From NCBI GenBank assembly GCA_003134815.1, contig PLCO01000017.1, positions 29,269 through 93,268 of the forward strand: a stretch of DNA of 64,000 nt, given 5' to 3'. Positions 1 to 64,000 of the stretch are shown here, one piece after another (position 1 is the first letter of the stretch; every line of letters begins with the position of its first letter). Source of the stretch: Acidobacteriaceae bacterium (GTDB lineage Bacteria > Acidobacteriota > Terriglobia > Terriglobales > Acidobacteriaceae). Made by a program: the position numbers and the translations under genes. Below the pieces are notes generated by a model. It saw only the letters and a list, made by a program, of their open reading frames with translations. It made no database searches and had not been told where the DNA came from.

Positions 1-894
1 CTCGTAAGAGCGGAGGAAGTGCGAGGAGGCCGGCATGGACGAGCTGGCGTACATTGTCGGCGCCGGGGCAAACTCGGGCAGGGTTCCTGCGACGTAAAAG
101 TGCGGAGCATGGCCCAGCGCGAGCGAGTGAACCTGGCGGGTGGCGACCAATCCGCGGAGAACTTCACGAACCTTGCTGCGCGCGGTCAGGGGCGCAAGGA
201 ACATTTCCACTTCTTCCATGCTTGCGGCGATTACGGCCTGCAGGTAGATGGAGGCGAGCACCGAGATGGCGGTGACCTGTGACGTAGACGCGCCTTCCGC
301 GATGGCTTTTTGGTAGCGGACGCGCAGAAGCTGCCACTGCGGCGTTTTGCCGGCTGCGGACACAACCGGAATGATGCGCAGTTGCTGCCAGAGCTCGGTG
401 ATGGCGCGCAGAACGGCGGACTCGGAGACTTCGCGGCCGAGCGAATGCCGCAACTGAGTGATGGTGGCCTCGCCGGTTTCAAGTTGCTTGTAAGCCTGGA
501 TGGCCAGAGCCGAAACTTGCCGCGATCCGGTCAATTGAGGAATGCGGCGCCAGTCGCGATCGCCACGCAGTGCGTAAACGTAAGGCAGCACCCATGCCGC
601 AACCACGAAGTCGGGCCCCTCGCCCGGCTGGCCCAGAAGATTAAGGCGAACCGCAACGCCCTCAGACTCGAGGCGAACCAGCAGATCTTCGGCAATGGAA
701 ACCAGCTTGGCCGTGGGAGAAGATGTGTGCTCGCCGGCAACGGCTTCAACAAAGGTTGGTGCAGTGAATGAGGCGAATTGTCGCCTCGGCAAAAAGAGAC
801 ACAACCCCGTCTCCTCCAACCACGTACGGGCCTCATCAATCGTCAACTGCCCGCGTCCGTTCAGGCGCATCCTTTCGGAGCGCGATGCTTCCAT
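1..894 (-). CDS. AlkZ-related winged-helix DNA-binding protein, C-terminus cut by window edge
   Basis: The ORF track misses this frame because it runs off the left edge; I translated the minus strand by hand and found an open frame from about 894 to base 1 (298 codons, no stop). Visible signatures are a region reading 'TWLEETGLCLFLP', then 'FVEAVAGE', then 'VLPYVYALRGDRDW' and a helical stretch ending in 'WQQLRIIPVV'. This order resembles the winged-helix family related to AlkZ/YcaQ interstrand-crosslink DNA glycosylases. Whether it has glycosylase activity cannot be judged without its C-terminus. The ATG at 894 is one possible start; a TTG at 909 preceded by GCGAGG at good spacing is the alternative. 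It follows mutL on the same strand after about 100 bases, which fits a DNA-repair context. Confidence 0.6.
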   Translation of the reverse strand, partial: MEASRSERMRLNGRGQLTIDEARTWLEETGLCLFLPRRQFASFTAPTFVEAVAGEHTSSPTAKLVSIAEDLLVRLESEGVAVRLNLLGQPGEGPDFVVAAWVLPYVYALRGDRDWRRIPQLTGSRQVSALAIQAYKQLETGEATITQLRHSLGREVSESAVLRAITELWQQLRIIPVVSAAGKTPQWQLLRVRYQKAIAEGASTSQVTAISVLASIYLQAVIAASMEEVEMFLAPLTARSKVREVLRGLVATRQVHSLALGHAPHFYVAGTLPEFAPAPTMYASSSMPASSHFLRSYE

Positions 895-950
895 CTGTTC
901 TGCTGTCAAAGAAAACCTCGCTTCCAGGTAGGCGATCACGGCCAGAATCC

Positions 951-968
951 CGCGCTCCTAGGAGCGCG
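951..968. repeat. 18-bp perfect palindrome in mutL downstream gap
   Basis: CGCGCTCCTAGGAGCGCG is a perfect inverted repeat with no loop, sitting in the gap between mutL and the downstream AlkZ-related gene. No U-tract follows, so it is not a classical terminator. Confidence 0.6.
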
Positions 969-993
969 TCCGGCCACCCTCCAAGCCGCCGAG

Positions 994-1011
994 GGGTCTC
1001 TTAAGGGACCC
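994..1011 (-). terminator. Near-perfect palindrome overlapping the mutL stop codon
   Basis: GGGTCTCTTAAGGGACCC is an 18-nt palindrome with one mismatched pair and it overlaps the mutL stop. It could form a 3'-end stem on the mutL transcript, but lacks a T-run, so termination is only a possibility. Confidence 0.3.
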
Positions 1012-3080
1012 TAAATTCGGTGAAAGGCCCGCTGGATTTCCTTCCAAGAATACAGTAATGCGATTGGACGTCCATGCGGGCAGCTGGTTGGGTGACTGGT
1101 CTTCGCAAGCTCTAACAGCAACCATTCTATACGTTTTGGATCAAGAGCGGTATTGATCTTGATGGCAGAGTGGCAGGCAATGGAGGCGGCGATGCGCGAG
1201 CGGAGGCGGTCAAGTTCCTCATTCCGAAAGGGTTCACCGGAATCTGCGGTGCTCTGATCGATGACTTCAGCAAGCGTCCGATCCAGTTCTGCGCCTTCAA
1301 GGCCCACGGGGGCCGCTTTTACCGCAAGTGTTTGAGGGCCAAAGGGTTCCACCTCAAAACCGTTGTGTTCAAGCTCCTCAGCGATCCGGGCAAAGACGAC
1401 CATCTGTTCGGGCTTTAATTCCACAAGCATTGGCATCAGCAGTCGCTGGCGCTGGACGCGTTCCACCTGACGGTCGCGGAGGATCTTCTCAAAAAGCACC
1501 CGTTCGTGTGCAACGTGCTGATCGATGATCCACAAGCCGTCGTCGCCGGCGGCCAAAATGAAAGACTCGCGCAATTGCCCGAGCGGTTTGAGGGAGCCGA
1601 GGCGGTTGAGGGAGCTGGCAGACTGCTCAGCTTCCACCAGAGCCGCGGCTGCGGCGGAATCGTTGGCGTAAGCTGCTGCTCCGTTGTAGTTTGGTCTGCA
1701 ATCGCCGGCGGTTTGGGCGGCGTTTGGCGCGAAGAGGGCGTTGGCGGCAGCGCCCATGGCCTCAGGATCAAAGCTGCGGACAAAATTAGCCATGGGCTGG
1801 CCGTCGGGAAGGCCGCGGCCATCAACACTTCGCTCGCCAAATGGCAACGAGCCTGGAACGGGCAAAGGCAAACGCGGGGTCAGGTGGAACGATTCTGCAT
1901 CGGCGAGACCAGCCGGATCGGATTCCGGTGCACCGGGCAAGGGCGACGCCGCGGGCGGCATTAGCGACGGGCTGGCCGTGGGCTGCGAATCGAGAGCGGC
2001 AAGAAATCCGGCGGCAGGGCGAGATTGAATGAGCGCAGTGCGCAGGCTGTCGCGAACAAAGTCGTGGATGCGGCTCTGCTGGCGAAAGCGGACTTCAGTC
2101 TTGGCCGGGTGGACGTTCACGTCCACTTCCTCAGGCGGCATTTCAAGGAAGAGCAAAACCACGGGGAAGCTGGTCGGCGGGATTACGTTGCGATACGCCT
2201 CGGTGATGGCGTGCATCAGAAGTCGGTCGCGGATGAGCCGCTTGTTAATGAAGATGTAGATGGAGTTGCGGTTCAACTTTTGCAGTTCGGGCTTCGAGTA
2301 AAAGCCGGAGAGGCGCAGCGAGCCGGGATCGCGCAGAGGCTGCTCGGGATCTTTTTTCCAGGGAGGAGGCTCGGGCAGTCCACCACGCTCGAAGGGCGCC
2401 TCGGCGGCGACGGGAAGCAACTGGCTGAGCGTCTCCTTGCCAAAAACCTGGAAGATGCGCTCGGCGGTGCGGGCGACGGGAGGAGCGGTGAGGATGGTGT
2501 GGCTCGCGGAGAGAAGATCGAATTGATTTTCAGGATGGGCCAGCGCGTAGTGCGTCACCAGCGCGGTGACGTGGGCCAGCTCAGTGGATTCGGCGCGAAG
2601 AAATTTTCGCCGCGCGGGAGTGTTGAAGAAGAGATCGCTGACGGCGATGGTTGTGCCACGGGGCAGAGCCGCATCCTCAACGCGATGAATTTTGCCGCCG
2701 GCTACGTCAATGCGCGTACCCGCAGCTTCGTCTCCGGTTGCTGTCTCAAGCGTTACGCGCGCGACGGATGCGATCGAGGGCAGCGCCTCGCCGCGGAAGC
2801 CGAGGGTGGCAATCGAAAGCAGATCGTCCGCGGTACGCAGCTTCGACGTGGCGTGGCGCTCGAAGGCCAGCAGAGCGTCGTCGCGGTTCATGCCGTGGCC
2901 GTCGTCGGAGACGCGGATCAGCTTGCGCCCGCCGCCTTCCACCTCGACGCGAATGCGCGACGCTCCGGCGTCGAGAGCATTCTCAAGCAGCTCTTTAACG
3001 ACGGATGCGGGCCGATCGACCACCTCGCCGGCGGCAATCTGGTTGGCAACTTGATCGGAGAGGATACGGATCTGGCCCAT
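1011..3080 (-). CDS. mutL: DNA mismatch repair protein MutL (endonuclease-type)
   Basis: MutL links MutS mismatch recognition to strand removal. The N-terminal GHKL ATPase is complete: 'ELLENALDAGAS' near residues 30-41, 'DDGHGM' near 60 and 'GFRGEALPSIASV' near 95-107. A long Pro/Ala-rich linker follows (roughly residues 350-500). The C-terminal domain carries a metal-binding motif, 'DQHVAHERVLFE' at about 520-531, matching the DQHA(X)2E(X)4E pattern with A to V, together with 'ACHSAIK' and 'CPHGRP' near 667. These are the marks of MutL proteins with intrinsic nicking activity, as in bacteria without MutH. At 689 aa it is of normal length. It lies about 70 bases downstream of the M48 protease on the same strand. 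Confidence 0.97.
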   Translation of the reverse strand: MGQIRILSDQVANQIAAGEVVDRPASVVKELLENALDAGASRIRVEVEGGGRKLIRVSDDGHGMNRDDALLAFERHATSKLRTADDLLSIATLGFRGEALPSIASVARVTLETATGDEAAGTRIDVAGGKIHRVEDAALPRGTTIAVSDLFFNTPARRKFLRAESTELAHVTALVTHYALAHPENQFDLLSASHTILTAPPVARTAERIFQVFGKETLSQLLPVAAEAPFERGGLPEPPPWKKDPEQPLRDPGSLRLSGFYSKPELQKLNRNSIYIFINKRLIRDRLLMHAITEAYRNVIPPTSFPVVLLFLEMPPEEVDVNVHPAKTEVRFRQQSRIHDFVRDSLRTALIQSRPAAGFLAALDSQPTASPSLMPPAASPLPGAPESDPAGLADAESFHLTPRLPLPVPGSLPFGERSVDGRGLPDGQPMANFVRSFDPEAMGAAANALFAPNAAQTAGDCRPNYNGAAAYANDSAAAAALVEAEQSASSLNRLGSLKPLGQLRESFILAAGDDGLWIIDQHVAHERVLFEKILRDRQVERVQRQRLLMPMLVELKPEQMVVFARIAEELEHNGFEVEPFGPQTLAVKAAPVGLEGAELDRTLAEVIDQSTADSGEPFRNEELDRLRSRIAASIACHSAIKINTALDPKRIEWLLLELAKTSHPTSCPHGRPIALLYSWKEIQRAFHRI

Positions 3081-3150
3081 AAGAACTCAGGGTATCGCAA
3101 GTTGTTGAACCAGATCCGATGAATGGTCTGCGCAAAGTTCGCGCAGATTC

Positions 3151-4824
3151 CTAATTTGACGCCGGTGCGCCGGCCTTTACCGGCTTGTTCGCCGCAGCCG
3201 TTTTGACCCTACTGCGGGAACTCGGCGTTGTGCCCGGCTCCGCTGAAGGCGCCGGCCCTTCCAGCATGGAGGCCTTGCGAATTACCGCCTCGGGAGCGGT
3301 AGTGGAAAAGCCCGGGTTGTTCGTCAACTGGGCATCAAACCACTGCGGAGGCAAGTACCACCTTCCGTCGCCGGCCGCAGTCAGATAGTCGTAGATCAGC
3401 GGCATGTTCGAAGGCAGCCCGCCGTGGTCGCGTTCTGAGAGGGCGACATAGGCCTTCAACTCGCTGGCGATTTGGTCGTGGTTGGACGGGTCCTCGGCCT
3501 CCATCAAAGCGACGGCGTATTCCAGGTGAGCCGCAGGAATAGCGCCCCGGTCGGCGTCGAGACGAAGCGCGGTGGTCAGATGGTTGAGGGCGTCCTGGCG
3601 CTCGTTGGGAGTGCGCGCGGTGAGGCGTTCGAGCTTGGCCAGATAGAAGCTCGCGTAGGGATCGTCAGGCCGCTCCGCAACGGCGCCATCGAGATTCCTT
3701 TTGGCGACGGCAAATAGATCGTAATCCATGGCCAGGATCCCGTTATCGCGCTTGACGGAGGAGCTCATGGGCCCGAAGTCGGGACTATTGGAATTGAATC
3801 CGTTGCCCTTGACCCGCAACTCAATCTCTGCCTTCAGGTCGCCGCCAAAGAGCGAGTCCAGATGCGCCTGCCGCTCCTTGATGCGCGGAGCGCTGCCCAT
3901 AAAACCGAGCCCCATGCGCGAGTCCGCAGTGACGACTTGATTGAGCGAAGCAAAAAGGCGATTGATGTCGCGCGGGTCGTAGCCCTGTTCAATCATCAAA
4001 TTGATCGCCATGTCGTCGGCGTCGTCCTCTTCTTTCGAGGCCCAGAGGACCGGCTCGATCTGCGGATGAATGAAGTAGTGGCCGATTTCCATCCCCGTGG
4101 CCAGCCCGGCGCTGCCGCCGAGCAACCCACCAAGGCGCAGCGGAATCATGGCGCCGCCGAGTCCAGCGCCCATGACCATTGAGCCGACGTCGGTGATCAT
4201 CTTTTCCTTTTCGGCCTTCTCCTTGGCCAGCTCTCCGGCCACATGCTTGTCGCGGATGCGCAGGTAAGCTTGCCGCAATTCAACATGGGCAATTTCATGC
4301 GCCAGGATGTAGCTCAGCTCCGACTCGCTGTCGAGCATGGAAACCAGTCCAGTGGAGAGGTAGATGGTTCCCGTGGAGAGGGTGAGAGCTTTGGGGATGG
4401 GATCGTACAAGACGCGGAAGGTGTAAACGTTGGTCGAGTTCTTGGGAACGAGCCTTTGCCCGATGTGGTTGACGTAGCTTTGCACCACGGGATTGCTGTA
4501 GAGACGCTGCTGATCAAACGAGTCGCCGGCAGCGGCGTCCTGGGCCAATCCCTTGCTTGCGGTCAAGTTGATGCCATATGCAAGTTGCATGTCGTTGCGG
4601 CGCAGCGTGTCCCATTCCTGCTGAATGGCATCCTGCACCTCGGGCATCCCTTCGACCCGGGCGATCTTGTCCTTGTCGACGTTGCTGATGTCGTTCGGAT
4701 CCTGCGGCTTCTTGTTTTTCCCCGAAAGCGCGTTGGATATTTGGGACATCTGAGCCGAAGACGGCGGCGCTGTAACTCCGCAGACAAGCAGAGCACAAAA
4801 GGCGATGGCGAGAAGTCTTTTCAT
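3151..4824 (-). CDS. Exported M48-family metalloprotease with C-terminal TPR-like region (BepA-like)
   Basis: I place the start at the seventh Met of the ORF (4824), because AAGGAGAG lies four bases upstream and the protein then begins with a clean signal peptide ('MKRLLAIAFCALLVCG...', cleavage after SSAQ). The zinc motif is 'HEIAH' at residues 176-180 and the third ligand is probably in 'EEDDADDMAI', matching the ExxAD pattern of peptidase M48. A Gly-rich hydrophobic stretch ('MGAGLGGAMIPLRLGG') follows the active site, and the C-terminal third is helical and TPR-like. Proteins of this layout act in the periplasm on outer-membrane protein quality control; that role here is inferred from the family. 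557 aa. Confidence 0.88.
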   Translation of the reverse strand: MKRLLAIAFCALLVCGVTAPPSSAQMSQISNALSGKNKKPQDPNDISNVDKDKIARVEGMPEVQDAIQQEWDTLRRNDMQLAYGINLTASKGLAQDAAAGDSFDQQRLYSNPVVQSYVNHIGQRLVPKNSTNVYTFRVLYDPIPKALTLSTGTIYLSTGLVSMLDSESELSYILAHEIAHVELRQAYLRIRDKHVAGELAKEKAEKEKMITDVGSMVMGAGLGGAMIPLRLGGLLGGSAGLATGMEIGHYFIHPQIEPVLWASKEEDDADDMAINLMIEQGYDPRDINRLFASLNQVVTADSRMGLGFMGSAPRIKERQAHLDSLFGGDLKAEIELRVKGNGFNSNSPDFGPMSSSVKRDNGILAMDYDLFAVAKRNLDGAVAERPDDPYASFYLAKLERLTARTPNERQDALNHLTTALRLDADRGAIPAAHLEYAVALMEAEDPSNHDQIASELKAYVALSERDHGGLPSNMPLIYDYLTAAGDGRWYLPPQWFDAQLTNNPGFSTTAPEAVIRKASMLEGPAPSAEPGTTPSSRSRVKTAAANKPVKAGAPASN

Positions 4825-5197
4825 AAGACTCTCCTTTTCCATGAATGCGGCGTCAGCGGAGAACGCCGTTGACCGTTTCTGGCTGGGGGGAGGCCCGGTA
4901 ATCCCGAGTATAGGCCTGAATTTCGTGCCGAGTCAACGATGCGCGGGGGCGGCGGAAAAGTCGCAAATCGCAGCAATTGATGCGGTGATTCGCGCCTTGC
5001 GGTAGATCAATATGCAAGGCAGCAGGGTTTTCGGAATCGCAGGCCTTTTCGAGCGCTCGATACCACATGCAGAGACGCCAGTTCGAAGTGTGACGCAAAG
5101 CACACAAGGCGAACGCCAGGCACGCGACAATAGTCATGCAGGGATTCGAGTTAGACCGGGCAAAGCGGCCGGGTTTGTCGGCCGGGAGAGACGATTC
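4825..5197. other. Divergent intergenic region between the M48 protease and phosphotransacetylase genes
   Basis: About 370 bases between two divergently transcribed genes. The ORF track extends the + strand gene back to 5012 and shows a 290-aa ORF on the minus strand, but neither extension resembles a protein family. Promoters for both neighbours presumably lie here; I see no convincing -35/-10 pair. Confidence 0.5.
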
Positions 5198-6184
5198 ATG
5201 AGCGATCTTGCAACCTTGGCTGAGGCCGGTGCCGTTGACCCGCTTGTCGGGCACCCGCCGGACTATCACGTGTTTCACAATTTCATTCAGCGCTGCAAGA
5301 ATCTTCCGGCAATCACGACGGCAGTAGTTTGGCCGCTGACCGAGGTGGCAATGGGCGGCGCGGTAGAAGCTGCGGCAGCGGGGCTGATTGAGCCCACGCT
5401 CATTGGACCTGAAAAGGCGATGAAGGCTTTGGCGGCAAAGATTGGCGCCAACATCAGCGCGTTCCCGATCGTGCAGGCCGAAACCGAGGCTCATGCCGCC
5501 GAAGCTGCCGTGGCCATGTGCCGAGCAGGTGATGCGCTTGCGCTGATGAAAGGCAGTCTGCACACAGACGAGTTGTTGAAGCCCGCCTTGCAGCGCGATA
5601 CCGGGCTGCGTACAGCGCGGCGCATTTCGCATGTGTTCATCATGGATACGCCGGCCTACGCGCGGACGCTGCTGATCACCGACGCGGCCATCAACATTAC
5701 GCCGGACCTTGAAGACAAGATTCACATTGTGCAGAATGCGATTGACCTGGCGATCGCGCTGGGAATTCCAGAGCCCAAAGTTGCGCTGCTTTCGGCGGTG
5801 GAGACGGTGAATCCGAAGATCCAGTCAACGCTGGACGCGGCGGCGCTATGCAAAATGGCCGATCGCGGCCAGATCACGGGCGGAATTCTCGACGGGCCGC
5901 TGGCATTCGATACCGCGGTGAGCGCAAAGGCGGCGCAGATCAAGAAACTGGTTTCGCCGGTCACGGGGCAGGCCGACATTCTGGTTGTGCCCGACCTTGA
6001 GAGCGGCAACATGCTGGCCAAGCAACTGGAATATTTAGGCGGAGCGCAACTGGCCGGTATCGTGCTGGGCGCGCGGGTGCCCACGATTCTTACCAGCCGC
6101 GCGGACTCGGCAGAGACGCGGCTGGTAAGCTGCGCCGTGGCCGTGCTGCTGCACTACGCGGCGCACCCGGCGATGAAGGTGTAG
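5198..6184 (+). CDS. Phosphate acetyl/butyryltransferase family protein
   Basis: The protein transfers an acyl group between acyl-CoA and phosphate (PF01515-type fold), feeding acyl phosphate metabolism in the cytoplasm. Signatures include 'AAGLIEPTLIGPEKAM', 'LMKGSLHTDELLKPAL', 'GILDGPLAFDTAVS' and the C-terminal 'VVPDLESGNMLAKQL'. The track ORF begins at 5012, but the ATG at 5198 is preceded by GGGAGAG and starts 'MSDLATLAEAG', so I take that start (328 aa, normal for the short acetyl/butyryl form). Acetyl versus butyryl specificity cannot be read from the sequence. The last 128 bases of the gene recur, about 91% identical, at 8408-8535, the other side of an accessory cassette. Confidence 0.9.
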   Translation: MSDLATLAEAGAVDPLVGHPPDYHVFHNFIQRCKNLPAITTAVVWPLTEVAMGGAVEAAAAGLIEPTLIGPEKAMKALAAKIGANISAFPIVQAETEAHAAEAAVAMCRAGDALALMKGSLHTDELLKPALQRDTGLRTARRISHVFIMDTPAYARTLLITDAAINITPDLEDKIHIVQNAIDLAIALGIPEPKVALLSAVETVNPKIQSTLDAAALCKMADRGQITGGILDGPLAFDTAVSAKAAQIKKLVSPVTGQADILVVPDLESGNMLAKQLEYLGGAQLAGIVLGARVPTILTSRADSAETRLVSCAVAVLLHYAAHPAMKV

Positions 6185-6186
6185 CT
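6059..6186 (+). repeat. Left copy of 128-bp direct repeat (3' end of phosphotransacetylase gene)
   Basis: Aligned by eye with 8408-8535: 128 positions, no gaps, 11 differences. Nine differences are synonymous and two change an amino acid (V to A and M to V). The longest identical block is 29 bp, beginning AGCTGCGCCGTGGCCGTGCT. This copy is the functional end of the intact gene. Confidence 0.9.
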
Positions 6187-6300
6187 CTTTCAATCGAATC
6201 CTCAGAATTGAATGGCTGTCGCCCTCTCGCGCCTCGTGCGGCCTCGTGACGTTACTAAAGGCCAATGCCTCTTCGTAACGTTCATGCGGTTGATTTTCAT

Positions 6301-6329
6301 TTGACTTCTGCGCTCGCCGGGATCATATT
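6301..6329 (+). promoter_or_regulatory. Candidate sigma-70 promoter for the accessory cassette
   Basis: TTGACT at 6301-6306 and CATATT at 6324-6329 are separated by exactly 17 bases (5/6 and 4/6 matches to consensus). It points at the 6469 gene about 130 bases downstream. An inverted repeat, CGGACAC and GTGTCCG (6401-6425, 11-base loop), lies in the presumed leader. Confidence 0.4.
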
Positions 6330-6468
6330 GTTTGTCAAATTCCCCTCGGGGTCAAACATGGGCCGAGCATCGCTGGGCTCACTGCCAATGTCCTCGCCAT
6401 CGGACACCCTCCGAGCGCGTGTCCGGTGACCTTTCGCGTGAACGATACATCGCCGAATGGAGACCCCC

Positions 6469-7068
6469 ATGATCAGACCCCTCTTGCTCGCCCCGCATGG
6501 CGCGGGGCTTCGTCTTCACGCCATCAATCCCCGCTCTTCACCCAACACCGCGTGGTTGATTCCTCTCCTGTTCCTCGTCGCATTCGCCTTCGCGATAGCG
6601 TGTTCAGCGCAAACAGGCGTAACAGTTCACAACCATGGTCCCGCGCCCATGATCGATGGCTCGGTCCATCCGGAGCAGGTACCAGACGTTGTTGCGTATC
6701 GTTTGGTTCTGCTGGGACTGTCGCAGCCCGCAAATCCGACGGATGCCCAAACGCAACGTCACCTGGCGCAGTTCCGAGCAATCGGAATGAAGGACAACGA
6801 TAACACGATGTTGATCTCGATCCTGTCTCGCTTCAGAGACGACTATCGCAGCATGATCGAGACCTACAATGCGGCCGCGACAGCCGCCAATGCCAGCGGC
6901 CAGCGAGCGGACATCAACGGATTCCTGCTGGAGCGCGATCAATTCATCCAGTCGACTCACGACCAGCTAAAGGGCGCTTTGAGCCCCGTTGGATGGGGCC
7001 GTCTCGATGCCTATGTCCAGGGCAATAAGAAGCACATGAAAATCAGCGTCGCGGAGGCAAGCCGATGA
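6469..7068 (+). CDS. Exported protein of unknown function (cassette gene 1)
   Basis: I do not recognise a characterised family. The protein has an N-terminal hydrophobic segment ('LIPLLFLVAFAFAIACSAQ') that looks like a signal peptide, then a mature part with 'DGSVHPEQVPDVVAYRLVLL' and a helical, charged C-terminal half. The track start is 6457; the ATG at 6469 has GGAG six bases upstream and is preferred, though both give an exported protein. The stop overlaps the next start (ATGA), so the two genes are translationally coupled and likely work together. It is the first gene of a four-gene cassette bounded by the duplicated phosphotransacetylase 3' end. Confidence 0.7.
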   Translation: MIRPLLLAPHGAGLRLHAINPRSSPNTAWLIPLLFLVAFAFAIACSAQTGVTVHNHGPAPMIDGSVHPEQVPDVVAYRLVLLGLSQPANPTDAQTQRHLAQFRAIGMKDNDNTMLISILSRFRDDYRSMIETYNAAATAANASGQRADINGFLLERDQFIQSTHDQLKGALSPVGWGRLDAYVQGNKKHMKISVAEASR

Positions 7069-7733
7069 AATCGAATTTGTGGCTCACGATTGCGGCCGTT
7101 GCCGTCGCCCTCCTGGCCTGCAAGGAGGCCTCGGCTCAAGGATGTTCCGTCAGCTACGATCCCAGCTTCAGCCTCTGGGAAGATGTTTCCGCGGACGCTA
7201 CCAACATCTATACGCAGGTCGGCATCGACGGATCGGGTACGATGACGGTGGAAGGCATGTGCGACCTTCCCTATATCACGCATACCGCGTACATCTGGAA
7301 CAGCGTCGGGAGTGTGGGTAATAGCTGGGTGCCTACGGGCGAATTCTGCCCGGATTGCTATGTTTCTACTGAGCAAGACGACATTGTCCCATATGATCCC
7401 GCCCAAAACTACACGTTCGACTATGAAGGGCAGATGTGGTGCAACATCGGCGGTGAGTTTTTTGATGTTTTCGGGTCGATCAAAATATCGACCACCTACG
7501 GACTCCTTCAAGGCATTATTAGCATTCCAGCAGGAAACGTCTGTGTATATGTACCGGCTTGTTCGAGCGGCACTCCTACTTGCGGCAATCCTACCGGTGA
7601 AGACTATGTCGGGGAAGGCGGAACCTGTTCTGCGTACTCGCGAGGGAGTTTCATAAGTGCCCTGGACGAGAACGGAAATAGAGAGTGCGCTGGAGTTTAT
7701 TTTCAAGCCACCGGACCGGGGCCGTGTAACTAG
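7065..7733 (+). CDS. Secreted cysteine-rich protein of unknown function (cassette gene 2)
   Basis: The ORF begins with a textbook signal peptide ('MKSNLWLTIAAVAVALLACKEASAQG') and a mature part of about 195 residues with at least ten cysteines, including 'CPDC' and a C-terminal run of spaced Cys. This suggests a disulfide-stabilised periplasmic or extracellular protein. The mature sequence is rich in Gly, Tyr, Ser and Thr and acidic overall, reminiscent of surface or adhesin-like beta proteins, but I recognise no family. It overlaps the upstream gene by four bases and is followed after 24 bases by a small membrane protein. Confidence 0.7.
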   Translation: MKSNLWLTIAAVAVALLACKEASAQGCSVSYDPSFSLWEDVSADATNIYTQVGIDGSGTMTVEGMCDLPYITHTAYIWNSVGSVGNSWVPTGEFCPDCYVSTEQDDIVPYDPAQNYTFDYEGQMWCNIGGEFFDVFGSIKISTTYGLLQGIISIPAGNVCVYVPACSSGTPTCGNPTGEDYVGEGGTCSAYSRGSFISALDENGNRECAGVYFQATGPGPCN

Positions 7734-7757
7734 GATGATGAGAAAGGAAACCGGCGG

Positions 7758-7970
7758 ATGATTTGGCTGAAGAGCTTGCTAGGCGGCGTGCTTGCGGCGG
7801 TAGTGGGAGGCTGTCTATCCTTGGTGATGATTTTCATCAAATTGCGGCGTGAGACACTGTCACGCTCAATCGGAGTGGACGTTTCGCTCCTTCGTAATCC
7901 ATTAGTTATTGTTTTCCTGGTAGGACTGTTCGTGGTTGGGTTTGCGATCTCGTTTTTTCGGCTGAAATAA
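7758..7970 (+). CDS. Small two-helix membrane protein (cassette gene 3)
   Basis: The 70-aa product has two hydrophobic helices ('LLGGVLAAVVGGCLSLVMIF' and 'PLVIVFLVGLFVVGFAISFF') joined by a basic loop ('KLRRETLSR'). AAGGA lies about nine bases before the ATG, supporting translation. The layout and the 'LLRNPLVIVFLVG' stretch resemble the next gene ('LLMRSPVIVLVLS'), so the two are probably paralogues. Function unknown; it may form a complex with the exported products upstream. Confidence 0.6.
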   Translation: MIWLKSLLGGVLAAVVGGCLSLVMIFIKLRRETLSRSIGVDVSLLRNPLVIVFLVGLFVVGFAISFFRLK

Positions 7971-8067
7971 TTCGGCTGGGCCTGCCTTCCGTTGTTTCTG
8001 GGACAGAACGCGATTGGCACCGACGAATCGAGCGTGATGAGCTGCACGAGCAACCCGTAGAGGAGAG

Positions 8068-8355
8068 ATGGTGTCCTTCATCCCACAAAACGCGTCTGGC
8101 CCCGCGGCTGGGAGCATGGCATTGCTGAAAGCCGTTGCGGGTGGGTTAGTCAGCCTGCTTTTCGCTTGGATCGTGATTGTTTCCGCTGATCTCTGGAAGG
8201 CCAAGATCATCGCTGCCAAACATGGGGCAACTGGCCTCGGTGCAGTGTCAGGGGGATGGACACTGCTCATGCGATCGCCGGTAATCGTTCTGGTGCTCTC
8301 TGCCGCGTTTGGACTCGGATTCTTCTTCATCGCCCGGCTCGCAGGCCGACACTGA
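8068..8355 (+). CDS. Small two-helix membrane protein, paralogue of the previous gene (cassette gene 4)
   Basis: Two transmembrane helices ('AVAGGLVSLLFAWIVIVSA' and 'PVIVLVLSAAFGLGFFFIA') with a longer central loop than its neighbour. The initiating codon is uncertain: ATG 8068 follows AGGAG very closely, while ATG 8116 ('MALLKAVAGG') lines up with the start of the 7758 product. Similarity to that product, order of helices and shared 'SP/NP-V-I-V' motif indicate a tandem duplication. Function unknown. Confidence 0.55.
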   Translation: MVSFIPQNASGPAAGSMALLKAVAGGLVSLLFAWIVIVSADLWKAKIIAAKHGATGLGAVSGGWTLLMRSPVIVLVLSAAFGLGFFFIARLAGRH

Positions 8356-8407
8356 GGCGAATTCCGAACGAACCGCTGCGCCACGGAGCCAAATCGGGAG
8401 CCTTCGC

Positions 8408-8535
8408 ATCGTGCTCGGCGCGCGCGCGCCGACGATTCTGACCAGCCGGGCGGACTCGGCAGAGACGCGGTTGGTGAGCTGCGCCGTGGCCGTGCTGCTG
8501 CACTATGCGGCACACCCGGCGGTGAAGGTGTAGCT
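8408..8535 (+). pseudogene. Orphan 3' fragment of a phosphotransacetylase gene (right copy of the direct repeat)
   Basis: In frame this reads 'IVLGARAPTILTSRADSAET...' to the same C-terminus and stop as the intact gene ending at 6184. Only the last 41 or so codons are present; sequence upstream (before 8408) has no further similarity. Nine of eleven differences from the intact copy are synonymous, so the fragment descends from a gene that was under selection rather than from a recent random duplication. It marks the right boundary of the accessory cassette. Confidence 0.85.
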
Positions 8536-8614
8536 GAAGCGGCAATCACTGCGGCGGTAAGGGCCACTATCATAAGGTTGGCCCATTTGGGTTCCTATTT
8601 GGCAGGAGGCCTTT

Positions 8615-10501
8615 CTGTCGATCTCCGCTGCCACATCCCCCATTGTTGCCGCCGCAGGCGGCAGCTTTCTAATCGAATCGCGCACGCCGGATGAAATCTT
8701 CACCCCTGAAGATTTGAACGAGGAGCAGCGCCAGATTGCGGCGACCGCGGAGCGTTTCGCGCGCGAGGAGATTCTGCCGCGCGTGGCGGCGATTGAGGCG
8801 AAAGAGCCGGGCGCAATGCAGGCGGTGTTGCGCAAGGCCGCCGAGTTGGGATTCACCGCGGTCGATGTTCCCGAGGAGTACGGCGGCCTGGGGATGGACA
8901 AAGTAAGCTCGACGCTCATCACGGATCACATCTCCGTACTGGCCAGCTTTTCCACGGCGTTCGGTGCGCACATCGGCATCGCGACGCTGCCGCTGGTGTG
9001 GTACGGAACTCCAGAGCAGAAGCAACGCTACCTGCCGAAACTTGCGACGTGCGAGTGGATCGGCGCGTATGGATTGTCCGAGGCCAGCTCGGGTTCAGAT
9101 GCGATGAACATTCGCACGCGCGCGGTGCTCAGTGATGACGGCGCTCATTACATTCTGAACGGCGAGAAGCAGTGGCTGACCAATGGCGGCACTGCGGGGC
9201 TTTACACTGTGTTCGCAAAAATAGACGGCGAGAAGTTTTCGGCGTTCCTCGTCGAGCGAAACACGCCGGGTCTCAGCGTGGGCGCAGAAGAACACAAGCT
9301 GGGAATTCGCGGCTCGTCGACCTGCCCGCTGGTCCTGCAGGATTGCAAAATTCCGGCTGCGAATCTGCTGGGCGAGGCAGGCAAAGGCCACCACATCGCA
9401 TTCAATGTGCTGAACGTGGGCCGCTTGAAGCTGGGAGTGGCCTGCGTGGGCGGGGCGCGGCACGCGCTGGCGCAGACGATCCGCTATGCGAAGGAGCGGC
9501 ACGCGTTTGGGAAATCGATCGTCGAGTTTGGACTGATCCAGCGGAAGATTTCGGCGGCAGCGGCGCAGCTCTATGCGGCGGAGAGCATGGTCTACCGAAC
9601 CGCCGGCTTAGTCGATGCTCGGCTGGAACGGGCTCGATTGGATGGGGCGTGGCTCGAAGGCGCGAAGCTCGAAGGCGCGAAGCCCGAAGGATTGAAGCCC
9701 GAAGAATTGATCTCAGGGCAGGGCATCGATGTTCCGCGCAGTGCCGATATTCCCAGAAGCATTGAGGAGTACGCTGTGGAGTGCTCCATTTCGAAGGTCT
9801 ACTGTTCGGAGATGCTGACGCTGGTGGCCGACGAGCAGATCGCGACGATGGGCGGATATGGCTACGTCGAGGAGTATCCGGCGGAGCGCACGTACCGCGA
9901 CGCGCGGATTAATCGCATCTTCGAGGGAACGAACGAGATCAATCGGCTGATCATTACGGGATGGATGATGAAACGCGCGATGAGCGGAAAGCTGCCGCTG
10001 CTGATGGCGATCAAGCGCGTGATGGATGAGGTGACCGAGGCGCCTGCGTTCAGCGGCGATGGCGATTCTGACGAGCCGCTCAAGCGCGAGGCCGCGGTGC
10101 TGGCGGCGGTGAAGAAGATCGCGCTGTTCGCGGCGGGCGTGGCCAGCCAGAGGTTCATGACGGGTCTCGAGGAGCAGCAGGAGATCATGGCTGACCTGGC
10201 CGACATGATTATCCAGGTGTATGCGCTGGAGTCGGCGCTGGTTCGAGCCCAGAAGATTGCTGGCGCGGGCCGTAGCTCGGCCGAGGTTGCAACGGCGATG
10301 ACGGGGTTACTGGCGGATGAAGCGATAGCGCTGGCCGAACGCGCGGCGCGGCGCGTGCTGGCTGCATGCGGCGAAGGCGACGCGCTGCAAACGCAGTTGG
10401 CTATTCTGCGCCGGCTCGCTCGGGTTGTGCCGGCCGATGTTGTTGCGCTGGGCCGCGCGGTGGCCCGTCAATGCATCGAGCTGGAGCGCTATCCTGTCTA
10501 G
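8615..10501 (+). CDS. Acyl-CoA dehydrogenase family protein, probable CTG start
   Basis: This is an FAD enzyme of fatty-acid beta-oxidation (alpha,beta-dehydrogenation of acyl-CoA). Family marks include 'VPEEYGGLGMDK', 'YGLSEASSGSDAMNIRTRA', 'NGEKQWLTNGG', 'RHAFGKSI' and 'RIFEGTNEINRLII', with the extra C-terminal helical domain of the very-long-chain type. The track starts at an internal TTG (8714), but homologous sequence ('GGSFLIESRTPDEIFTPEDL') continues upstream in frame to a CTG at 8615, placed five bases after a perfect AGGAGG. No ATG, GTG or TTG exists at a better position, so CTG initiation is likely (628 aa). Residues about 337-366 hold six 5-residue repeats that look like an insertion. 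Confidence 0.9.
   Translation: MSISAATSPIVAAAGGSFLIESRTPDEIFTPEDLNEEQRQIAATAERFAREEILPRVAAIEAKEPGAMQAVLRKAAELGFTAVDVPEEYGGLGMDKVSSTLITDHISVLASFSTAFGAHIGIATLPLVWYGTPEQKQRYLPKLATCEWIGAYGLSEASSGSDAMNIRTRAVLSDDGAHYILNGEKQWLTNGGTAGLYTVFAKIDGEKFSAFLVERNTPGLSVGAEEHKLGIRGSSTCPLVLQDCKIPAANLLGEAGKGHHIAFNVLNVGRLKLGVACVGGARHALAQTIRYAKERHAFGKSIVEFGLIQRKISAAAAQLYAAESMVYRTAGLVDARLERARLDGAWLEGAKLEGAKPEGLKPEELISGQGIDVPRSADIPRSIEEYAVECSISKVYCSEMLTLVADEQIATMGGYGYVEEYPAERTYRDARINRIFEGTNEINRLIITGWMMKRAMSGKLPLLMAIKRVMDEVTEAPAFSGDGDSDEPLKREAAVLAAVKKIALFAAGVASQRFMTGLEEQQEIMADLADMIIQVYALESALVRAQKIAGAGRSSAEVATAMTGLLADEAIALAERAARRVLAACGEGDALQTQLAILRRLARVVPADVVALGRAVARQCIELERYPV
9623..9709 (+). repeat. 15-bp tandem repeat coding for pentapeptide-like units inside the acyl-CoA dehydrogenase
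   Basis: Six consecutive 15-bp units, two of them identical (CTCGAAGGCGCGAAG), encode LERAR, LDGAW, LEGAK, LEGAK, PEGLK and PEELI. The pattern resembles the A(D/N)LxG rhythm of pentapeptide repeats and interrupts an otherwise ordinary helical part of the enzyme. Confidence 0.85.
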
Positions 10502-10519
10502 GGTCAGCGTCCGGTTCTT

Positions 10520-11401
10520 ATGCAGCCGATGTCATTAAAGACAATTCGCGTATTGCTGGCCGAGGCTGAGCGTTCCCTGGTTGAGGGGCCGAATGCGGAA
10601 CGCGCGCGGTGCGATACGGAGACGCTGTTGCTGCATTTGCTGAGGGCAGATGCGCCGGAGACAAATCTGGCCTGGCTGATCGCCCACGGACACGAAACTC
10701 TGCCGGCACACACGATTGCGTCATTTCGCGCATCGGTCGAACGCCGCCGCGCCGGAGAGCCTATCCAATACCTTACCGGCGAGGCGGAGTTTTACGGGCT
10801 GGACTTCAAGGTCAATCGCAACGTGCTGATCCCGCGGCCCGAGACCGAGCACCTGGTGGAGAAGGTCATTGAGATTGCGGGCGGGTTCACTCGGCCGCGC
10901 ATTGTTGACGTGGGTACCGGATCGGGAGCGATTGCCGTGGTCCTGGCCAAAAATTTGCCGGTCGCTCGGATTTACGCGACAGAGATTTCCGCAGCGGCTT
11001 TGCGTGTGGCGCAAGCGAATGCAGTCCGCAACGGCGTCGCGGACCGCGTGGTCTTTCACGAAGGCGATCTGCTGGCTCCCATCTCGGGCAAGCTGTTCAA
11101 TTTGATCGTCTCCAATCCGCCCTACGTATCAAATGACGATCGCGATTCGCTATCGGTGGAAGTGCGCGATTATGAGCCGGCGCAGGCGCTGTTTGCTGGT
11201 GGAGACGGCCTGGACGTCTATCGCCGCCTGATTCCCGCGGCGTTTGCGGCACTGACGCCGGGCGGATTTGTGGCGCTCGAGATCGGATTCGGCCAGCAGG
11301 CGGCGGTTGACGCGCTGCTGAGCGACGCGGGATTTCACAACATCGAGTTCACGGAAGATCTGCAAAGCATTCCTCGCGTGGCCGTCGCGCGACGCCCGTG
11401 A
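10520..11401 (+). CDS. prmC: Peptide chain release factor N5-glutamine methyltransferase PrmC
   Basis: PrmC methylates the GGQ glutamine of release factors RF1 and RF2 using S-adenosylmethionine, which speeds translation termination. The N-terminal helical domain contains 'GEPIQYLTGEAEFYGLDF', followed by 'VNRNVLIPRPETEHLVE', the SAM-binding 'VDVGTGSGAIAVVLA' and the catalytic 'NPPYV' motif. Length 293 aa is typical. Its start lies 18 bases after the acyl-CoA dehydrogenase stop, so the two are probably co-transcribed. ATG 10529 is a close alternative start. Confidence 0.96.
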   Translation: MQPMSLKTIRVLLAEAERSLVEGPNAERARCDTETLLLHLLRADAPETNLAWLIAHGHETLPAHTIASFRASVERRRAGEPIQYLTGEAEFYGLDFKVNRNVLIPRPETEHLVEKVIEIAGGFTRPRIVDVGTGSGAIAVVLAKNLPVARIYATEISAAALRVAQANAVRNGVADRVVFHEGDLLAPISGKLFNLIVSNPPYVSNDDRDSLSVEVRDYEPAQALFAGGDGLDVYRRLIPAAFAALTPGGFVALEIGFGQQAAVDALLSDAGFHNIEFTEDLQSIPRVAVARRP

Positions 11402-11420
11402 ATTCTGGGCCGCACAGCAT

Positions 11421-11942
11421 CTAGGAAGCGCGGCCAGTCTTGTTCAGCTCCTTATAGAAGCCGAGGTCTTTGGCGAGCAGGCTCTTGACGATGTAGAGAA
11501 TCTGTCCGTAGTGCAGGCCGAAGTGTTCAACGACCTGGAAAACGGCGTCGAGGCCGCGCACATGGTAGCCCTGAATTTCGTAAGGCGCGAGCAATTCGTC
11601 GACGGTGAGGCGATCGAGGACTTTGGCGGCTTCGTCGAGCGTTGCGCCGAGGCGGGCGAGCAGCTCGGCGGCAGAAAGGCCGCCCTGCGCGGCGAATTCG
11701 GCCGGCCGATTGCGCTGGTCCTGATTCTGGTTGAACGAATCAACAAGCCATTGGCGGACGTTGCCGTCGAGATGCAGCAATAAATTGCCGATGCTGTTCG
11801 AGGCATCGTTGGGCCGCCACCAGATTTGTTCAGCGGTGAGCGGCGCGACGCATTCCTTCATGCGCGGCCAAAACTGCCGGAGGAGTTTCGTCCGCGAGAA
11901 TTCGACGAAGACGGAAGCGAGTTCTGTTTCACGTTGTGCCAT
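11421..11942 (-). CDS. DinB-superfamily protein (DUF1572-like)
   Basis: The product is a four-helix-bundle protein of the DinB type, which generally uses three His ligands for a metal and often takes part in thiol transfer or detoxification. Candidate ligands lie in 'GNLLLHLDGNVRQW' and 'VVEHFGLHYGQILY'. The track begins at a TTG; the adjacent ATG at 11942 is the better start (173 aa). It converges on prmC with only about 20 bases between stops. Substrate unknown. Confidence 0.8.
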   Translation of the reverse strand: MAQRETELASVFVEFSRTKLLRQFWPRMKECVAPLTAEQIWWRPNDASNSIGNLLLHLDGNVRQWLVDSFNQNQDQRNRPAEFAAQGGLSAAELLARLGATLDEAAKVLDRLTVDELLAPYEIQGYHVRGLDAVFQVVEHFGLHYGQILYIVKSLLAKDLGFYKELNKTGRAS

Positions 11943-11973
11943 CAAGAATAGCTCTGAATCAGATTTGCGCTTT

Positions 11974-12002
11974 CCCCGGTCCCCAAATGCGAGGGACCGG
12001 GG
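11974..12002. repeat. Intergenic hairpin repeat, possible ndk terminator
   Basis: CCCCGGTCCC (11974-11983) and GGGACCGGGG (11993-12002) form a perfect 10-bp stem with a 9-base loop between ndk and the DinB gene. It has no T-run and looks like a dispersed palindromic element of the REP type. Confidence 0.6.
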
Positions 12003-12039
12003 GCACCCATAGAGATTGCGACACGAAACAAGCGAAAAA

Positions 12040-12456
12040 CTAGATCAGCTCGTAGCCGGCGAACCAGTAGCCGATCTCGAAGGCCGCAGTGTCCGCCGCG
12101 TCGGAACCGTGGATTGCGTTCTCCTGAAGCGAGCGCGCAAATTTCTTGCGGATGGTTCCCTCTTCGGCGTTGGCGGGGTTGGTGGCGCCCATCAGCTTCC
12201 GCAGATCGGCGATCGCATTGTCCTTCTCGAGAACCATGAGAAACAACGGACCTGAAGACATGAAGTCCGTGAGGTCTGAGAAGAACGGCTTGGCGCTGTG
12301 TACGGCATAGAAGCCTTCGGCCTCGCGTTTGGTAATCGATTCCTTCTTGATGGCGACAAAACGGAAGCCGGCCTTGTCAATCTCGGCCAGAATGGCTCCT
12401 GTAAGTCCGGCGGCTACCGCGTCCGGTTTAACGATGCTGAAGGTGCGCTCGAGCAC
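12040..12456 (-). CDS. ndk: Nucleoside diphosphate kinase
   Basis: Ndk transfers the gamma phosphate between nucleoside triphosphates and diphosphates through a phospho-histidine. The start motif '[12 protein letters not shown]' and the active-site 'NAIHGSD' are both present. The track ORF begins upstream at 12540, but a GTG at 12456 gives '[14 protein letters not shown]', the normal Ndk N-terminus, and AAGGAG lies ten bases before it. The resulting 138 aa is the usual length. Confidence 0.95.
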
Positions 12457-12944
12457 TAGTGGGTTGCTCCTTGTTGGCGAATTTTGGGGTCGAATTTTCT
12501 CTCTATTCCATTGTAGTGGAAGGCTTTTGGCGCTGTGCAAGCGGGCTTCGAACGTGCGGATTCAAGCGGCAAATGCCGCTACAGCGTACGATCCATTACT
12601 TTCGTACATTGTCCGAGAGAGTCTGAGTTTATCCCCCGAAAGTGCTATTCAGAAGACGTTTTTGGCGCAGACAAGCAATTTGATTTCTGCTACAAGTATC
12701 GAAGTAGCCAGAAATGTCCCGGGTTGTACAACCGGATTAGCAGTTGCCAATCGATCGGTTTTGGGGATTAAGAATGGCGTTCGTTGTTCTTCAAGCAGTT
12801 CATCCCCCAAAAGTGCTATTCAAAGGACGTTTTTGGCGCAGACAAGCGATTTGATTTCTGCTACAAGTATTGGTGTAGCCAGAAATGTACCGTGTTGAAC
12901 GACTGAAATAAAAGTTGCCGACAGATTTGCTTTGGGGATTGAGA
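12457..12944. other. Divergent intergenic region with hairpin and tandem duplication
   Basis: Nearly 490 bases between ndk and a small membrane-protein gene. It contains a perfect AGCGGCA/TGCCGCT hairpin (12564-12579) and most of a 171-bp tandem repeat. The + strand ORFs drawn through it (12329, 12535) reflect the repeat staying in frame (171 is divisible by 3) and are not credible genes. Confidence 0.6.
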
Positions 12945-12972
12945 ATGACGTTAGTTGTCTTTCAGATCGCTG
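12631..12972 (+). repeat. 171-bp tandem duplication of a gene leader and start region
   Basis: Copy 1 begins at ATCCCCCGAA (12631) and copy 2 at ATCCCCCAAA (12802), a period of 171. Shared blocks include AGTGCTATTCA, ACGTTTTTGGCGCAGACAAG, GATTTCTGCTACAAGTAT and the start context GGGGATTRAGAATG. Copy 2 ends in the real ATG of the following gene (12945); copy 1 carries the equivalent ATG but is cut off within about 30 bases by copy 2. Confidence 0.85.
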
Positions 12973-13463
12973 CCGTGGTTGCCATCGCAATAGTTCTTTT
13001 GCGCTGGCGCAAAAGCGCGCAGCGCCGCAACTCGCAATCATGGGAGACCTTGCTTTCCCGGCTCCGCCCTGAGTGGAGCGCCCGCGAGTTGAGCGACCAT
13101 TTCCTGTGGCAGGAAGGTTTGAGCGCCACTCCTGAAGATGCATGGCAGCGCATGGAAGGTCCGAAGGGCCTGTGGGTGATGTACCAGAATGCGCGCGTCA
13201 TGCAGGAGATGGCAGGCTACGCCGCCAACCAATGCAAAGACGTGGATCGGCTGCTCATCGAGACTTTACATAGCGACGCGATGCAGATTCGTGTTTGCGT
13301 GCTGGCAGCCCTGACGCAGTACGCGTTCCGTCATGCCAGCGAAGGTGTCCGCGTGAACGCATTCCGCGCCGCCTCAATCTACACCGGCATGGCAGCGCGC
13401 ATGACGCAGTTGCTGCAGGAGCACGCAGCAGTCATGGTTCCGGACTTTGTAGCGGCAATGTAA
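12945..13463 (+). CDS. Single-pass membrane protein of unknown function
   Basis: The product starts with a membrane anchor ('MTLVVFQIAAVVAIAIVLLRWRK'), then a soluble helical domain of about 145 residues. Phrases such as 'WSARELSDHFLWQEGL' and 'PEDAWQRMEGPKGLWVMY' do not match a family I know. The ATG at 12945 is used rather than the TTG at 12915 because it starts the hydrophobic segment directly and is preceded by GGGGATTGAGA. The leader is duplicated in tandem, and a strong terminator follows the stop, so the gene is probably a single transcription unit. Confidence 0.75.
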   Translation: MTLVVFQIAAVVAIAIVLLRWRKSAQRRNSQSWETLLSRLRPEWSARELSDHFLWQEGLSATPEDAWQRMEGPKGLWVMYQNARVMQEMAGYAANQCKDVDRLLIETLHSDAMQIRVCVLAALTQYAFRHASEGVRVNAFRAASIYTGMAARMTQLLQEHAAVMVPDFVAAM

Positions 13464-13485
13464 TTGGATTTTGTGTTTCGAAAAG

Positions 13486-13515
13486 AAAACCCCGGCTTCG
13501 GCTGGGGTTTTTGCT
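13486..13515. terminator. Rho-independent terminator with UUCG loop (bidirectional)
   Basis: AAAACCCCGGC, loop TTCG, then GCTGGGGTTTTT: an 11-bp stem closed by a UUCG tetraloop and followed by T's. The A-run on the other side lets it serve the convergent aldo/keto reductase gene as well. Confidence 0.9.
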
Positions 13516-13534
13516 TATGTGTAGATGGCGCGGG

Positions 13535-13550
13535 GCGGGCTTGAGCCCGC
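13535..13550. repeat. Short palindromic element
   Basis: GCGGGCTTGAGCCCGC is a 7-bp stem with two central bases, just downstream of the aldo/keto reductase stop. It resembles short GC-rich intergenic palindromes common in this kind of genome. Confidence 0.5.
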
Positions 13551-13560
13551 AGCGGCGGGA

Positions 13561-14538
13561 TTATTTTTCCATCGTGTCGAGAAACGCGCCGATCCTCACG
13601 AATTCCTGTTCGGTCAAGCGGAAGGTGAGCGCAGCGGCGGTCTCTTCCACCTGCTTTGCGCTGCGGCCGCCCACAATCGGCGCGGTGATGGCGGGATTGC
13701 GCAGCACCCAGGCCACGGCCACCACGCCAGGGGTTACGCCGTGCGCGCTGCCGATCTCGCGCAGCAGCTCTACAAGGCGCAGATTCTGGCTCAGCCGCGG
13801 CTCGTTGAATTCCTTGTTCCTGCGGCGCCAGTCGTCGGGCGCCAGATTCGCCGCGCGCTCGGCAGACATTTTGCCGGTGAGCATGCCAGAGAGCATGGGC
13901 GAGTAATTGATGACGCCGATGCCGTTGGCCAGCGTGAAGGGAAGAATCTCCGCTTCGATAGCGCGGCGCAACATGGAGTAAGGCGGCTGCAGGCTGGTGA
14001 TGGGCGCGATGTTCATGGCGCGCTTCATCTGCTCGACGGAGAAGTTGGAGACGCCGATCCAGCGGATCTTGCCGTGCTCCTGCAGCCGCGCAAGCGCCTC
14101 CCACCCTTCTTCAATGTCGCTGTCCGGATTGGGCCAGTGAATCTGGTAAAGGTCGATGGTGTCGACCTGCAGGCGCTTGAGCGAAGCTTCAACCTCTTCG
14201 GCAAGCGACTCGGCCTTGAGCGAGTAGTAGACAGAGCGATCGGGGTGCCAGCGCAGCGAACACTTGGTAAAGATGTAAGGCTTGCGCGATAGCGACTTGA
14301 CGGCGCGGCCGACTATTTCTTCCGAGTGGCCGAGGCCGTAGACGGCAGCGGTGTCAATCCAGTTGATGCCCAGATCGACCGCGCGATGGACGGCGGCGAT
14401 GGAGTCTGCGTCGTCCTGCGGGCCCCAGGAGGATGCCCAATCGCCCCCGCCAATGGCCCAGGTGCCTATGCCGATGGGAGTTAGTTCGAGGTCCGAGTTG
14501 CCGAGGGTGCGCAGGGAAGGCGAAGCAGTCTGTTCCAT
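13561..14538 (-). CDS. Aldo/keto reductase
   Basis: This is an NADPH-dependent oxidoreductase of the AKR superfamily with a (beta/alpha)8 barrel. The catalytic tetrad is visible as Asp and Tyr in 'NWIDTAAVYGLGHSE', Lys in 'IFTKCSLRW' and His in 'DLYQIHWPNPD'. The cofactor region near the C-terminus reads 'APIVGGRSAKQVEE'. 325 aa, ATG start. The physiological substrate cannot be read from the sequence. It converges on the small membrane-protein gene and shares its terminator. Confidence 0.92.
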   Translation of the reverse strand: MEQTASPSLRTLGNSDLELTPIGIGTWAIGGGDWASSWGPQDDADSIAAVHRAVDLGINWIDTAAVYGLGHSEEIVGRAVKSLSRKPYIFTKCSLRWHPDRSVYYSLKAESLAEEVEASLKRLQVDTIDLYQIHWPNPDSDIEEGWEALARLQEHGKIRWIGVSNFSVEQMKRAMNIAPITSLQPPYSMLRRAIEAEILPFTLANGIGVINYSPMLSGMLTGKMSAERAANLAPDDWRRRNKEFNEPRLSQNLRLVELLREIGSAHGVTPGVVAVAWVLRNPAITAPIVGGRSAKQVEETAAALTFRLTEQEFVRIGAFLDTMEK

Positions 14539-14912
14539 ATATAGAGCCTAGATGATTTGCGCGGGCCAGCCGCTTCGAAAATAAAGTCCCAAACAGTTCA
14601 TAACAGCACAGATTTCAGTCCGGCGAGATCGTATCGTCAAAAATTGTGCACTCCCCAGAGCGGCGGCAGCGCTGCCGGTTCATCCGGCCATCCCCTTGAG
14701 GGCCGCACACCCTTTTTCGTTGCCGCCGCACCTGCTTCAATTACACCCCGATAGAGAGCCTGTCACAGGGCTGCGCGGGGACCGCGCGGGGACTGCGCGC
14801 CGCTAATCGCGGAGATGATACCGGATAAAGTTGGGCCTGCTTGGTCAGGGCTGTCTGTTGAACGATTCGGGGAGCGGTTTGGCGGAACGGAGCGGTGGAA
14901 CCGTCTGGCCAA
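14539..14912. other. Intergenic region upstream of the aldo/keto reductase
   Basis: About 370 bases without a credible gene. It holds a perfect 14-bp palindrome CGGCAGCGCTGCCG (14664-14677) and a direct repeat GCGCGGGGAC at 14773 and 14784. A CATATATAG stretch next to the reductase start may belong to its promoter. Confidence 0.5.
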
Positions 14913-15806
14913 CTATTTCTTGGGTTTGGCAGCAAGAACCAAATCGATCGTCGAATTCGCTTCTCCGCGTCGAACCGTAACTTTGATTTGATCGCCAATC
15001 TTGCCGAAGAGCATTTCGTTGGCGGCTTCTCCTTTGCTGGCCGTCAAAGGCTGGCCCTCGATCGCGACGATTTCGTCGCCGGGCTGGATGCCGGCCTTTG
15101 CCGAGGGGGAGCCGGCGTCCACCTTTGTCAACAGCGCTTTGGTCTTATTTGCCTGGTCGATCTCAAAGCCCGTCGAGCCAAGGTCCGAGGCCTTAATGAA
15201 TCCATAAGGCTTGAAATGCCCGTAGCAAAACGCGATTGCGGCCGCGCCGGCGGGGCCGATGCCGATGCAGGGAGCAAACTGGCCCCTCCAATTGATCATG
15301 TCTTTAACCGAAGTCATGAAGCCGGAAGCCGTGGGTCCGGCGGGAGCATTTTGTGCCGCGCGCACGAGGCTGACGTCGACCTGAGAACCGGCGCGCTTCA
15401 ACGTCAGGTGCAGCGTATCGCCGCGCTGCCCGAACACGCCTTTGGCGGCGATCATTCCGGGCGTCGGCTGCACCGGCTTGCCGTTCACGGCGATGACGGC
15501 ATCACCCACTTTGAAACCCGCAGTGGCGGCGGGAGACTGCGGACCGATCGCAGTGACGGCGCCGTCGCTATCGCCCTTGGTCCCGATGGTGAGACCCGAG
15601 TATCCAACCTGGCTGTTCAGGATGAAACCGGCCTGCTCAAAAAGACTGGCGCACTTCTTGACGGCGGGAGCGGCGATTGGGCCGAAGCCAACGCACGGGG
15701 CGGTTGCGCCCTGCTGGTTGGTGAGTGTGTCGATTTGCGCCGTGGCCGGTGCCGCAGCGAAGACCAGCGCTATCGCGGCCAGAAAACCTACTTTGAAACG
15801 ATTCAA
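14913..15806 (-). CDS. Exported protein with two PDZ domains
   Basis: A signal peptide ('MNRFKVGFLAAIALVFAAAPATAQ') is followed by two PDZ-like modules: the first around 'SPAATAGFKVGDAVIAVNGK' and the second around 'SPSAKAGIQPGDEIVAIEGQ'. No protease domain is present, so this is a stand-alone periplasmic PDZ protein rather than a DegP-type enzyme. Each module is preceded by a similar cysteine-containing segment ('APCVGFGPIAAPAVKKCASL' and 'APCIGIGPAGAAAIAFCYGH'), showing that the protein arose by internal duplication. Its partner is unknown. Confidence 0.85.
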   Translation of the reverse strand: MNRFKVGFLAAIALVFAAAPATAQIDTLTNQQGATAPCVGFGPIAAPAVKKCASLFEQAGFILNSQVGYSGLTIGTKGDSDGAVTAIGPQSPAATAGFKVGDAVIAVNGKPVQPTPGMIAAKGVFGQRGDTLHLTLKRAGSQVDVSLVRAAQNAPAGPTASGFMTSVKDMINWRGQFAPCIGIGPAGAAAIAFCYGHFKPYGFIKASDLGSTGFEIDQANKTKALLTKVDAGSPSAKAGIQPGDEIVAIEGQPLTASKGEAANEMLFGKIGDQIKVTVRRGEANSTIDLVLAAKPKK

Positions 15807-15979
15807 GACAACCTCCAGATTTCGTGAGAAGCCAGTTAAGGTAAGGCGGGATTTGCCTGGACGGGCCGAGCGGGAGGGGAGCGCCGACCTGCTTCTTGCA
15901 TGGTACGCGACAACGGTCGGGTTATTGCATCAGAAAATGTGGGCGGCCCAGCTGCGGTTGACGAGGTGCGCCATCGCGA

Positions 15980-16357
15980 TCAGGCGGCGCGGGTTCGCGA
16001 GGTTCTTGCGGGCTTCTTCGCCGCCCGTTTGCGGGCTTTCTTTTGCTGCGGCACGACGGAAAGGCGCAGGCCGAGCGGCTCAGCTATTGCTTCGATCACT
16101 TTCATCCGCGGATTACCTTTTCGCGAGAGCACGCGGCGAAGAGTGGCCGGGCGAATGCCGGATTGACGTGCGATGACGTTGAGCCCACGAAATGCTTCCG
16201 CCAGGGATCGCAGTAGCAGCAAGCAACCACCGCGCGTCTTAATATCGCTCAGGCCGTTGACGGCGAGCCTCGCGCACGCGGCCGCAAGCTTCCGATCTTT
16301 GCGAAGCAACTCGACTTCAAGTCTTTGATTTGGACCTACCACGATTCGGTTTTTCAT
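15980..16357 (-). CDS. HTH protein resembling addiction-module antidotes (orphan)
   Basis: The C-terminal half contains a helix-turn-helix of the kind seen in HigA-like 'probable addiction module antidote' proteins: 'ARQSGIRPATLRRVLS', then 'GNPRMKVIEAIAEPLGLRLSV'. The tail is very Lys/Arg/Ala-rich ('KKARKRAAKKPARTSRTRAA'), which may add nucleic-acid binding. No toxin-like ORF sits next to it: the upstream neighbour is a membrane protein. It may be a solitary regulator or the remnant of a pair. 125 aa. Confidence 0.65.
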   Translation of the reverse strand: MKNRIVVGPNQRLEVELLRKDRKLAAACARLAVNGLSDIKTRGGCLLLLRSLAEAFRGLNVIARQSGIRPATLRRVLSRKGNPRMKVIEAIAEPLGLRLSVVPQQKKARKRAAKKPARTSRTRAA

Positions 16358-16456
16358 CTATCGCTAACCTCCGACAAATCCATTGACGCCTCCGTTTCCA
16401 GTCGGCCCAAAACTCTTTAGCGCGCTCAATGTCGCTATCTTGGCTGCTTTTGTCTC

Positions 16457-17068
16457 TTATTCCTGGGGCCGGGTTGCACGTCTTAATACATCGGCCACTT
16501 CGTACGTTTCATCGCGGCGGAGCATGTCGCCGATTCGGCTTCGCCTGCCTCGCGTTACAAATTCAACGTGGTTACTCAGGTCGTGCCATGGCGTCACGGT
16601 CTCGATCGCTTCGATCTCAGCCACCGGCAGTTCGAGTTTTCGTTTCCAGAAGAGCGCTGCGCGCGTCCACGAGAACATCCCGTTTTCGATGAGGATCTCC
16701 TCGACGCCGAACGAGCGCCACATTCCAACGCGGACTGCAATGAAGTACCAGAGCAGGATGAATCCGATGAAAGGGAGAAGAATGAGGTCCCGGGAGGACA
16801 ACGGTTTCCTGAAAAAGGGTGAAACGAAAACAGACGCGAAGAACGAAAAAGCGGCAGTAAATGCCGCCAGCATGAAGATGTACATCAGCCAGTCGCTTTT
16901 TCGGGCGATTTGCACGACTACTGCGCCGTTTTGCTCTCGCCGCACGGAGACGCGCCTTGGGCCGTTGGATGGAAACACTAGCGTGAACTCCCTCAGGAGA
17001 ATTCTTGCACACTCCGCGCATTTCCATTGACGCAAGCCGAAGTAAGAGGATTCGAAGTTCGAAGCCAA
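16457..17068 (-). CDS. Membrane protein of unknown function with two helices
   Basis: The protein has an N-terminal soluble part with a 'CAEC' pair, two transmembrane helices ('LMYIFMLAAFTAAFSFFASVF' and 'LILLPFIGFILLWYFIAVRV'), and a C-terminal domain reading 'VEEILIENGMFSWTRAALF' and 'ELPVAEIEAIE'. The last part resembles bacterial PH-like membrane domains, where a two-helix hairpin precedes a beta-rich domain; that assignment is tentative. 203 aa, start not certain. Confidence 0.6.
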   Translation of the reverse strand: MASNFESSYFGLRQWKCAECARILLREFTLVFPSNGPRRVSVRREQNGAVVVQIARKSDWLMYIFMLAAFTAAFSFFASVFVSPFFRKPLSSRDLILLPFIGFILLWYFIAVRVGMWRSFGVEEILIENGMFSWTRAALFWKRKLELPVAEIEAIETVTPWHDLSNHVEFVTRGRRSRIGDMLRRDETYEVADVLRRATRPQE

Positions 17069-17087
17069 AGTGCGACCGAGGAAAAGG

Positions 17088-17141
17088 CAACCGCAGATCC
17101 TTCGACTCCCCCTCGCATTGCTCGGGGTCGCTCAGGATGAC
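17088..17141 (-). repeat. Dispersed repeat, intergenic copy
   Basis: The reverse complement begins GTCATCCTGAGCGACC and ends GGGAGTCGAAGGATCTGCGG TTG. Both ends are identical to a copy inside lhr (54473-54525), with a variable middle of about 15 bases. Here the middle forms a CCCCGAG/CTCGGGG-like partial hairpin. It lies between mqnC and the membrane-protein gene. Confidence 0.85.
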
Positions 17142-17175
17142 AGTTGTGTTTGCGCCACGGATTTCGGACTAGCGG

Positions 17176-18237
17176 CTAATTCAAAAACATCGTCCGATAC
17201 AGCGTGTCGCGCTGGACTGGTTTGAAGCCGGCGTCGCGGATGATGCGGCGCAGCTCTTCTTCCGTGGTGCAGTTCGACGTGCCTGCCGCGCGAACGACAT
17301 TTTCTTCGAGCATCACCGAGCCTACGTCGTTGCCGCCGAAGTGGAGGCCGAGCTCGAGCACCTTCAACCCCTGCGTGACCCAACTGGCCTGCACATTCTC
17401 AATGTTGTCGAGATAAAGGCGCGCGATGGCGAGAACCTTGAGGTATTCGACGGACGTTGCTTCGTCCCAGCCGCGGCCGCCGAGCGCGGTGTTCCCGGGC
17501 TGAAAGCTCCAGGGGATAAAGGCCGTGAATCCGCCAGTCTCTTCCTGCAGGCGGCGGACCGTTTCGAAATGATTAACGCGCTGATCGAAACTCTCGCCGA
17601 CGCCGAACATCATGGTCGCTGTGGTGCGCATGCCTAATTGATGTGCGGTGCGGTGCACGCTGACCCAGTCTTCGGTGTCGCATTTGAGGCGCGCGATGCG
17701 ATGGCGGACTTCGTCGTCGAGAATTTCAGCGCCGCCGCCGGGAATGGAATCAAGGCCGGCATCGCGCAAGCGAGCGATGGTGGTGCGCAGGTCGAGGTTG
17801 GAGTACTCGGCGATGGCAAGGACTTCAGAGGCCGACAGGCAATGCAGCCAGATTTGTGGGAACCGCTCTTTGATGCCGCGGAAGAGCCGCTCAAACCAGT
17901 CGATCTTGAGATCGGGATGAATGCCGCCCTGCATCAGCACGCCGGTACCGCCCATCTCCAGAGTCTCGGCGATTTTTGCGCAGATGGTTTCGAAGTCGAG
18001 GATGTAGCCGTCGCTCGAGTTGGGGTGGGGCTTGCCGTTGATGGGCAGCGGACGGTAGAAGGCGCAGAAGGTGCAGTACTCGGTGCAGTAGTTGGTGTAG
18101 TTGATGTTGCGATCGATGATGTAGGTGACCACGCCCTCGGGATGCAGGCGGCGGCGTACGGCATCGGCCTCGAACCCCAGCCCGATCAGGTCTGGCGATT
18201 CAAAGTAATCGAGTGCCTGCTGGTGCGAGATCGGCAT
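17176..18237 (-). CDS. mqnC: Cyclic dehypoxanthinyl futalosine synthase (radical SAM), menaquinone pathway
   Basis: MqnC cyclises dehypoxanthinyl futalosine in the futalosine route to menaquinone. The radical-SAM cluster motif is 'CTEYCTFC' with Cys at residues 51, 55 and 58, preceded by 'VTYIIDRNINYTNYC', which is characteristic of MqnC. Further family marks are 'MQGGIHPDLKIDWFE' and 'FIPWSFQPGNTAL'. 353 aa is the normal length. It sits in a minus-strand run with an asparaginase-like gene and galE, without other mqn genes nearby. MqnE is the close relative to exclude; the N-terminal phrase favours MqnC. Confidence 0.92.
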   Translation of the reverse strand: MPISHQQALDYFESPDLIGLGFEADAVRRRLHPEGVVTYIIDRNINYTNYCTEYCTFCAFYRPLPINGKPHPNSSDGYILDFETICAKIAETLEMGGTGVLMQGGIHPDLKIDWFERLFRGIKERFPQIWLHCLSASEVLAIAEYSNLDLRTTIARLRDAGLDSIPGGGAEILDDEVRHRIARLKCDTEDWVSVHRTAHQLGMRTTATMMFGVGESFDQRVNHFETVRRLQEETGGFTAFIPWSFQPGNTALGGRGWDEATSVEYLKVLAIARLYLDNIENVQASWVTQGLKVLELGLHFGGNDVGSVMLEENVVRAAGTSNCTTEEELRRIIRDAGFKPVQRDTLYRTMFLN

Positions 18238-18319
18238 GGCTTGATTCTAGCAATTCAGTTGCGTCAGCTGCGCGGCACATCATCGAATGCGGGCGCTTTC
18301 TTACGGCAGCCCAACAGGT

Positions 18320-18823
18320 CTATTTCCAGACGAAGGTGGCCTTGTCTTTGTCCTTGCGGGCTTTCGAAACGGGAAAGACCTGGCCGTGCATGACGACGAA
18401 GACGCCGGGCGAGAGCAATCGCGCGGCAAGCAGGCTCTCGGTAAGGTTTTGCAGCCCGTCGCTGCCTTCAAAGCCGAGGGGCGTCATGGCTCCGGTCAGG
18501 ATAATGGGCACCTTGAGACCGGGAAAGGCCGACTCGAGAAACAGGCCGGTTTCGACCATAGTGTCGGTGCCGTGAGAGATCACGATCGGAGCGTTTTCTT
18601 TGATAAGCTCGCCGACGCGGTCGCGGACCTCGATGCGATCGGCGTCGGTCATCTCCAGCGAGTCCTTGTTCATCACGTGGATTGTTTGGATATCGGTGTC
18701 CGGCAGTCGCAGCGCGCGCAGATAACGGTCCAGCTTGGCGGCGCGATTCTCAACGACACCGCTTTGCTCGGAGTAGACCTTCTCGATGGTTCCGCCGGTC
18801 GAGAGCAAATAAATGCGCTGCAT
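18320..18823 (-). CDS. Short, single-domain asparaginase-like protein
   Basis: The product matches the N-terminal domain of L-asparaginases: catalytic Thr in 'LLSTGGTIEK', and the second Thr-Asp pair in 'VISHGTDTMVETG', followed by 'PIILTGAMTPLGFEGSDG'. At 167 aa it is half the usual 320-340 aa and lacks the C-terminal domain. The short frame ends naturally and no remnant of a C-terminal domain appears downstream, so it looks like a stand-alone short form rather than a fresh truncation. Activity on asparagine is not certain. Confidence 0.8.
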   Translation of the reverse strand: MQRIYLLSTGGTIEKVYSEQSGVVENRAAKLDRYLRALRLPDTDIQTIHVMNKDSLEMTDADRIEVRDRVGELIKENAPIVISHGTDTMVETGLFLESAFPGLKVPIILTGAMTPLGFEGSDGLQNLTESLLAARLLSPGVFVVMHGQVFPVSKARKDKDKATFVWK

Positions 18824-18835
18824 CGCTCAGCCCCT

Positions 18836-18945
18836 AGCAAAATCAACCACGCGCCTCAGCAAAATCAACCACGCGTCTCAGCAAAATCAACCACGCGCCT
18901 TAGCAAAATCAACCACGCGCCTCAGCAAAATCAACCCTACGCGCT
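18836..18945. repeat. 22-bp tandem repeat, five copies
   Basis: AGCAAAATCAACCACGCGCCTC recurs at 18836, 18858, 18880, 18902 and 18924 with one or two changes per copy. The last copy runs over the galE stop codon. There are no spacers, so it is a minisatellite, not a CRISPR array. Confidence 0.95.
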
Positions 18946-19986
18946 ATAGTGCTTCTGGTGCCAGATCCACGCGGTGCGGACGATGTCGTCAAGCGAGGTG
19001 TAGCGCGGTTTCCAGCCGAGTTCGCGGATGGCTTTTTCAGAGCTTGCCACCAGGACAGCCATATCGCCGGGACGGCGGGGATGAATCTCGGCCGGGATTG
19101 GATGGCCGGTTACGCGGCGCGCCGATTCGATGACGTCCCGCACGCTGAAGCCCTGACCGTTACCAAGGTTATAGATGAGAGGCGCCTGATTTTCGGGCTT
19201 CGCGGCCTTCTCTGACTGCGCGTCATTTCCGGGGCGCGCATTGAGGGCATCGAGCGCAAGAAGGTGCGCATCGGCCAGGTCGGTGACGTGGATGTAATCG
19301 CGGATGCAGGTACCGTCGGGCGTTGGATAGTCGTCACCATAGATGCGAATGGCCGCGCGGCGACCGAGCGCGACATCGAGAACCAGCGGGATCAGGTGGG
19401 ATTCCGGCTCGTGCGCTTCGCCGCGGGTGATGCCGGCCGAGCCTTCGTGCGCGCCGGCCACATTGAAGTAGCGCAGCGCGGCGTAACGCAGGCCGTGGAT
19501 GCGATTGAACCAGGCCAGCATCTGCTCCACCAGGAGCTTGGACTCGCCGTAGGGATTGGTCGGCGCGAGGCGCGCATCTTCCTGAATCGGAACGGATTCC
19601 GGCTCGCCGTAGACGGCAGCGGTGGAGGAAAAGACCAGCCGTTTTGGCCCTGCAGCCAGCATGGCCTCGAGCAGCGAGAGCGTGGAAGCGGTGTTGTTGC
19701 GGAAGAAAATCTCCGGCCGCACCATCGACTCGCCAGCCTCAATGAGCGCGGCAAAGTGGAGGACGGCGTCGAAAGGCTGGCCTTGTTTGCGGGCGTTTTC
19801 AAAGATGGATTCAAGAGCCGGCCGGTCGGCCAACTCACCCTCGATGAATTCGATCCCCGCAGGCAGTGATTCGCGCCGGCTATGACTCAAATTGTCAAAA
19901 ACGACCGCCGTATGGCCCATTTCGGCAAAAAGGCCCGCTACAGTTCCACCGATGTACCCCGCCCCGCCCGTCACAAAAATCTTCAC
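18937..19986 (-). CDS. galE: UDP-glucose 4-epimerase
   Basis: GalE interconverts UDP-glucose and UDP-galactose for sugar metabolism and surface polysaccharides. The NAD-binding motif 'TGGAGYIGG' is at the N-terminus; the catalytic Ser/Thr lies in 'LVFSSTAAVYGEP' and Tyr-Lys in 'NPYGESKLLVEQ'. Substrate-side signatures include 'YFNVAGAHEGSAGI' and 'DGTCIRDYIHVTDLADAH'. 349 aa, slightly longer than usual because of a short Ala/Glu-rich insertion near 'RPGNDAQSEKAAKPENQAP'. Its stop overlaps the last unit of a 22-bp tandem repeat. Confidence 0.95.
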   Translation of the reverse strand: MKIFVTGGAGYIGGTVAGLFAEMGHTAVVFDNLSHSRRESLPAGIEFIEGELADRPALESIFENARKQGQPFDAVLHFAALIEAGESMVRPEIFFRNNTASTLSLLEAMLAAGPKRLVFSSTAAVYGEPESVPIQEDARLAPTNPYGESKLLVEQMLAWFNRIHGLRYAALRYFNVAGAHEGSAGITRGEAHEPESHLIPLVLDVALGRRAAIRIYGDDYPTPDGTCIRDYIHVTDLADAHLLALDALNARPGNDAQSEKAAKPENQAPLIYNLGNGQGFSVRDVIESARRVTGHPIPAEIHPRRPGDMAVLVASSEKAIRELGWKPRYTSLDDIVRTAWIWHQKHYSA

Positions 19987-20722
19987 AAAAAAACTACCCT
20001 CGCTCGTCCAGAATGGGTTACTTTGAGTCTATAAGAATAGTCTCGGACTGTGCGGCCAGTCGAGCCGCCCGGCCAGTGACTTCCGCGTGGGCTGGTTGGC
20101 CATGCCGGGAGATCGAACAAAGCGTTCCGGGAACTGAAATAGTCGGGTTGCTGTTACCTTCCCGATTCGGTAATCCCGCAGCGCACTTCCTGTCGCGAGA
20201 CCTGCGACCGATTCCCTGTAAGTGCCTTGGATGATCAAGGAAAGGACTGAAGTGCCCGAAGGGCAGTAGCCGCGGGTTGGGAAAGGGTGTTTATGCGGAT
20301 TCCCCCGTGTCCTTGGTACCATTGACTACACAGTTTGGGTGATCTGCGAGTAACCTGGTGCTTCGTATAATAGTAATGGTCACTTTCAAATTCTCCCTCA
20401 TGGAATCTGGATTTGAAAGCGATGAAAGAACTAGGCGCTTGAAAGCGATAAAAGAGCTGGACGCAGCCATCGGGATTGTATGGAAGCAGATGCGGCTGCG
20501 CTGGACATCGTTTTGAGCTGCCGGCATGATCGGCTCTTGCACTCGTGACCGGCTGGTAGAAGCAGTTTCTGTTCGATTGGGCTCAGTTTGTGCTCGACGG
20601 AATGTGGTAAGAGACGTAAAGGGGCGCAACAAGCCCTTGGCTTGAAGGTTTCGTTTCACGATTTTGCCATTTTTCCCGAATTGGCCTCCGCAGAGCGGCG
20701 GCCGTAAGAGAGGTTCTGAAAC
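19987..20722. other. Long intergenic region upstream of tonB
   Basis: About 735 bases between divergent galE and tonB. It contains a TATAAT hexamer at 20366-20371 without a good -35, and a 27-bp imperfect direct repeat (TTGAAAGCGATGAAAGAACT near 20412 and TTGAAAGCGATAAAAGAGCT near 20439). The minus-strand ORFs at 20029 and 20291 have no family-like sequence, so I leave them out. Confidence 0.5.
20366..20371 (+). promoter_or_regulatory. Candidate -10 element for tonB
   Basis: A perfect TATAAT in the galE-tonB gap, oriented towards tonB. No recognisable -35 stands 16-18 bases upstream, so this is a weak call. Confidence 0.25.
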
Positions 20723-21766
20723 ATGCCGGCATCGTATACCCCTGGACAGAGCACATTTGGCCTGTTGCCCGAGCCCGAGTTCCGCCCGCTACCCTTCCTC
20801 ATGAGTGGCGGCATCAACGTGTTGATCGCCGTGACAGCCATCATGATCGGAATGACGGCGAAGCATGTTCTGGAACAGCACTATGAGATGACGGAACTCA
20901 TCGTTCCCAGCACGCCTCCGCCGCCGGCGATCAAGATCAGGCAGCCTCCGCCGCCGGTTGTGCCTTCTCCCCCGGAGCCTCCCAAGATCGTGCTGCAACC
21001 GCGACAGATTGAGATGCCCAAGCCGCTGCCCGCGCCAAAGCCCGTGCAGATGGAAGCCCGCGTAAACCTGCCGGCCGTTCAGCCGAAGCCGCAGACGGTG
21101 ATTCTGGCGCCGCAGCCCAAAGCGGCTCTCAGGGCGGCAATGCCGGCACAAGACAACACGCTGAAACCGTCGACAGCGCCCGTACATCTGGGCGATACCT
21201 TCGGAGCAACGCCGAATCCCAATTCGACACGTCCAGCCACGGTTGCCGCCATCGGGAATCCTAATGGCGGCATGAATGGCCCGGCCGTTGCTCCGCATGG
21301 AGTGGTCGGTTCTACTGGAATTGGCAACGGCCTCAAATCCGGCTCGAGCGCCGGCACGCCAGGCAAAGTGGCCTCGGCCGGCATTCCAGGCGCCACCGGC
21401 ACGGGACCGTCGTCCAATTACGGCAAGGTCGCCACGGCAGGAATTCCGGGTATTACCCAGATCGCTGCTGCGCCGAAGATGAACACGGCGGTGGTGCACT
21501 CGACGGCGGTCGAAGTTCTTTCCAAGCCGCCGGTGCGTTACACGAACGAAGCGCGGCAGATGCACGTCGAAGGAGATGTGGTGCTGAGCGTGACGTTCCT
21601 GGCCAACGGTCAGGTGGTGGTGCACAGCGTGCTTCAGGGACTCGGTCACGGGCTTGACGAGGAAGCCAAACGCGTGGCGGAGCAGATTCGCTTTCGTCCC
21701 GCGACCAACAATGGCCAGCCCGTGGACGTAACGACGAAGATTACCATTACGTTCCAGTTGGCGTAG
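20723..21766 (+). CDS. TonB-family energy transducer
   Basis: The layout is that of TonB: a short cytoplasmic N-terminus, a transmembrane helix ('GGINVLIAVTAIMIGMTA', about residues 28-46), a long periplasmic Pro-rich linker ('PPPPAIKIRQPPPPVVPSPP'), a Gly/Ala/Ser-rich spacer and a C-terminal domain ('PVRYTNEARQMHVEGDVVLS' to 'VDVTTKITITFQL'). It would couple the inner-membrane proton-motive force to outer-membrane transporters. The spacer contains a repeated phrase GKVA(S/T)AGIPG. AGAGAGG lies about nine bases before the ATG. No exbB or exbD gene is adjacent. Confidence 0.88.
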   Translation: MPASYTPGQSTFGLLPEPEFRPLPFLMSGGINVLIAVTAIMIGMTAKHVLEQHYEMTELIVPSTPPPPAIKIRQPPPPVVPSPPEPPKIVLQPRQIEMPKPLPAPKPVQMEARVNLPAVQPKPQTVILAPQPKAALRAAMPAQDNTLKPSTAPVHLGDTFGATPNPNSTRPATVAAIGNPNGGMNGPAVAPHGVVGSTGIGNGLKSGSSAGTPGKVASAGIPGATGTGPSSNYGKVATAGIPGITQIAAAPKMNTAVVHSTAVEVLSKPPVRYTNEARQMHVEGDVVLSVTFLANGQVVVHSVLQGLGHGLDEEAKRVAEQIRFRPATNNGQPVDVTTKITITFQLA

Positions 21767-21891
21767 AAACGCGACCCAATTGGCGTAGCATCACGATGGT
21801 AAGCACAAAAATGGCCCAACAGCCGGCAGCCGTGTATGGAATGGCGCGCAGGGCCGCAACAGAGCCCTAAAAAGTTCAACAGGAGTCACAC

Positions 21892-23826
21892 ATGATGTTT
21901 CGGAAGATCCCCCTAACCTTCCTGATTCTGACCGTCGGAGTTGCGTGCGCATACGCAAAAAAAGAACCGAAATACGAACAGGCCCGCCAGCTCACCGCCG
22001 AACAGGCTGCATTGGTACAAAGAGCCGTCGCGCAGGAAAAGGTGCTCATCAAGAACATCCAGCTGCGCACGCCGCTGGTGGAAACCTACATTCAGGACAC
22101 ACGGCCCGACGTGAAGCTCTACGAAGTTCCCACAGACGACCAGTACATGCTCAGCCGTGTGGACTTCAGCAAGGGGTTCTTCGACAAGGCATACCAGCCC
22201 AAGGATGAGGCCAAGCACGGATTCTTCAAAGGCTCGTTTGCGGCCATGACGGGACTGAGCAAGGCTCTGGGCCTGGAAAAGTTTACCTACAATCCCAACG
22301 GATTTATGCAGATGATGTTCATCGATCCGTCGGGATTCGATCAGCAGCATTATGTCTTCAGCTTCGTCCGCCGCGAATTTGTGGGCACCGTCCGCACCTG
22401 GGTCTACGACATGCATCCCAGGGCCGACGTCAAGGGCATTGGCCGGTTCTACGGGCGCATCTGGATCGAGGATGAAGGCGCTAACGTGGTCCGATTCAAT
22501 GGCACCTACACCGGGCCGACCTCGGAAGATGCTTCAAAATATTACTTCCACTTCGACAGTTGGCGCATGAACGTGCAGCCCGGGATCTGGCTGCCCGCGG
22601 CCGTTTACGTTGAGGAGACGCAGCGCACCGAGGCCAGCAAGGTTGTGGGCCTGAAGGCGCAGACGCACTTTTGGGGCTACTCGCTGACGCTGCCCACGCG
22701 CGAGAGCGAGAACGTGAGCGTGAAGGTAGACGAAGCCGTGGACAACAGCAACGACGCGCAGGATGTGGGTCCGCTGCAGGCTTCGCGGATGTGGATTACC
22801 CAGGCCGAGAACAACGTCATCGACCGGCTGGTTGAAGCGGGCCTGGTGGCGCCGCTTGATCAGGGCGGCTATGAGAATAAGGTTCTGGACCAGATTGTGA
22901 TCAACCTGGTGGTGCCCAACAACCTGGCATTCACTGATCAGATTCACACGCGCGTGATGCTGACCGATACTGTGGAAGCGACAACCGTAGGCAACACGAT
23001 CCTGCTGAGCAAGGGGCTGATCGACAGCCTGCCCAGCGAGGAAGCGATCGCTTCGGTGATCTCGATGGAACTGGCGCACATCGCCATGGGCCACCACATT
23101 GACACCCGCTACGCATTCAACGACCGGCTGCTCTTTCCTGACACCTCGACGTTCCAGAAGATCAACATGAACCACTCCGACGTGGACAACGACACCGCGG
23201 CCAAGAAGGCTCTTGAGTATCTTGAGAACTCCATGTACAAGGACCGGCTGGCCAATGCAGGCCTTTACTACGAGCAGTTGGCGGATCGTTCAAAGCAGTT
23301 GAAGGCGCTGAATACGCCCATGCTCGGCGACTCGCTGCTGAAGGGCGATGGCACGCCGTGGATGGCCGCGGTGGAGCACATGGCGCCCAAGCTGAACTGG
23401 GACGACTTGTCGCAGACCCCAGCGCTGCCGCTGGGAAGCTGGCTCAAGACCGATCCCTGGGACGACACTGTGCACATGTTGAGCGCCAAGCGCTATGCGC
23501 CCATGAACGCTCGCGACAAGATGCCGTTCGAAGTGACACCGATCTTTTACAAGCTGCAGCATTACGAGGAGGCCAGCGTAGAGCCGCCCGCGGCCGTGCC
23601 GGTGGTTGCGGCGCCCGCTGCTCAGCCTGCTAATGACCAGCCGGCCGCAGCGCCCGACAATGCGCCCGCTCCGCCCACTCAACCGTCAAGCAGCGCTGCC
23701 CCAGGCAGCGCGGGCCCGAGCGGCTCTATCCCGGTCAGCGCTGCCCCGACGCCGGACCAGCAGACCGCAGCCGGTGGCACGCCCCCGCCGCAGCAACCAG
23801 CAGCAGCACAAAATCCGCAGCCATAA
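21892..23826 (+). CDS. Exported M48-like protein with a degenerate zinc motif
   Basis: After a signal peptide ('MMFRKIPLTFLILTVGVACAYA') comes a region typical of outer-membrane lipoprotein-sorting-like proteins ('FYGRIWIEDEGANVVRFNG'), then an M48-like core. The expected HEXXH reads 'MELAH' at residues 392-396 within 'VISMELAHIAMGHHID': the first His is Met. Two further His follow ('GHH'), so limited metal binding is not excluded, but classical proteolysis seems unlikely. The last 80 residues are Pro/Ala/Gln-rich and disordered. 644 aa. The gene lies 125 bases after tonB, in the same direction, and probably has an envelope role. Confidence 0.75.
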   Translation: MMFRKIPLTFLILTVGVACAYAKKEPKYEQARQLTAEQAALVQRAVAQEKVLIKNIQLRTPLVETYIQDTRPDVKLYEVPTDDQYMLSRVDFSKGFFDKAYQPKDEAKHGFFKGSFAAMTGLSKALGLEKFTYNPNGFMQMMFIDPSGFDQQHYVFSFVRREFVGTVRTWVYDMHPRADVKGIGRFYGRIWIEDEGANVVRFNGTYTGPTSEDASKYYFHFDSWRMNVQPGIWLPAAVYVEETQRTEASKVVGLKAQTHFWGYSLTLPTRESENVSVKVDEAVDNSNDAQDVGPLQASRMWITQAENNVIDRLVEAGLVAPLDQGGYENKVLDQIVINLVVPNNLAFTDQIHTRVMLTDTVEATTVGNTILLSKGLIDSLPSEEAIASVISMELAHIAMGHHIDTRYAFNDRLLFPDTSTFQKINMNHSDVDNDTAAKKALEYLENSMYKDRLANAGLYYEQLADRSKQLKALNTPMLGDSLLKGDGTPWMAAVEHMAPKLNWDDLSQTPALPLGSWLKTDPWDDTVHMLSAKRYAPMNARDKMPFEVTPIFYKLQHYEEASVEPPAAVPVVAAPAAQPANDQPAAAPDNAPAPPTQPSSSAAPGSAGPSGSIPVSAAPTPDQQTAAGGTPPPQQPAAAQNPQP

Positions 23827-23846
23827 GATAGAATGAGTGCCGCCGA

Positions 23847-23892
23847 GACCGGATAGTATGCATCATACGAAATGAGGGCGTCCAATCCGGTC
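23847..23892. promoter_or_regulatory. Nested inverted repeats between the M48-like gene and the OM barrel gene
   Basis: GACCGGAT (23847) pairs with ATCCGGTC (23885), and inside lies GTATG-CAT-CATAC (23856-23868). The structure could be a weak terminator or a leader element of the following gene. Confidence 0.35.
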
Positions 23893-23945
23893 CTTAGCGT
23901 GAGTCTTCCCGCCGTAGCCTGGCGAGACAGATTCACGGAAAGTGG

Positions 23946-24518
23946 ATGCTAATCAAGCTCATGAATCGATCGATCCTGGCATTCTTTTGCTTCGCGGCTT
24001 TCTTCCCGCTTGTTTCAGTCCGCGCTCAGGTTGTGCCTGCGGCTACTTCAGGGAGCTTTCACCTTTCCGCCGGCGCGCTCGGCTCGCTCGCCCAACCCGA
24101 TTACGCCGGCGAGGGCATCGCGCAGACCAGTACCAACCGCTTATACGGCGTCGGCGCATATGTGGATGCACGCTTCAGTCGCTGGGTGCAGGTGGAGGCT
24201 GAAGGCCGATGGTTGCGCTTTAACACGGCCTATAATCCGCCCAACAGCGAGAACACCTACCTGATTGGCCCGCGCATTCCCATTGGCACCTTCCACCGCG
24301 TAACTCCTTATGGCAAGTTCCTGGTAGGCCTGGGCAACGGCGGCTTTCTCAGCGGCAGCACATTCGTACTCGCCTACGGCGGCGGCGTGGACTTGAGGCT
24401 CACCCGCCGCTTCACGCTGCGAGCAGTCGACTTCGAGTATCAGCAGTGGCGCGTCAATTCTGCCGTTACACTCCAGCCCTACGGCGGCAGCGTGGGCATC
24501 AGCTACAGAATCTTCTAA
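23946..24518 (+). CDS. Outer-membrane beta-barrel protein, OmpA/OmpW-like size
   Basis: A signal peptide ('MNRSILAFFCFAAFFPLVSV...RAQ') precedes about 165 residues of alternating beta pattern: 'YGVGAYVDARFSRWVQVEAE', 'VTPYGKFLVGLGNGGF', 'LAYGGGVDLRLTRRFTLRAV' and a terminal 'GSVGISYRIF' ending in aromatic Phe, the usual barrel insertion signal. It is probably an eight-stranded barrel. ATG 23961 is an alternative start that gives the same signal peptide without five extra residues. Function beyond envelope integrity is unknown. Confidence 0.82.
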   Translation: MLIKLMNRSILAFFCFAAFFPLVSVRAQVVPAATSGSFHLSAGALGSLAQPDYAGEGIAQTSTNRLYGVGAYVDARFSRWVQVEAEGRWLRFNTAYNPPNSENTYLIGPRIPIGTFHRVTPYGKFLVGLGNGGFLSGSTFVLAYGGGVDLRLTRRFTLRAVDFEYQQWRVNSAVTLQPYGGSVGISYRIF

Positions 24519-24551
24519 CGCGGATCTCTTGCCCTATGGCCTCACCCCGCC

Positions 24552-26030
24552 TTATGGATAAACATTGAGCGGCGTTGCCTTCGCAGTGGGCATGGGCACA
24601 TGCAGAATTCCGGCCACGGTGGGCGCGATCTGCCGCATGTCTACCAAACCTAAATCGCGATGGCGCGCGATTCCGGCTCCCACGGCAAAAAACGACGACC
24701 GCATCTCGGGATACTCGGGCGAAAATCCGTGCGAGCCGCGATTGCCGGGAATCGGAGTGACAAGGCTGCCGCTGAGTCCGTTTGCGGTATAGTAGCCGGG
24801 TTTCAGAACCACCAGAAAAGCAGCATCTGGATAAGCCCCGCGCTTTTTCATCGCGTCGCGATCCAGAATCTCCGCGATTCCGTTGTCAGGGTTCGCGGCC
24901 AGGCCGTCGAGCATCCCCTTCACCTGCTGCTCGGTTGCGTGGTCGTTGGGATCGTGCAGCATGATCGCCGCCATTCCGCCGGCCATCCACGGTTGAGCTT
25001 TCCATGAGCTGACAACGGGAGACTTCGTCGCCGGATCCATCCCGCCTTGAATGAATCCTGCTTGCAGAAATGGAATGACGAGATTGACGGCGTGCGAAAT
25101 ATTCATGAAGCCGTGATCGGAGACGATGACCAGAACTGCGGAGGGATTGCCGACGAACACCTGATGCGCGAGGCGAGCCACCATGCCATCGAGCGCCTCA
25201 AGGTCGGCGCAGGCCTCGGGGCTAAAGGGCCCGTGCGTATGCTGGGATTCATCGAGCGAGCTCAGGTGCAGCGTCATGAATGCTGGCTTGTACCGGCGCA
25301 GAATTTCGAGGGCATAGCGGGTCTTCATTTCGTCGCCCGCGATCGAGGTGTCGTTGCCGTTCATGTAGGGGCCGGCCGCGGGCTTCAACTGCTGCAGCAG
25401 CGAGTCCGGCCGCGCCAGCGCTGCCATCAGAAGCTGGTCATCGGGATTCGCGCTGTCTGACGGGCTCGCGCTCCGCCAATATTCGGGGATCAGGTAGTCA
25501 ACATCGGTGGCGCCCGCGCTCACGGGCCAACCGACGCTGGCCGTGCGCAGCCCGGCGCGGTGCGCAACCTGCCACAGCGTGGGAACGCGAATTTCGGCGG
25601 CGTACCAGTTCCACGCGCCCCTGAATCGCTGCTCGGGGTCAAAGACCTGATTGTTCTCAATGCCATGCTCGGCGGGCCAAACGCCGGTGATGAGCGTGGT
25701 GTGGCTCGGGTATGTGATGGTCGGCCAAATGCCCACCACGCCGTCCGCGTAAGTTCCTTTCGCGAGAAGAGTGCGCAGGTAGGGCAGCTTCATTCCGTGC
25801 GCGTCGGCCTGCGTAATGTACTCGGGCTTGAGCCCGTCGATCGAGATCATCAGAACGGGCGCGGCGTGGGCCCCGGCCGCGAAGGCGATTGCGAAGGCAA
25901 GAGCGAAGACAACATAGACAAGCGGCAAAACCAAGAAACGCCGGCCGGAGGTAATAGCGGGACGGCAAACCGAACGGCGAACAAAATTGGGGACGAAATC
26001 GCGAACGGGACGGCGAGCGGGTGCGTTCAT
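24552..26030 (-). CDS. Exported type I phosphodiesterase/nucleotide pyrophosphatase (alkaline phosphatase superfamily)
   Basis: The enzyme family hydrolyses phosphodiester or pyrophosphate bonds using two zinc ions. Ligand motifs appear in order: 'LMISIDGLKPEY', the Thr nucleophile in 'WPTITYPSHTTLITG', 'LSSLDESQHTHGP' and 'VIVSDHGFMNISH'. The track starts at 26147; the ATG at 26030 has AGGAG eight bases upstream and gives a basic N-region with a hydrophobic signal segment ('LVYVVFALAFAIAFAAGAHA'), so export to the periplasm is likely (492 aa). Substrate unknown. Confidence 0.9.
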   Translation of the reverse strand: MNAPARRPVRDFVPNFVRRSVCRPAITSGRRFLVLPLVYVVFALAFAIAFAAGAHAAPVLMISIDGLKPEYITQADAHGMKLPYLRTLLAKGTYADGVVGIWPTITYPSHTTLITGVWPAEHGIENNQVFDPEQRFRGAWNWYAAEIRVPTLWQVAHRAGLRTASVGWPVSAGATDVDYLIPEYWRSASPSDSANPDDQLLMAALARPDSLLQQLKPAAGPYMNGNDTSIAGDEMKTRYALEILRRYKPAFMTLHLSSLDESQHTHGPFSPEACADLEALDGMVARLAHQVFVGNPSAVLVIVSDHGFMNISHAVNLVIPFLQAGFIQGGMDPATKSPVVSSWKAQPWMAGGMAAIMLHDPNDHATEQQVKGMLDGLAANPDNGIAEILDRDAMKKRGAYPDAAFLVVLKPGYYTANGLSGSLVTPIPGNRGSHGFSPEYPEMRSSFFAVGAGIARHRDLGLVDMRQIAPTVAGILHVPMPTAKATPLNVYP

Positions 26031-26217
26031 GCGGAGAGCTCCTGTTTGTATTTTGATGGGAAGCGACGAAGCCGTCCGCACTCTCAAGTTAAATTCACAA
26101 GCGAGCGGCGATGAAGACTGCGGGGGAAGTATACAGGGGAGAAGCACCGACCCGAAAAGAAAAGGGCCGCTCCGAAGAGCAGCCCCACTGTGAACTAAGA
26201 ACTACGAACTGTCTTTC

Positions 26218-28146
<1,929 letters not shown>

Positions 28147-28404
28147 CAACGTCTCCTTTTTTAGGGCGAAGAGGGAACAACCGATCCGTCCCCGATGCCA
28201 GCCCTTGCCAGAGGCCACTTACTTAGACGCAACCGCGCCCAACAAAGTGGCAAAAACTGCCCAATACCCACGGAAGACACGCGTCACGCGCCGCCAGTAA
28301 AGCAGTAACCTGATTGTACTCCCAGGGCGGCGAAACATGCATACCTGGCCATGCTACGAAAGGGGCAGGACCTTCGGGGTCAACCTCGGACGTCACCTTG
28401 GCGA

Positions 28405-29910
28405 TCAGCGGTCTCTAGCGCTGGCTTCGGTTGCAGGTCCGGCGGCGCCGCTGGCCACAGAATCCGCGGAAATGATCATCTCCGGATCGGGTTCGAGTTC
28501 CACGCCTCGCATCCAAATAATTTGCCCCCCCACTTCGAGAACCGGCCAGAGCATTCGGTCCGATCCCGTAACCCGCAGGCGCTCCAGAACTTCCTTCACC
28601 TTGCGCGGACCGGCTGAGTGGCGTAGCGTGACACGGTCGCCAGCCTTCCAGTTGCGCAGGATAGCCGTTCTCGCGTGCGGGCCGCTGCAATCATTCGGGG
28701 TTGCGTCGGCCGTTGCAGATTGGCGAGCCGCGGACTGGCGAATCCCGATGCGAATCCGGAGCCTGAAGGCGGGCGCTTCGATCTCGCCCGGAATTGCGAC
28801 TGTGTAAGCAAGCGGCGGCGCTTCCGCGCTTTCCCCTTTTGGATTGAGTTCGAACTGGATCGAAAGCCTCAGCTCGCGGGCGGTTTTTTCCGCGCGCAGA
28901 CTGTGGGGCAGCGCGAGCTTTTGGCCTACGCGGCCGTCGAGCGCAAGCGAGCGCACGGCTTCCGTTGCAGCAAAGTCGAGTGAAGCGCCGAATTGACTGG
29001 CCGCGTATCGAATGAGCCGCCGTTGCATCGCCGGAGCGAGAGCAGCCAGCCTGCTTACCTCAATGGCCAGCCCGGAATCTAGCCCACCGCCTGCAGCGCG
29101 GCCGCCTCCGCGAACTGGACGGCCCGGCAGCAGCAACTGCGGGGCCAGCCGGGCCAGCTCCGCCTGCCACCAGGATTCTTCGTCGCGGGCCAAGGCGGCC
29201 ATCTGCGCCATGTGCTGGCGCAGCCGGGGATTCCAGCCCTCGAGCAGCGGCAGCAGCTCGTGGCGGATGCGATTGCGGGTGAAGGTCAAATTGCGATTCG
29301 ACGAGTCCTCGCGCCAATCCTGGCCGAGCTCGCGCAGGTAGGCCTCGATCTCAGCGTGCGTTGCAGCCAGCAGCGGCCGCAGAATCAGGCCCGCGCCCCC
29401 GTTTTCCAGTTTTGAATCTTCAAGTTTTGGACAGATTCCTGCTAAACCTTCCGTCCACGCGCCACGTAGAAACTTTGCCAGCACCGTCTCGGCCTGGTCG
29501 TCGAGCGTGTGCGCGGTGGCGATTGCATCGAGGTTTTCCGAGACGAGGAGTTGCCGGAACCACGCATAGCGCAGCCGCCGCGCGGCTTCTTCAATGGATT
29601 CAGCCGGCTTGCCGGATTTTCGATCGGCATGCGCTTCGGCAGCAGCATCCACACGCGCCTCATGAAATGGCAGGCCGAGTCTCACAGCTAGCTCGCGACA
29701 GAATTCCAGGTCGCCGTCGGCTTCGGCTCCGCGCAATCCGTGGTGCAGGTGGGCGGCGTGAAGCACGAGTCCCAGCTCCCCGCTGCGTGCTGCCAGAATC
29801 CGCACCAGCGCCACCGAATCCGCGCCGCCCGAGAGCGCAACGGCCAGGCGCATCCCAGCCTTGAACAGCGCGAGATCGAGCGAAGGCGTGGATGGCGAAG
29901 TTGCGCGCAC
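28405..29910 (-). CDS. tilS: tRNA(Ile)-lysidine synthase
   Basis: TilS attaches lysine to C34 of the CAU-anticodon tRNA(Ile), converting it to an AUA reader. The PP-loop ATP motif 'LSGGADSVAL' stands near residue 30, followed by 'HHGLRG' and 'ATAHTLDDQAETVL'. The C-terminal domain includes 'WKAGDRVTLRHSAG' and 'VLERLRVTGSDRMLWPVLE'. At 501 aa it is at the upper end of the usual 430-480 aa because of Gly/Arg- and Ala-rich stretches such as 'GGGRAAGGG'. It precedes ftsH by about 260 bases. Confidence 0.95.
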   Translation of the reverse strand: MRATSPSTPSLDLALFKAGMRLAVALSGGADSVALVRILAARSGELGLVLHAAHLHHGLRGAEADGDLEFCRELAVRLGLPFHEARVDAAAEAHADRKSGKPAESIEEAARRLRYAWFRQLLVSENLDAIATAHTLDDQAETVLAKFLRGAWTEGLAGICPKLEDSKLENGGAGLILRPLLAATHAEIEAYLRELGQDWREDSSNRNLTFTRNRIRHELLPLLEGWNPRLRQHMAQMAALARDEESWWQAELARLAPQLLLPGRPVRGGGRAAGGGLDSGLAIEVSRLAALAPAMQRRLIRYAASQFGASLDFAATEAVRSLALDGRVGQKLALPHSLRAEKTARELRLSIQFELNPKGESAEAPPLAYTVAIPGEIEAPAFRLRIRIGIRQSAARQSATADATPNDCSGPHARTAILRNWKAGDRVTLRHSAGPRKVKEVLERLRVTGSDRMLWPVLEVGGQIIWMRGVELEPDPEMIISADSVASGAAGPATEASARDR

Positions 29911-30121
29911 GAAAGGATGATAGCGCGCCAGCGCCGATCGGCCAGCCTTTCAGTTCCTCGATATTCAGTCCCTCGATTTTAAGTCTCTCGATGCGCGGTC
30001 CTGTTTCGAGACCGGTAATAACTTCCTAAGCGCCGGCGACTCTACCACAATCGCGAAATACCTGTGAAAATGCGGCGCATTCAACTCAGACACTGCGAAT
30101 TTGACGATTTTGAGAGCATTT

Positions 30122-30805
30122 ATGCAGAATGTGATAATGCCGATTTCCACTCGCGATCTCTCAATGTTGCCGAGCATTGACAGGCTTGAGAAGATTAGTC
30201 AGTCAATCGCAATGCTTGATGCCATCATTTCGCCCGAATGGGATTATCGCTACTTCTCCTTCAACCCAAAGTGGGACTCAACCAAAAACGAAAGAATGGC
30301 CTCAATGCGAAATGGTTCAGGAGACGAGTATTTCTTGGTCTTTAGTCCGCTGGGTGCGATTCTGAAAGGTTTCGACCATGAGGCTCCGATGAGCCCCTGG
30401 GAACGCGATCCTGTTGCAGTTTGGCCGGGAGTTCTGGAAAGTGTGCCTGCGGCTTTCGCGTCGTTCCTGATTGAGCCAGCATTCAGCATGGGAGACTGCA
30501 CCTTCTGCATCTGGCGGGAACATAATGACGCGCATTGGCAGCGCGGTGCAGTCGCATTTCCAGAGTGTGATTCAGGCGATCCTGACGGATCAGAGGGGCT
30601 GCTTTGGATGTTCGACGGAAAACCAGAGACTTACATGGAATTCGCTTCGGAATACTACGAGAAGGCTCTGAACGTAGACCTGGTTCGACAGATTTACGCA
30701 CACGATGATCTAACGCCGCTGCTACTCGCGGAATTGAACCCGAAGGCGAGTTGGGAACGGTCTGCGCAGGATGCAGCTGAAATCCAGTATCCGATTCACA
30801 TATGA
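30122..30805 (+). CDS. Conserved-looking protein of unknown function
   Basis: I recognise the type ('RYFSFNPKWDS', 'ERMASMRNGSGDEYFLVFS', 'PAFSMGDCTFCIWRE') as a soluble acidic protein that recurs in diverse bacteria, often next to polymorphic-toxin loci, but I know no function. No signal peptide is visible. The track starts at 30101; the ATG at 30122 has GAGAG at reasonable spacing and ATG 30137 is a further option. The two neighbours (tilS, GNAT) give no functional hint. A role as immunity protein is only a guess. Confidence 0.6.
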   Translation: MQNVIMPISTRDLSMLPSIDRLEKISQSIAMLDAIISPEWDYRYFSFNPKWDSTKNERMASMRNGSGDEYFLVFSPLGAILKGFDHEAPMSPWERDPVAVWPGVLESVPAAFASFLIEPAFSMGDCTFCIWREHNDAHWQRGAVAFPECDSGDPDGSEGLLWMFDGKPETYMEFASEYYEKALNVDLVRQIYAHDDLTPLLLAELNPKASWERSAQDAAEIQYPIHI

Positions 30806-30940
30806 TTTAGCAGCCTCAGCGTTCACGTCAAGCTGTTCCGGTCGGCTCGTCGCTAATCCGGAAGTCACTTTTTCTATAGCATCGGTCTGACCAACGGCCG
30901 AGCGAAACGAATTCGGGCGCGCCTTTTATACTGGCTCGAT

Positions 30941-31402
30941 ATGGAAATCCGCACGGCTGAAAAAACCGATGCCGCTCTCATCTCAGCGCATCGCCGGGCA
31001 ATGTTTGCTGAGATCCAAACGCTCGATGAATCCCTTCTCAATGCGCTGGAGCGCCGATCCGTCGCATGGACAGAGCGGATGATCCGCGAAGGCAAATACT
31101 ACGGATGGATCGCGACCGACGCGGGCCGTCCCGTGGCATCGGCGGGCCTTTTGATTCTCGACTGGCCGCCACATCCATTCGACCCGGAGGGCGAGCTGCG
31201 CGGCTATCTGCTCAATGTGTACGTCGAAATGGAATACCGAAAGCGGGGTCTGGCGCACGAGCTCGTTGAGCGCTGCATGGCTGAAGCGCGCCGGCGCGGA
31301 ATCCGCGTGGTCACGCTGCATAGCTCGCAAGCGGGACGGTCGATCTACGAGCGCCTCGGTTTTCACGCGACGAACGAGATGATGCACACGGAGCCGGCCT
31401 AA
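30941..31402 (+). CDS. GNAT-family N-acetyltransferase
   Basis: The acetyl-CoA-binding motif A region reads 'YLLNVYVEMEYRKRGLAHEL', followed by 'CMAEARRRGIRVVTLHSSQA' and the terminal 'GRSIYERLGFHATNEM'. These are the signatures of the GNAT fold, which moves an acetyl group from acetyl-CoA to an amine. 153 aa. Substrate cannot be inferred. The next gene, ispD, starts 36 bases later. Confidence 0.88.
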   Translation: MEIRTAEKTDAALISAHRRAMFAEIQTLDESLLNALERRSVAWTERMIREGKYYGWIATDAGRPVASAGLLILDWPPHPFDPEGELRGYLLNVYVEMEYRKRGLAHELVERCMAEARRRGIRVVTLHSSQAGRSIYERLGFHATNEMMHTEPA

Positions 31403-31438
31403 GGCTGAAACCTTGCGCGGTGCTATACTCCACCAGTT

Positions 31439-32140
31439 ATGCAGGTGTTTGTCATTCTTCCGGCTGCGGGGTTGGGCACCCGGATGGCCGGCCCACAGCC
31501 CAAACAGTTTGTCGCGCTGGGCGGCGTTCCCATTCTCGTTCACTCATTGCGCGCCTTTGCCGCGGCGCCACGCGTGACGGCGATCTACGTGGCCGTGCGC
31601 AAGCCCGAGATGGAGCGCGCCGAAGCGCAGGTGGCGGAGTACGGATTTACCGGGCGCGTTCACGTCGTGGAAGGCGGCGAAAGGCGCCAGGAATCGGTGG
31701 CCAACGCGCTTGCCGCTCTGCCTGCCCTGCCGGACGATATTGTCCTGGTGCACGACGCCGTGCGGCCTCTGATCGATGCAGCCACCATTGAGCGCACCAT
31801 CGATGCGGTAGCCGAGTTCGGCGCGGCCATTGTGGGCATGCCCGCAACGGACACCATCAAGCAAGTGGAGCGGACCGCGCACGGAGCTCTGGTGACGGCA
31901 ACCATCCCGCGCGAATTTGTAGTGCAGGCGCAGACGCCGCAGGGGTTCCGTTTTGGGCTGCTGCAACGCGCCTTTGCTGAGGCCACTGCCGACGGCTTTG
32001 TGGGCACCGACGAGGCTTCGCTGGCCGAGCGCGCCGGATTTCCTGTAGCCGTGGTGCCCGGTTCTCAGGTTAATCTGAAGATTACGCAGCCGGGCGACCT
32101 GGAACTAGCCGAGTTCTATCTGCGGCAGCGAACGCATTAG
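31439..32140 (+). CDS. ispD: 2-C-methyl-D-erythritol 4-phosphate cytidylyltransferase
   Basis: IspD condenses CTP with methylerythritol 4-phosphate in the non-mevalonate isoprenoid pathway. The nucleotide-binding N-terminus 'ILPAAGLGTRMAGPQPKQF' is canonical; 'VLVHDAVRPLIDA' and 'TPQGFRFGLLQRAF' are family motifs. The C-terminal phrase 'GSQVNLKITQPGDLELAE' completes the enzyme. 233 aa. It stands 100 bases before ispF, and the two enzymes act two steps apart in the same pathway. Confidence 0.97.
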   Translation: MQVFVILPAAGLGTRMAGPQPKQFVALGGVPILVHSLRAFAAAPRVTAIYVAVRKPEMERAEAQVAEYGFTGRVHVVEGGERRQESVANALAALPALPDDIVLVHDAVRPLIDAATIERTIDAVAEFGAAIVGMPATDTIKQVERTAHGALVTATIPREFVVQAQTPQGFRFGLLQRAFAEATADGFVGTDEASLAERAGFPVAVVPGSQVNLKITQPGDLELAEFYLRQRTH

Positions 32141-32239
32141 TTTTGACAGACCCTAAAGAAGCCCCGATCGAAACGCCGAATCGCGGCCACCGCATCGAAA
32201 AAAACATCAGAGAGCCACGCGCTTGAGGCAGGCACGTTA

Positions 32240-32860
32240 ATGATGGACACACGCATCGGATTTGGCTATGACTCGCACGAATTCAAGCCCGGTGTGCCCC
32301 TGCGTCTGGGCGGCATGACGCTCGACCATCCCGAAGGCCTGGCCGGACACTCCGACGGCGACGTGCTGCTCCACGCCATCACCGATGCGCTGCTGGGCGC
32401 AGTGGCCGCGGGCGACATTGGCAGCTTTTTCCCGCCCGGCGATCCGCGCTGGAAAGACGCCGACTCCGCCATCTTTCTCAACCTGGCGCTGGAAGAGCTT
32501 CAGCACGCGGGCTACGGCATCGTCAACATCGACACGACGCTGATTCTGGCCGCGCCCAAGATCGCCCCCATTGCAGCCGAAATGAGCTCACGGGTCGCTG
32601 ACCTGCTGGGCGTATCCATCGATCAGGTGAGCATCAAGGCCAAAACGCCCGAGGGACTGAATCTCGATCACGTGGCCCAGTGCCACGCCGTTGCGCTTGT
32701 TGAGCGCGTGCAGGAGCCGGAAGAGTTGATGAGCATGAGCGAAGTGGTCGAGAGCCAGCGCCAACTCGAGGACGTGGTGGAAGACTTGCTCACCTCAGTC
32801 CACGGCGTGCCTAAGAAGCGGACCATCGTGCCGGTCTACGACACCGAAGACATCACGTAA
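32240..32860 (+). CDS. ispF: 2-C-methyl-D-erythritol 2,4-cyclodiphosphate synthase with C-terminal extension
   Basis: IspF cyclises the CDP-ME 2-phosphate intermediate, releasing CMP. Metal ligands are visible in 'GFGYDSHEF' and 'GHSDGDVLLHAITDALLGA'; 'GDIGSFFPPGDPRWKDADS' is the flexible loop region. The core ends at about residue 160 ('AVALVERV'), and a further 45 residues follow ('...MSEVVESQRQLEDVVEDLL...'), which standard 155-165 aa IspF proteins do not have. Near the end of the core, 'AKTPEGLNLDHVAQCH' is diverged from the usual 'TTTEGLGFTGR'. ATG 32243 is an equally good start. Confidence 0.93.
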   Translation: MMDTRIGFGYDSHEFKPGVPLRLGGMTLDHPEGLAGHSDGDVLLHAITDALLGAVAAGDIGSFFPPGDPRWKDADSAIFLNLALEELQHAGYGIVNIDTTLILAAPKIAPIAAEMSSRVADLLGVSIDQVSIKAKTPEGLNLDHVAQCHAVALVERVQEPEELMSMSEVVESQRQLEDVVEDLLTSVHGVPKKRTIVPVYDTEDIT

Positions 32861-32888
32861 GCAGTCTGTGCGGAAAGATCGCGCGCAG

Positions 32889-33260
32889 CTACAAATGCGG
32901 GACCTGGTAGCGCAGAATCTGATCGTCGACAGTAACCAGGGTCAGACCCTCAAGATTGGCCTGAGCGATCAGCATGCGATCGAATGGGTCCTGGTGAATC
33001 TGCTCGAGTGAGCCGGCCCATTCAGCATGGGCTACGGAGATTGGTAACGCTTGAAAACCGTGTGTCTCAATCGCCCCTGTAACGGACCCTCGAAAGATCA
33101 GCTTGCCTGAAGCCCGCTTGATGGCAATCTCCCACACCGAAACTGCACTTACAAAGATCTGGTTTTGAGCAGAGGCAATGGCTTCACGCATGCGATCCGG
33201 CAAGTGAGAGTCCCTTGCATCCCACCAGACAAACGCGTGCGTGTCGAGCAATAATCTCAA
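32889..33260 (-). CDS. vapC: PIN-domain toxin of a type II toxin-antitoxin pair (VapC family)
   Basis: VapC toxins are Mg2+-dependent RNases. The acidic PIN residues are in place: 'LLLDTHAFVWW' at the N-terminus, 'SAVSVWEIAIK' in the middle, 'DPFDRMLIAQA' and 'LVTVDDQI' near the C-terminus. 123 aa. The frame opens with TTG at 33260, just after the antitoxin stop, and no ATG or GTG is available in frame, so TTG initiation by translational coupling is likely. Both genes form one operon. Confidence 0.9.
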   Translation of the reverse strand: MRLLLDTHAFVWWDARDSHLPDRMREAIASAQNQIFVSAVSVWEIAIKRASGKLIFRGSVTGAIETHGFQALPISVAHAEWAGSLEQIHQDPFDRMLIAQANLEGLTLVTVDDQILRYQVPHL

Positions 33261-33263
33261 CTG

Positions 33264-33554
33264 TCACATGCCCCATTCTTTCAATTCTTCCTCTGAAAGG
33301 GGCGCGTCCCAATCCGGGGCCATGTACGTGATCCCTAACAAGTTCCGGCCCCAGAGTCGCTTTCGACCAGGCTTTTGTTTGCCTTCCATGTTCACCAACC
33401 GCGCCATCGGTTTGCCGGCCTTCGCGATCACGATCTCTTCGCCCTTGGCGGCCCGCTCCACAAGGCTGGAAAGCTGCGTCTTCGCCTCGTAAAGATTCAC
33501 TTGGAGATGCTTTGCGGACCTCTTCGCCTGCTTTGAGATTGTGTTAGCGGCCAC
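33264..33554 (-). CDS. Phd/YefM-type antitoxin
   Basis: The product has the Phd/YefM DNA-binding N-terminal domain: 'VNLYEAKTQLSSLVERAAKG' and 'EEIVIAKAGKPMARLV'. The C-terminal tail ('APLSEEELKEWGM') is the usual toxin-neutralising part. It lies immediately upstream of the VapC-like toxin, four bases between stop and TTG start. As in related pairs, the antitoxin probably represses its own promoter. 96 aa. Confidence 0.9.
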   Translation of the reverse strand: MAANTISKQAKRSAKHLQVNLYEAKTQLSSLVERAAKGEEIVIAKAGKPMARLVNMEGKQKPGRKRLWGRNLLGITYMAPDWDAPLSEEELKEWGM

Positions 33555-33754
33555 AATGAGACTCCTTCCATTTCATTTTGAGGCCAAAGCGCGAGTTGGT
33601 CAAGTTGGTCAAGTTCATCGTGGTTCAAGTTGCCGCCCTATCGGAATAGAAGGCCGGCCCAGAGCGGAAGTCCTGGTCCCACCGATTTTTGTTGAAGATT
33701 CATGCATTTAGCGGTACCTTGGCAGCGATTCCAATTCCGCTTTGGAGCGTTGCT

Positions 33755-34072
33755 ATGTTCAATCTCGCGTTCTTCCTGCAACAGGGACTTAACCCGGACC
33801 AGATTTCACACATCGTCGTGGCCGCGATGGCAATCCTGCCGATCATCATCCTGGTGTGTCTCGCCATCGTCATTATTCCCTTCTGGTTCATCAGCAAAAA
33901 AGCCGGCCTCTCGCCATGGCTTTCGCTCCTGGTTCTCGTTCCCTGTGTGGGGACTCTGATTCTGCTGTATGTGCTTGCGTTTGCCGAGTGGAAGGTTGTG
34001 CCGGCGCCGCAGCTCGGGTATCCCCCGCCGTATCCGCCGCCGCCAATGCCGCCGCAACTGCCCCCGCAGTAG
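33755..34072 (+). CDS. Small membrane protein with proline-rich tail
   Basis: The ATG at 33755, with GGAG eight bases upstream, starts 'MFNLAFFLQQGLNPDQIS' and is preferred to 33689. Two hydrophobic segments follow ('AAMAILPIIILVCLAIVIIPF' and 'LSLLVLVPCVGTLILLYVLAF'), then a tail of Tyr-Pro and Pro repeats ('YPPPYPPPPMPPQLPPQ'). No family recognised. It precedes gltX in the same direction. 105 aa. Confidence 0.65.
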   Translation: MFNLAFFLQQGLNPDQISHIVVAAMAILPIIILVCLAIVIIPFWFISKKAGLSPWLSLLVLVPCVGTLILLYVLAFAEWKVVPAPQLGYPPPYPPPPMPPQLPPQ

Positions 34073-34139
34073 TGAGACGCTGAACGCGGCCCGGCAGGGA
34101 GCCTTGCGATAGCATCGTGAAGGTAAACGAAACCATACG

Positions 34140-35630
34140 ATGCCTGATCCCAACTCCTCCGGCGCCCCCACTCCGCGCGTTCGCTTTGCGCCGTCGCCCA
34201 CCGGCTTTTTGCATGTGGGCAGCGCGCGGACCTTTATCTTCAATTGGCTCTACGCGCGCCACAACCATGGGACGATGGTGCTGCGGCTCGACGACACCGA
34301 CGTTGAGCGCAACACCGACGCCAGCGTGCAGTCGATCTTCGAGGGGCTGCGCTGGCTGGGTCTCGACTGGGACGAAGAGTATAAGCAATCCGAGCGTCTT
34401 GACTTGCATCGCCAGGCAGCCGAGGCGATATTCGCGAAAGGCCTAGCCTATCGCGATTTCACGCCTGCGCACGCGGCCCCCACACATTCGGAAGTTGACG
34501 ATCACTCCTCCTCGCAGGGCGCATGGCTCTCGAATCCCGGAATGCGCGAATTGTCTCGCGAAGAAAGCGACCGCCGCGCCGCTGCGGGTGAGCCGTTCGC
34601 GCTGCGTTATCGCGTGCCGCGCGGCGAGGGCAGAATTCTGCAATTCGTCGATGGCGTTTATGGCGCGCAGAGCAAGCCGGCCGACGAGGTGGAAGACTTC
34701 GCGCTGCTGCGGTCAGATGGCATGCCAACCTATCACCTCGCGTCGTGCGTTGACGACGCCGATCTACGCATCAGCAACATCATCCGCGGTCAGGACCACC
34801 TGACAAATACCTTCAAGCACCTGCTCATTTTCGAGGGGCTCGGCGCCCAGCCGCCGCATTTCGCGCATCTGCCGCTGCTCGTCGCTCCCGATGGCGCCAA
34901 ACTTTCCAAGCGCAAGCACGGCCCCGTCGTCAGCGTTACCACCTATCGCGATGCCGGCTTTTTGCCGCAGGCCTTCGTCAACTTTCTCTGCCTGCTCGGC
35001 TGGTCGCCCAAAAACGACCGCGAATTCTTGACCCTTGACGAGATTCGTGACCTGTTCACTCTTGAAGGCGTCAACCGCGCCAACGCCGTTATTAATTTCA
35101 CCGACGAAGACCCTTTTGATGCGAAGGCTGTCTGGCTCAACGCCGAGCACATCCGCGCCCTGCCGGTCGAGGAGCTCAGCCGCGACCTACAGCCATTCTT
35201 CGAGCAGGCAGGCTTCAACGCGTCGCCCGAAAAAATTCTCGCCGTCACGCCGCTCATCCGCGAGCGCATCAAGCTGCTGCGCGATGCAGTCGCAGCTGCC
35301 GACTTTTTCTTTCTCGACAAACTTGCGCCCTACGACCCGGCAGAACTGATTCCCCAAAAGGGCGACGCCGCGCTCGCAAGGCGCGTTTTGCAAACCGCCC
35401 TCGAAGTTTTGCCGGCGACCGCCTTCGACCACGATTCGCTCGACAAAGCTTTGCGCGATGCCGCCGCTTCGCTTGGCCTCAAGGCTGGTCCAATGTTCCA
35501 GCCCATTCGGGTCGCAGTTTGCGGACGCAAAAACGCGCCGCCGCTTTTTGAAACCATGGTCGTTCTGGGCCGCGAGGTGTGTCTTGAGCGCATCCGCCAG
35601 GCCGAACAGAACCTTCAATCGTTCGCTTGA
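34140..35630 (+). CDS. gltX: Glutamyl-tRNA synthetase
   Basis: GltX charges tRNA(Glu), and in some bacteria tRNA(Gln). The class I 'HIGH' element is '[13 protein letters not shown]' and the KMSKS element is 'KLSKRKHG'. Middle motifs include '[12 protein letters not shown]' and '[12 protein letters not shown]'. 496 aa with a normal C-terminal anticodon-binding region. A glutaminyl-tRNA synthetase gene follows two genes downstream, so this enzyme probably does not have to charge tRNA(Gln). Confidence 0.97.
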
Positions 35631-35666
35631 GCAGAGCCTCTGCGGGTGAAACAATAGGGAATTGGC

Positions 35667-36356
35667 ATGAATGATTTGAATGCTTTTGAAGAGAAGCAGC
35701 GCTATCGCTGGGGCGGGATTGCGGCGCTGCTTTTGGTGATCGGCTACGTGGCGACTATCCCGCTCTTCGCATGGGTGGGCGCGCCGCCGGTGACTGGCGA
35801 GGCCTGGTTCCGCTACGTGCCAGGTAAAACAACGGCGTGGTGGGTGATTCTCTGGCTTATGGTGGTCACCGATCTGCTTTATTTGCCGGTCTCATGGGCG
35901 CTATGGACCGCCTTGCGCAAGGCAGGAAGAAATCTGATGCTGGCGTCCGTAGCTTGCCTGCATCTGTTTGTGGTTCTCGATCTGGCAGTCACCTGGACGC
36001 ATCACGCTGCTCTACTGGCGCTCTTCCAAAACTACTCCCACGCCGCCGACGAGGCGCATCGGCTCGCCTATCTGGCTGCGGCCGAATATGCCTCCTCGAT
36101 TTATGCGACGCCACTGCTGACCTTTTACATCATCGCGATTCCATCTCTAGGCGTTCTGTTGGCGAGCATCGTGATGATTAAGGCACGGTTCGGGAAGGCC
36201 AGCGCCTGGGCCGGAGTGATTGCGGGGGTGTTCGGGCTGCTGTCGTTGACGGGCTTCTTTCCGCTGGTGATGGCGAACGCGTTGGGAGTGACGCTCTGGT
36301 TCTTCCTCGTCGGGGCGCGACTGCTGCGTTTAGGCAAAGCGATTGCCGCAGATTAA
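35667..36356 (+). CDS. Multi-pass membrane protein, DUF4386-like
   Basis: I count about six hydrophobic helices: 'IAALLLVIGYVATIPLFAW', 'WWVILWLMVVTDLLYLPVSW', 'LASVACLHLFVVLDLAVTW', 'LLTFYIIAIPSLGVLLASIV', 'AWAGVIAGVFGLLSLTGFF' and 'ALGVTLWFFLVGARLL'. The order and the Arg-Lys cytoplasmic loops resemble the DUF4386 family of unknown function. It is placed between gltX and glnS on the same strand. 229 aa. Confidence 0.7.
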   Translation: MNDLNAFEEKQRYRWGGIAALLLVIGYVATIPLFAWVGAPPVTGEAWFRYVPGKTTAWWVILWLMVVTDLLYLPVSWALWTALRKAGRNLMLASVACLHLFVVLDLAVTWTHHAALLALFQNYSHAADEAHRLAYLAAAEYASSIYATPLLTFYIIAIPSLGVLLASIVMIKARFGKASAWAGVIAGVFGLLSLTGFFPLVMANALGVTLWFFLVGARLLRLGKAIAAD

Positions 36357-36381
36357 CGCTTGAAACTTAGGATTGGCAGGA

Positions 36382-38121
36382 ATGACTGACTCACATACGG
36401 AAATCCAGGACGAACGTACTCACTCCAACTTCCTGCGCGATCAGATCGCCGAGGATGTGCGCACCAAGAAGTACGGCGACGCTCAAGTGCAAACGCGTTT
36501 TCCGCCCGAGCCCAACGGCTACCTCCACATTGGCCACGCCAAGGCCATTTTTCTTGACTTCGGTCTCGCCGATGAGTTCGGCGGCAAAACCAACCTCCGT
36601 TTTGACGACACCAATCCCGAGAAGGAAGAAACGGAGTACGTCGAGTCCATCAAGACGGATGTGCGCTGGCTAGGCTTCGATTGGGACCGACTCTGCTATG
36701 CCTCCGACTACTTCGGGCAGCTTTACGAGTGGGCGTTGCAGCTCGTTAAGGCCGGCAAGGCATACGTCGACGACCTCAGCGCCGATGAGATCCGCCGGCA
36801 CCGAGGGACGCTGACTGAACCGGGGACGGACAGCCCCTACCGAAATCGATCAGCCGAAGAAAATCTCGACCTGTTTCAACGAATGAAGTCCGGTGAGTTC
36901 GCCGACGGCAGCCGCGTGCTACGCGCGAAGATCGACATGGCGTCGCCCAACCTGAACATGCGCGATCCGGTGATGTACCGCATCCTCCACGCCACGCATC
37001 ACCGCACCGGCGATGAGTGGTGCATTTACCCCATGTACGACTACGCGCATGGCCAGTCCGATTCGATCGAGCGCGTAACGCACTCCATGTGCACGCTCGA
37101 GTTCACCGACCACCAGCCGCTCTATAAGTGGTTTATTGCCCAGCTCGGTATCTTCCCCTCGCAGCAAATTGAATTCGATCGTCTCAACCTGACTTACACG
37201 CTGCTCTCGAAACGCAAACTACTACAGCTTGTGCAGGAGAATCGCGTCAATGCCTGGGACGATCCGCGCATGCCCACGCTCTCCGGGATGCGCCGCCGTG
37301 GCTTCTCGCCCGGTGCTATCCGCTCGTTCGTCATTTCCGCCGGCGTGTCGCGCACCAACGGCATGGTCGAGATCGAGATGCTTGAGCACTTCCAGCGCGA
37401 CGACCTGAACCACCGCGCCCGCCGCGCCATGGCCGTGCTGCATCCGCTCAAGCTGGTCATCGACAACTATCCCGAGGGCCCCGAAGGGCAAAAGGAAGAT
37501 TTCGTCGAGTTCGTCGAAGTGGCCAACAATCCCGAAGATCCGTCGGCTGGGACGCGCCAGGTGCCGTTCTCGCGCGAGCTTTTTATTGAGCACGACGATT
37601 TCCGCGAGGTTCCGCCGCCGAAGTATTATCGGCTGTCTCCCGGAAAAGAGGTGCGCCTGCGCAACGCGTACTTCGTCACCGCGCAAAGGGTAGTCAAAGA
37701 CGCGCAAGGCAACCCCGTCGAGGTGCACTGCACCTATGATCCGGCGAGCCGCGGCGGCAACTCGCCCGACGGCCGAAAGGTCAAGTCCACCATGCACTGG
37801 GTTTCGGCCGCGCACGCCATCTCCGCCGAAATCCGCCTCTACGACAAGCTCTTCACCAAGCCCGATCCCGGCGACGTAGAAGAAGGCCAGGACGTCCTCG
37901 ACAATCTCAATCCAAACTCGCTCGAAATTCTTACCGGCGCAATGCTTGAGCCGTCGCTCGCGAACGCGAAGCTCGAAGACCGCTTTCAGTTCGAGCGCGT
38001 CGGCTACTTCTGTCTCGATCCCGACTCGGCCCCCGATTCAGTTGAGGGCAAGCTGGTCTTCAACCGCACGCTGCCGCTGAAAGACACTTGGGCCAAGATT
38101 GAAAAGAAGGCGGGAGCATAG
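36382..38121 (+). CDS. glnS: Glutaminyl-tRNA synthetase
   Basis: GlnS charges tRNA(Gln) directly. '[20 protein letters not shown]' carries the HIGH motif, 'LLSKRKLL' the KMSKS motif, and '[18 protein letters not shown]' is diagnostic for GlnRS rather than GluRS. The C-terminal beta-barrel anticodon domain is complete. The track starts at a TTG (36373); the ATG at 36382 is more likely (579 aa). Only bacteria that received glnS by transfer have it; with gltX just upstream this strain has both synthetases side by side. Confidence 0.96.
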
Positions 38122-38190
38122 AGCCTGCTCACTGGCGAACAACTGCTCTCGTGCCGTAGAGTGATTCCGTTCACAAGGGAGAGATTCATC

Positions 38191-39915
38191 GTGCATCGGA
38201 ACATGAGAAGGTCGGAACGAGCAGTGGCAATTTCCGCGCTGGCGTTGGGATTCATCGGAACGGGCATCGCGGTCGCGCAAACGGCCGGCAGTGGGCTTGG
38301 CATCAAATCGCTGGGCATCTTTGACAACCAGTCCGACGTAGGCAGCGTCGTGCCCCCGGGAGTCGCAACCTACGACGCAGCAACCGGCGTCTACACCATT
38401 CGCTCAGCTGGCGCAAACCTGTGGGTCAATGTCGACGGATTCCACTTTGTGTGGAAGAAAGTTTCGGGCGACGTATCGCTCACCGCCGACGTGAAGCTGG
38501 CCGACGCCGGTCCAACTGCGAGCCCGCATCGCAAGGCGCTGCTCATGTTCCGGCAGACGCTCGAGCCCGACTCGATGTACGCCGACGCGGCAATTCACGG
38601 CTCGGGCGAAACGGCGCTGCAATACCGGCGCAACAAGGGCGACACCACGCAGGACATCGCCTTCAACATCGGCGCGCCCCAGCGGATGCGGCTTGAAAAG
38701 CGAGGCGACACCATCACGCTCTTCCTGAGCGCGCACGGCGAGCCGTTGCACCAGGTGGGCGCGACCATCAAGCTGCATTTCGGCGGCAATTTTTACGCCG
38801 GCCTGGGAGTATGCGCCCACAACAAAGACGCAGTGGAGCAGGCTACCTTCGCGCATGTGGAGCTGCAGCCGCTGACGACGCTTACAACGGCCGCTCCCGC
38901 GGGGCCGTTAACTCCCGCGCCTGCGGCGCCGGCTACATCCACGTCGGCACCCACTTCGACACCGACACCCATGGCGCTTTACAGCACTCTCCAGACCATC
39001 GCCATCGACAACAGTGCGCGCATGGCATTCGTGATCCAAACCGGCAAAGGGCAGATGGAAGCGCCCAACTGGAGCCGCGATGGCAAAACACTGATCTTTG
39101 ACCGCGCAGGCAAGTTGTGGAGCGTGCCTGCGGCTGAAGGCGACGGCGCGATCTCCGATGCTACGCCGATCGACATTGGCAACGCCACTGATTGCACCGG
39201 CAGCCACGGCCTCTCGCCCGACGGCAAATGGATCGCGATGACCTGCACCACGCCGGACCATCCCGGACGGCGCGTCTATATCGTTCCGGCAGCAGGCGCC
39301 ATTGTGCTTTCCGCGGCCGCCGCGCTGGCCGACGTGGCTAAAGCGTTTCGTTTCGCCCATGGTGAGGCCCTTTTGGTCACGGCGAATCCCGACTCCTACT
39401 TCCATAGCTGGTCGCCGGACGGGAAGTCGATTTTATTTACGCGGCCCAGCCACGGCACGCTCAACATTTATGCCATTTCGCCGGACGGCGGAGCGGAGAC
39501 CGCGCTGACCACGGGCGCCGGCGTGAGCGACGACCCGGATTTTTCGGCCGATGGGCGGTGGATTTATTTCAACTCCGACCGCGCGGGCGGAATGCAGATT
39601 TGGCGCATGAAGCCCGACGGCAGTCAGCCGGAGCAGGTGACCTTCGACGAGAAGCAAAACTGGACGGCGCATCCCTCGCCGGACGGAAAATCGATTTTGA
39701 TTCTGTCTTACGGCAAGGATGCGACCGGGCACGCGGCCAACAAGGACGTGACTTTGCGCATTCTCAACCTTGCCGACGGAAAGATCCGCGACCTGGTGCA
39801 GATTGTGGGTGGATCGGGCAGCGACAACGTGCCCAACTGGGCTCCCGATGGCGCGCACTTTGCGTTTGTGAGCTATCAGTTTCTGCCCGCGGACGATAAC
39901 GGCTCGACGCAGTGA
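38191..39915 (+). CDS. Exported TolB-like beta-propeller protein with N-terminal concanavalin-like domain, GTG start
   Basis: A GTG at 38191 is preceded by GGGAGAG at seven bases and gives 'MHRNMRRSERAVAISALALG', a signal peptide ending at 'AVAQ'. Residues about 40-220 resemble DUF1349-like concanavalin-fold domains ('WKKVSGDVSLTADVKL', 'RMRLEKRGDTITLFLS'). A Pro/Thr/Ala-rich hinge follows, and the C-terminal half contains WD40-like/PD40 blades: 'LSPDGKWIAMTC', 'WSPDGKSILFTR', 'FSADGRWIYFNSDRAGG' and 'PSPDGKSILILSYG'. A periplasmic or surface binding role is likely; enzymatic activity is not evident. 574 aa. Confidence 0.82.
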   Translation: MHRNMRRSERAVAISALALGFIGTGIAVAQTAGSGLGIKSLGIFDNQSDVGSVVPPGVATYDAATGVYTIRSAGANLWVNVDGFHFVWKKVSGDVSLTADVKLADAGPTASPHRKALLMFRQTLEPDSMYADAAIHGSGETALQYRRNKGDTTQDIAFNIGAPQRMRLEKRGDTITLFLSAHGEPLHQVGATIKLHFGGNFYAGLGVCAHNKDAVEQATFAHVELQPLTTLTTAAPAGPLTPAPAAPATSTSAPTSTPTPMALYSTLQTIAIDNSARMAFVIQTGKGQMEAPNWSRDGKTLIFDRAGKLWSVPAAEGDGAISDATPIDIGNATDCTGSHGLSPDGKWIAMTCTTPDHPGRRVYIVPAAGAIVLSAAAALADVAKAFRFAHGEALLVTANPDSYFHSWSPDGKSILFTRPSHGTLNIYAISPDGGAETALTTGAGVSDDPDFSADGRWIYFNSDRAGGMQIWRMKPDGSQPEQVTFDEKQNWTAHPSPDGKSILILSYGKDATGHAANKDVTLRILNLADGKIRDLVQIVGGSGSDNVPNWAPDGAHFAFVSYQFLPADDNGSTQ

Positions 39916-39986
39916 GCGTTGGCTGAGACGGCAACGCTCACTGCGGAATGTTGGCTGCGCATCGCGCTGCTACTTCCCGATCACCG

Positions 39987-40487
39987 CTACTTCCCGATCA
40001 CATCGATCGGCACGTTGATCGTCTTGGGCGGCATGCACTGGTTCTGGTCGCAGGCCTGGTAGTGCAGCTTGCCCTGCACAAGGTGATTGCCCGGCGTGGC
40101 CACGATGCGCGCCTGAATGATGAACTCGCCGGTGTAGACGCTGAGCTTGGTTTTGGGATCGAAGGTCAGCGAGATGATGGTGCCGGGCGGATAGATGGCC
40201 GAATGAAGCTGCACACCCACACCTTCAGGAATCGAAAAATCCGTCGGGATCAGGAACGCATCGCTTGGCGTGTGCGAGTTGATGTGCAGCCCCTGCGCGA
40301 CGCGGAAGTGCAGCGTGACCGGGCTCGCCTTGCCCGCGGGGACGCTCACCTGCTCGGGAAAGAGATATTGCACTGCGTCGGTCTTGATGATGGAGCGATC
40401 CTGCATGGCCGGCGAAACCACCTGCGCCCGGCTCGCCAGAGCGGCGAGGCCCGAAACTGCAACCAATGTCCAGAGTTGTATCTTCAC
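39987..40487 (-). CDS. Stand-alone DsbD N-terminal-like domain, exported
   Basis: The signal peptide 'MKIQLWTLVAVSGLAALASRA' is followed by an immunoglobulin-like domain matching the periplasmic alpha domain of DsbD. The redox cysteine pair is in 'HYQACDQNQCMPPKTI'. The membrane and thioredoxin domains of full DsbD are absent. About 650 bases away, on the same strand, lies a TlpA/ResA-like thioredoxin, so the two may form a periplasmic electron-transfer pair. 166 aa. Confidence 0.85.
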   Translation of the reverse strand: MKIQLWTLVAVSGLAALASRAQVVSPAMQDRSIIKTDAVQYLFPEQVSVPAGKASPVTLHFRVAQGLHINSHTPSDAFLIPTDFSIPEGVGVQLHSAIYPPGTIISLTFDPKTKLSVYTGEFIIQARIVATPGNHLVQGKLHYQACDQNQCMPPKTINVPIDVIGK

Positions 40488-40578
40488 GTCGACCTTCGAT
40501 CTTTGATCTCGATGCCCAACTTGGGCGGGTTCAGCCTAGCACGTCAAAGGGTTTAGGGGCGGCTGCCAGGATTGCACA

Positions 40579-41061
40579 TCAATTTGGCTCTGCCTTCACA
40601 TCAGAGACTGATTCGAGCACCAAGAAAAACCAAGGAATCTGCTTTCGCTTACAGACAAACAAGCCATGAAACGTGGCAGTGACCGAATAATTGGGAGGTG
40701 GCGGCGGATGAAGAGAACCGGGTGATGCTGCAAACCCCGGTAATGGGCCACCGTGGAGGTCGGTGGACATGGCGTCATAATGAGTGAACGTTTGCCATGA
40801 CTCGTCTTGCTTCAGCCTGAAGCGGACTCGAACTCCCGATTTTTCGGGAGTCTGCCACCAAAGGGCAGTCTGACATTGGTCGTTCCTTAAGCCACCGTTG
40901 TCCACTCCATGCCAAGTCGTCGCGCGAACGGTAATCATTTTCCCGCAAAACTGGGACGGATCTCGGTCAATGGCACAAAGATCCGCGTCTTGTGCATGCG
41001 CCGCAGAACATGAATACAGGATGGTAACTGCGAGCGCACAACGCAACGTGAGTTTCTGCAT
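40579..41061 (-). CDS. Exported protein of unknown function
   Basis: The start at 41061 (seventh residue of the track ORF) has AGAGGA six bases upstream and opens a signal peptide ('MQKLTLRCALAVTILYSCSA', cleaved after AHAQ). The mature part of about 137 residues has five or so Cys, including 'DLCAIDRDPSQFCGKMITVR', which suggests disulfides and recalls small lipoprotein-like or OB-fold exported proteins. No family assigned. It lies between the two periplasmic redox genes. Confidence 0.65.
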   Translation of the reverse strand: MQKLTLRCALAVTILYSCSAAHAQDADLCAIDRDPSQFCGKMITVRATTWHGVDNGGLRNDQCQTALWWQTPEKSGVRVRFRLKQDESWQTFTHYDAMSTDLHGGPLPGFAASPGSLHPPPPPNYSVTATFHGLFVCKRKQIPWFFLVLESVSDVKAEPN

Positions 41062-41130
41062 AACGAATCCTCTTCGCAAGCTGCGTCAGATTAAGCGGCA
41101 GATTCTCCAACTCTCTGACTCGCCGATCTG

Positions 41131-41781
41131 CTAATCCTCCAGCGCCTTCTTGATGTTCCCTTCGATGTCGCTCTCCGAAGTCAGGCCCACGGATGCCGCC
41201 ACCACCTTGCCGTTGCGATCGACAAAGAACGACGCGGGCAAATCGTCGAGCCCGCCGTAGTCGGCGCTAATGCTGTCGCCGTCAAGCAGCACAGGGTAGG
41301 GAACCTTCATCTCGGTGACGAACTTGCCGGCGTTTGCCTCAGCCTTAGCCCATCCGGCTTTGTCGCTCGCCTTCAGGTCGTCGCCCTCGGTGTCCACTCC
41401 CAGCACCTCGAAACCCTGCGCTGCATACTTGTCGCGCAACTCGACGATCCACGGCGTTTCCACCTTGCACGGGCCGCACCATGTGGCCCAGAAGTTGATC
41501 ATCACAGCTTTGCCCTTGTAGCTCGCGAGCGAGACTTTGCTGCCACTCAGATTGTCAAGCGCGAAGGCGGGCGCAGGCTTGCCGTTGAGCGGCGAAATAT
41601 ATTCCGGCCCGCCGGTGTCAGGAGATGGCACAAGCACGCCCTGAGAGGCCCCGGCCAGCAGCCGCTCGACAGCTTGCCGGCGATACTCCATGTTCGCCCA
41701 GCCTGCCCAGGCAAAGATGGCCAGAATGAAAAAGACTGTTGTAATAACGACGGTATTTCGGCGCATGGGGAAAGCCTTCAT
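41131..41781 (-). CDS. TlpA/ResA-like membrane-anchored thioredoxin
   Basis: An N-terminal anchor ('VVITTVFFILAIFAWAGWA') holds a periplasmic thioredoxin domain with the active-site motif 'NFWATWCGPCKVETPW'. 'PAPAFALDNLSGSKVSLASY' and 'PASFFVDRNGKVV' are typical of AhpC-TSA/TlpA-type reductases that serve cytochrome c maturation or protein thiol repair. ATG at 41781 or 41766 could start it. 216 aa. Nearby genes for a DsbD-like domain and a Cys-containing exported protein suit a redox cluster. Confidence 0.9.
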   Translation of the reverse strand: MKAFPMRRNTVVITTVFFILAIFAWAGWANMEYRRQAVERLLAGASQGVLVPSPDTGGPEYISPLNGKPAPAFALDNLSGSKVSLASYKGKAVMINFWATWCGPCKVETPWIVELRDKYAAQGFEVLGVDTEGDDLKASDKAGWAKAEANAGKFVTEMKVPYPVLLDGDSISADYGGLDDLPASFFVDRNGKVVAASVGLTSESDIEGNIKKALED

Positions 41782-41855
41782 GAATCTATTGTACGAGCGG
41801 GTGTACGAGCCGGGCAGCAGGGATTACGGGCCGCTGGCTTTGCTGTTAGCATGAA

Positions 41856-42875
41856 ATGCCAATGAGCCTCACCAGGCCAATCAGCACTTCCGGGAATGTC
41901 GAGCCCTTCCAGCCCGCAGCGCTGGTCCGCACCGAGGCTGCCGCGCTTGAAGTGTTGGCCGCGCGCCTCGATGGGGCGATGGCCGAATCGTTTGCGCGCG
42001 CTGTGGAGATGATTCTGCGCTGCGGCGAGTCGCACGGGCGCGTCGTGGTCACCGGGATGGGCAAGAGCGGCATCATCGCGCAGAAGATCGCGGCTACGCT
42101 CAGCTCCACCGGCTCGCCGGCGCTGTTTCTGCATCCGGCCGAGGCGGTGCACGGCGACATCGGGATGCTGATGCGCGGAGATGTTGTTATCGCACTTTCC
42201 GCCTCGGGCGAAACCGAGGAGATTCTGCGCCTGCTGGCCACTCTCAAACGCAAAGGCGATGCGCTCATCACTTTCTGCTGCAATCTGCAATCGACGTTGG
42301 CTCAGGCGAGCGACGTGGCTCTCGATTGCAGCGTGGAGCGCGAAGCCTGCGGGCTGAATCTCGCGCCCACGGCGTCGACCACGGCGATGCTCGCGCTAGG
42401 CGATGCGCTGGCCGTTGCGGTGAGCCTGCGCAAGGGTTTTCGCGCGGAGGATTTTGCTGAGCTGCACCCGGGCGGCAAATTGGGTAAACAACTCGCCAAG
42501 GTCCGAGAGTTGATGCACACAGGCGAAGACGTTCCTGTTGTCGCGCCCTCAACGCCGATGGCAGACGTGATCTTCGAGATGTCGTCAAAAAAGCTGGGGA
42601 TGACGACGGTGCAGGAAAACGGGAAGCTGCGCGGCGTGATCTCGGACGGCGACTTGCGGCGATTGCTCGAACGCGAAGGCGGCGCGGCGCTCGGCAAGAC
42701 GGCCGGCGAAGCGATGAATGCTCGTCCGCGCACCATTGCCGCGGAAGAACTCGCGGCCCGCGCGCTCGCGATTCTCGAAGAGCGCAAGATCACTTCGCTG
42801 ATCGTCATCGATGCCGAGCACAAGGTCGAGGGCGTGGTGCATCTGCACGATCTGTGGGGTGTGGAGCTCATCTGA
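41856..42875 (+). CDS. kdsD: Arabinose-5-phosphate isomerase (KdsD/KpsF/GutQ family)
   Basis: The enzyme interconverts ribulose-5-phosphate and arabinose-5-phosphate, the first step towards Kdo for lipopolysaccharide. The SIS domain shows 'VVVTGMGKSGIIAQKIAATL', 'HPAEAVHGDIGMLMRGDVVI' and 'LSASGETEEILRLL'; two CBS domains follow ('TPMADVIFEMSSKKLGMTTV' and 'RTIAAEELAARALAIL'). 339 aa, normal. ATG 41862 is an equally possible start. Its presence supports a Gram-negative outer membrane. Confidence 0.94.
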   Translation: MPMSLTRPISTSGNVEPFQPAALVRTEAAALEVLAARLDGAMAESFARAVEMILRCGESHGRVVVTGMGKSGIIAQKIAATLSSTGSPALFLHPAEAVHGDIGMLMRGDVVIALSASGETEEILRLLATLKRKGDALITFCCNLQSTLAQASDVALDCSVEREACGLNLAPTASTTAMLALGDALAVAVSLRKGFRAEDFAELHPGGKLGKQLAKVRELMHTGEDVPVVAPSTPMADVIFEMSSKKLGMTTVQENGKLRGVISDGDLRRLLEREGGAALGKTAGEAMNARPRTIAAEELAARALAILEERKITSLIVIDAEHKVEGVVHLHDLWGVELI

Positions 42876-42954
42876 TGGCAGGGGTCAGAGAAACTGCTGG
42901 TCGAGGTTCGTGCTTTCTTCAAGGCAGTTGGGACTCGCACAATCACCGCGCCGT

Positions 42955-43374
42955 TCACCGATACTGCGGCGCCAGCAACGCGACCATCTCCAGGTCGCGG
43001 TCCAGAATGACGGATTTGTCGGGGTTGGAAGCGTCGTAGTGGACCTGAAGATGCTTGTCTTTAACCTGGCGCAGGAATTCATCGGCTTCTTCCTCGCGGC
43101 GAAAATGATGGACGTGGTTGCCTGAACGGTACTCGCCCACGAAGTAGGTGTAGGTAAGCTCGACCCAGTAGCGCAGCCCCTGTTTGTGAACTTGCCCGCT
43201 TTGGATCGTTCCGTCCGTTGCCGGCCATCCGGCCATCGCTTTGTTCTGCCGCCATTTCTGGTAAAGTCTCCGCGCGCCGAACGCCGCCAGCGCGCCCGGA
43301 ATAATCCCGCCCATCTTGAGGAGCTTGACCACCACAAACACGATCTCGCCCCAGGAGATGTGGTGGAAATTCAT
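42955..43374 (-). CDS. DUF3592-like protein
   Basis: An N-terminal hydrophobic stretch ('IVFVVVKLLKMGGIIPGALAA') precedes a soluble domain with 'WPATDGTIQSGQV', 'VELTYTYFVGEYRSG' and 'VHYDASNPDKSVIL', which is the typical pattern of DUF3592 proteins ('WP...G.I', then '.Y.Y.V.G'). Function unknown; probably membrane associated. 139 aa. It converges on kdsD. Confidence 0.78.
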   Translation of the reverse strand: MNFHHISWGEIVFVVVKLLKMGGIIPGALAAFGARRLYQKWRQNKAMAGWPATDGTIQSGQVHKQGLRYWVELTYTYFVGEYRSGNHVHHFRREEEADEFLRQVKDKHLQVHYDASNPDKSVILDRDLEMVALLAPQYR

Positions 43375-43440
43375 GCCTGAAAGTATGCCACAGAGCGTGG
43401 AAATCCGATTCGCGCTATGATTTTGTCAGGAGTTAAGGCA

Positions 43441-43704
43441 ATGACCACCCGCATCGTTCGCGCTGGAAACACGCTCACGGTTGAGATTCCGGAGGAGCTT
43501 GTCGCTCAGGCTGCGCTGCCTGTGGGCGAGCCGCTGGAGTGGGTTCCAAACGGGTCCGGCAGCATCGCGCTCGTGAAGCAGCCAAATCCCGACGCGAAGC
43601 CGAGGAAGCGATTGACGCTTGAGGAGCTTCTGGAGGGAATTCCAGAAGGGACACGGATCCCTGAATGCGATTGGGGACCTCCCCGTGGGGTTGAGTTTTG
43701 GTAG
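43441..43704 (+). CDS. MazE/AbrB-type antitoxin
   Basis: The ATG at 43441 has AGGAG at good spacing. The N-terminal half is a SpoVT/AbrB-like swapped-hairpin domain ('TTRIVRAGNTLTVEIPEELV', 'LPVGEPLEWVPNG'), and the tail is acidic with 'LTLEELLEGIPEG', as in MazE antitoxins. The stop overlaps the TTG start of the MazF-like toxin, so the two are coupled. 87 aa. Confidence 0.85.
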   Translation: MTTRIVRAGNTLTVEIPEELVAQAALPVGEPLEWVPNGSGSIALVKQPNPDAKPRKRLTLEELLEGIPEGTRIPECDWGPPRGVEFW

Positions 43705-44049
43705 ACCCATATTGTCCCGATAGCGGAGACTTCATATGGATCGACTTCGATCCGCAGGTTGGGCATGAACAAGCCGGTCACAGATCTGCGATTGTGTTGT
43801 CGCCGAGGTCGTTCAATTCAAGGACCTCGCTGGTTTTCGCGTGCCCTATTTCCCGGCAAGCGCAAGGATTTTCCGTTTGAAGTTGTGCTTCCCACGCACC
43901 TCGCTGTACATGGGGTCGTACTATGTGAACACATGCGCAGCATGGATTGGCGGGCCCGCCGCGTCACCTTCGTTGGGAGGGCCCCGGACGAGATTCTTCT
44001 TGAGGTGCGCGAAGTGGTTGCAACCATCGCAGGCGTGGATCTCGAATGA
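43698..44049 (+). pseudogene. MazF-type toxin gene interrupted by a +1 frameshift
   Basis: The first frame (TTG start 43698) reads 'VDPYCPDSGDFIWIDFDPQV', 'GHEQAGHRSAIVLSPRSFN' and stops after 'ACPISRQAQGFSV'. The frame of the 43759 ORF continues the MazF pattern as 'FPFEVVLPTHLAVHGVVLCE', 'RSMDWRARRVTFVGRAPDEI'. The two join exactly if one T is removed from the TTTT run at 43869-43872 (GGATTTTCCG), giving 'QGFPFEVVLP'. The gene is thus either an inactive toxin or carries a sequencing error at a short homopolymer. Intact MazF proteins are endoribonucleases. Confidence 0.88.
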
Positions 44050-44144
44050 CCGTCTGCACTGACTTCCCCAACATTTAGAATGAAAGCTGCTCTAATTTGC
44101 CTTGCGTTCGCCTAAGCGGACGGGAAAGTTCGCACAAAATCTCT

Positions 44145-46010
44145 ATGCACCGTTGGTCGAAGCTCTTTATACCCACACTGCGCGAGGCCCCGGCGGACGC
44201 CGAAGTGGCCAGCCACAAGTTTCTTTTGCGCGCCGGCTACATTCGCCAGCTCGGCGCGGGCATCTATAACTACCTCTTTCTTGGGGCACGCTCGCTGAAC
44301 AAGATCATCGGTATCGTGCGCGAAGAGATGGATCAGATCGCGCAGGAGTTTTACCTGCCGGCGATTCTGCCGCGCGAGCCGTGGGAGCAGAGCGGCCGCT
44401 GGACGACGATGGGCGATAATATGTTTCGCCTTAAGGACCGCAAGGGCGCGGATCTGTGTCTGGGGATGACCCATGAAGAGATCATGACGTCGATTGCGCG
44501 CAATGAGCTGCGCAGCTACAAGCAGTTGCCGCAGATCTGGTACCAGATTCAGACCAAGTTCCGCGACGAGCCACGGCCTAAGGGCGGCTTGCTGCGCGTG
44601 CGCCAATTCACCATGAAGGACAGCTACTCCTTCGACATTGATAAGGCGGGGCTCGACCGCAGCTTCGATCTGCACGACCGCGTCTATCGGTTTATCTTCA
44701 CCCGCTGCGGGCTCAAGTTCGTCGCCGTCGAGGCCGACTCGGGCGCGATGGGCGGCTCGCAGTCGCAGGAGTTCATGGTCTACACCGACGCGGGCGAAGA
44801 CCTGATTGCAAGCTGCCCCGTGTGCGGCTACGCGGCGAATCTGGAAAAAGCGACCTCGCGGCTTGATCCGGTTTTGGAGATGCCTCCAACCGGGGGCGGA
44901 AGTCCGGAGCTCGTACACACGCCCGGATGCGGTTCGATTGCCGATGTGGCCGCGTTCTTTGAAATCTCTCCGGCCTCCGACATCAAATGCGTCGCGTACA
45001 TGGCGTCCATCTCCGGCGAATTGAAGCCGGCAGTCGTATTCCTGCGCGGAGACCATCAAGTCAATGAGGCAAAATTGATGGGAGTTCTTTTCGCATCCGA
45101 GTTGAGGCCGATGCAGGCGAATGAGATCGAGGAGGTCTTTCATGCGCCCGCGGGTTTCCTCGGACCCATTGGCCTTGATCCGGCGAGCAAAGCAAAATAT
45201 GAAGCTGCATTCACGCTGGATGTTCTCGAATCCGAGCGCGGCGACGCCTCGAAACGGAATCGCCTCGACTTTTTCCATTCCGACGCTGGGGCTCGGGCGC
45301 CGCTGGTCATCGTCGATCGCGCGCTCGAAGGCCGGAAAAACATGGTCTGCGGCGCCAACAAGCTTGATTACCACCTGCGCAATGCGACGCTCGGCCGCGA
45401 TTTCAGCTGGACCATCGCCGCCGACATTCGCAGCGTGAACGAGGGTGAGGGCTGCCCGAAGGATGGCTGCAAGGGCAAGCTTGTCGTCGGCAAAGCCGTC
45501 GAGGTGGGCCATATTTTCAAGCTCGGCTACAAGTACTCCGAGTCCATGGGCGCGCGCGTACTCGACGAGAACGGAAAAGAAGTGACGCCGATTATGGGCA
45601 GTTACGGCATCGGCATCGAGCGCATTCTCACGGCGGCCATCGAGCAATCGAACGACGCCAACGGCTTCTGCCTGCCGGCCTCCATTGCGCCGTTCGCGGT
45701 GGTCGTTACCATTACGAATGTGGGCGACTTTTCGCTGCGCGCCGCCGGAGAGCAAATCGCCATCGATCTTGAAGCAGCGGGACTGGATGTGCTGCTCGAC
45801 GATCGCGATGAGCGCGCCGGCGTCAAATTCAAGGATGCGGATCTGATCGGCGTTCCCTACCGCATCAATGTGGGCAAGAAGGTTGCCTCAGGCCAAGTGG
45901 AACTGGTGACGCGTTCGACGAGCAGCAGCGTTGATGTAGCCTTGGGCGATGTAGTATCGCTGGTGAAGAAGCGCGTGGAAGAAGAGCGGCTGCTGGAAGC
46001 AAGTCTCTAG
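44145..46010 (+). CDS. proS: Prolyl-tRNA synthetase (bacterial type with editing domain)
   Basis: ProS charges tRNA(Pro). The start at 44145 gives the standard '[20 protein letters not shown]'. Class II motifs are visible in '[12 protein letters not shown]', '[20 protein letters not shown]' and '[11 protein letters not shown]'. Between motifs 2 and 3 lies the roughly 180-residue editing (INS) domain, characteristic of bacterial ProRS. 621 aa. The antisense 547-aa ORF in the track is a shadow. Confidence 0.96.
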
Positions 46011-46046
46011 CTGATTCCGGTTCTCCAGTGGTTTCAAGGAGCGGCA

Positions 46047-48509
46047 ATGGCACTACGAGTCCGAATCCCGAAGTCCCAATCGGGTCACCCTCTCAGGTCG
46101 CGGATTCTGCTGGTTCTGCTCGTGGTCGTTGCCGTTTGCGCGGTGACGGGCATTTCGATTTTCGCCTATTTCTACCACAAGTATGCGGGCATTGTTGATG
46201 AGCGGTTGAAGCAGCCGATGTTCGCCAGCACTGCCCAGATCTATGCTGCGCCGCGCGAGGTGCGCCCGGGGCAAAAGCTTTCCATTCATTGGATCGCCAA
46301 CGAGCTGCACAATGCCGGCTACACCGATGACGGAGCGTCGCAGGCTTCTCAACTGGGAACCTACAACGAAAGCGCGCAGCAAATTACTGTGCAGCCCGGC
46401 CCGCAGTCTTATCACGCGCCGGATGGCGCCACCATCCATGTGAACGGCGGCGTAGTAAGCGGGATTACCGACGCCCACGGCCAGGCGCTCTCGAGTTATG
46501 AGCTGGAACCGCTGCTCATTACGGGATTGAGCGAGGGCACGCAGCGCACCAAGCGCCGCGTGCTCACATACGACGAAATTCCGCAGAATCTTGTTCGCGC
46601 CGTGATTGCCATTGAGGACCGCCGTTTCTTTGAGCACGGCGGCATCGACTACTGGCGCATCCTGGGCGCGATGCGCAATGACATCTTCCACCTTCATCGC
46701 TACGAGGAGGGCGCATCCACGCTCACGCAGCAGCTTGCGCGCGGATTTTTCCTAACGCCCGAGCGCACCTATTCGCGCAAGATGCGCGAAGCCATCATCA
46801 GCATCATCCTCGAGCATCGTTTCGACAAGAAGCAGATCTTCGCCATGTACGCGAACGAGATCAATCTCGGGCAAATCGGCAGTTTTTCCGTCGACGGCTT
46901 CGGTGAAGCATCGCAAGCCTACTTCGGCAAGGATGTGAGCCAGCTCGACCTGGCTGAGTGCGCCATGCTGGCCGGGATCATCCAGAGCCCCAGCCGCCTG
47001 AATCCCTTTCATCATCCCGAGCGCGCGATACAACGCCGCAACCTGGTGCTCGATTCTATGGTGGAGACAGGCGCCATCACCAAGGATGAAGCTGAAACGG
47101 CCAAGACTGAACCATTGCATTTGGCTAAGAGCAGCGTGGACGAAAGCGAAGCGCCGTATTTTGTCGACCTGGTACATGAGCAACTGACGCAAAGGCTAGG
47201 CGACCGCGACTTCAACCGCGAAGGACTGCGTATCTATACTTCGCTCGATCCGGATTTGCAGCGTCTTGCGTCGCAGGCGATCGCTTCCACAATCCATGTC
47301 GTCGACACGCAGATTGATGCCGTTCACGCGAGCGACAAAAAGCTCGGCAAGCCGTACGCCTATCCCCAGGTTGCCCTGATCGCTCTTGACCCTCATACCG
47401 GTCAGGTGCTGGCGTTGGTGGGAGGGCGCAGCTACGGAACCTCGCAGGTGAATCACGCCGTGGCTCATCGCCCGACGGGATCGATTTTCAAACCGTTTGT
47501 CTATGCGGCTGCGTTCCAAACCGCGGTTGAGGGCACAATGCTGCCGGGTCAGACGAAACTTTTTTCGCCCGTGACCATGCTCGACGACGCGCAGCAAACC
47601 TATGGCGCAGGCACCGACTATGAATACACGCCGCACAACTTCGAAAGCGAATTTTATGGCGAGATGACTGCCCGATTAGCGCTGATGCGATCGGACAACA
47701 ACGCAACCATCAGCCTGGCGAGCATAGTGGGCTTCGATCGCGTGGCGGCGCTCGCTCGCGATGCCGGGATTAAGAGCGCGCAAGGCACGCCTTCCATGGC
47801 CATCGGCTCTTACGATGCCACGCCGCTTGACATGGCCGGAGCGTACACGACCTTTTCAAATGGCGGCGTGCATATCGATCCGTGGATGCTGGCCAGCGTG
47901 CGCACGCCCACCGGCGACATCGTCGAAGACTACACGCCCACCACGCGGCAGGTGCTCGATCCACGCGCCGCCTTCCTCACCACTTCCCTGATGGAAGCTG
48001 TTCTCGGAGGCAACGGGAGCGATCCCTGCACGGTTGGAGGACGAGATTACTGCGGAACCGGAGCCGGCGTCCGCAACATGGGATTTGTCTCTCCGGCTGC
48101 GGGCAAAACCGGCACCAGCCACGATGCGTGGTTTGCCGGCTTCACCTCGAACCTGCTGTGCATCGTGTGGGTTGGCAACGACGATTACACCGAGCTTGAC
48201 CCCCAAAACCGCGGCCGCATCCAGGGCGCGCGTGTCGCAGCTCCCATCTGGGCTGATTTCATGAAGCAGGCGGTGCAGCTGCCGCAGTATTCCGACACAA
48301 ACGACTTCACGCCGCCGGACGGCGTCCAGATTCAGACCATCGACAAGAACACCAACCTGCTGGCCAATGCCTCATGCCCCGACGACTTCTCCGCGGCATT
48401 CCTCGATGGCACTGCTCCCACCGAAACCTGCGACCACAAAGGCCTGAACGGCGAAGACCATCGCAACATCTTTCAGAAGATATTCGGGATCGGCAAGCCG
48501 TCCAACTGA
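46047..48509 (+). CDS. Bifunctional penicillin-binding protein 1 (class A, PBP1B-like)
   Basis: The protein polymerises and cross-links peptidoglycan. A single transmembrane helix ('ILLVLLVVVAVCAVTGISIF') is followed by a UB2H-like segment, the glycosyltransferase domain ('VIAIEDRRFFEHGGIDYW', 'EGASTLTQQLARGFFL') and the transpeptidase domain with SxxK in 'PTGSIFKPFVYA', SxN in 'MRSDNNAT' and KTG in 'AAGKTGTSHDAW'. A short tail after the transpeptidase contains a Cys pair. 820 aa. It follows proS by 36 bases and could be co-transcribed. Confidence 0.95.
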   Translation: MALRVRIPKSQSGHPLRSRILLVLLVVVAVCAVTGISIFAYFYHKYAGIVDERLKQPMFASTAQIYAAPREVRPGQKLSIHWIANELHNAGYTDDGASQASQLGTYNESAQQITVQPGPQSYHAPDGATIHVNGGVVSGITDAHGQALSSYELEPLLITGLSEGTQRTKRRVLTYDEIPQNLVRAVIAIEDRRFFEHGGIDYWRILGAMRNDIFHLHRYEEGASTLTQQLARGFFLTPERTYSRKMREAIISIILEHRFDKKQIFAMYANEINLGQIGSFSVDGFGEASQAYFGKDVSQLDLAECAMLAGIIQSPSRLNPFHHPERAIQRRNLVLDSMVETGAITKDEAETAKTEPLHLAKSSVDESEAPYFVDLVHEQLTQRLGDRDFNREGLRIYTSLDPDLQRLASQAIASTIHVVDTQIDAVHASDKKLGKPYAYPQVALIALDPHTGQVLALVGGRSYGTSQVNHAVAHRPTGSIFKPFVYAAAFQTAVEGTMLPGQTKLFSPVTMLDDAQQTYGAGTDYEYTPHNFESEFYGEMTARLALMRSDNNATISLASIVGFDRVAALARDAGIKSAQGTPSMAIGSYDATPLDMAGAYTTFSNGGVHIDPWMLASVRTPTGDIVEDYTPTTRQVLDPRAAFLTTSLMEAVLGGNGSDPCTVGGRDYCGTGAGVRNMGFVSPAAGKTGTSHDAWFAGFTSNLLCIVWVGNDDYTELDPQNRGRIQGARVAAPIWADFMKQAVQLPQYSDTNDFTPPDGVQIQTIDKNTNLLANASCPDDFSAAFLDGTAPTETCDHKGLNGEDHRNIFQKIFGIGKPSN

Positions 48510-48611
48510 CAAAGACTTGTACTCCGGGGTCGTGACTCCGACACGTGAACACTCGGGGGAGGTTCTCGCGCTTATTGGGGATCAAGAAACTAGCGGGGCG
48601 ACTTCTTCCCA

Positions 48612-49439
48612 TCATTTTTTGATTTCGATAAAATCTGCGTGCTGCAATAGCCTGTATTTCCCGTTGCTAAAGCGGTAGATTTCCGTCCAATTTTCCTTTT
48701 TGAGCGGATGGTTGTAATCCTCTCGGTCGGTACCTCGCGAGATGACCTCAATATCAAAATAATCACTAGAGCTATTCGCTTCTTGGTAGTTGGCGCAGAA
48801 CCTAACCGCAGCCGATGACCGGTATGCCACCTGCTTATTCAACTTATCATCGGGATCGATCGCCCCAAGATTGTCTTGCTCATCCTGAATGCTCCACACT
48901 TCGTCAACGGTAGAAGAAATGGGAATTAGCAGGGATCTGGCAGACCAAGCGAATCCCTGAGCCATATCAGAGTTCGACAACAGGATGCCATGCTTTTCCG
49001 GCCCGATCTGCGCAATGTCGACTCCCGGAGGGCCACCCCATCCGCCGTAAAACCCGACCGCTGGATTTCCGCTTTGCAGCGCCCAGTGTGGCGCCTTCCA
49101 TGCAAAGACGGCGATGCCTATAGCGGGCCGACATGCGTGACACTCATAACCCAAGGGGGCGTTCGCAGGCTTCGCGCTTGCTACGAAATACGCCTCCTCA
49201 ACTCCTTGCTCCTGAACCTGCGCGACCAATAAGACCGAGATGGAAACAGTGGAGTACTCCTTCCAACATGGCCACGCGGCGTGTTCCTGGCCCTTTACGC
49301 AAACCCAGTTAGCAGTTTTCTTCTCCGCGTCGTACTGGTTGTATAGCTGTTTAAGCGCCTCGTCTCGCGAAAAGGGCTCTTGCCCATGGAGAATTCTTAC
49401 TAGACATAAGCACATTAAGGAAAAGAGTAGAGTTTTCAT
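48612..49439 (-). CDS. Exported protein of unknown function
   Basis: The ATG at 49439 opens a signal peptide ('MKTLLFSLMCLCLVRILHG'). The mature part of about 256 residues has five to six Cys ('YECHACRPAIGIAVFAW', 'NWVCVKGQEHAAWPCW') and aromatic- and Gly-rich segments ('GNPAVGFYGGWGGPPGV'). No family recognised. It stands alone between pbp1 and the glycosylase gene and its A+T content is a little higher than the neighbours, a weak hint of acquisition. Confidence 0.65.
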   Translation of the reverse strand: MKTLLFSLMCLCLVRILHGQEPFSRDEALKQLYNQYDAEKKTANWVCVKGQEHAAWPCWKEYSTVSISVLLVAQVQEQGVEEAYFVASAKPANAPLGYECHACRPAIGIAVFAWKAPHWALQSGNPAVGFYGGWGGPPGVDIAQIGPEKHGILLSNSDMAQGFAWSARSLLIPISSTVDEVWSIQDEQDNLGAIDPDDKLNKQVAYRSSAAVRFCANYQEANSSSDYFDIEVISRGTDREDYNHPLKKENWTEIYRFSNGKYRLLQHADFIEIKK

Positions 49440-49515
49440 CGATTCATCTCTCAACTTGGAGTCTTTTCAGGAGCGAGCAAATCGTAACACGCATTTGAAA
49501 GCGGGGACCATCATT

Positions 49516-50373
49516 CTACCCGTCTATGTCGGAGCCATCTGGCATCGGCTGGCAGCGCGGGCACCAGAACGTGACGCGGGCATCCTCGCCCTGTATGCGG
49601 CGGCGAATCAACTCGCCGCAGCGTCGACACGCTTCGCCCGCGCGGCCGTAGACCCACAGGCTTGCACCTGGGTCTGACGCGTGCGTGGTGCGGCGCTGTT
49701 GCCCGCGATAAGTAACGATCATGTCGCCGGAGTCCTCGAGCACATTGGCGCGTAGCAGTTTTCGCGCGCAGGCGATCGTCGTCGCGGCTTCGTCGCGCGT
49801 GAGCGTTCCGACCGCGCGGAATGGATGAAGTCCCTGGACGAAACAGATCTCCGATTTGAAGACGTTGCCGACTCCAGCCAGAACAGTCTGATCGAGAAGT
49901 GCGTCGGCGAGCGCTTCGTGTGGTCGACCCAGCAAGCGCGCGAGGGCGGTTTCGGTGTCGAACTCCTCGCTGAGCAGGTCGTTTTCCGAGCGGGCGATAT
50001 GCAGATCGCGGGCGAGCGACTGTTCAGTATGCATGCGCGCTACGGGCACGCGAAAGCCGACCGCCTGATACTCGCTGTTCTCAATCACGATCCGCATATG
50101 AAACCGCGGAGCCTGCCAGCGCTCGCCGTGCCGGTAAATGTGCCAGCGGCCGTTCATCAGCAGGTGTGATGTGAGGATTCCGCCGCCGGAAAAATGAATG
50201 AGCAGCCATTTGCCCCGCGATTCGACTTGATCGACAGTCTGGCCGACGAGCGGCGTGTCGTCATCGAATCTCGTAAGCAGCGGAAACGTCGACCGGAAGC
50301 CGATGACCGGCTTGCCCATGAGCGCGCGGCCGATGTTGCGCGCGGTGCGAAAGATGAAATCGCCTTCAGGCAT
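49516..50373 (-). CDS. Nei/Fpg-family DNA glycosylase (endonuclease VIII-like)
   Basis: The enzyme removes oxidised bases and nicks the abasic site. The ATG at 50373 gives 'MPEGDFIFRTAR', exposing the catalytic Pro-Glu after Met removal; the track start at 50535 would bury it. The helix-two-turn-helix is in 'LDQTVLAGVGNVFKSEICFV' and the C-terminal zinc finger in 'CRRCGELIRR' with 'FWCPRCQ'. 285 aa. The 'MPEGD' start fits the Nei rather than the Fpg branch. It is directly downstream of the Lhr helicase gene (34-base gap), a pairing that suggests joint repair work. Confidence 0.93.
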   Translation of the reverse strand: MPEGDFIFRTARNIGRALMGKPVIGFRSTFPLLTRFDDDTPLVGQTVDQVESRGKWLLIHFSGGGILTSHLLMNGRWHIYRHGERWQAPRFHMRIVIENSEYQAVGFRVPVARMHTEQSLARDLHIARSENDLLSEEFDTETALARLLGRPHEALADALLDQTVLAGVGNVFKSEICFVQGLHPFRAVGTLTRDEAATTIACARKLLRANVLEDSGDMIVTYRGQQRRTTHASDPGASLWVYGRAGEACRRCGELIRRRIQGEDARVTFWCPRCQPMPDGSDIDG

Positions 50374-50407
50374 TCCTTCCCTCAGACATTCCTTATTGAT
50401 CCATTTC

Positions 50408-53400
50408 TCATTGCACTTCGGGCCTGCTTGGCTCAGAATGCGTAACGGGTAGAAGAATGCGGCGCAGATGCATCCCGAGCGGCCCGGGATGAAAGCCCGC
50501 ATCCATGAGGAATCGCGCCATTGGGTGCGCGGCAACGGGCTGGCCGTTAATGGTGGTGATCAGCACGCCGTCGTGATTGTTCGCGCGCATTCGATGCTGC
50601 CCGAGCGTGCACAGAAAATGCGCCAGCCCCGCGGCGGCTTGCGAACGCTCCGGCTCCTCAGCGGGCAAAAAGACCAGCAGATTAGGATTGCCGCGCTTGA
50701 GCCACGCCACAAGCTGGCCGTTGCGCAAAATCACCTCTGCGTAAGCCGCGCGAGTGAGGATGCGTGGCGCACTCTCCGAATCCTCTTCAGCGACGGGAAG
50801 GTCGGGCCAGCGCAATACAGAACCGTACGGGTTGGCCGGGTCGGTCGCCGCCAACTGCACAAACTCCGGTTTTTCAGCGGGCGGCTCTGTGCGCAACTGC
50901 CGCAGCAGGTCGACGGCAGCGGGCAACGCAAACTGCGTCGCGCCCAGGCCGCCTACAAAATAGCCGCGGCGAATCCGTCCGCTCTCTTCGAGCGCCTTCA
51001 GCACGTCATACACCGCGCTGAATCCGCCGGGCACATTTTCCGCAGCGACTGACTCGCGCAGCAGCACTCCATAGCGGTTGAGCAATTGCAGCGCCAGCGC
51101 ATGGCTGCGCTCCGTAGTCGCGCGCCGCAGGCCCTCCGCGCTCCGCTCCGCCGAGCGGAGCGGTAAAAGAGCCCAGCGCCCTTGCGCCGTTGGCGGCGTG
51201 GTCCGCCGCGAGCGGAATATTACACCCGTCTGATAGCGCCGCGGCGTGCGCGCGCTTTCTGGCCGCGCGATATACGCGCGCAGAGCATGCAACGAGTCGT
51301 TGGTGATGAGTCCGCGCCACACCAGGCTCCAAAGCGCTTCGATCGTTTCACCGGGATAGCCGCTGCCCGCAGCCTCGTGCAGCGCATCGAAGAAACTCGC
51401 GCCCGTCGATTCGAGAACAGCCAACAGCTTTTCTTCGCGCTCAGTCAGAGGTTCCGCGATCGGACGCTGCTGCGCCAGTAACGGCAGCTTATCGGCGAGG
51501 AAGAGCGCTATGCGGCCGTCGCGTTCGCCGATCGGCTCGACGCCGGCCCACGCTACCTCGCCGGCGGCGATCAAAGTGTCGAGACCAGCGGACGTAAAAT
51601 CGGCGATGCGCGCGGGCAAAATCGATGTTTCAAGCAGCGACGCAGGCAGCGGCGCGCCCTGCAGGCTCTCGATGGCGTCGAGCAGCGCGTCGAGGTGCGC
51701 AGTCCCAGTGCGGCGCGGCGCGAGCACTCCCTGCCAGTGCGTGAGAAAGCGCGCCAGCGTGTGCTGTTCTACCGGCTCCACTTCGCGGCGCAATTTCGCC
51801 AGCGACTTGCGGCGAATCTGCCGCAGAATCTCTGCGTCGCACCACTCGCGATGAAGCCCGCCAGGCCGAAAACCGCCTTCGAGCACGCGGCCCTCGTGCG
51901 CGAGTTGCCGCAACGCATTTTCGACAGCCTCTATATCCAGCGCAAAACGGTCCGCGGCCTCCCGCAGTGTGAACGGCCCATGCGTTCGCGCGAATCGCCG
52001 AACAAGCTCAAGCACCGGCTGAGCTACAGGCTCGAGCAGCGCAGCCGCCAAACCTGGCGGCAGTGGAATGCCAAGGCCATCGCGGTAGCGTGCGGCGTCC
52101 TCAGCAGCAATCAAGCGCTTTTCGCCCGCAATGCGCAGTTCCAAAAGTCGCCGCGATCGAACGAGCCGGTCGATATTGGTTAAGAGATCAACCGAAACGA
52201 CGCGCCGACCCAGCTCTTCGCGCGAAAGATCGCCAAGACGCAGGCACAAATCGTGAATCCCGTCGGCCGAACGCGCGCGATAACTTTCCGCAAGGCACTG
52301 CGCCGCTTCTTCCACTTCCGCAATCGCGTCGGCATCGAGTAGCTCGCGCAGATCGGCTTCGCCCAGCAACTCGCGCAACTGGTCCTGATCGATTGTCAAC
52401 GCTTGCGCGCGGCGCTCGGCCAGCGGCGCATCGCCTTCGTACACAAAGTTGGCCACATAGCTGAAGAGCAGTGAAGCGGCAAAGGGCGACGGCTTGCGGG
52501 TCTCCACCACATGCACGCGGAGCTGGCGCTGCTCAATGGCACGAAGAGTTTCAATGAGCGCAGGCATGTCGAAAACATCGCGCAGGCACTCGCGATAAGC
52601 CTCGAGCAGCAACGGAAACTGCGGATAACGCGAAGCCACGCTAAGCAGATCGTACGAGCGTTTGCGTAGCTGCCACAGCGGCGTGCGCTGGTCGGCGCGG
52701 CGGCGCGGCAGCAGCAGCGCGCGGCCCGCGGCTTCGCGAAAACGCCCGGCAAACAGTGCCGTCGATCCCAACTGGCGCAACACTAGCTGCATGGCTTCGG
52801 CAGACTCGACAAGAATCCAATCTGCATCGGGGGCTTCGTCGGTGTCAGGGAAGCGCAGAACGAATCCGTCGTCGCCCCACAGGGTTTCGACTTCAGGCCC
52901 GCCAGCGGCGCGGATGCGCGCAGCCACCGCCATCGCCCAGGGAATGTGAATGCGGCTGCCGAACGGCGTGAGCACGCAGACGCGCCAGTCGCCAAGCTCA
53001 TCGCGGCACCTTTCAACCACAATCGTCCGGTCGTCGGGAACCTGCCCGGTTGCCTCAGCCTGGTCGGCGAGAAAGCGCAACAGATTTTCCGCGGCGCCGG
53101 GATCGAGATCGTGGTCATTGACGAGGCGCGTAAGCGCCGCCGGCTGCGGCAAGGCGCGCAGCTCGCGAACCATGGCGCCGATGCGCCGTCCAAACTCGAG
53201 CGGGCGACCCGGGCCGTCGCCCTTCCAGAACGGCATCTTGCCCGGTTCGCCGGGCGCGGGAGTCACCAGCACGCGGTCGTGGGTAATGTCTGTGATGCGC
53301 CACGTAGACGCACCGAGAATGAACGTCTCGTTGGGGTGCGATTCGAAAACCATCTCTTCGTCGAGCTCGCCCACGCGAACCGGCTTGCCATCGGTGAAGG

Positions 53401-55435
53401 CGAGAAAGACGCCATAGAGACCGCGATCGGGAATTGTCCCCGCGTTCAGAATCGCGAGGCGCGCTGCGCCGTCGCGTGCCGTGACCACGTTGCGCACGCG
53501 GTCCCACGTCAGCCGCGGACGCAACTCGCCAAACTCGTCGGAGGGGTAACGGCCGCTGAGCAGATCGAGCACGCCATCGAAGGCCGAGCGCGAAAGCGAA
53601 CCGAACGGAGCTGCACCGCGCACAAGATTGAAAAGAGAATCGACAGAAACTTCAGGCTTCGGAGCTTCGGTATTTTGAGTTTCGGCCGAATCGAAGCCGG
53701 CAAATCGCAAATTCTCCGTGAGGTTTTTCCCCCGGCGAGTTGCTTTCCGCGCTTTTGCCGGAAGCGCAGCCTTCGGCGGCCGCACAGACGCGACAATCGC
53801 CACCAATTGCTGGCACAGCACATCGAGGGGGTTACGCGGAAAGCGCGTCGACTCAATGTGGCCGTCGTGCATGGCGCGCGTCACGGCCGCGCAAGCGACC
53901 AGGTCCGCTCGGTACTTGGGAAAGAGAATGCCTTCGCTCACGGCGTCCACATGATGGCCCGCGCGGCCAATGCGCTGCATTCCACTGGCCACCGACGGTG
54001 GCGACTCAATCTGAATGACGAGATCGACCGCGCCCATATCGATTCCCAGCTCAAGCGTCGAGGTTGCGCACAGCGCTTTGATCTGGCCCGCTTTGAGCTG
54101 CTCTTCAATCACCGAACGCTGAGCGGCGGCCAACGAGCCGTGATGCGCGCGCGCGATAGGCTCGCCGGCCAGATCATTGAGCGCTCCGGCAAGCCGCTCG
54201 GCAGTTTGGCGCGCGTTGACAAACAGAATCGTCGAGTTGCGTTCGCGAATAATTTCGAGCAGCCGTGGATGTATCGCGTTCCAGATCGAGACGCGCCGCG
54301 GAGTCTGCGAGGCCGGCCCCGACGGAATCTCTTCCATCTCACCCAGCCGCGCCATGTCCTCCACCGGGACCTCGATGCGCAGCTTGAGCTGCTTCGGCGC
54401 AGCGGCGTTCACGATGGTCACCGGCCGATAACGCAGCATGGCTGAATCGGCCACATCGCCCAACTCAGCGTTGTCATCCTGAGCGACCGAAGCGTCAGCG
54501 TAGGGAGTCGAAGGATCTGCGGTTGTTTTTAGCCCGCTTAGCGAATTCGCAGCGCCCTCCGCTGAAGCCGAAGTCGCCTCCTCACCGCGATTCTCTCTAA
54601 TTCCCTGTTCCCTATTCCCTATTCCCTGTACCTCCACTCCGCCCAAAAATCGAGCTACTTCTTCCAGCGGCCGCTGCGTGGCTGATAGCCCGATGCGCTG
54701 CAGCGGCTTTGCAGTCAGCGCTTGAAGCCGCTCGAGAGTCAGCGCCAGGTGCGCGCCACGCTTGGTGGGAACCAGCGCATGAATCTCGTCAATGATGACG
54801 GTTTCGACGGTGCGCAGCGCCTCGGCCGCCTGCGAAGTGAGGATCAGATAAAGCGACTCGGGCGTGGTGATGAGAATATCGGCGGGATGCCGTGCGAAAC
54901 GGGCGCGCTCCCGCTGCGGCGTGTCGCCGGTGCGCACGCTGATGAGCGGCTCGTGAAATGGAACGCCCATGCGCCGCGCCATGTTGGCCATGCCGGCCAG
55001 CGGCGAACGCAGATTTCGCTCGACATCCACTGCCAGCGCTTTGAGCGGCGAGACGTAGACAATGCGGCAACCTTGCCGCTTCTCAGTCCCGGCCTCTCGA
55101 TCCCTGCCAGGGCCCCCGGTGGGCGAACTGTGCCCGCTGGGGTGGCTCGGTCCCTTGGTCTCTTGTGCCCCGCCTTTCTGATCTCTGTTCTCTGATCTCT
55201 GATCTCTGCCTTGCAGCATCAGCCGGTCCAGGCACGCGAGAAATGCCGCCAGCGTCTTGCCTGTGCCCGTGGGCGCAAGGATCAGCGCACTCTCGCCGCG
55301 CGCAATCACCGGCCAGCCCATCCGCTGCGGCGCGGTGGGCGCGTCGAAGACGGCCTTGAACCACTCCGCAGTCACCGTGTGGAAGCAAGCAAATGGATCG
55401 GAGATTTCGGGCGGATTGTTTTTGGACGGGGACAT
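50408..55435 (-). CDS. lhr: Very long ATP-dependent helicase of the Lhr family
   Basis: Lhr is a superfamily 2 DNA helicase with a large C-terminal extension used in DNA repair. The motor shows 'ILAPTGTGKTLAAF' (Walker A), 'IIDEIHALVPTKRG' (DEAH box) and 'IGLSATQRP', then 'ARQTAERLAGAL' and 'QRIGRAGHHVD'. I prefer the ATG at 55435 over the TTG at 55477 (1675 aa). This exceeds the usual length of about 1450-1550 because of two in-frame low-complexity inserts, one after 'LACLDRLML' (48 residues) and one after 'FLGGVEV' (about 65 residues); the latter contains a dispersed DNA repeat. The nei gene follows at once. Confidence 0.93.
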   Translation of the reverse strand: MSPSKNNPPEISDPFACFHTVTAEWFKAVFDAPTAPQRMGWPVIARGESALILAPTGTGKTLAAFLACLDRLMLQGRDQRSENRDQKGGAQETKGPSHPSGHSSPTGGPGRDREAGTEKRQGCRIVYVSPLKALAVDVERNLRSPLAGMANMARRMGVPFHEPLISVRTGDTPQRERARFARHPADILITTPESLYLILTSQAAEALRTVETVIIDEIHALVPTKRGAHLALTLERLQALTAKPLQRIGLSATQRPLEEVARFLGGVEVQGIGNREQGIRENRGEEATSASAEGAANSLSGLKTTADPSTPYADASVAQDDNAELGDVADSAMLRYRPVTIVNAAAPKQLKLRIEVPVEDMARLGEMEEIPSGPASQTPRRVSIWNAIHPRLLEIIRERNSTILFVNARQTAERLAGALNDLAGEPIARAHHGSLAAAQRSVIEEQLKAGQIKALCATSTLELGIDMGAVDLVIQIESPPSVASGMQRIGRAGHHVDAVSEGILFPKYRADLVACAAVTRAMHDGHIESTRFPRNPLDVLCQQLVAIVASVRPPKAALPAKARKATRRGKNLTENLRFAGFDSAETQNTEAPKPEVSVDSLFNLVRGAAPFGSLSRSAFDGVLDLLSGRYPSDEFGELRPRLTWDRVRNVVTARDGAARLAILNAGTIPDRGLYGVFLAFTDGKPVRVGELDEEMVFESHPNETFILGASTWRITDITHDRVLVTPAPGEPGKMPFWKGDGPGRPLEFGRRIGAMVRELRALPQPAALTRLVNDHDLDPGAAENLLRFLADQAEATGQVPDDRTIVVERCRDELGDWRVCVLTPFGSRIHIPWAMAVAARIRAAGGPEVETLWGDDGFVLRFPDTDEAPDADWILVESAEAMQLVLRQLGSTALFAGRFREAAGRALLLPRRRADQRTPLWQLRKRSYDLLSVASRYPQFPLLLEAYRECLRDVFDMPALIETLRAIEQRQLRVHVVETRKPSPFAASLLFSYVANFVYEGDAPLAERRAQALTIDQDQLRELLGEADLRELLDADAIAEVEEAAQCLAESYRARSADGIHDLCLRLGDLSREELGRRVVSVDLLTNIDRLVRSRRLLELRIAGEKRLIAAEDAARYRDGLGIPLPPGLAAALLEPVAQPVLELVRRFARTHGPFTLREAADRFALDIEAVENALRQLAHEGRVLEGGFRPGGLHREWCDAEILRQIRRKSLAKLRREVEPVEQHTLARFLTHWQGVLAPRRTGTAHLDALLDAIESLQGAPLPASLLETSILPARIADFTSAGLDTLIAAGEVAWAGVEPIGERDGRIALFLADKLPLLAQQRPIAEPLTEREEKLLAVLESTGASFFDALHEAAGSGYPGETIEALWSLVWRGLITNDSLHALRAYIARPESARTPRRYQTGVIFRSRRTTPPTAQGRWALLPLRSAERSAEGLRRATTERSHALALQLLNRYGVLLRESVAAENVPGGFSAVYDVLKALEESGRIRRGYFVGGLGATQFALPAAVDLLRQLRTEPPAEKPEFVQLAATDPANPYGSVLRWPDLPVAEEDSESAPRILTRAAYAEVILRNGQLVAWLKRGNPNLLVFLPAEEPERSQAAAGLAHFLCTLGQHRMRANNHDGVLITTINGQPVAAHPMARFLMDAGFHPGPLGMHLRRILLPVTHSEPSRPEVQ
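54432..54637 (-). repeat. In-frame repeat-derived insert in lhr (second insert)
   Basis: Between 'FLGG' and 'RPVTIV', where Lhr proteins normally have a short link, about 65 codons are inserted. The insert includes a short tandem repeat (TTCCCTATTCCCTATTCCCT-like, coding 'GNREQGIREN') and a 53-bp dispersed repeat at 54473-54525 translated as 'TADPSTPYADASVAQDD'. Confidence 0.8.
54473..54525 (+). repeat. Dispersed repeat, copy inside lhr coding sequence
   Basis: It begins GTCATCCTGAGCGACC and ends GGGAGTCGAAGGATCTGCGG TTG, identical at both ends to the reverse complement of 17088-17141. Only the middle 14-15 bases differ. The frame is kept open through the element. Confidence 0.9.
55070..55213 (-). 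repeat. In-frame low-complexity insert in lhr (first insert)
   Basis: Forty-eight codons ('GRDQRSENRDQKGGAQE' ... 'TEKRQG') sit between two helicase motifs. The DNA at 55190-55210 is a run of GATCTCT-type repeats, showing that a microsatellite became coding sequence without breaking the frame. Confidence 0.75.
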
Positions 55436-55547
55436 GCCGATCTCAAAAGAGTAGCGCAAAGGCCTTGGCGAAGACAAAGCGAAAAAATAGAGGCTCGAAA
55501 TCCCTGTTCAAGAGGTCAGAAAAAGCACAGCACCCTTGAGGTGGCCA

Positions 55548-56540
55548 TTATTGATGTTTGTGCTCCGAGTTTCCTATTCGCGCCACGCTGAACTGCGCCC
55601 CGGCAAACAGAATCAGCCCAGAGATATACGCCCAGAAGAGTAGCCCCACCGAAACATAGAACGGTCCGTAAAGCGATTCGAAATCCAGATGCGGCAGTGC
55701 CGTCGCATAAATGAATCTCGAAAGCAGCCAGACGCCTCCAGTAATAATCGATGTGCGCATAACCGGCCGCCAAGGCACTTTGCGGTTGGGAAGAATGAAG
55801 TAGACGGAAAAGAAGAACAGAATGGACGCGACGCCCGTCGAGAACGCCAACCATGCGTAACTCAGAGCGCTATAAGAGTAGTTCAGAATCCGAAAAAACC
55901 AGTTGTCTGAGTTATGCACGAGAGCGATAGCGAGCACCTTGTCCACGTTCACGTTCACCACCATGCTTGCCACGCCCAGTCCCAGCATCAGGAGCGCCAG
56001 TCCGAAAGCAATGGTCTGGTTGAAGAGGTAGTTGCGGCTCTTGCTCACGCCCCACGCTTGATTGAGAGCCACTTCCAACGGCAGGAAAATACCCGTGCAC
56101 GCAATCAGAATCATTACCAGAGAAAAAGCCTGTGCGCCGCGATGCTTCAACAGGGGCAGCACGGCCTCACCGACGATGGTAGTCGTCAGCCAGCCCGGCT
56201 GCTTGGTGACCGTTGGCAAAAAGTAGTTCACCATATCGTCCACCACGCTTTTCATCGCCTGCGAGTGAAAAACCGAGAGCGCCAGCGTGTAGAGCAGCAC
56301 GACGAACGGTATGAACGAGATGATCGCATTGGCCGCCACGCTGAAGGCAAATGTGTGCACTTCGCTGTCCAGCAAATACGCGATGAGCGCAGTGCCGCTT
56401 TTGCGCCAGCGGTACCACTTGGATTGCGCGGCCGGTTCGGTGGGGCCGGTGGCGGCGGCAGCCAGAGCAGCCCCGGCGCTCTCGATGTCGGTTGCCACTT
56501 CAGTGGCGACGCCGGACGCAGATTCCGAACCATCAGACAC
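55548..56540 (-). CDS. YihY/BrkB-family inner-membrane protein
   Basis: About six transmembrane helices are visible, for example 'AANAIISFIPFVVLLYTLAL', 'IAFGLALLMLGLGVASMVVN' and 'LLFWAYISGLILFAGAQFSV'; the last one is the best-known signature of the YihY/BrkB family ('..WxYxxgxilllGAefn'). The N-terminus is a 50-residue Ala/Thr-rich cytosolic part. Family members are of uncertain function and were once wrongly called ribonuclease BN. 330 aa. It lies between lhr and queG on the same strand. Confidence 0.9.
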   Translation of the reverse strand: MSDGSESASGVATEVATDIESAGAALAAAATGPTEPAAQSKWYRWRKSGTALIAYLLDSEVHTFAFSVAANAIISFIPFVVLLYTLALSVFHSQAMKSVVDDMVNYFLPTVTKQPGWLTTTIVGEAVLPLLKHRGAQAFSLVMILIACTGIFLPLEVALNQAWGVSKSRNYLFNQTIAFGLALLMLGLGVASMVVNVNVDKVLAIALVHNSDNWFFRILNYSYSALSYAWLAFSTGVASILFFFSVYFILPNRKVPWRPVMRTSIITGGVWLLSRFIYATALPHLDFESLYGPFYVSVGLLFWAYISGLILFAGAQFSVARIGNSEHKHQ

Positions 56541-56797
56541 GTTTCAATACCTCAAGCACGATTCATTTCCTCGGGCACAGATCAATTCCTCGTGAAGCCT
56601 TCTACGGCAATGCGGGCTCCGCCGTTCCCGCAATTCGACGTTCTCATTTTGACGCGCGCGAATGAAGGAAGGTGCTGCCTCAAGGATAGTCGGTTCTGCT
56701 CAAGCTCGCCGGACCACTGTCGGCGCTCACCTTCAATTCAAATGGTTGGATGCGCCCAGTTGGAAATATCGATTGGGTGCGCGAAATGGTGGCTGGC

Positions 56798-57994
56798 TCA
56801 CTCGCGCCGCAATCGCGTCAGCGCCCAGCGAGCCGCCGCGCGCAGGCCCTCGTCTGTCGTCGCCGCCCACTTTTCAAGTTGCCGCCCGAATTCTGCCTGC
56901 CCGCTATTGCCCATGGCGATGGCGATGTTTCGGCGCAGCCCCAGAAATCCTGTGCGGCGAACGGGCGAGCCATTGAATTGCCGTTCAAACTCTCGCTCAT
57001 CCATTGCCGCCAGCCAGTCGAGCGCCGGATTGATAAGTTCGGCGCGCGGCTCAAGCTCGGCGTCTGCGATGATCGGCCCGCTCTTGAGCGCCTTCCCATT
57101 CCACGGGCACACATCCTGGCAAATGTCGCAGCCAAAGACCTGCCGGCCGATGTTCGCGGCGAACTCCTCCGCGATCGGCCCTTTGTGCTCGATGGTCAGG
57201 TAGGCAATGCAGCGCGTCGCATCCATCTGATACGGCACGTCGAGCGCGCTCGTCGGGCAGGCCTCAATGCAGCGGGTACAACTACCACAGCGATCGGGGA
57301 CGAGCGCAGCGTGAGCATCTTCTTCGCGGATCGGCAATGACGTGAGCAAGGCGGCCAAAAATCCAAACGACCCCAGCTTGGGATGAATCAGACAGGTGTT
57401 CTTCCCCGTCCAGCCAAGTCCTGCCGCCGCAGCAAGCGCTCGCTCGACAATGGGCCCAGTGTCGACGTACGATCGCGACTCGAATTCGCCAAGCTGCTCG
57501 TGCATCCTCGCTTCAACCGCGCGCATCCGCTTCAACAGCACCTTGTGATAATCGCTGGGCCGGCGGTCGCCCCGCTCGTTGTCCTTACTACTCCACGCAT
57601 AGCGCGCGATCCACGCCCTCCCGCGCTCTGATTCTTTGGTTGAGAGCGGTGACGATGGGAAAGAGTAGCTGGCAAAGCAGACCAGCGCCGATCGCGCCCA
57701 GGGGAAGGGAACAATTGCTCGCTCGCGCAGCAACTGGCCATCGTCGGCTTTGCGTTCCAGGTAGCCCATCGTCCCCGCGCGGCCCGCGCCCACCCACTCG
57801 CGAAATCGTTCTGCGTCGCGCGCCTCGGCCTCGTAAGGCAGCGCCACCAGACCGGCTTCCTGAAAGCCCGCCTCAAGCGCCAAAGCGCGCGCATGCTCTC
57901 GCGACAATTCGCGGGGTCGCTTTCGTGACAGGCCAGTCGTCAGGTCCCGCTCCGGGATCGTTGCCTGTTCCGGGATTGTGGATCGATCACTCAT
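56798..57994 (-). CDS. queG: Epoxyqueuosine reductase
   Basis: QueG reduces epoxyqueuosine in tRNA to queuosine using cobalamin. Two 4Fe-4S motifs are present: 'CGSCTRCIEACP' and 'CDICQDVCPWN'. Upstream lie 'GYLERKADDGQLLRER' and 'YVDTGPIVERALAAAAGLGW', both typical. The track start is 58042, but the first 17 codons duplicate the next ones, so I favour the Met at 57994 ('MSDRSTIPEQATIPERD'); this remains uncertain. The C-terminal HEAT-like part is complete (398 aa). Confidence 0.94.
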   Translation of the reverse strand: MSDRSTIPEQATIPERDLTTGLSRKRPRELSREHARALALEAGFQEAGLVALPYEAEARDAERFREWVGAGRAGTMGYLERKADDGQLLRERAIVPFPWARSALVCFASYSFPSSPLSTKESERGRAWIARYAWSSKDNERGDRRPSDYHKVLLKRMRAVEARMHEQLGEFESRSYVDTGPIVERALAAAAGLGWTGKNTCLIHPKLGSFGFLAALLTSLPIREEDAHAALVPDRCGSCTRCIEACPTSALDVPYQMDATRCIAYLTIEHKGPIAEEFAANIGRQVFGCDICQDVCPWNGKALKSGPIIADAELEPRAELINPALDWLAAMDEREFERQFNGSPVRRTGFLGLRRNIAIAMGNSGQAEFGRQLEKWAATTDEGLRAAARWALTRLRRE

Positions 57995-58041
57995 GGAACC
58001 GCCAAACACTTGCCGAAACACTCTCATGGAACCGCCAAACA
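57991..58041. repeat. Direct repeat of 19-20 bp at the queG start
   Basis: CTCATGGAACCGCCAAACA occurs at 57991 and again at 58023, a 32-base period. Each copy contains an in-strand ATG for queG, so the gene has two duplicate potential start sites. Confidence 0.85.
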
Positions 58042-58237
58042 TCTCGCTGCGTATAGGTCAATGAACCGATCGAGTCTCTAGGGCCCTTCGGGTCCCACCC
58101 GAATTCAGCATAGCTCTCGCGTGACGGGCCAAGCGGGCATTAATGGGCTTCAGGAGACGGGCGTTAAGCACTTCGGGAGAATCGATCGGGCACCCCATGA
58201 TTCGCCCCGCGAGGGCGACTCACTGGAGGAGGATGCA

Positions 58238-58600
58238 ATGAACGAGACAATGAATGACACCATGTGCTGCACGGAATTCCCGCCTATCGCAGCGGGCGAA
58301 ATTACGGAGATCGTGAGAGGGAACGACAGCGCCCTGCTGGAGCGCTTCATGCCGCTCGTGCGCAGCCAATGCGTCACGCTTAATCTTGAAGCTGTCAAGC
58401 GCATCGATGCGGCCGGCCTTGCGGCTCTCATAACGCTCTATTGCACCGCGCGCGAATCGGGCCATGATTTCGCCATCCAGAATCCCTCTTCGCATGTGGC
58501 GGAGATTCTCGCTGTCGTTGGCCTTGACAAGCTCCTCGTGTCCCAACACGCAGGCAGCTTTTCAGGATTCGGTACACCGGCTGAGGCAACAGCCGCCTGA
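58238..58600 (+). CDS. STAS-domain protein lacking the phosphorylatable serine
   Basis: The ATG at 58238 is preceded by GGAGGAGG at ideal spacing, so the longer track ORF is not used (120 aa). The STAS fold is recognised in 'LLERFMPLVRSQCVTLNLEA', 'RIDAAGLAALITLYCTARES' and 'GLDKLLV'. In anti-sigma-factor antagonists the loop reads D-S-S/T-G with a Ser that is phosphorylated; here it is 'IDAAG', without Ser. It may therefore act as a constitutively unphosphorylated partner or belong to another STAS branch such as MlaB-like proteins. No partner kinase gene is adjacent. Confidence 0.85.
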   Translation: MNETMNDTMCCTEFPPIAAGEITEIVRGNDSALLERFMPLVRSQCVTLNLEAVKRIDAAGLAALITLYCTARESGHDFAIQNPSSHVAEILAVVGLDKLLVSQHAGSFSGFGTPAEATAA

Positions 58601-58696
58601 TAGTCGGTAGCCCCCCCCAACGAGACACAAGATTGATCAACCTACTTCGGCGTAGAATGATTGCGTTTCTTCACTGCACACTTGAGGAACGGCAAG

Positions 58697-59245
58697 ATGC
58701 GGCCAAAGCCGCTCACAGTGATCGCGCTCTCGATCTTGGCAATCATTGGGGCCATTCCGTCGCGCGCCCAGGATTCGGCTTCCGCCAAAGCCTTCTTGGT
58801 GAACGTATACAGCCACTACCGGAACAATAGCTCCGGGATCTCTTTTTACGGCCCTCACGCTAATCTTTATTTCCACTCGTCTCTTTTGGCTCTGGAGAAT
58901 ACAGACGTCAAAGAGACGGAACCTGGCTACGCTCCGGCAATCGACTGGGATCCGATTTGCGGCTGCCAGGACTGGAATGGAATTTGGGACCTCAATATCG
59001 AAATCCATATGGAGTCGCCACAGCAGGCTGAGGCAAACGTGTCGTTTGCTGTGTTCGATCCGAAGGACCGCCCCGGGGACCAAACAAGCAAGCTGCCGAT
59101 CACGCTCGCAAGAGAGAACGGCGGCTGGCGCATCTGGGACATTCTCGACGAATCCGATCCGAAGTCGACCATTTCATTGCGCAAGCTGCTTGAAAATGAC
59201 CTCACCACCCTCCACCGGAACTCCCCGCGGGGGACGTCGCCCTAA
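58697..59245 (+). CDS. Exported DUF3828-like protein
   Basis: The ATG at 58697, with GAGGA eight bases upstream, starts a signal peptide ('MRPKPLTVIALSILAIIGAI', cleaved after SRAQ). The mature domain has 'AKAFLVNVYSHYRN', 'DWDPICGCQDWNGI' and 'GGWRIWDILDES', a pattern like DUF3828 proteins, which share the nuclear-transport-factor-2-like fold. Function unknown, periplasmic. 182 aa. Confidence 0.72.
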   Translation: MRPKPLTVIALSILAIIGAIPSRAQDSASAKAFLVNVYSHYRNNSSGISFYGPHANLYFHSSLLALENTDVKETEPGYAPAIDWDPICGCQDWNGIWDLNIEIHMESPQQAEANVSFAVFDPKDRPGDQTSKLPITLARENGGWRIWDILDESDPKSTISLRKLLENDLTTLHRNSPRGTSP

Positions 59246-59560
59246 CGAAAATCCTCAGGAATCGCCCTGCAAACCGCTCACCCGTCCTGAAATGCGGTAC
59301 CTGATGCTCGCGTTTGGTACGACCGTTCCCTGGCCCACCCGCACCTTGTGACCAGGAGCACAGGCAACTCTATCCTCAAGACGATATTCCTGCTATCGAC
59401 ATAAGAATTCCGCCAAGCCCAGTCGTATATTCAGGGATTTGGTGCGCTCAGCCGCCTCGTATCTTCCAGTTGGCGCGTTAGGTGCCCGTTCCTTTACCCT
59501 TGCCTATAGACCGCAAAGCGGAATCCTGGAAGATCCAACAAGCAAGGGAGACTTTATCTC
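59246..59560. other. Intergenic region upstream of ppdK
   Basis: About 315 bases. A perfect 9-bp inverted repeat, ATCTTCCAG (59461-59469) and CTGGAAGAT (59526-59534), frames the last part of the leader. No strong promoter pair was found; AAGGGAGA lies before the ppdK ATG. Confidence 0.45.
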
Positions 59561-62290
<2,730 letters not shown>

Positions 62291-62313
62291 ACGCAATTCG
62301 GCTCAAACCAACG

Positions 62314-62348
62314 AGGGCGTCCGCAGTTGCGGGCGCCCTTGCTGTTTT
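62314..62348 (+). terminator. Rho-independent terminator of ppdK
   Basis: AGGGCGTCCGC, loop AGTT, GCGGGCGCCCT forms an 11-bp stem (one T-G pair), followed by TGCTGTTTT. It sits 24 bases after the ppdK stop. Confidence 0.85.
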
Positions 62349-62380
62349 GCGCACCTTTTCACAAATAGCAGCGAAAGCGG

Positions 62381-62414
62381 TTGTCGTCCCGAGCGCAGTG
62401 GAGGGGCTACGGTT
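62381..62414. repeat. Possible degenerate copy of the dispersed repeat
   Basis: GTCGTCCCGAGCGCAGTGGA followed by GGGGCTACGGTTTC resembles the ends of the 17088 and 54473 repeats but with many changes; offered as a weak candidate. Confidence 0.3.
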
Positions 62415-62537
62415 TCTTGCGGCGCCGTCCGTGTTCCGTTGAAACGCAGTCTTGGGATTGCCGATAATCCGACGGCAATGCCGAAGACCGGCGGGGAGAT
62501 GAATTGTCGCTACCGTTGGTTATTCATGCTGACTGAG

Positions 62538-63429
62538 TCATACCTTTTTGAGTAGCTCTATGAATTCCTCTCCGGAAATCACGTTAGCGATCTTGAATCG
62601 TAGGCCATTGCGGACGGCTTGCGTCTTCCTTATAAGCTCGTCATCGGAGGTCACGAAGAGGTCACAATAAGGAAGCGCTGCGACCGCGTGAAACCGGTCC
62701 AACAGCCGATTCTCGTTAAGTATTGCATTGGTCTTCCATTGATTGAAAGTCAGAGACTCCTCTACACGGTGCGCAGGCATTTCGTCCATTCCGCCAAATT
62801 CAATGAAAAATGAGATAAACGTCTCAAACTTTTTCTCGCTCAGTATCCAGTTTTCGTATTGGTAGACCTCCTGAACTGGCAGCCCCCACCCGCCGAACAA
62901 TTGCGAACTGGCGGGCAATATACCTCTTTCTGATTTCGAAGATGGTTCTTGGGGACAGCTGGCCTCCTAGATAGGCAATGCGATTCAGGGAACTGATGGT
63001 CGACTGCCTTCTGAATTCAACATCAGCCTCAATTGAGGCTCGCGGACGCTGCCACACTGCCGCATAGTCGCGAATCGAGTACTTCTCCACAGTTTCCAAA
63101 GCACAGCGAAAAAACGATGCTTGGACCTCCGCAAGCGTACATATCGGATTAAATTGCGCCCGTTTTCCGTTCCAGAAGTTGTTCCACGCGACAACGAACT
63201 CTCGAAGCTGCAGATCAACCCTCTCGAGTATCCACGACGGCTTGAGCTCCTCTGAAATTGCAAGCAGCTCCTCCATATGCGGCGCGGCAGCATCCCCGAT
63301 CTCGTAGATGCTCCACGGGGACAGGATTAACGTCACATATCCAGAATTGCAGGCCTTTGCGGCGTTAGCTCTCCAACCATGTCGATTAAGACAGTTGATT
63401 AGGAAATTGTGATCGACGTAGGCGTTCAT
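62538..63429 (-). pseudogene. PIN-domain protein gene split by a frameshift
   Basis: The upstream frame (63429 to 62824) begins 'MNAYVDHNFLINCLNRHGW', with the first acidic and Asn residues of a PIN domain. The downstream frame (62918 to 62538) ends with 'LDRFHAVAALPYCDLFVTSD', the typical C-terminal PIN part. Removing one C from the CCCCC run at 62883-62887 on the plus strand joins them smoothly ('VRRVGLPVQEVYQYENW'). The reconstructed protein has about 296 aa. It is not next to an antitoxin-like gene. It is either a decayed gene or contains a sequencing error in a short homopolymer. Confidence 0.8.
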
Positions 63430-64000
63430 AGGGACTAAACGGCAGCCCTCCTTTCAGCGGAAGCAGGGAATTGGCAGGGGCGTTTCCCCAATCCCCAGCG
63501 GAAACCGCGCCGCATGCAACTAACCAGCATTATGCGGCTGGCCGCCCAGGTCCCGCTTTGGGACCTGGGATCGCACCAACGTGGGGATCGCCATAGCCCT
63601 CCCGGAGGGAGGGAAGAAGGTAGCCCAGGGCGTAAGCCCTGGGACATAGCGCCTCAATAACCTCCCAGCCCCGTAGGGGCGAAAGAACAACTACGGTAGA
63701 GCCGACGCCGAATACACGCTGTCAACTCCCGTCGGCACCTCTCATACCCTTATCGCCCTGATTCCAAAGAAAATATATTTCCGCCCAAGTTTGCCGATCA
63801 TTTCGGCCCTTTGGCGCAAAATGGTTCCAGAAGATCCGAAAAAATCGGGTTCCCTGGCCTCAATCTTGGGCTCCTAACTCCTTTAGATAGACGACTTTAG
63901 GGTATTAAGCCCTTTGGAATCAATGGGTTAGCGGAAATGGTCGAAGGTACAAGTGCCTGAAAACAAAGCCCTTAACCACAAAATGGGGTGGGGGAGGGGG
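63430..64000. other. Non-coding end region with hairpin cluster
   Basis: About 570 bases to the right edge without a supported gene. The first half holds four hairpins (63545-63680); the last 250 bases are comparatively A+T-rich, with no ORF, and end in a G-rich run near the edge. Nothing else is recognised. Confidence 0.55.
63545..63680. repeat. Cluster of four GC-rich hairpins
   Basis: CCCAGGTCCC/GGGACCTGGG with a 5-base loop (63545-63569), CCCTC/GAGGG with a 3-base loop (63597-63609), CCCAGGGC-GTAA-GCCCTGGG (63624-63643, GNRA-type loop) and GCCCC-GTA-GGGGC (63668-63680). All but the second are long or perfect enough to be non-random, and they lie within 136 bases. Confidence 0.8.

Follow-up and report, generated by a model that had tools for sequence, protein, structure and literature searches.

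A duplicated pta 3' end, best read as a recombination scar bounding a captured accessory block in an Acidobacteriaceae genome

Tyrosine-integrase islands inserted at gene 3' ends restore an intact gene and leave a duplicate of its 3' end at their far border; any site-specific element of this kind is expected to show an invariant core and, in most cases, an integrase. The locus described here, located behind the phosphate acetyl/butyryltransferase gene (pta) of an Acidobacteriaceae bacterium, resembled such islands by a direct repeat of a gene 3' end at both borders. Yet, no tyrosine integrase (PF00589) lay on the contigs of this locus or of the related pta loci described below, no constant core was seen, and the inserts lacked mobility genes where linkage to pta was known. 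Homology-facilitated illegitimate recombination (HFIR) and circularisation with single crossover, both known from laboratory work in other bacteria (PMC3240628), likewise combine one homologous and one non-homologous join without any element-encoded recombinase, and after a single crossover the gene common to both partners is also present in a second, truncated form. These processes were demonstrated experimentally, whereas the pta case is deduced from genomes and recurs at one gene 3' end; in addition, classical HFIR usually deletes resident DNA, while a duplicate is left at pta. Orphan Rhs-CT modules (PMC3967940) form a further parallel, with a fragment resembling a displaced 3' part lying downstream of the full-length gene and other genes in between. 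However, pta encodes a metabolic enzyme devoid of a variable toxin domain, its orphan consists of a bare 3' end without any obvious product of its own, and a PADLOC search of the intervening genes gave no match.

The source genome (G000) is a 4.18 Mb draft of 66 contigs, and the window, i.e. the whole stretch of DNA analysed, comprises 64 kb of one of them (G000:C35:29269-93268). The genus-wide comparison covered 80 genomes. Features of the locus, in window coordinates, are the following:

5198..6184, + strand: intact pta (Pfam PTA_PTB, 3e-46; NCBIfam PRK11890 and PRK08190 above cut-off)
6059..6186, + strand: first copy of the repeat, at the 3' end of intact pta (repeat comparison)
6185..6456, + strand: post-pta sequence, its first ~45 nt similar to 3' UTRs of another clade (suggestive only)
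6457..7068, + strand: ORF1, 203 aa, predicted by eye to be exported (homologues in G095, 43%, and G008, 31%)
7065..7733, + strand: ORF2, 222 aa, Cys-rich, signal peptide predicted by eye (ORF1-ORF2 pair conserved in G095)
7758..7970, + strand: ORF3, 70 aa, membrane protein predicted by eye
8068..8355, + strand: ORF4, 95 aa, membrane protein predicted by eye
8356..8407, no strand: non-homologous junction between cassette and orphan, where pta similarity stops sharply
8408..8535, + strand: orphan copy of the pta 3' end with its frame and stop preserved
8560..8713, + strand: acyl-CoA dehydrogenase upstream region, native downstream side (alignable with G061, G006, G034 and G022)
8714..10501, + strand: acyl-CoA dehydrogenase, coordinates of the called ORF (coding similarity to relatives reaches further upstream than 8714)

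Recurrence of the pta 3' end, as announced in the original prediction, was reproduced by the repeat comparison: the two copies, the first of which belongs to the intact gene (stop at 6184), spanned 128 nt and matched at 117 positions (91%). Resemblance to pta broke off sharply upstream of 8408. This pair and one tandem repeat (12626-12964) were the only direct repeats of at least 45 nt in the window. The source genome contained two pta 3' ends, both in the window, and a genome search recovered no second full-length pta of which the fragment could be a deletion remnant. The copies differed at 11 of 126 coding nucleotides; nine differences were synonymous and the other two changed V-36 to A and M-4 to V. 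Under a neutral model with a synonymous fraction of 0.31, so few nonsynonymous changes (at most two among 11) had a probability of 7e-4. Since nine of the 11 differences were synonymous, the orphan diverged mostly inside a working pta and left a functional gene recently, in agreement with the earlier claim that it stems from a gene under selection. A tRNA was rejected as the insertion site since none occurred within the window.

From about 25 nt past the orphan stop, the sequence aligned with the dehydrogenase upstream region of the nearest relatives, which places the orphan on the native downstream side. Both 128-bp copies were about equally far from all sampled relatives, so that the coding part does not assign the 3' ends to donor or recipient, and a call based on similarity was abandoned for this reason. 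On the other side, the first ~45 nt after the intact pta stop resembled pta 3' UTRs of G016, G030 and G011 (the best among 65 tested) and were unlike those of the nearest relatives. This resemblance to a different clade is a hint of import on the cassette side. Two contigs, G076:C339 (L062) and G072:C118 (L064), ended 218 and 149 bp past the pta stop, respectively, which could reflect strain variation at the site. By eye, the dehydrogenase reading frame appeared to start upstream of the called TTG (window 8600-8713), with CTG in the window at the place where G061 has ATG and G022 has GTG after AGGAGG.

In the nearest relatives (G061, G006, G034 and G022), pta was followed by a Dps/ferritin-like gene and then by the acyl-CoA dehydrogenase; a Ferritin Pfam match was obtained for the Dps homologue in G016. 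Dps was missing from the window locus and kept in G011. Its absence from the window could represent a separate loss or be part of the same capture event. An empty site with pta running directly into the dehydrogenase had been anticipated, but no such relative was found in the genus comparison, and neither the donor arrangement nor the exact pre-insertion arrangement occurred in any genome searched. The gene after pta varied across the genus in any case, and most insertions behind it displayed no detectable orphan (e.g. G100, G093 and G096).

Between the repeats, four small ORFs were found as described initially, the first two exported and the last two membrane proteins as judged by eye, with the ORF2 start overlapping the ORF1 stop. 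None had a convincing Pfam, NCBIfam or PADLOC match. Homologues were searched in 78 other genomes of the genus for ORF1 (found in two, G095 and G008), ORF2 (in two, G095 and weakly G015) and ORF4 (in none). Judging by these three sequences, the cassette genes would be nearly private to the source genome, i.e. accessory, in line with the original description, and the relatives did not share the four genes. Plasmid searches with ORF1 and ORF2 and a phage search with ORF1 gave no match. In G095 (L105, G095:C623), the ORF1-ORF2 pair adjoined an apparent DNA methyltransferase and a Vsr-like endonuclease (by eye); from this recurrence, the pair may be a general accessory module.

New in this study is the finding of orphan pta 3' ends in four further genomes (G011, G016, G024 and G034), all retaining the pta frame and stop, two of which carry other genes between the intact and orphan copies, in line with the original prediction. 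Gene order was pta, PAS-GGDEF-EAL protein, orphan, Dps, PhoU in G011 and pta, Dps, orphan, PAS protein in G016; in both cases, what lies between the repeats belongs to the usual neighbourhood of pta. Domains in these genomes were assigned from Pfam and by homology. The G024 orphan, located on a contig other than that of pta, preceded a 540-aa ORF, HAD and hemK, the latter two being pta neighbours in G066. The G034 orphan likewise lay on a contig other than that of pta. A usual pta-downstream feature thus followed the orphan in three of five cases: the acyl-CoA dehydrogenase promoter in the window, Dps in G011 and HAD-hemK in G024. Where linkage was known, inserts between pta 3' ends measured ~0.8-3.6 kb and were free of mobility genes. 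The left ends of the five orphans were all different, at about -125 (window), -84, -69, -66 and -54 nt from the stop, and comparison of the five loci revealed no common sequence or motif before them. In G011, the intact gene ended in HPAVKV, but the orphan in HPLEQA, an ending of the type seen in functional pta of other species; both copies shared a terminator-like 3' flank. G034 displayed a pair of pta orthologues whose identity to the protein of the window was 92% and 81% (G034:C153, C159, C81); a distant pta paralogue adjoined the second orthologue, and the orphan was closest to the pta of G089. A further hit, G065:C113, was discounted because, judged by eye, it is probably the more distant pta paralogue and lies close to the start of its contig.

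Three control sequences were compared with the pta 3' end. In the 74 genomes matched by the pta N-terminus and the 75 matched by the MutL C-terminus, no orphan lay away from contig ends, and the Dps C-terminus (about 45 genomes, or 47 by another count) displayed no internal orphan, the one exception being a weak Dps-like match in G002 that contains a stop. Orphans were recorded in 4 of 71 genomes for the pta 3' end, leaving out the window genome from which the finding was chosen, and in 0 of 194 control genome-searches (Fisher p = 0.005). The pta 3' end is therefore provisionally regarded as a hot spot for orphans, a status defined against three control sequences only.

The locus is best read as a scar of recombination that brought in an accessory block, and the genus has several such scars at pta. 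In mechanistic terms, it is on balance probable that DNA of a relative carrying a pta 3' end was joined by homologous recombination on one side and by a non-homologous join on the other, the resident 3' end being displaced as the orphan. On this view, two versions of the region downstream of pta would have become fused head to tail. The incoming DNA, from a related species (~91% identical here) and bearing a pta 3' end followed by ORF1-4, would have undergone homologous recombination with the pta 3' end already in place; on its opposite side, the join (8356-8407) would have been made without homology. As a result, intact pta would run into the cassette and one 3' end would remain as an orphan before the native dehydrogenase promoter. 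In the simplest geometry, a circularised fragment with pta from -125 onward would enter the chromosome through a single crossover; one-ended HFIR would give the same product, and the same kind of event would have taken place several times at pta within the genus. The donor, the circular intermediate and the order of steps are what we infer, with single crossover of a circle, HFIR or tandem duplication with loss as candidate routes. Two features expected of a single crossover are present, namely a truncated second copy and an intact native downstream side, as is one of HFIR, with pta homology on one side and the non-homologous junction on the other. A comparison limited to pta and the pre-orphan sequence showed no clear shared bases (microhomologies at HFIR joins measure 3-10 bp). 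As to the deletion of resident DNA in HFIR, Dps is lacking in the window but retained in G011. Several points count against this best explanation: the extent of homology, 54-128 bp at ~90% identity, which is short for a RecA-dependent crossover; the equal distance of the two copies from the sampled relatives; the failure to find a donor or exact pre-insertion arrangement in the genomes searched; the usual pta neighbours between the G011 and G016 repeats; and the location of the G024 and G034 orphans on contigs other than that of pta.

The alternative that survives best, though it seems rather unlikely, is an intragenomic tandem duplication of the pta 3' end and the genes that follow, with subsequent loss of one copy of each. 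The G011 order (pta, GGDEF/EAL, orphan, Dps, PhoU), set beside that of G030 (pta, Dps, GGDEF, PhoU), is what reciprocal loss is expected to give; in G011 and G016, it could also account for the normal pta neighbours between the repeats, and the terminator-like flank shared by both G011 copies points the same way. Yet, nine synonymous differences out of 11, as seen in the window, are not what a copy that was a pseudogene from the outset should accumulate, and the foreign-type ending of the G011 orphan is at odds with a copy of the intact gene next to it.

A site-specific island, in which a recombinase either lost or acting in trans inserts cassettes at the pta 3' end and the copy carried by the element restores the gene, was the other of the two explanations offered by the original prediction and is improbable. 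It would account for repeated hits on the same gene 3' end, for the regeneration of an intact pta every time and for an orphan that keeps the native downstream side. It is disfavoured because the five left ends vary, with no sequence in common before the orphans, and because no tyrosine integrase (PF00589) was detected on the window contig, confirming the earlier statement, or on any contig that carries an orphan in G011, G016, G024 and G034; each orphan genome displayed 7-14 PF00589 matches elsewhere. Of the two initial explanations, capture by recombination is thus the one favoured. An assembly artefact fusing contigs of two strains at pta, conceivable in a draft of 66 contigs whose relatives bear MAG titles and which was presumably itself assembled from a metagenome, is very improbable, since the join at 8356-8407 lacks homology to pta upstream of -125, leaving repeat-mediated misjoining without explanatory power, and similar structures with different content occurred in several genomes.

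As at least four related species have stray pta tails too, two of them around other genes, foreign DNA seems to have entered repeatedly at the tail of this gene without an integrase. A bolder version, in which small non-autonomous cassettes would be captured at the pta 3' end as a permanent site in the genus, and DNA bounded by pta 3' ends would circulate between species as small circles that insert by crossover, with a trans-acting recombinase or none, is speculative and appears doubtful. The locus documents, in an uncultured lineage, repeated gene gain downstream of a metabolic gene in the absence of any linked integrase; the orphan offers a datable scar marking where foreign DNA joined. Should scars of this type at gene 3' ends prove general, they would make it possible to count integrase-free capture in draft genomes, where it normally goes unseen.

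Two other repeated sequences were recorded in the window. The tandem repeat at 12626-12964 consisted of two head-to-tail copies of a 168-nt unit (83% identical) and adjoined a nucleoside diphosphate kinase gene (by eye), and a tandem array of a 22-nt unit (AGCAAAATCAACCACGCGCCTC) occupied positions 18836-18945.
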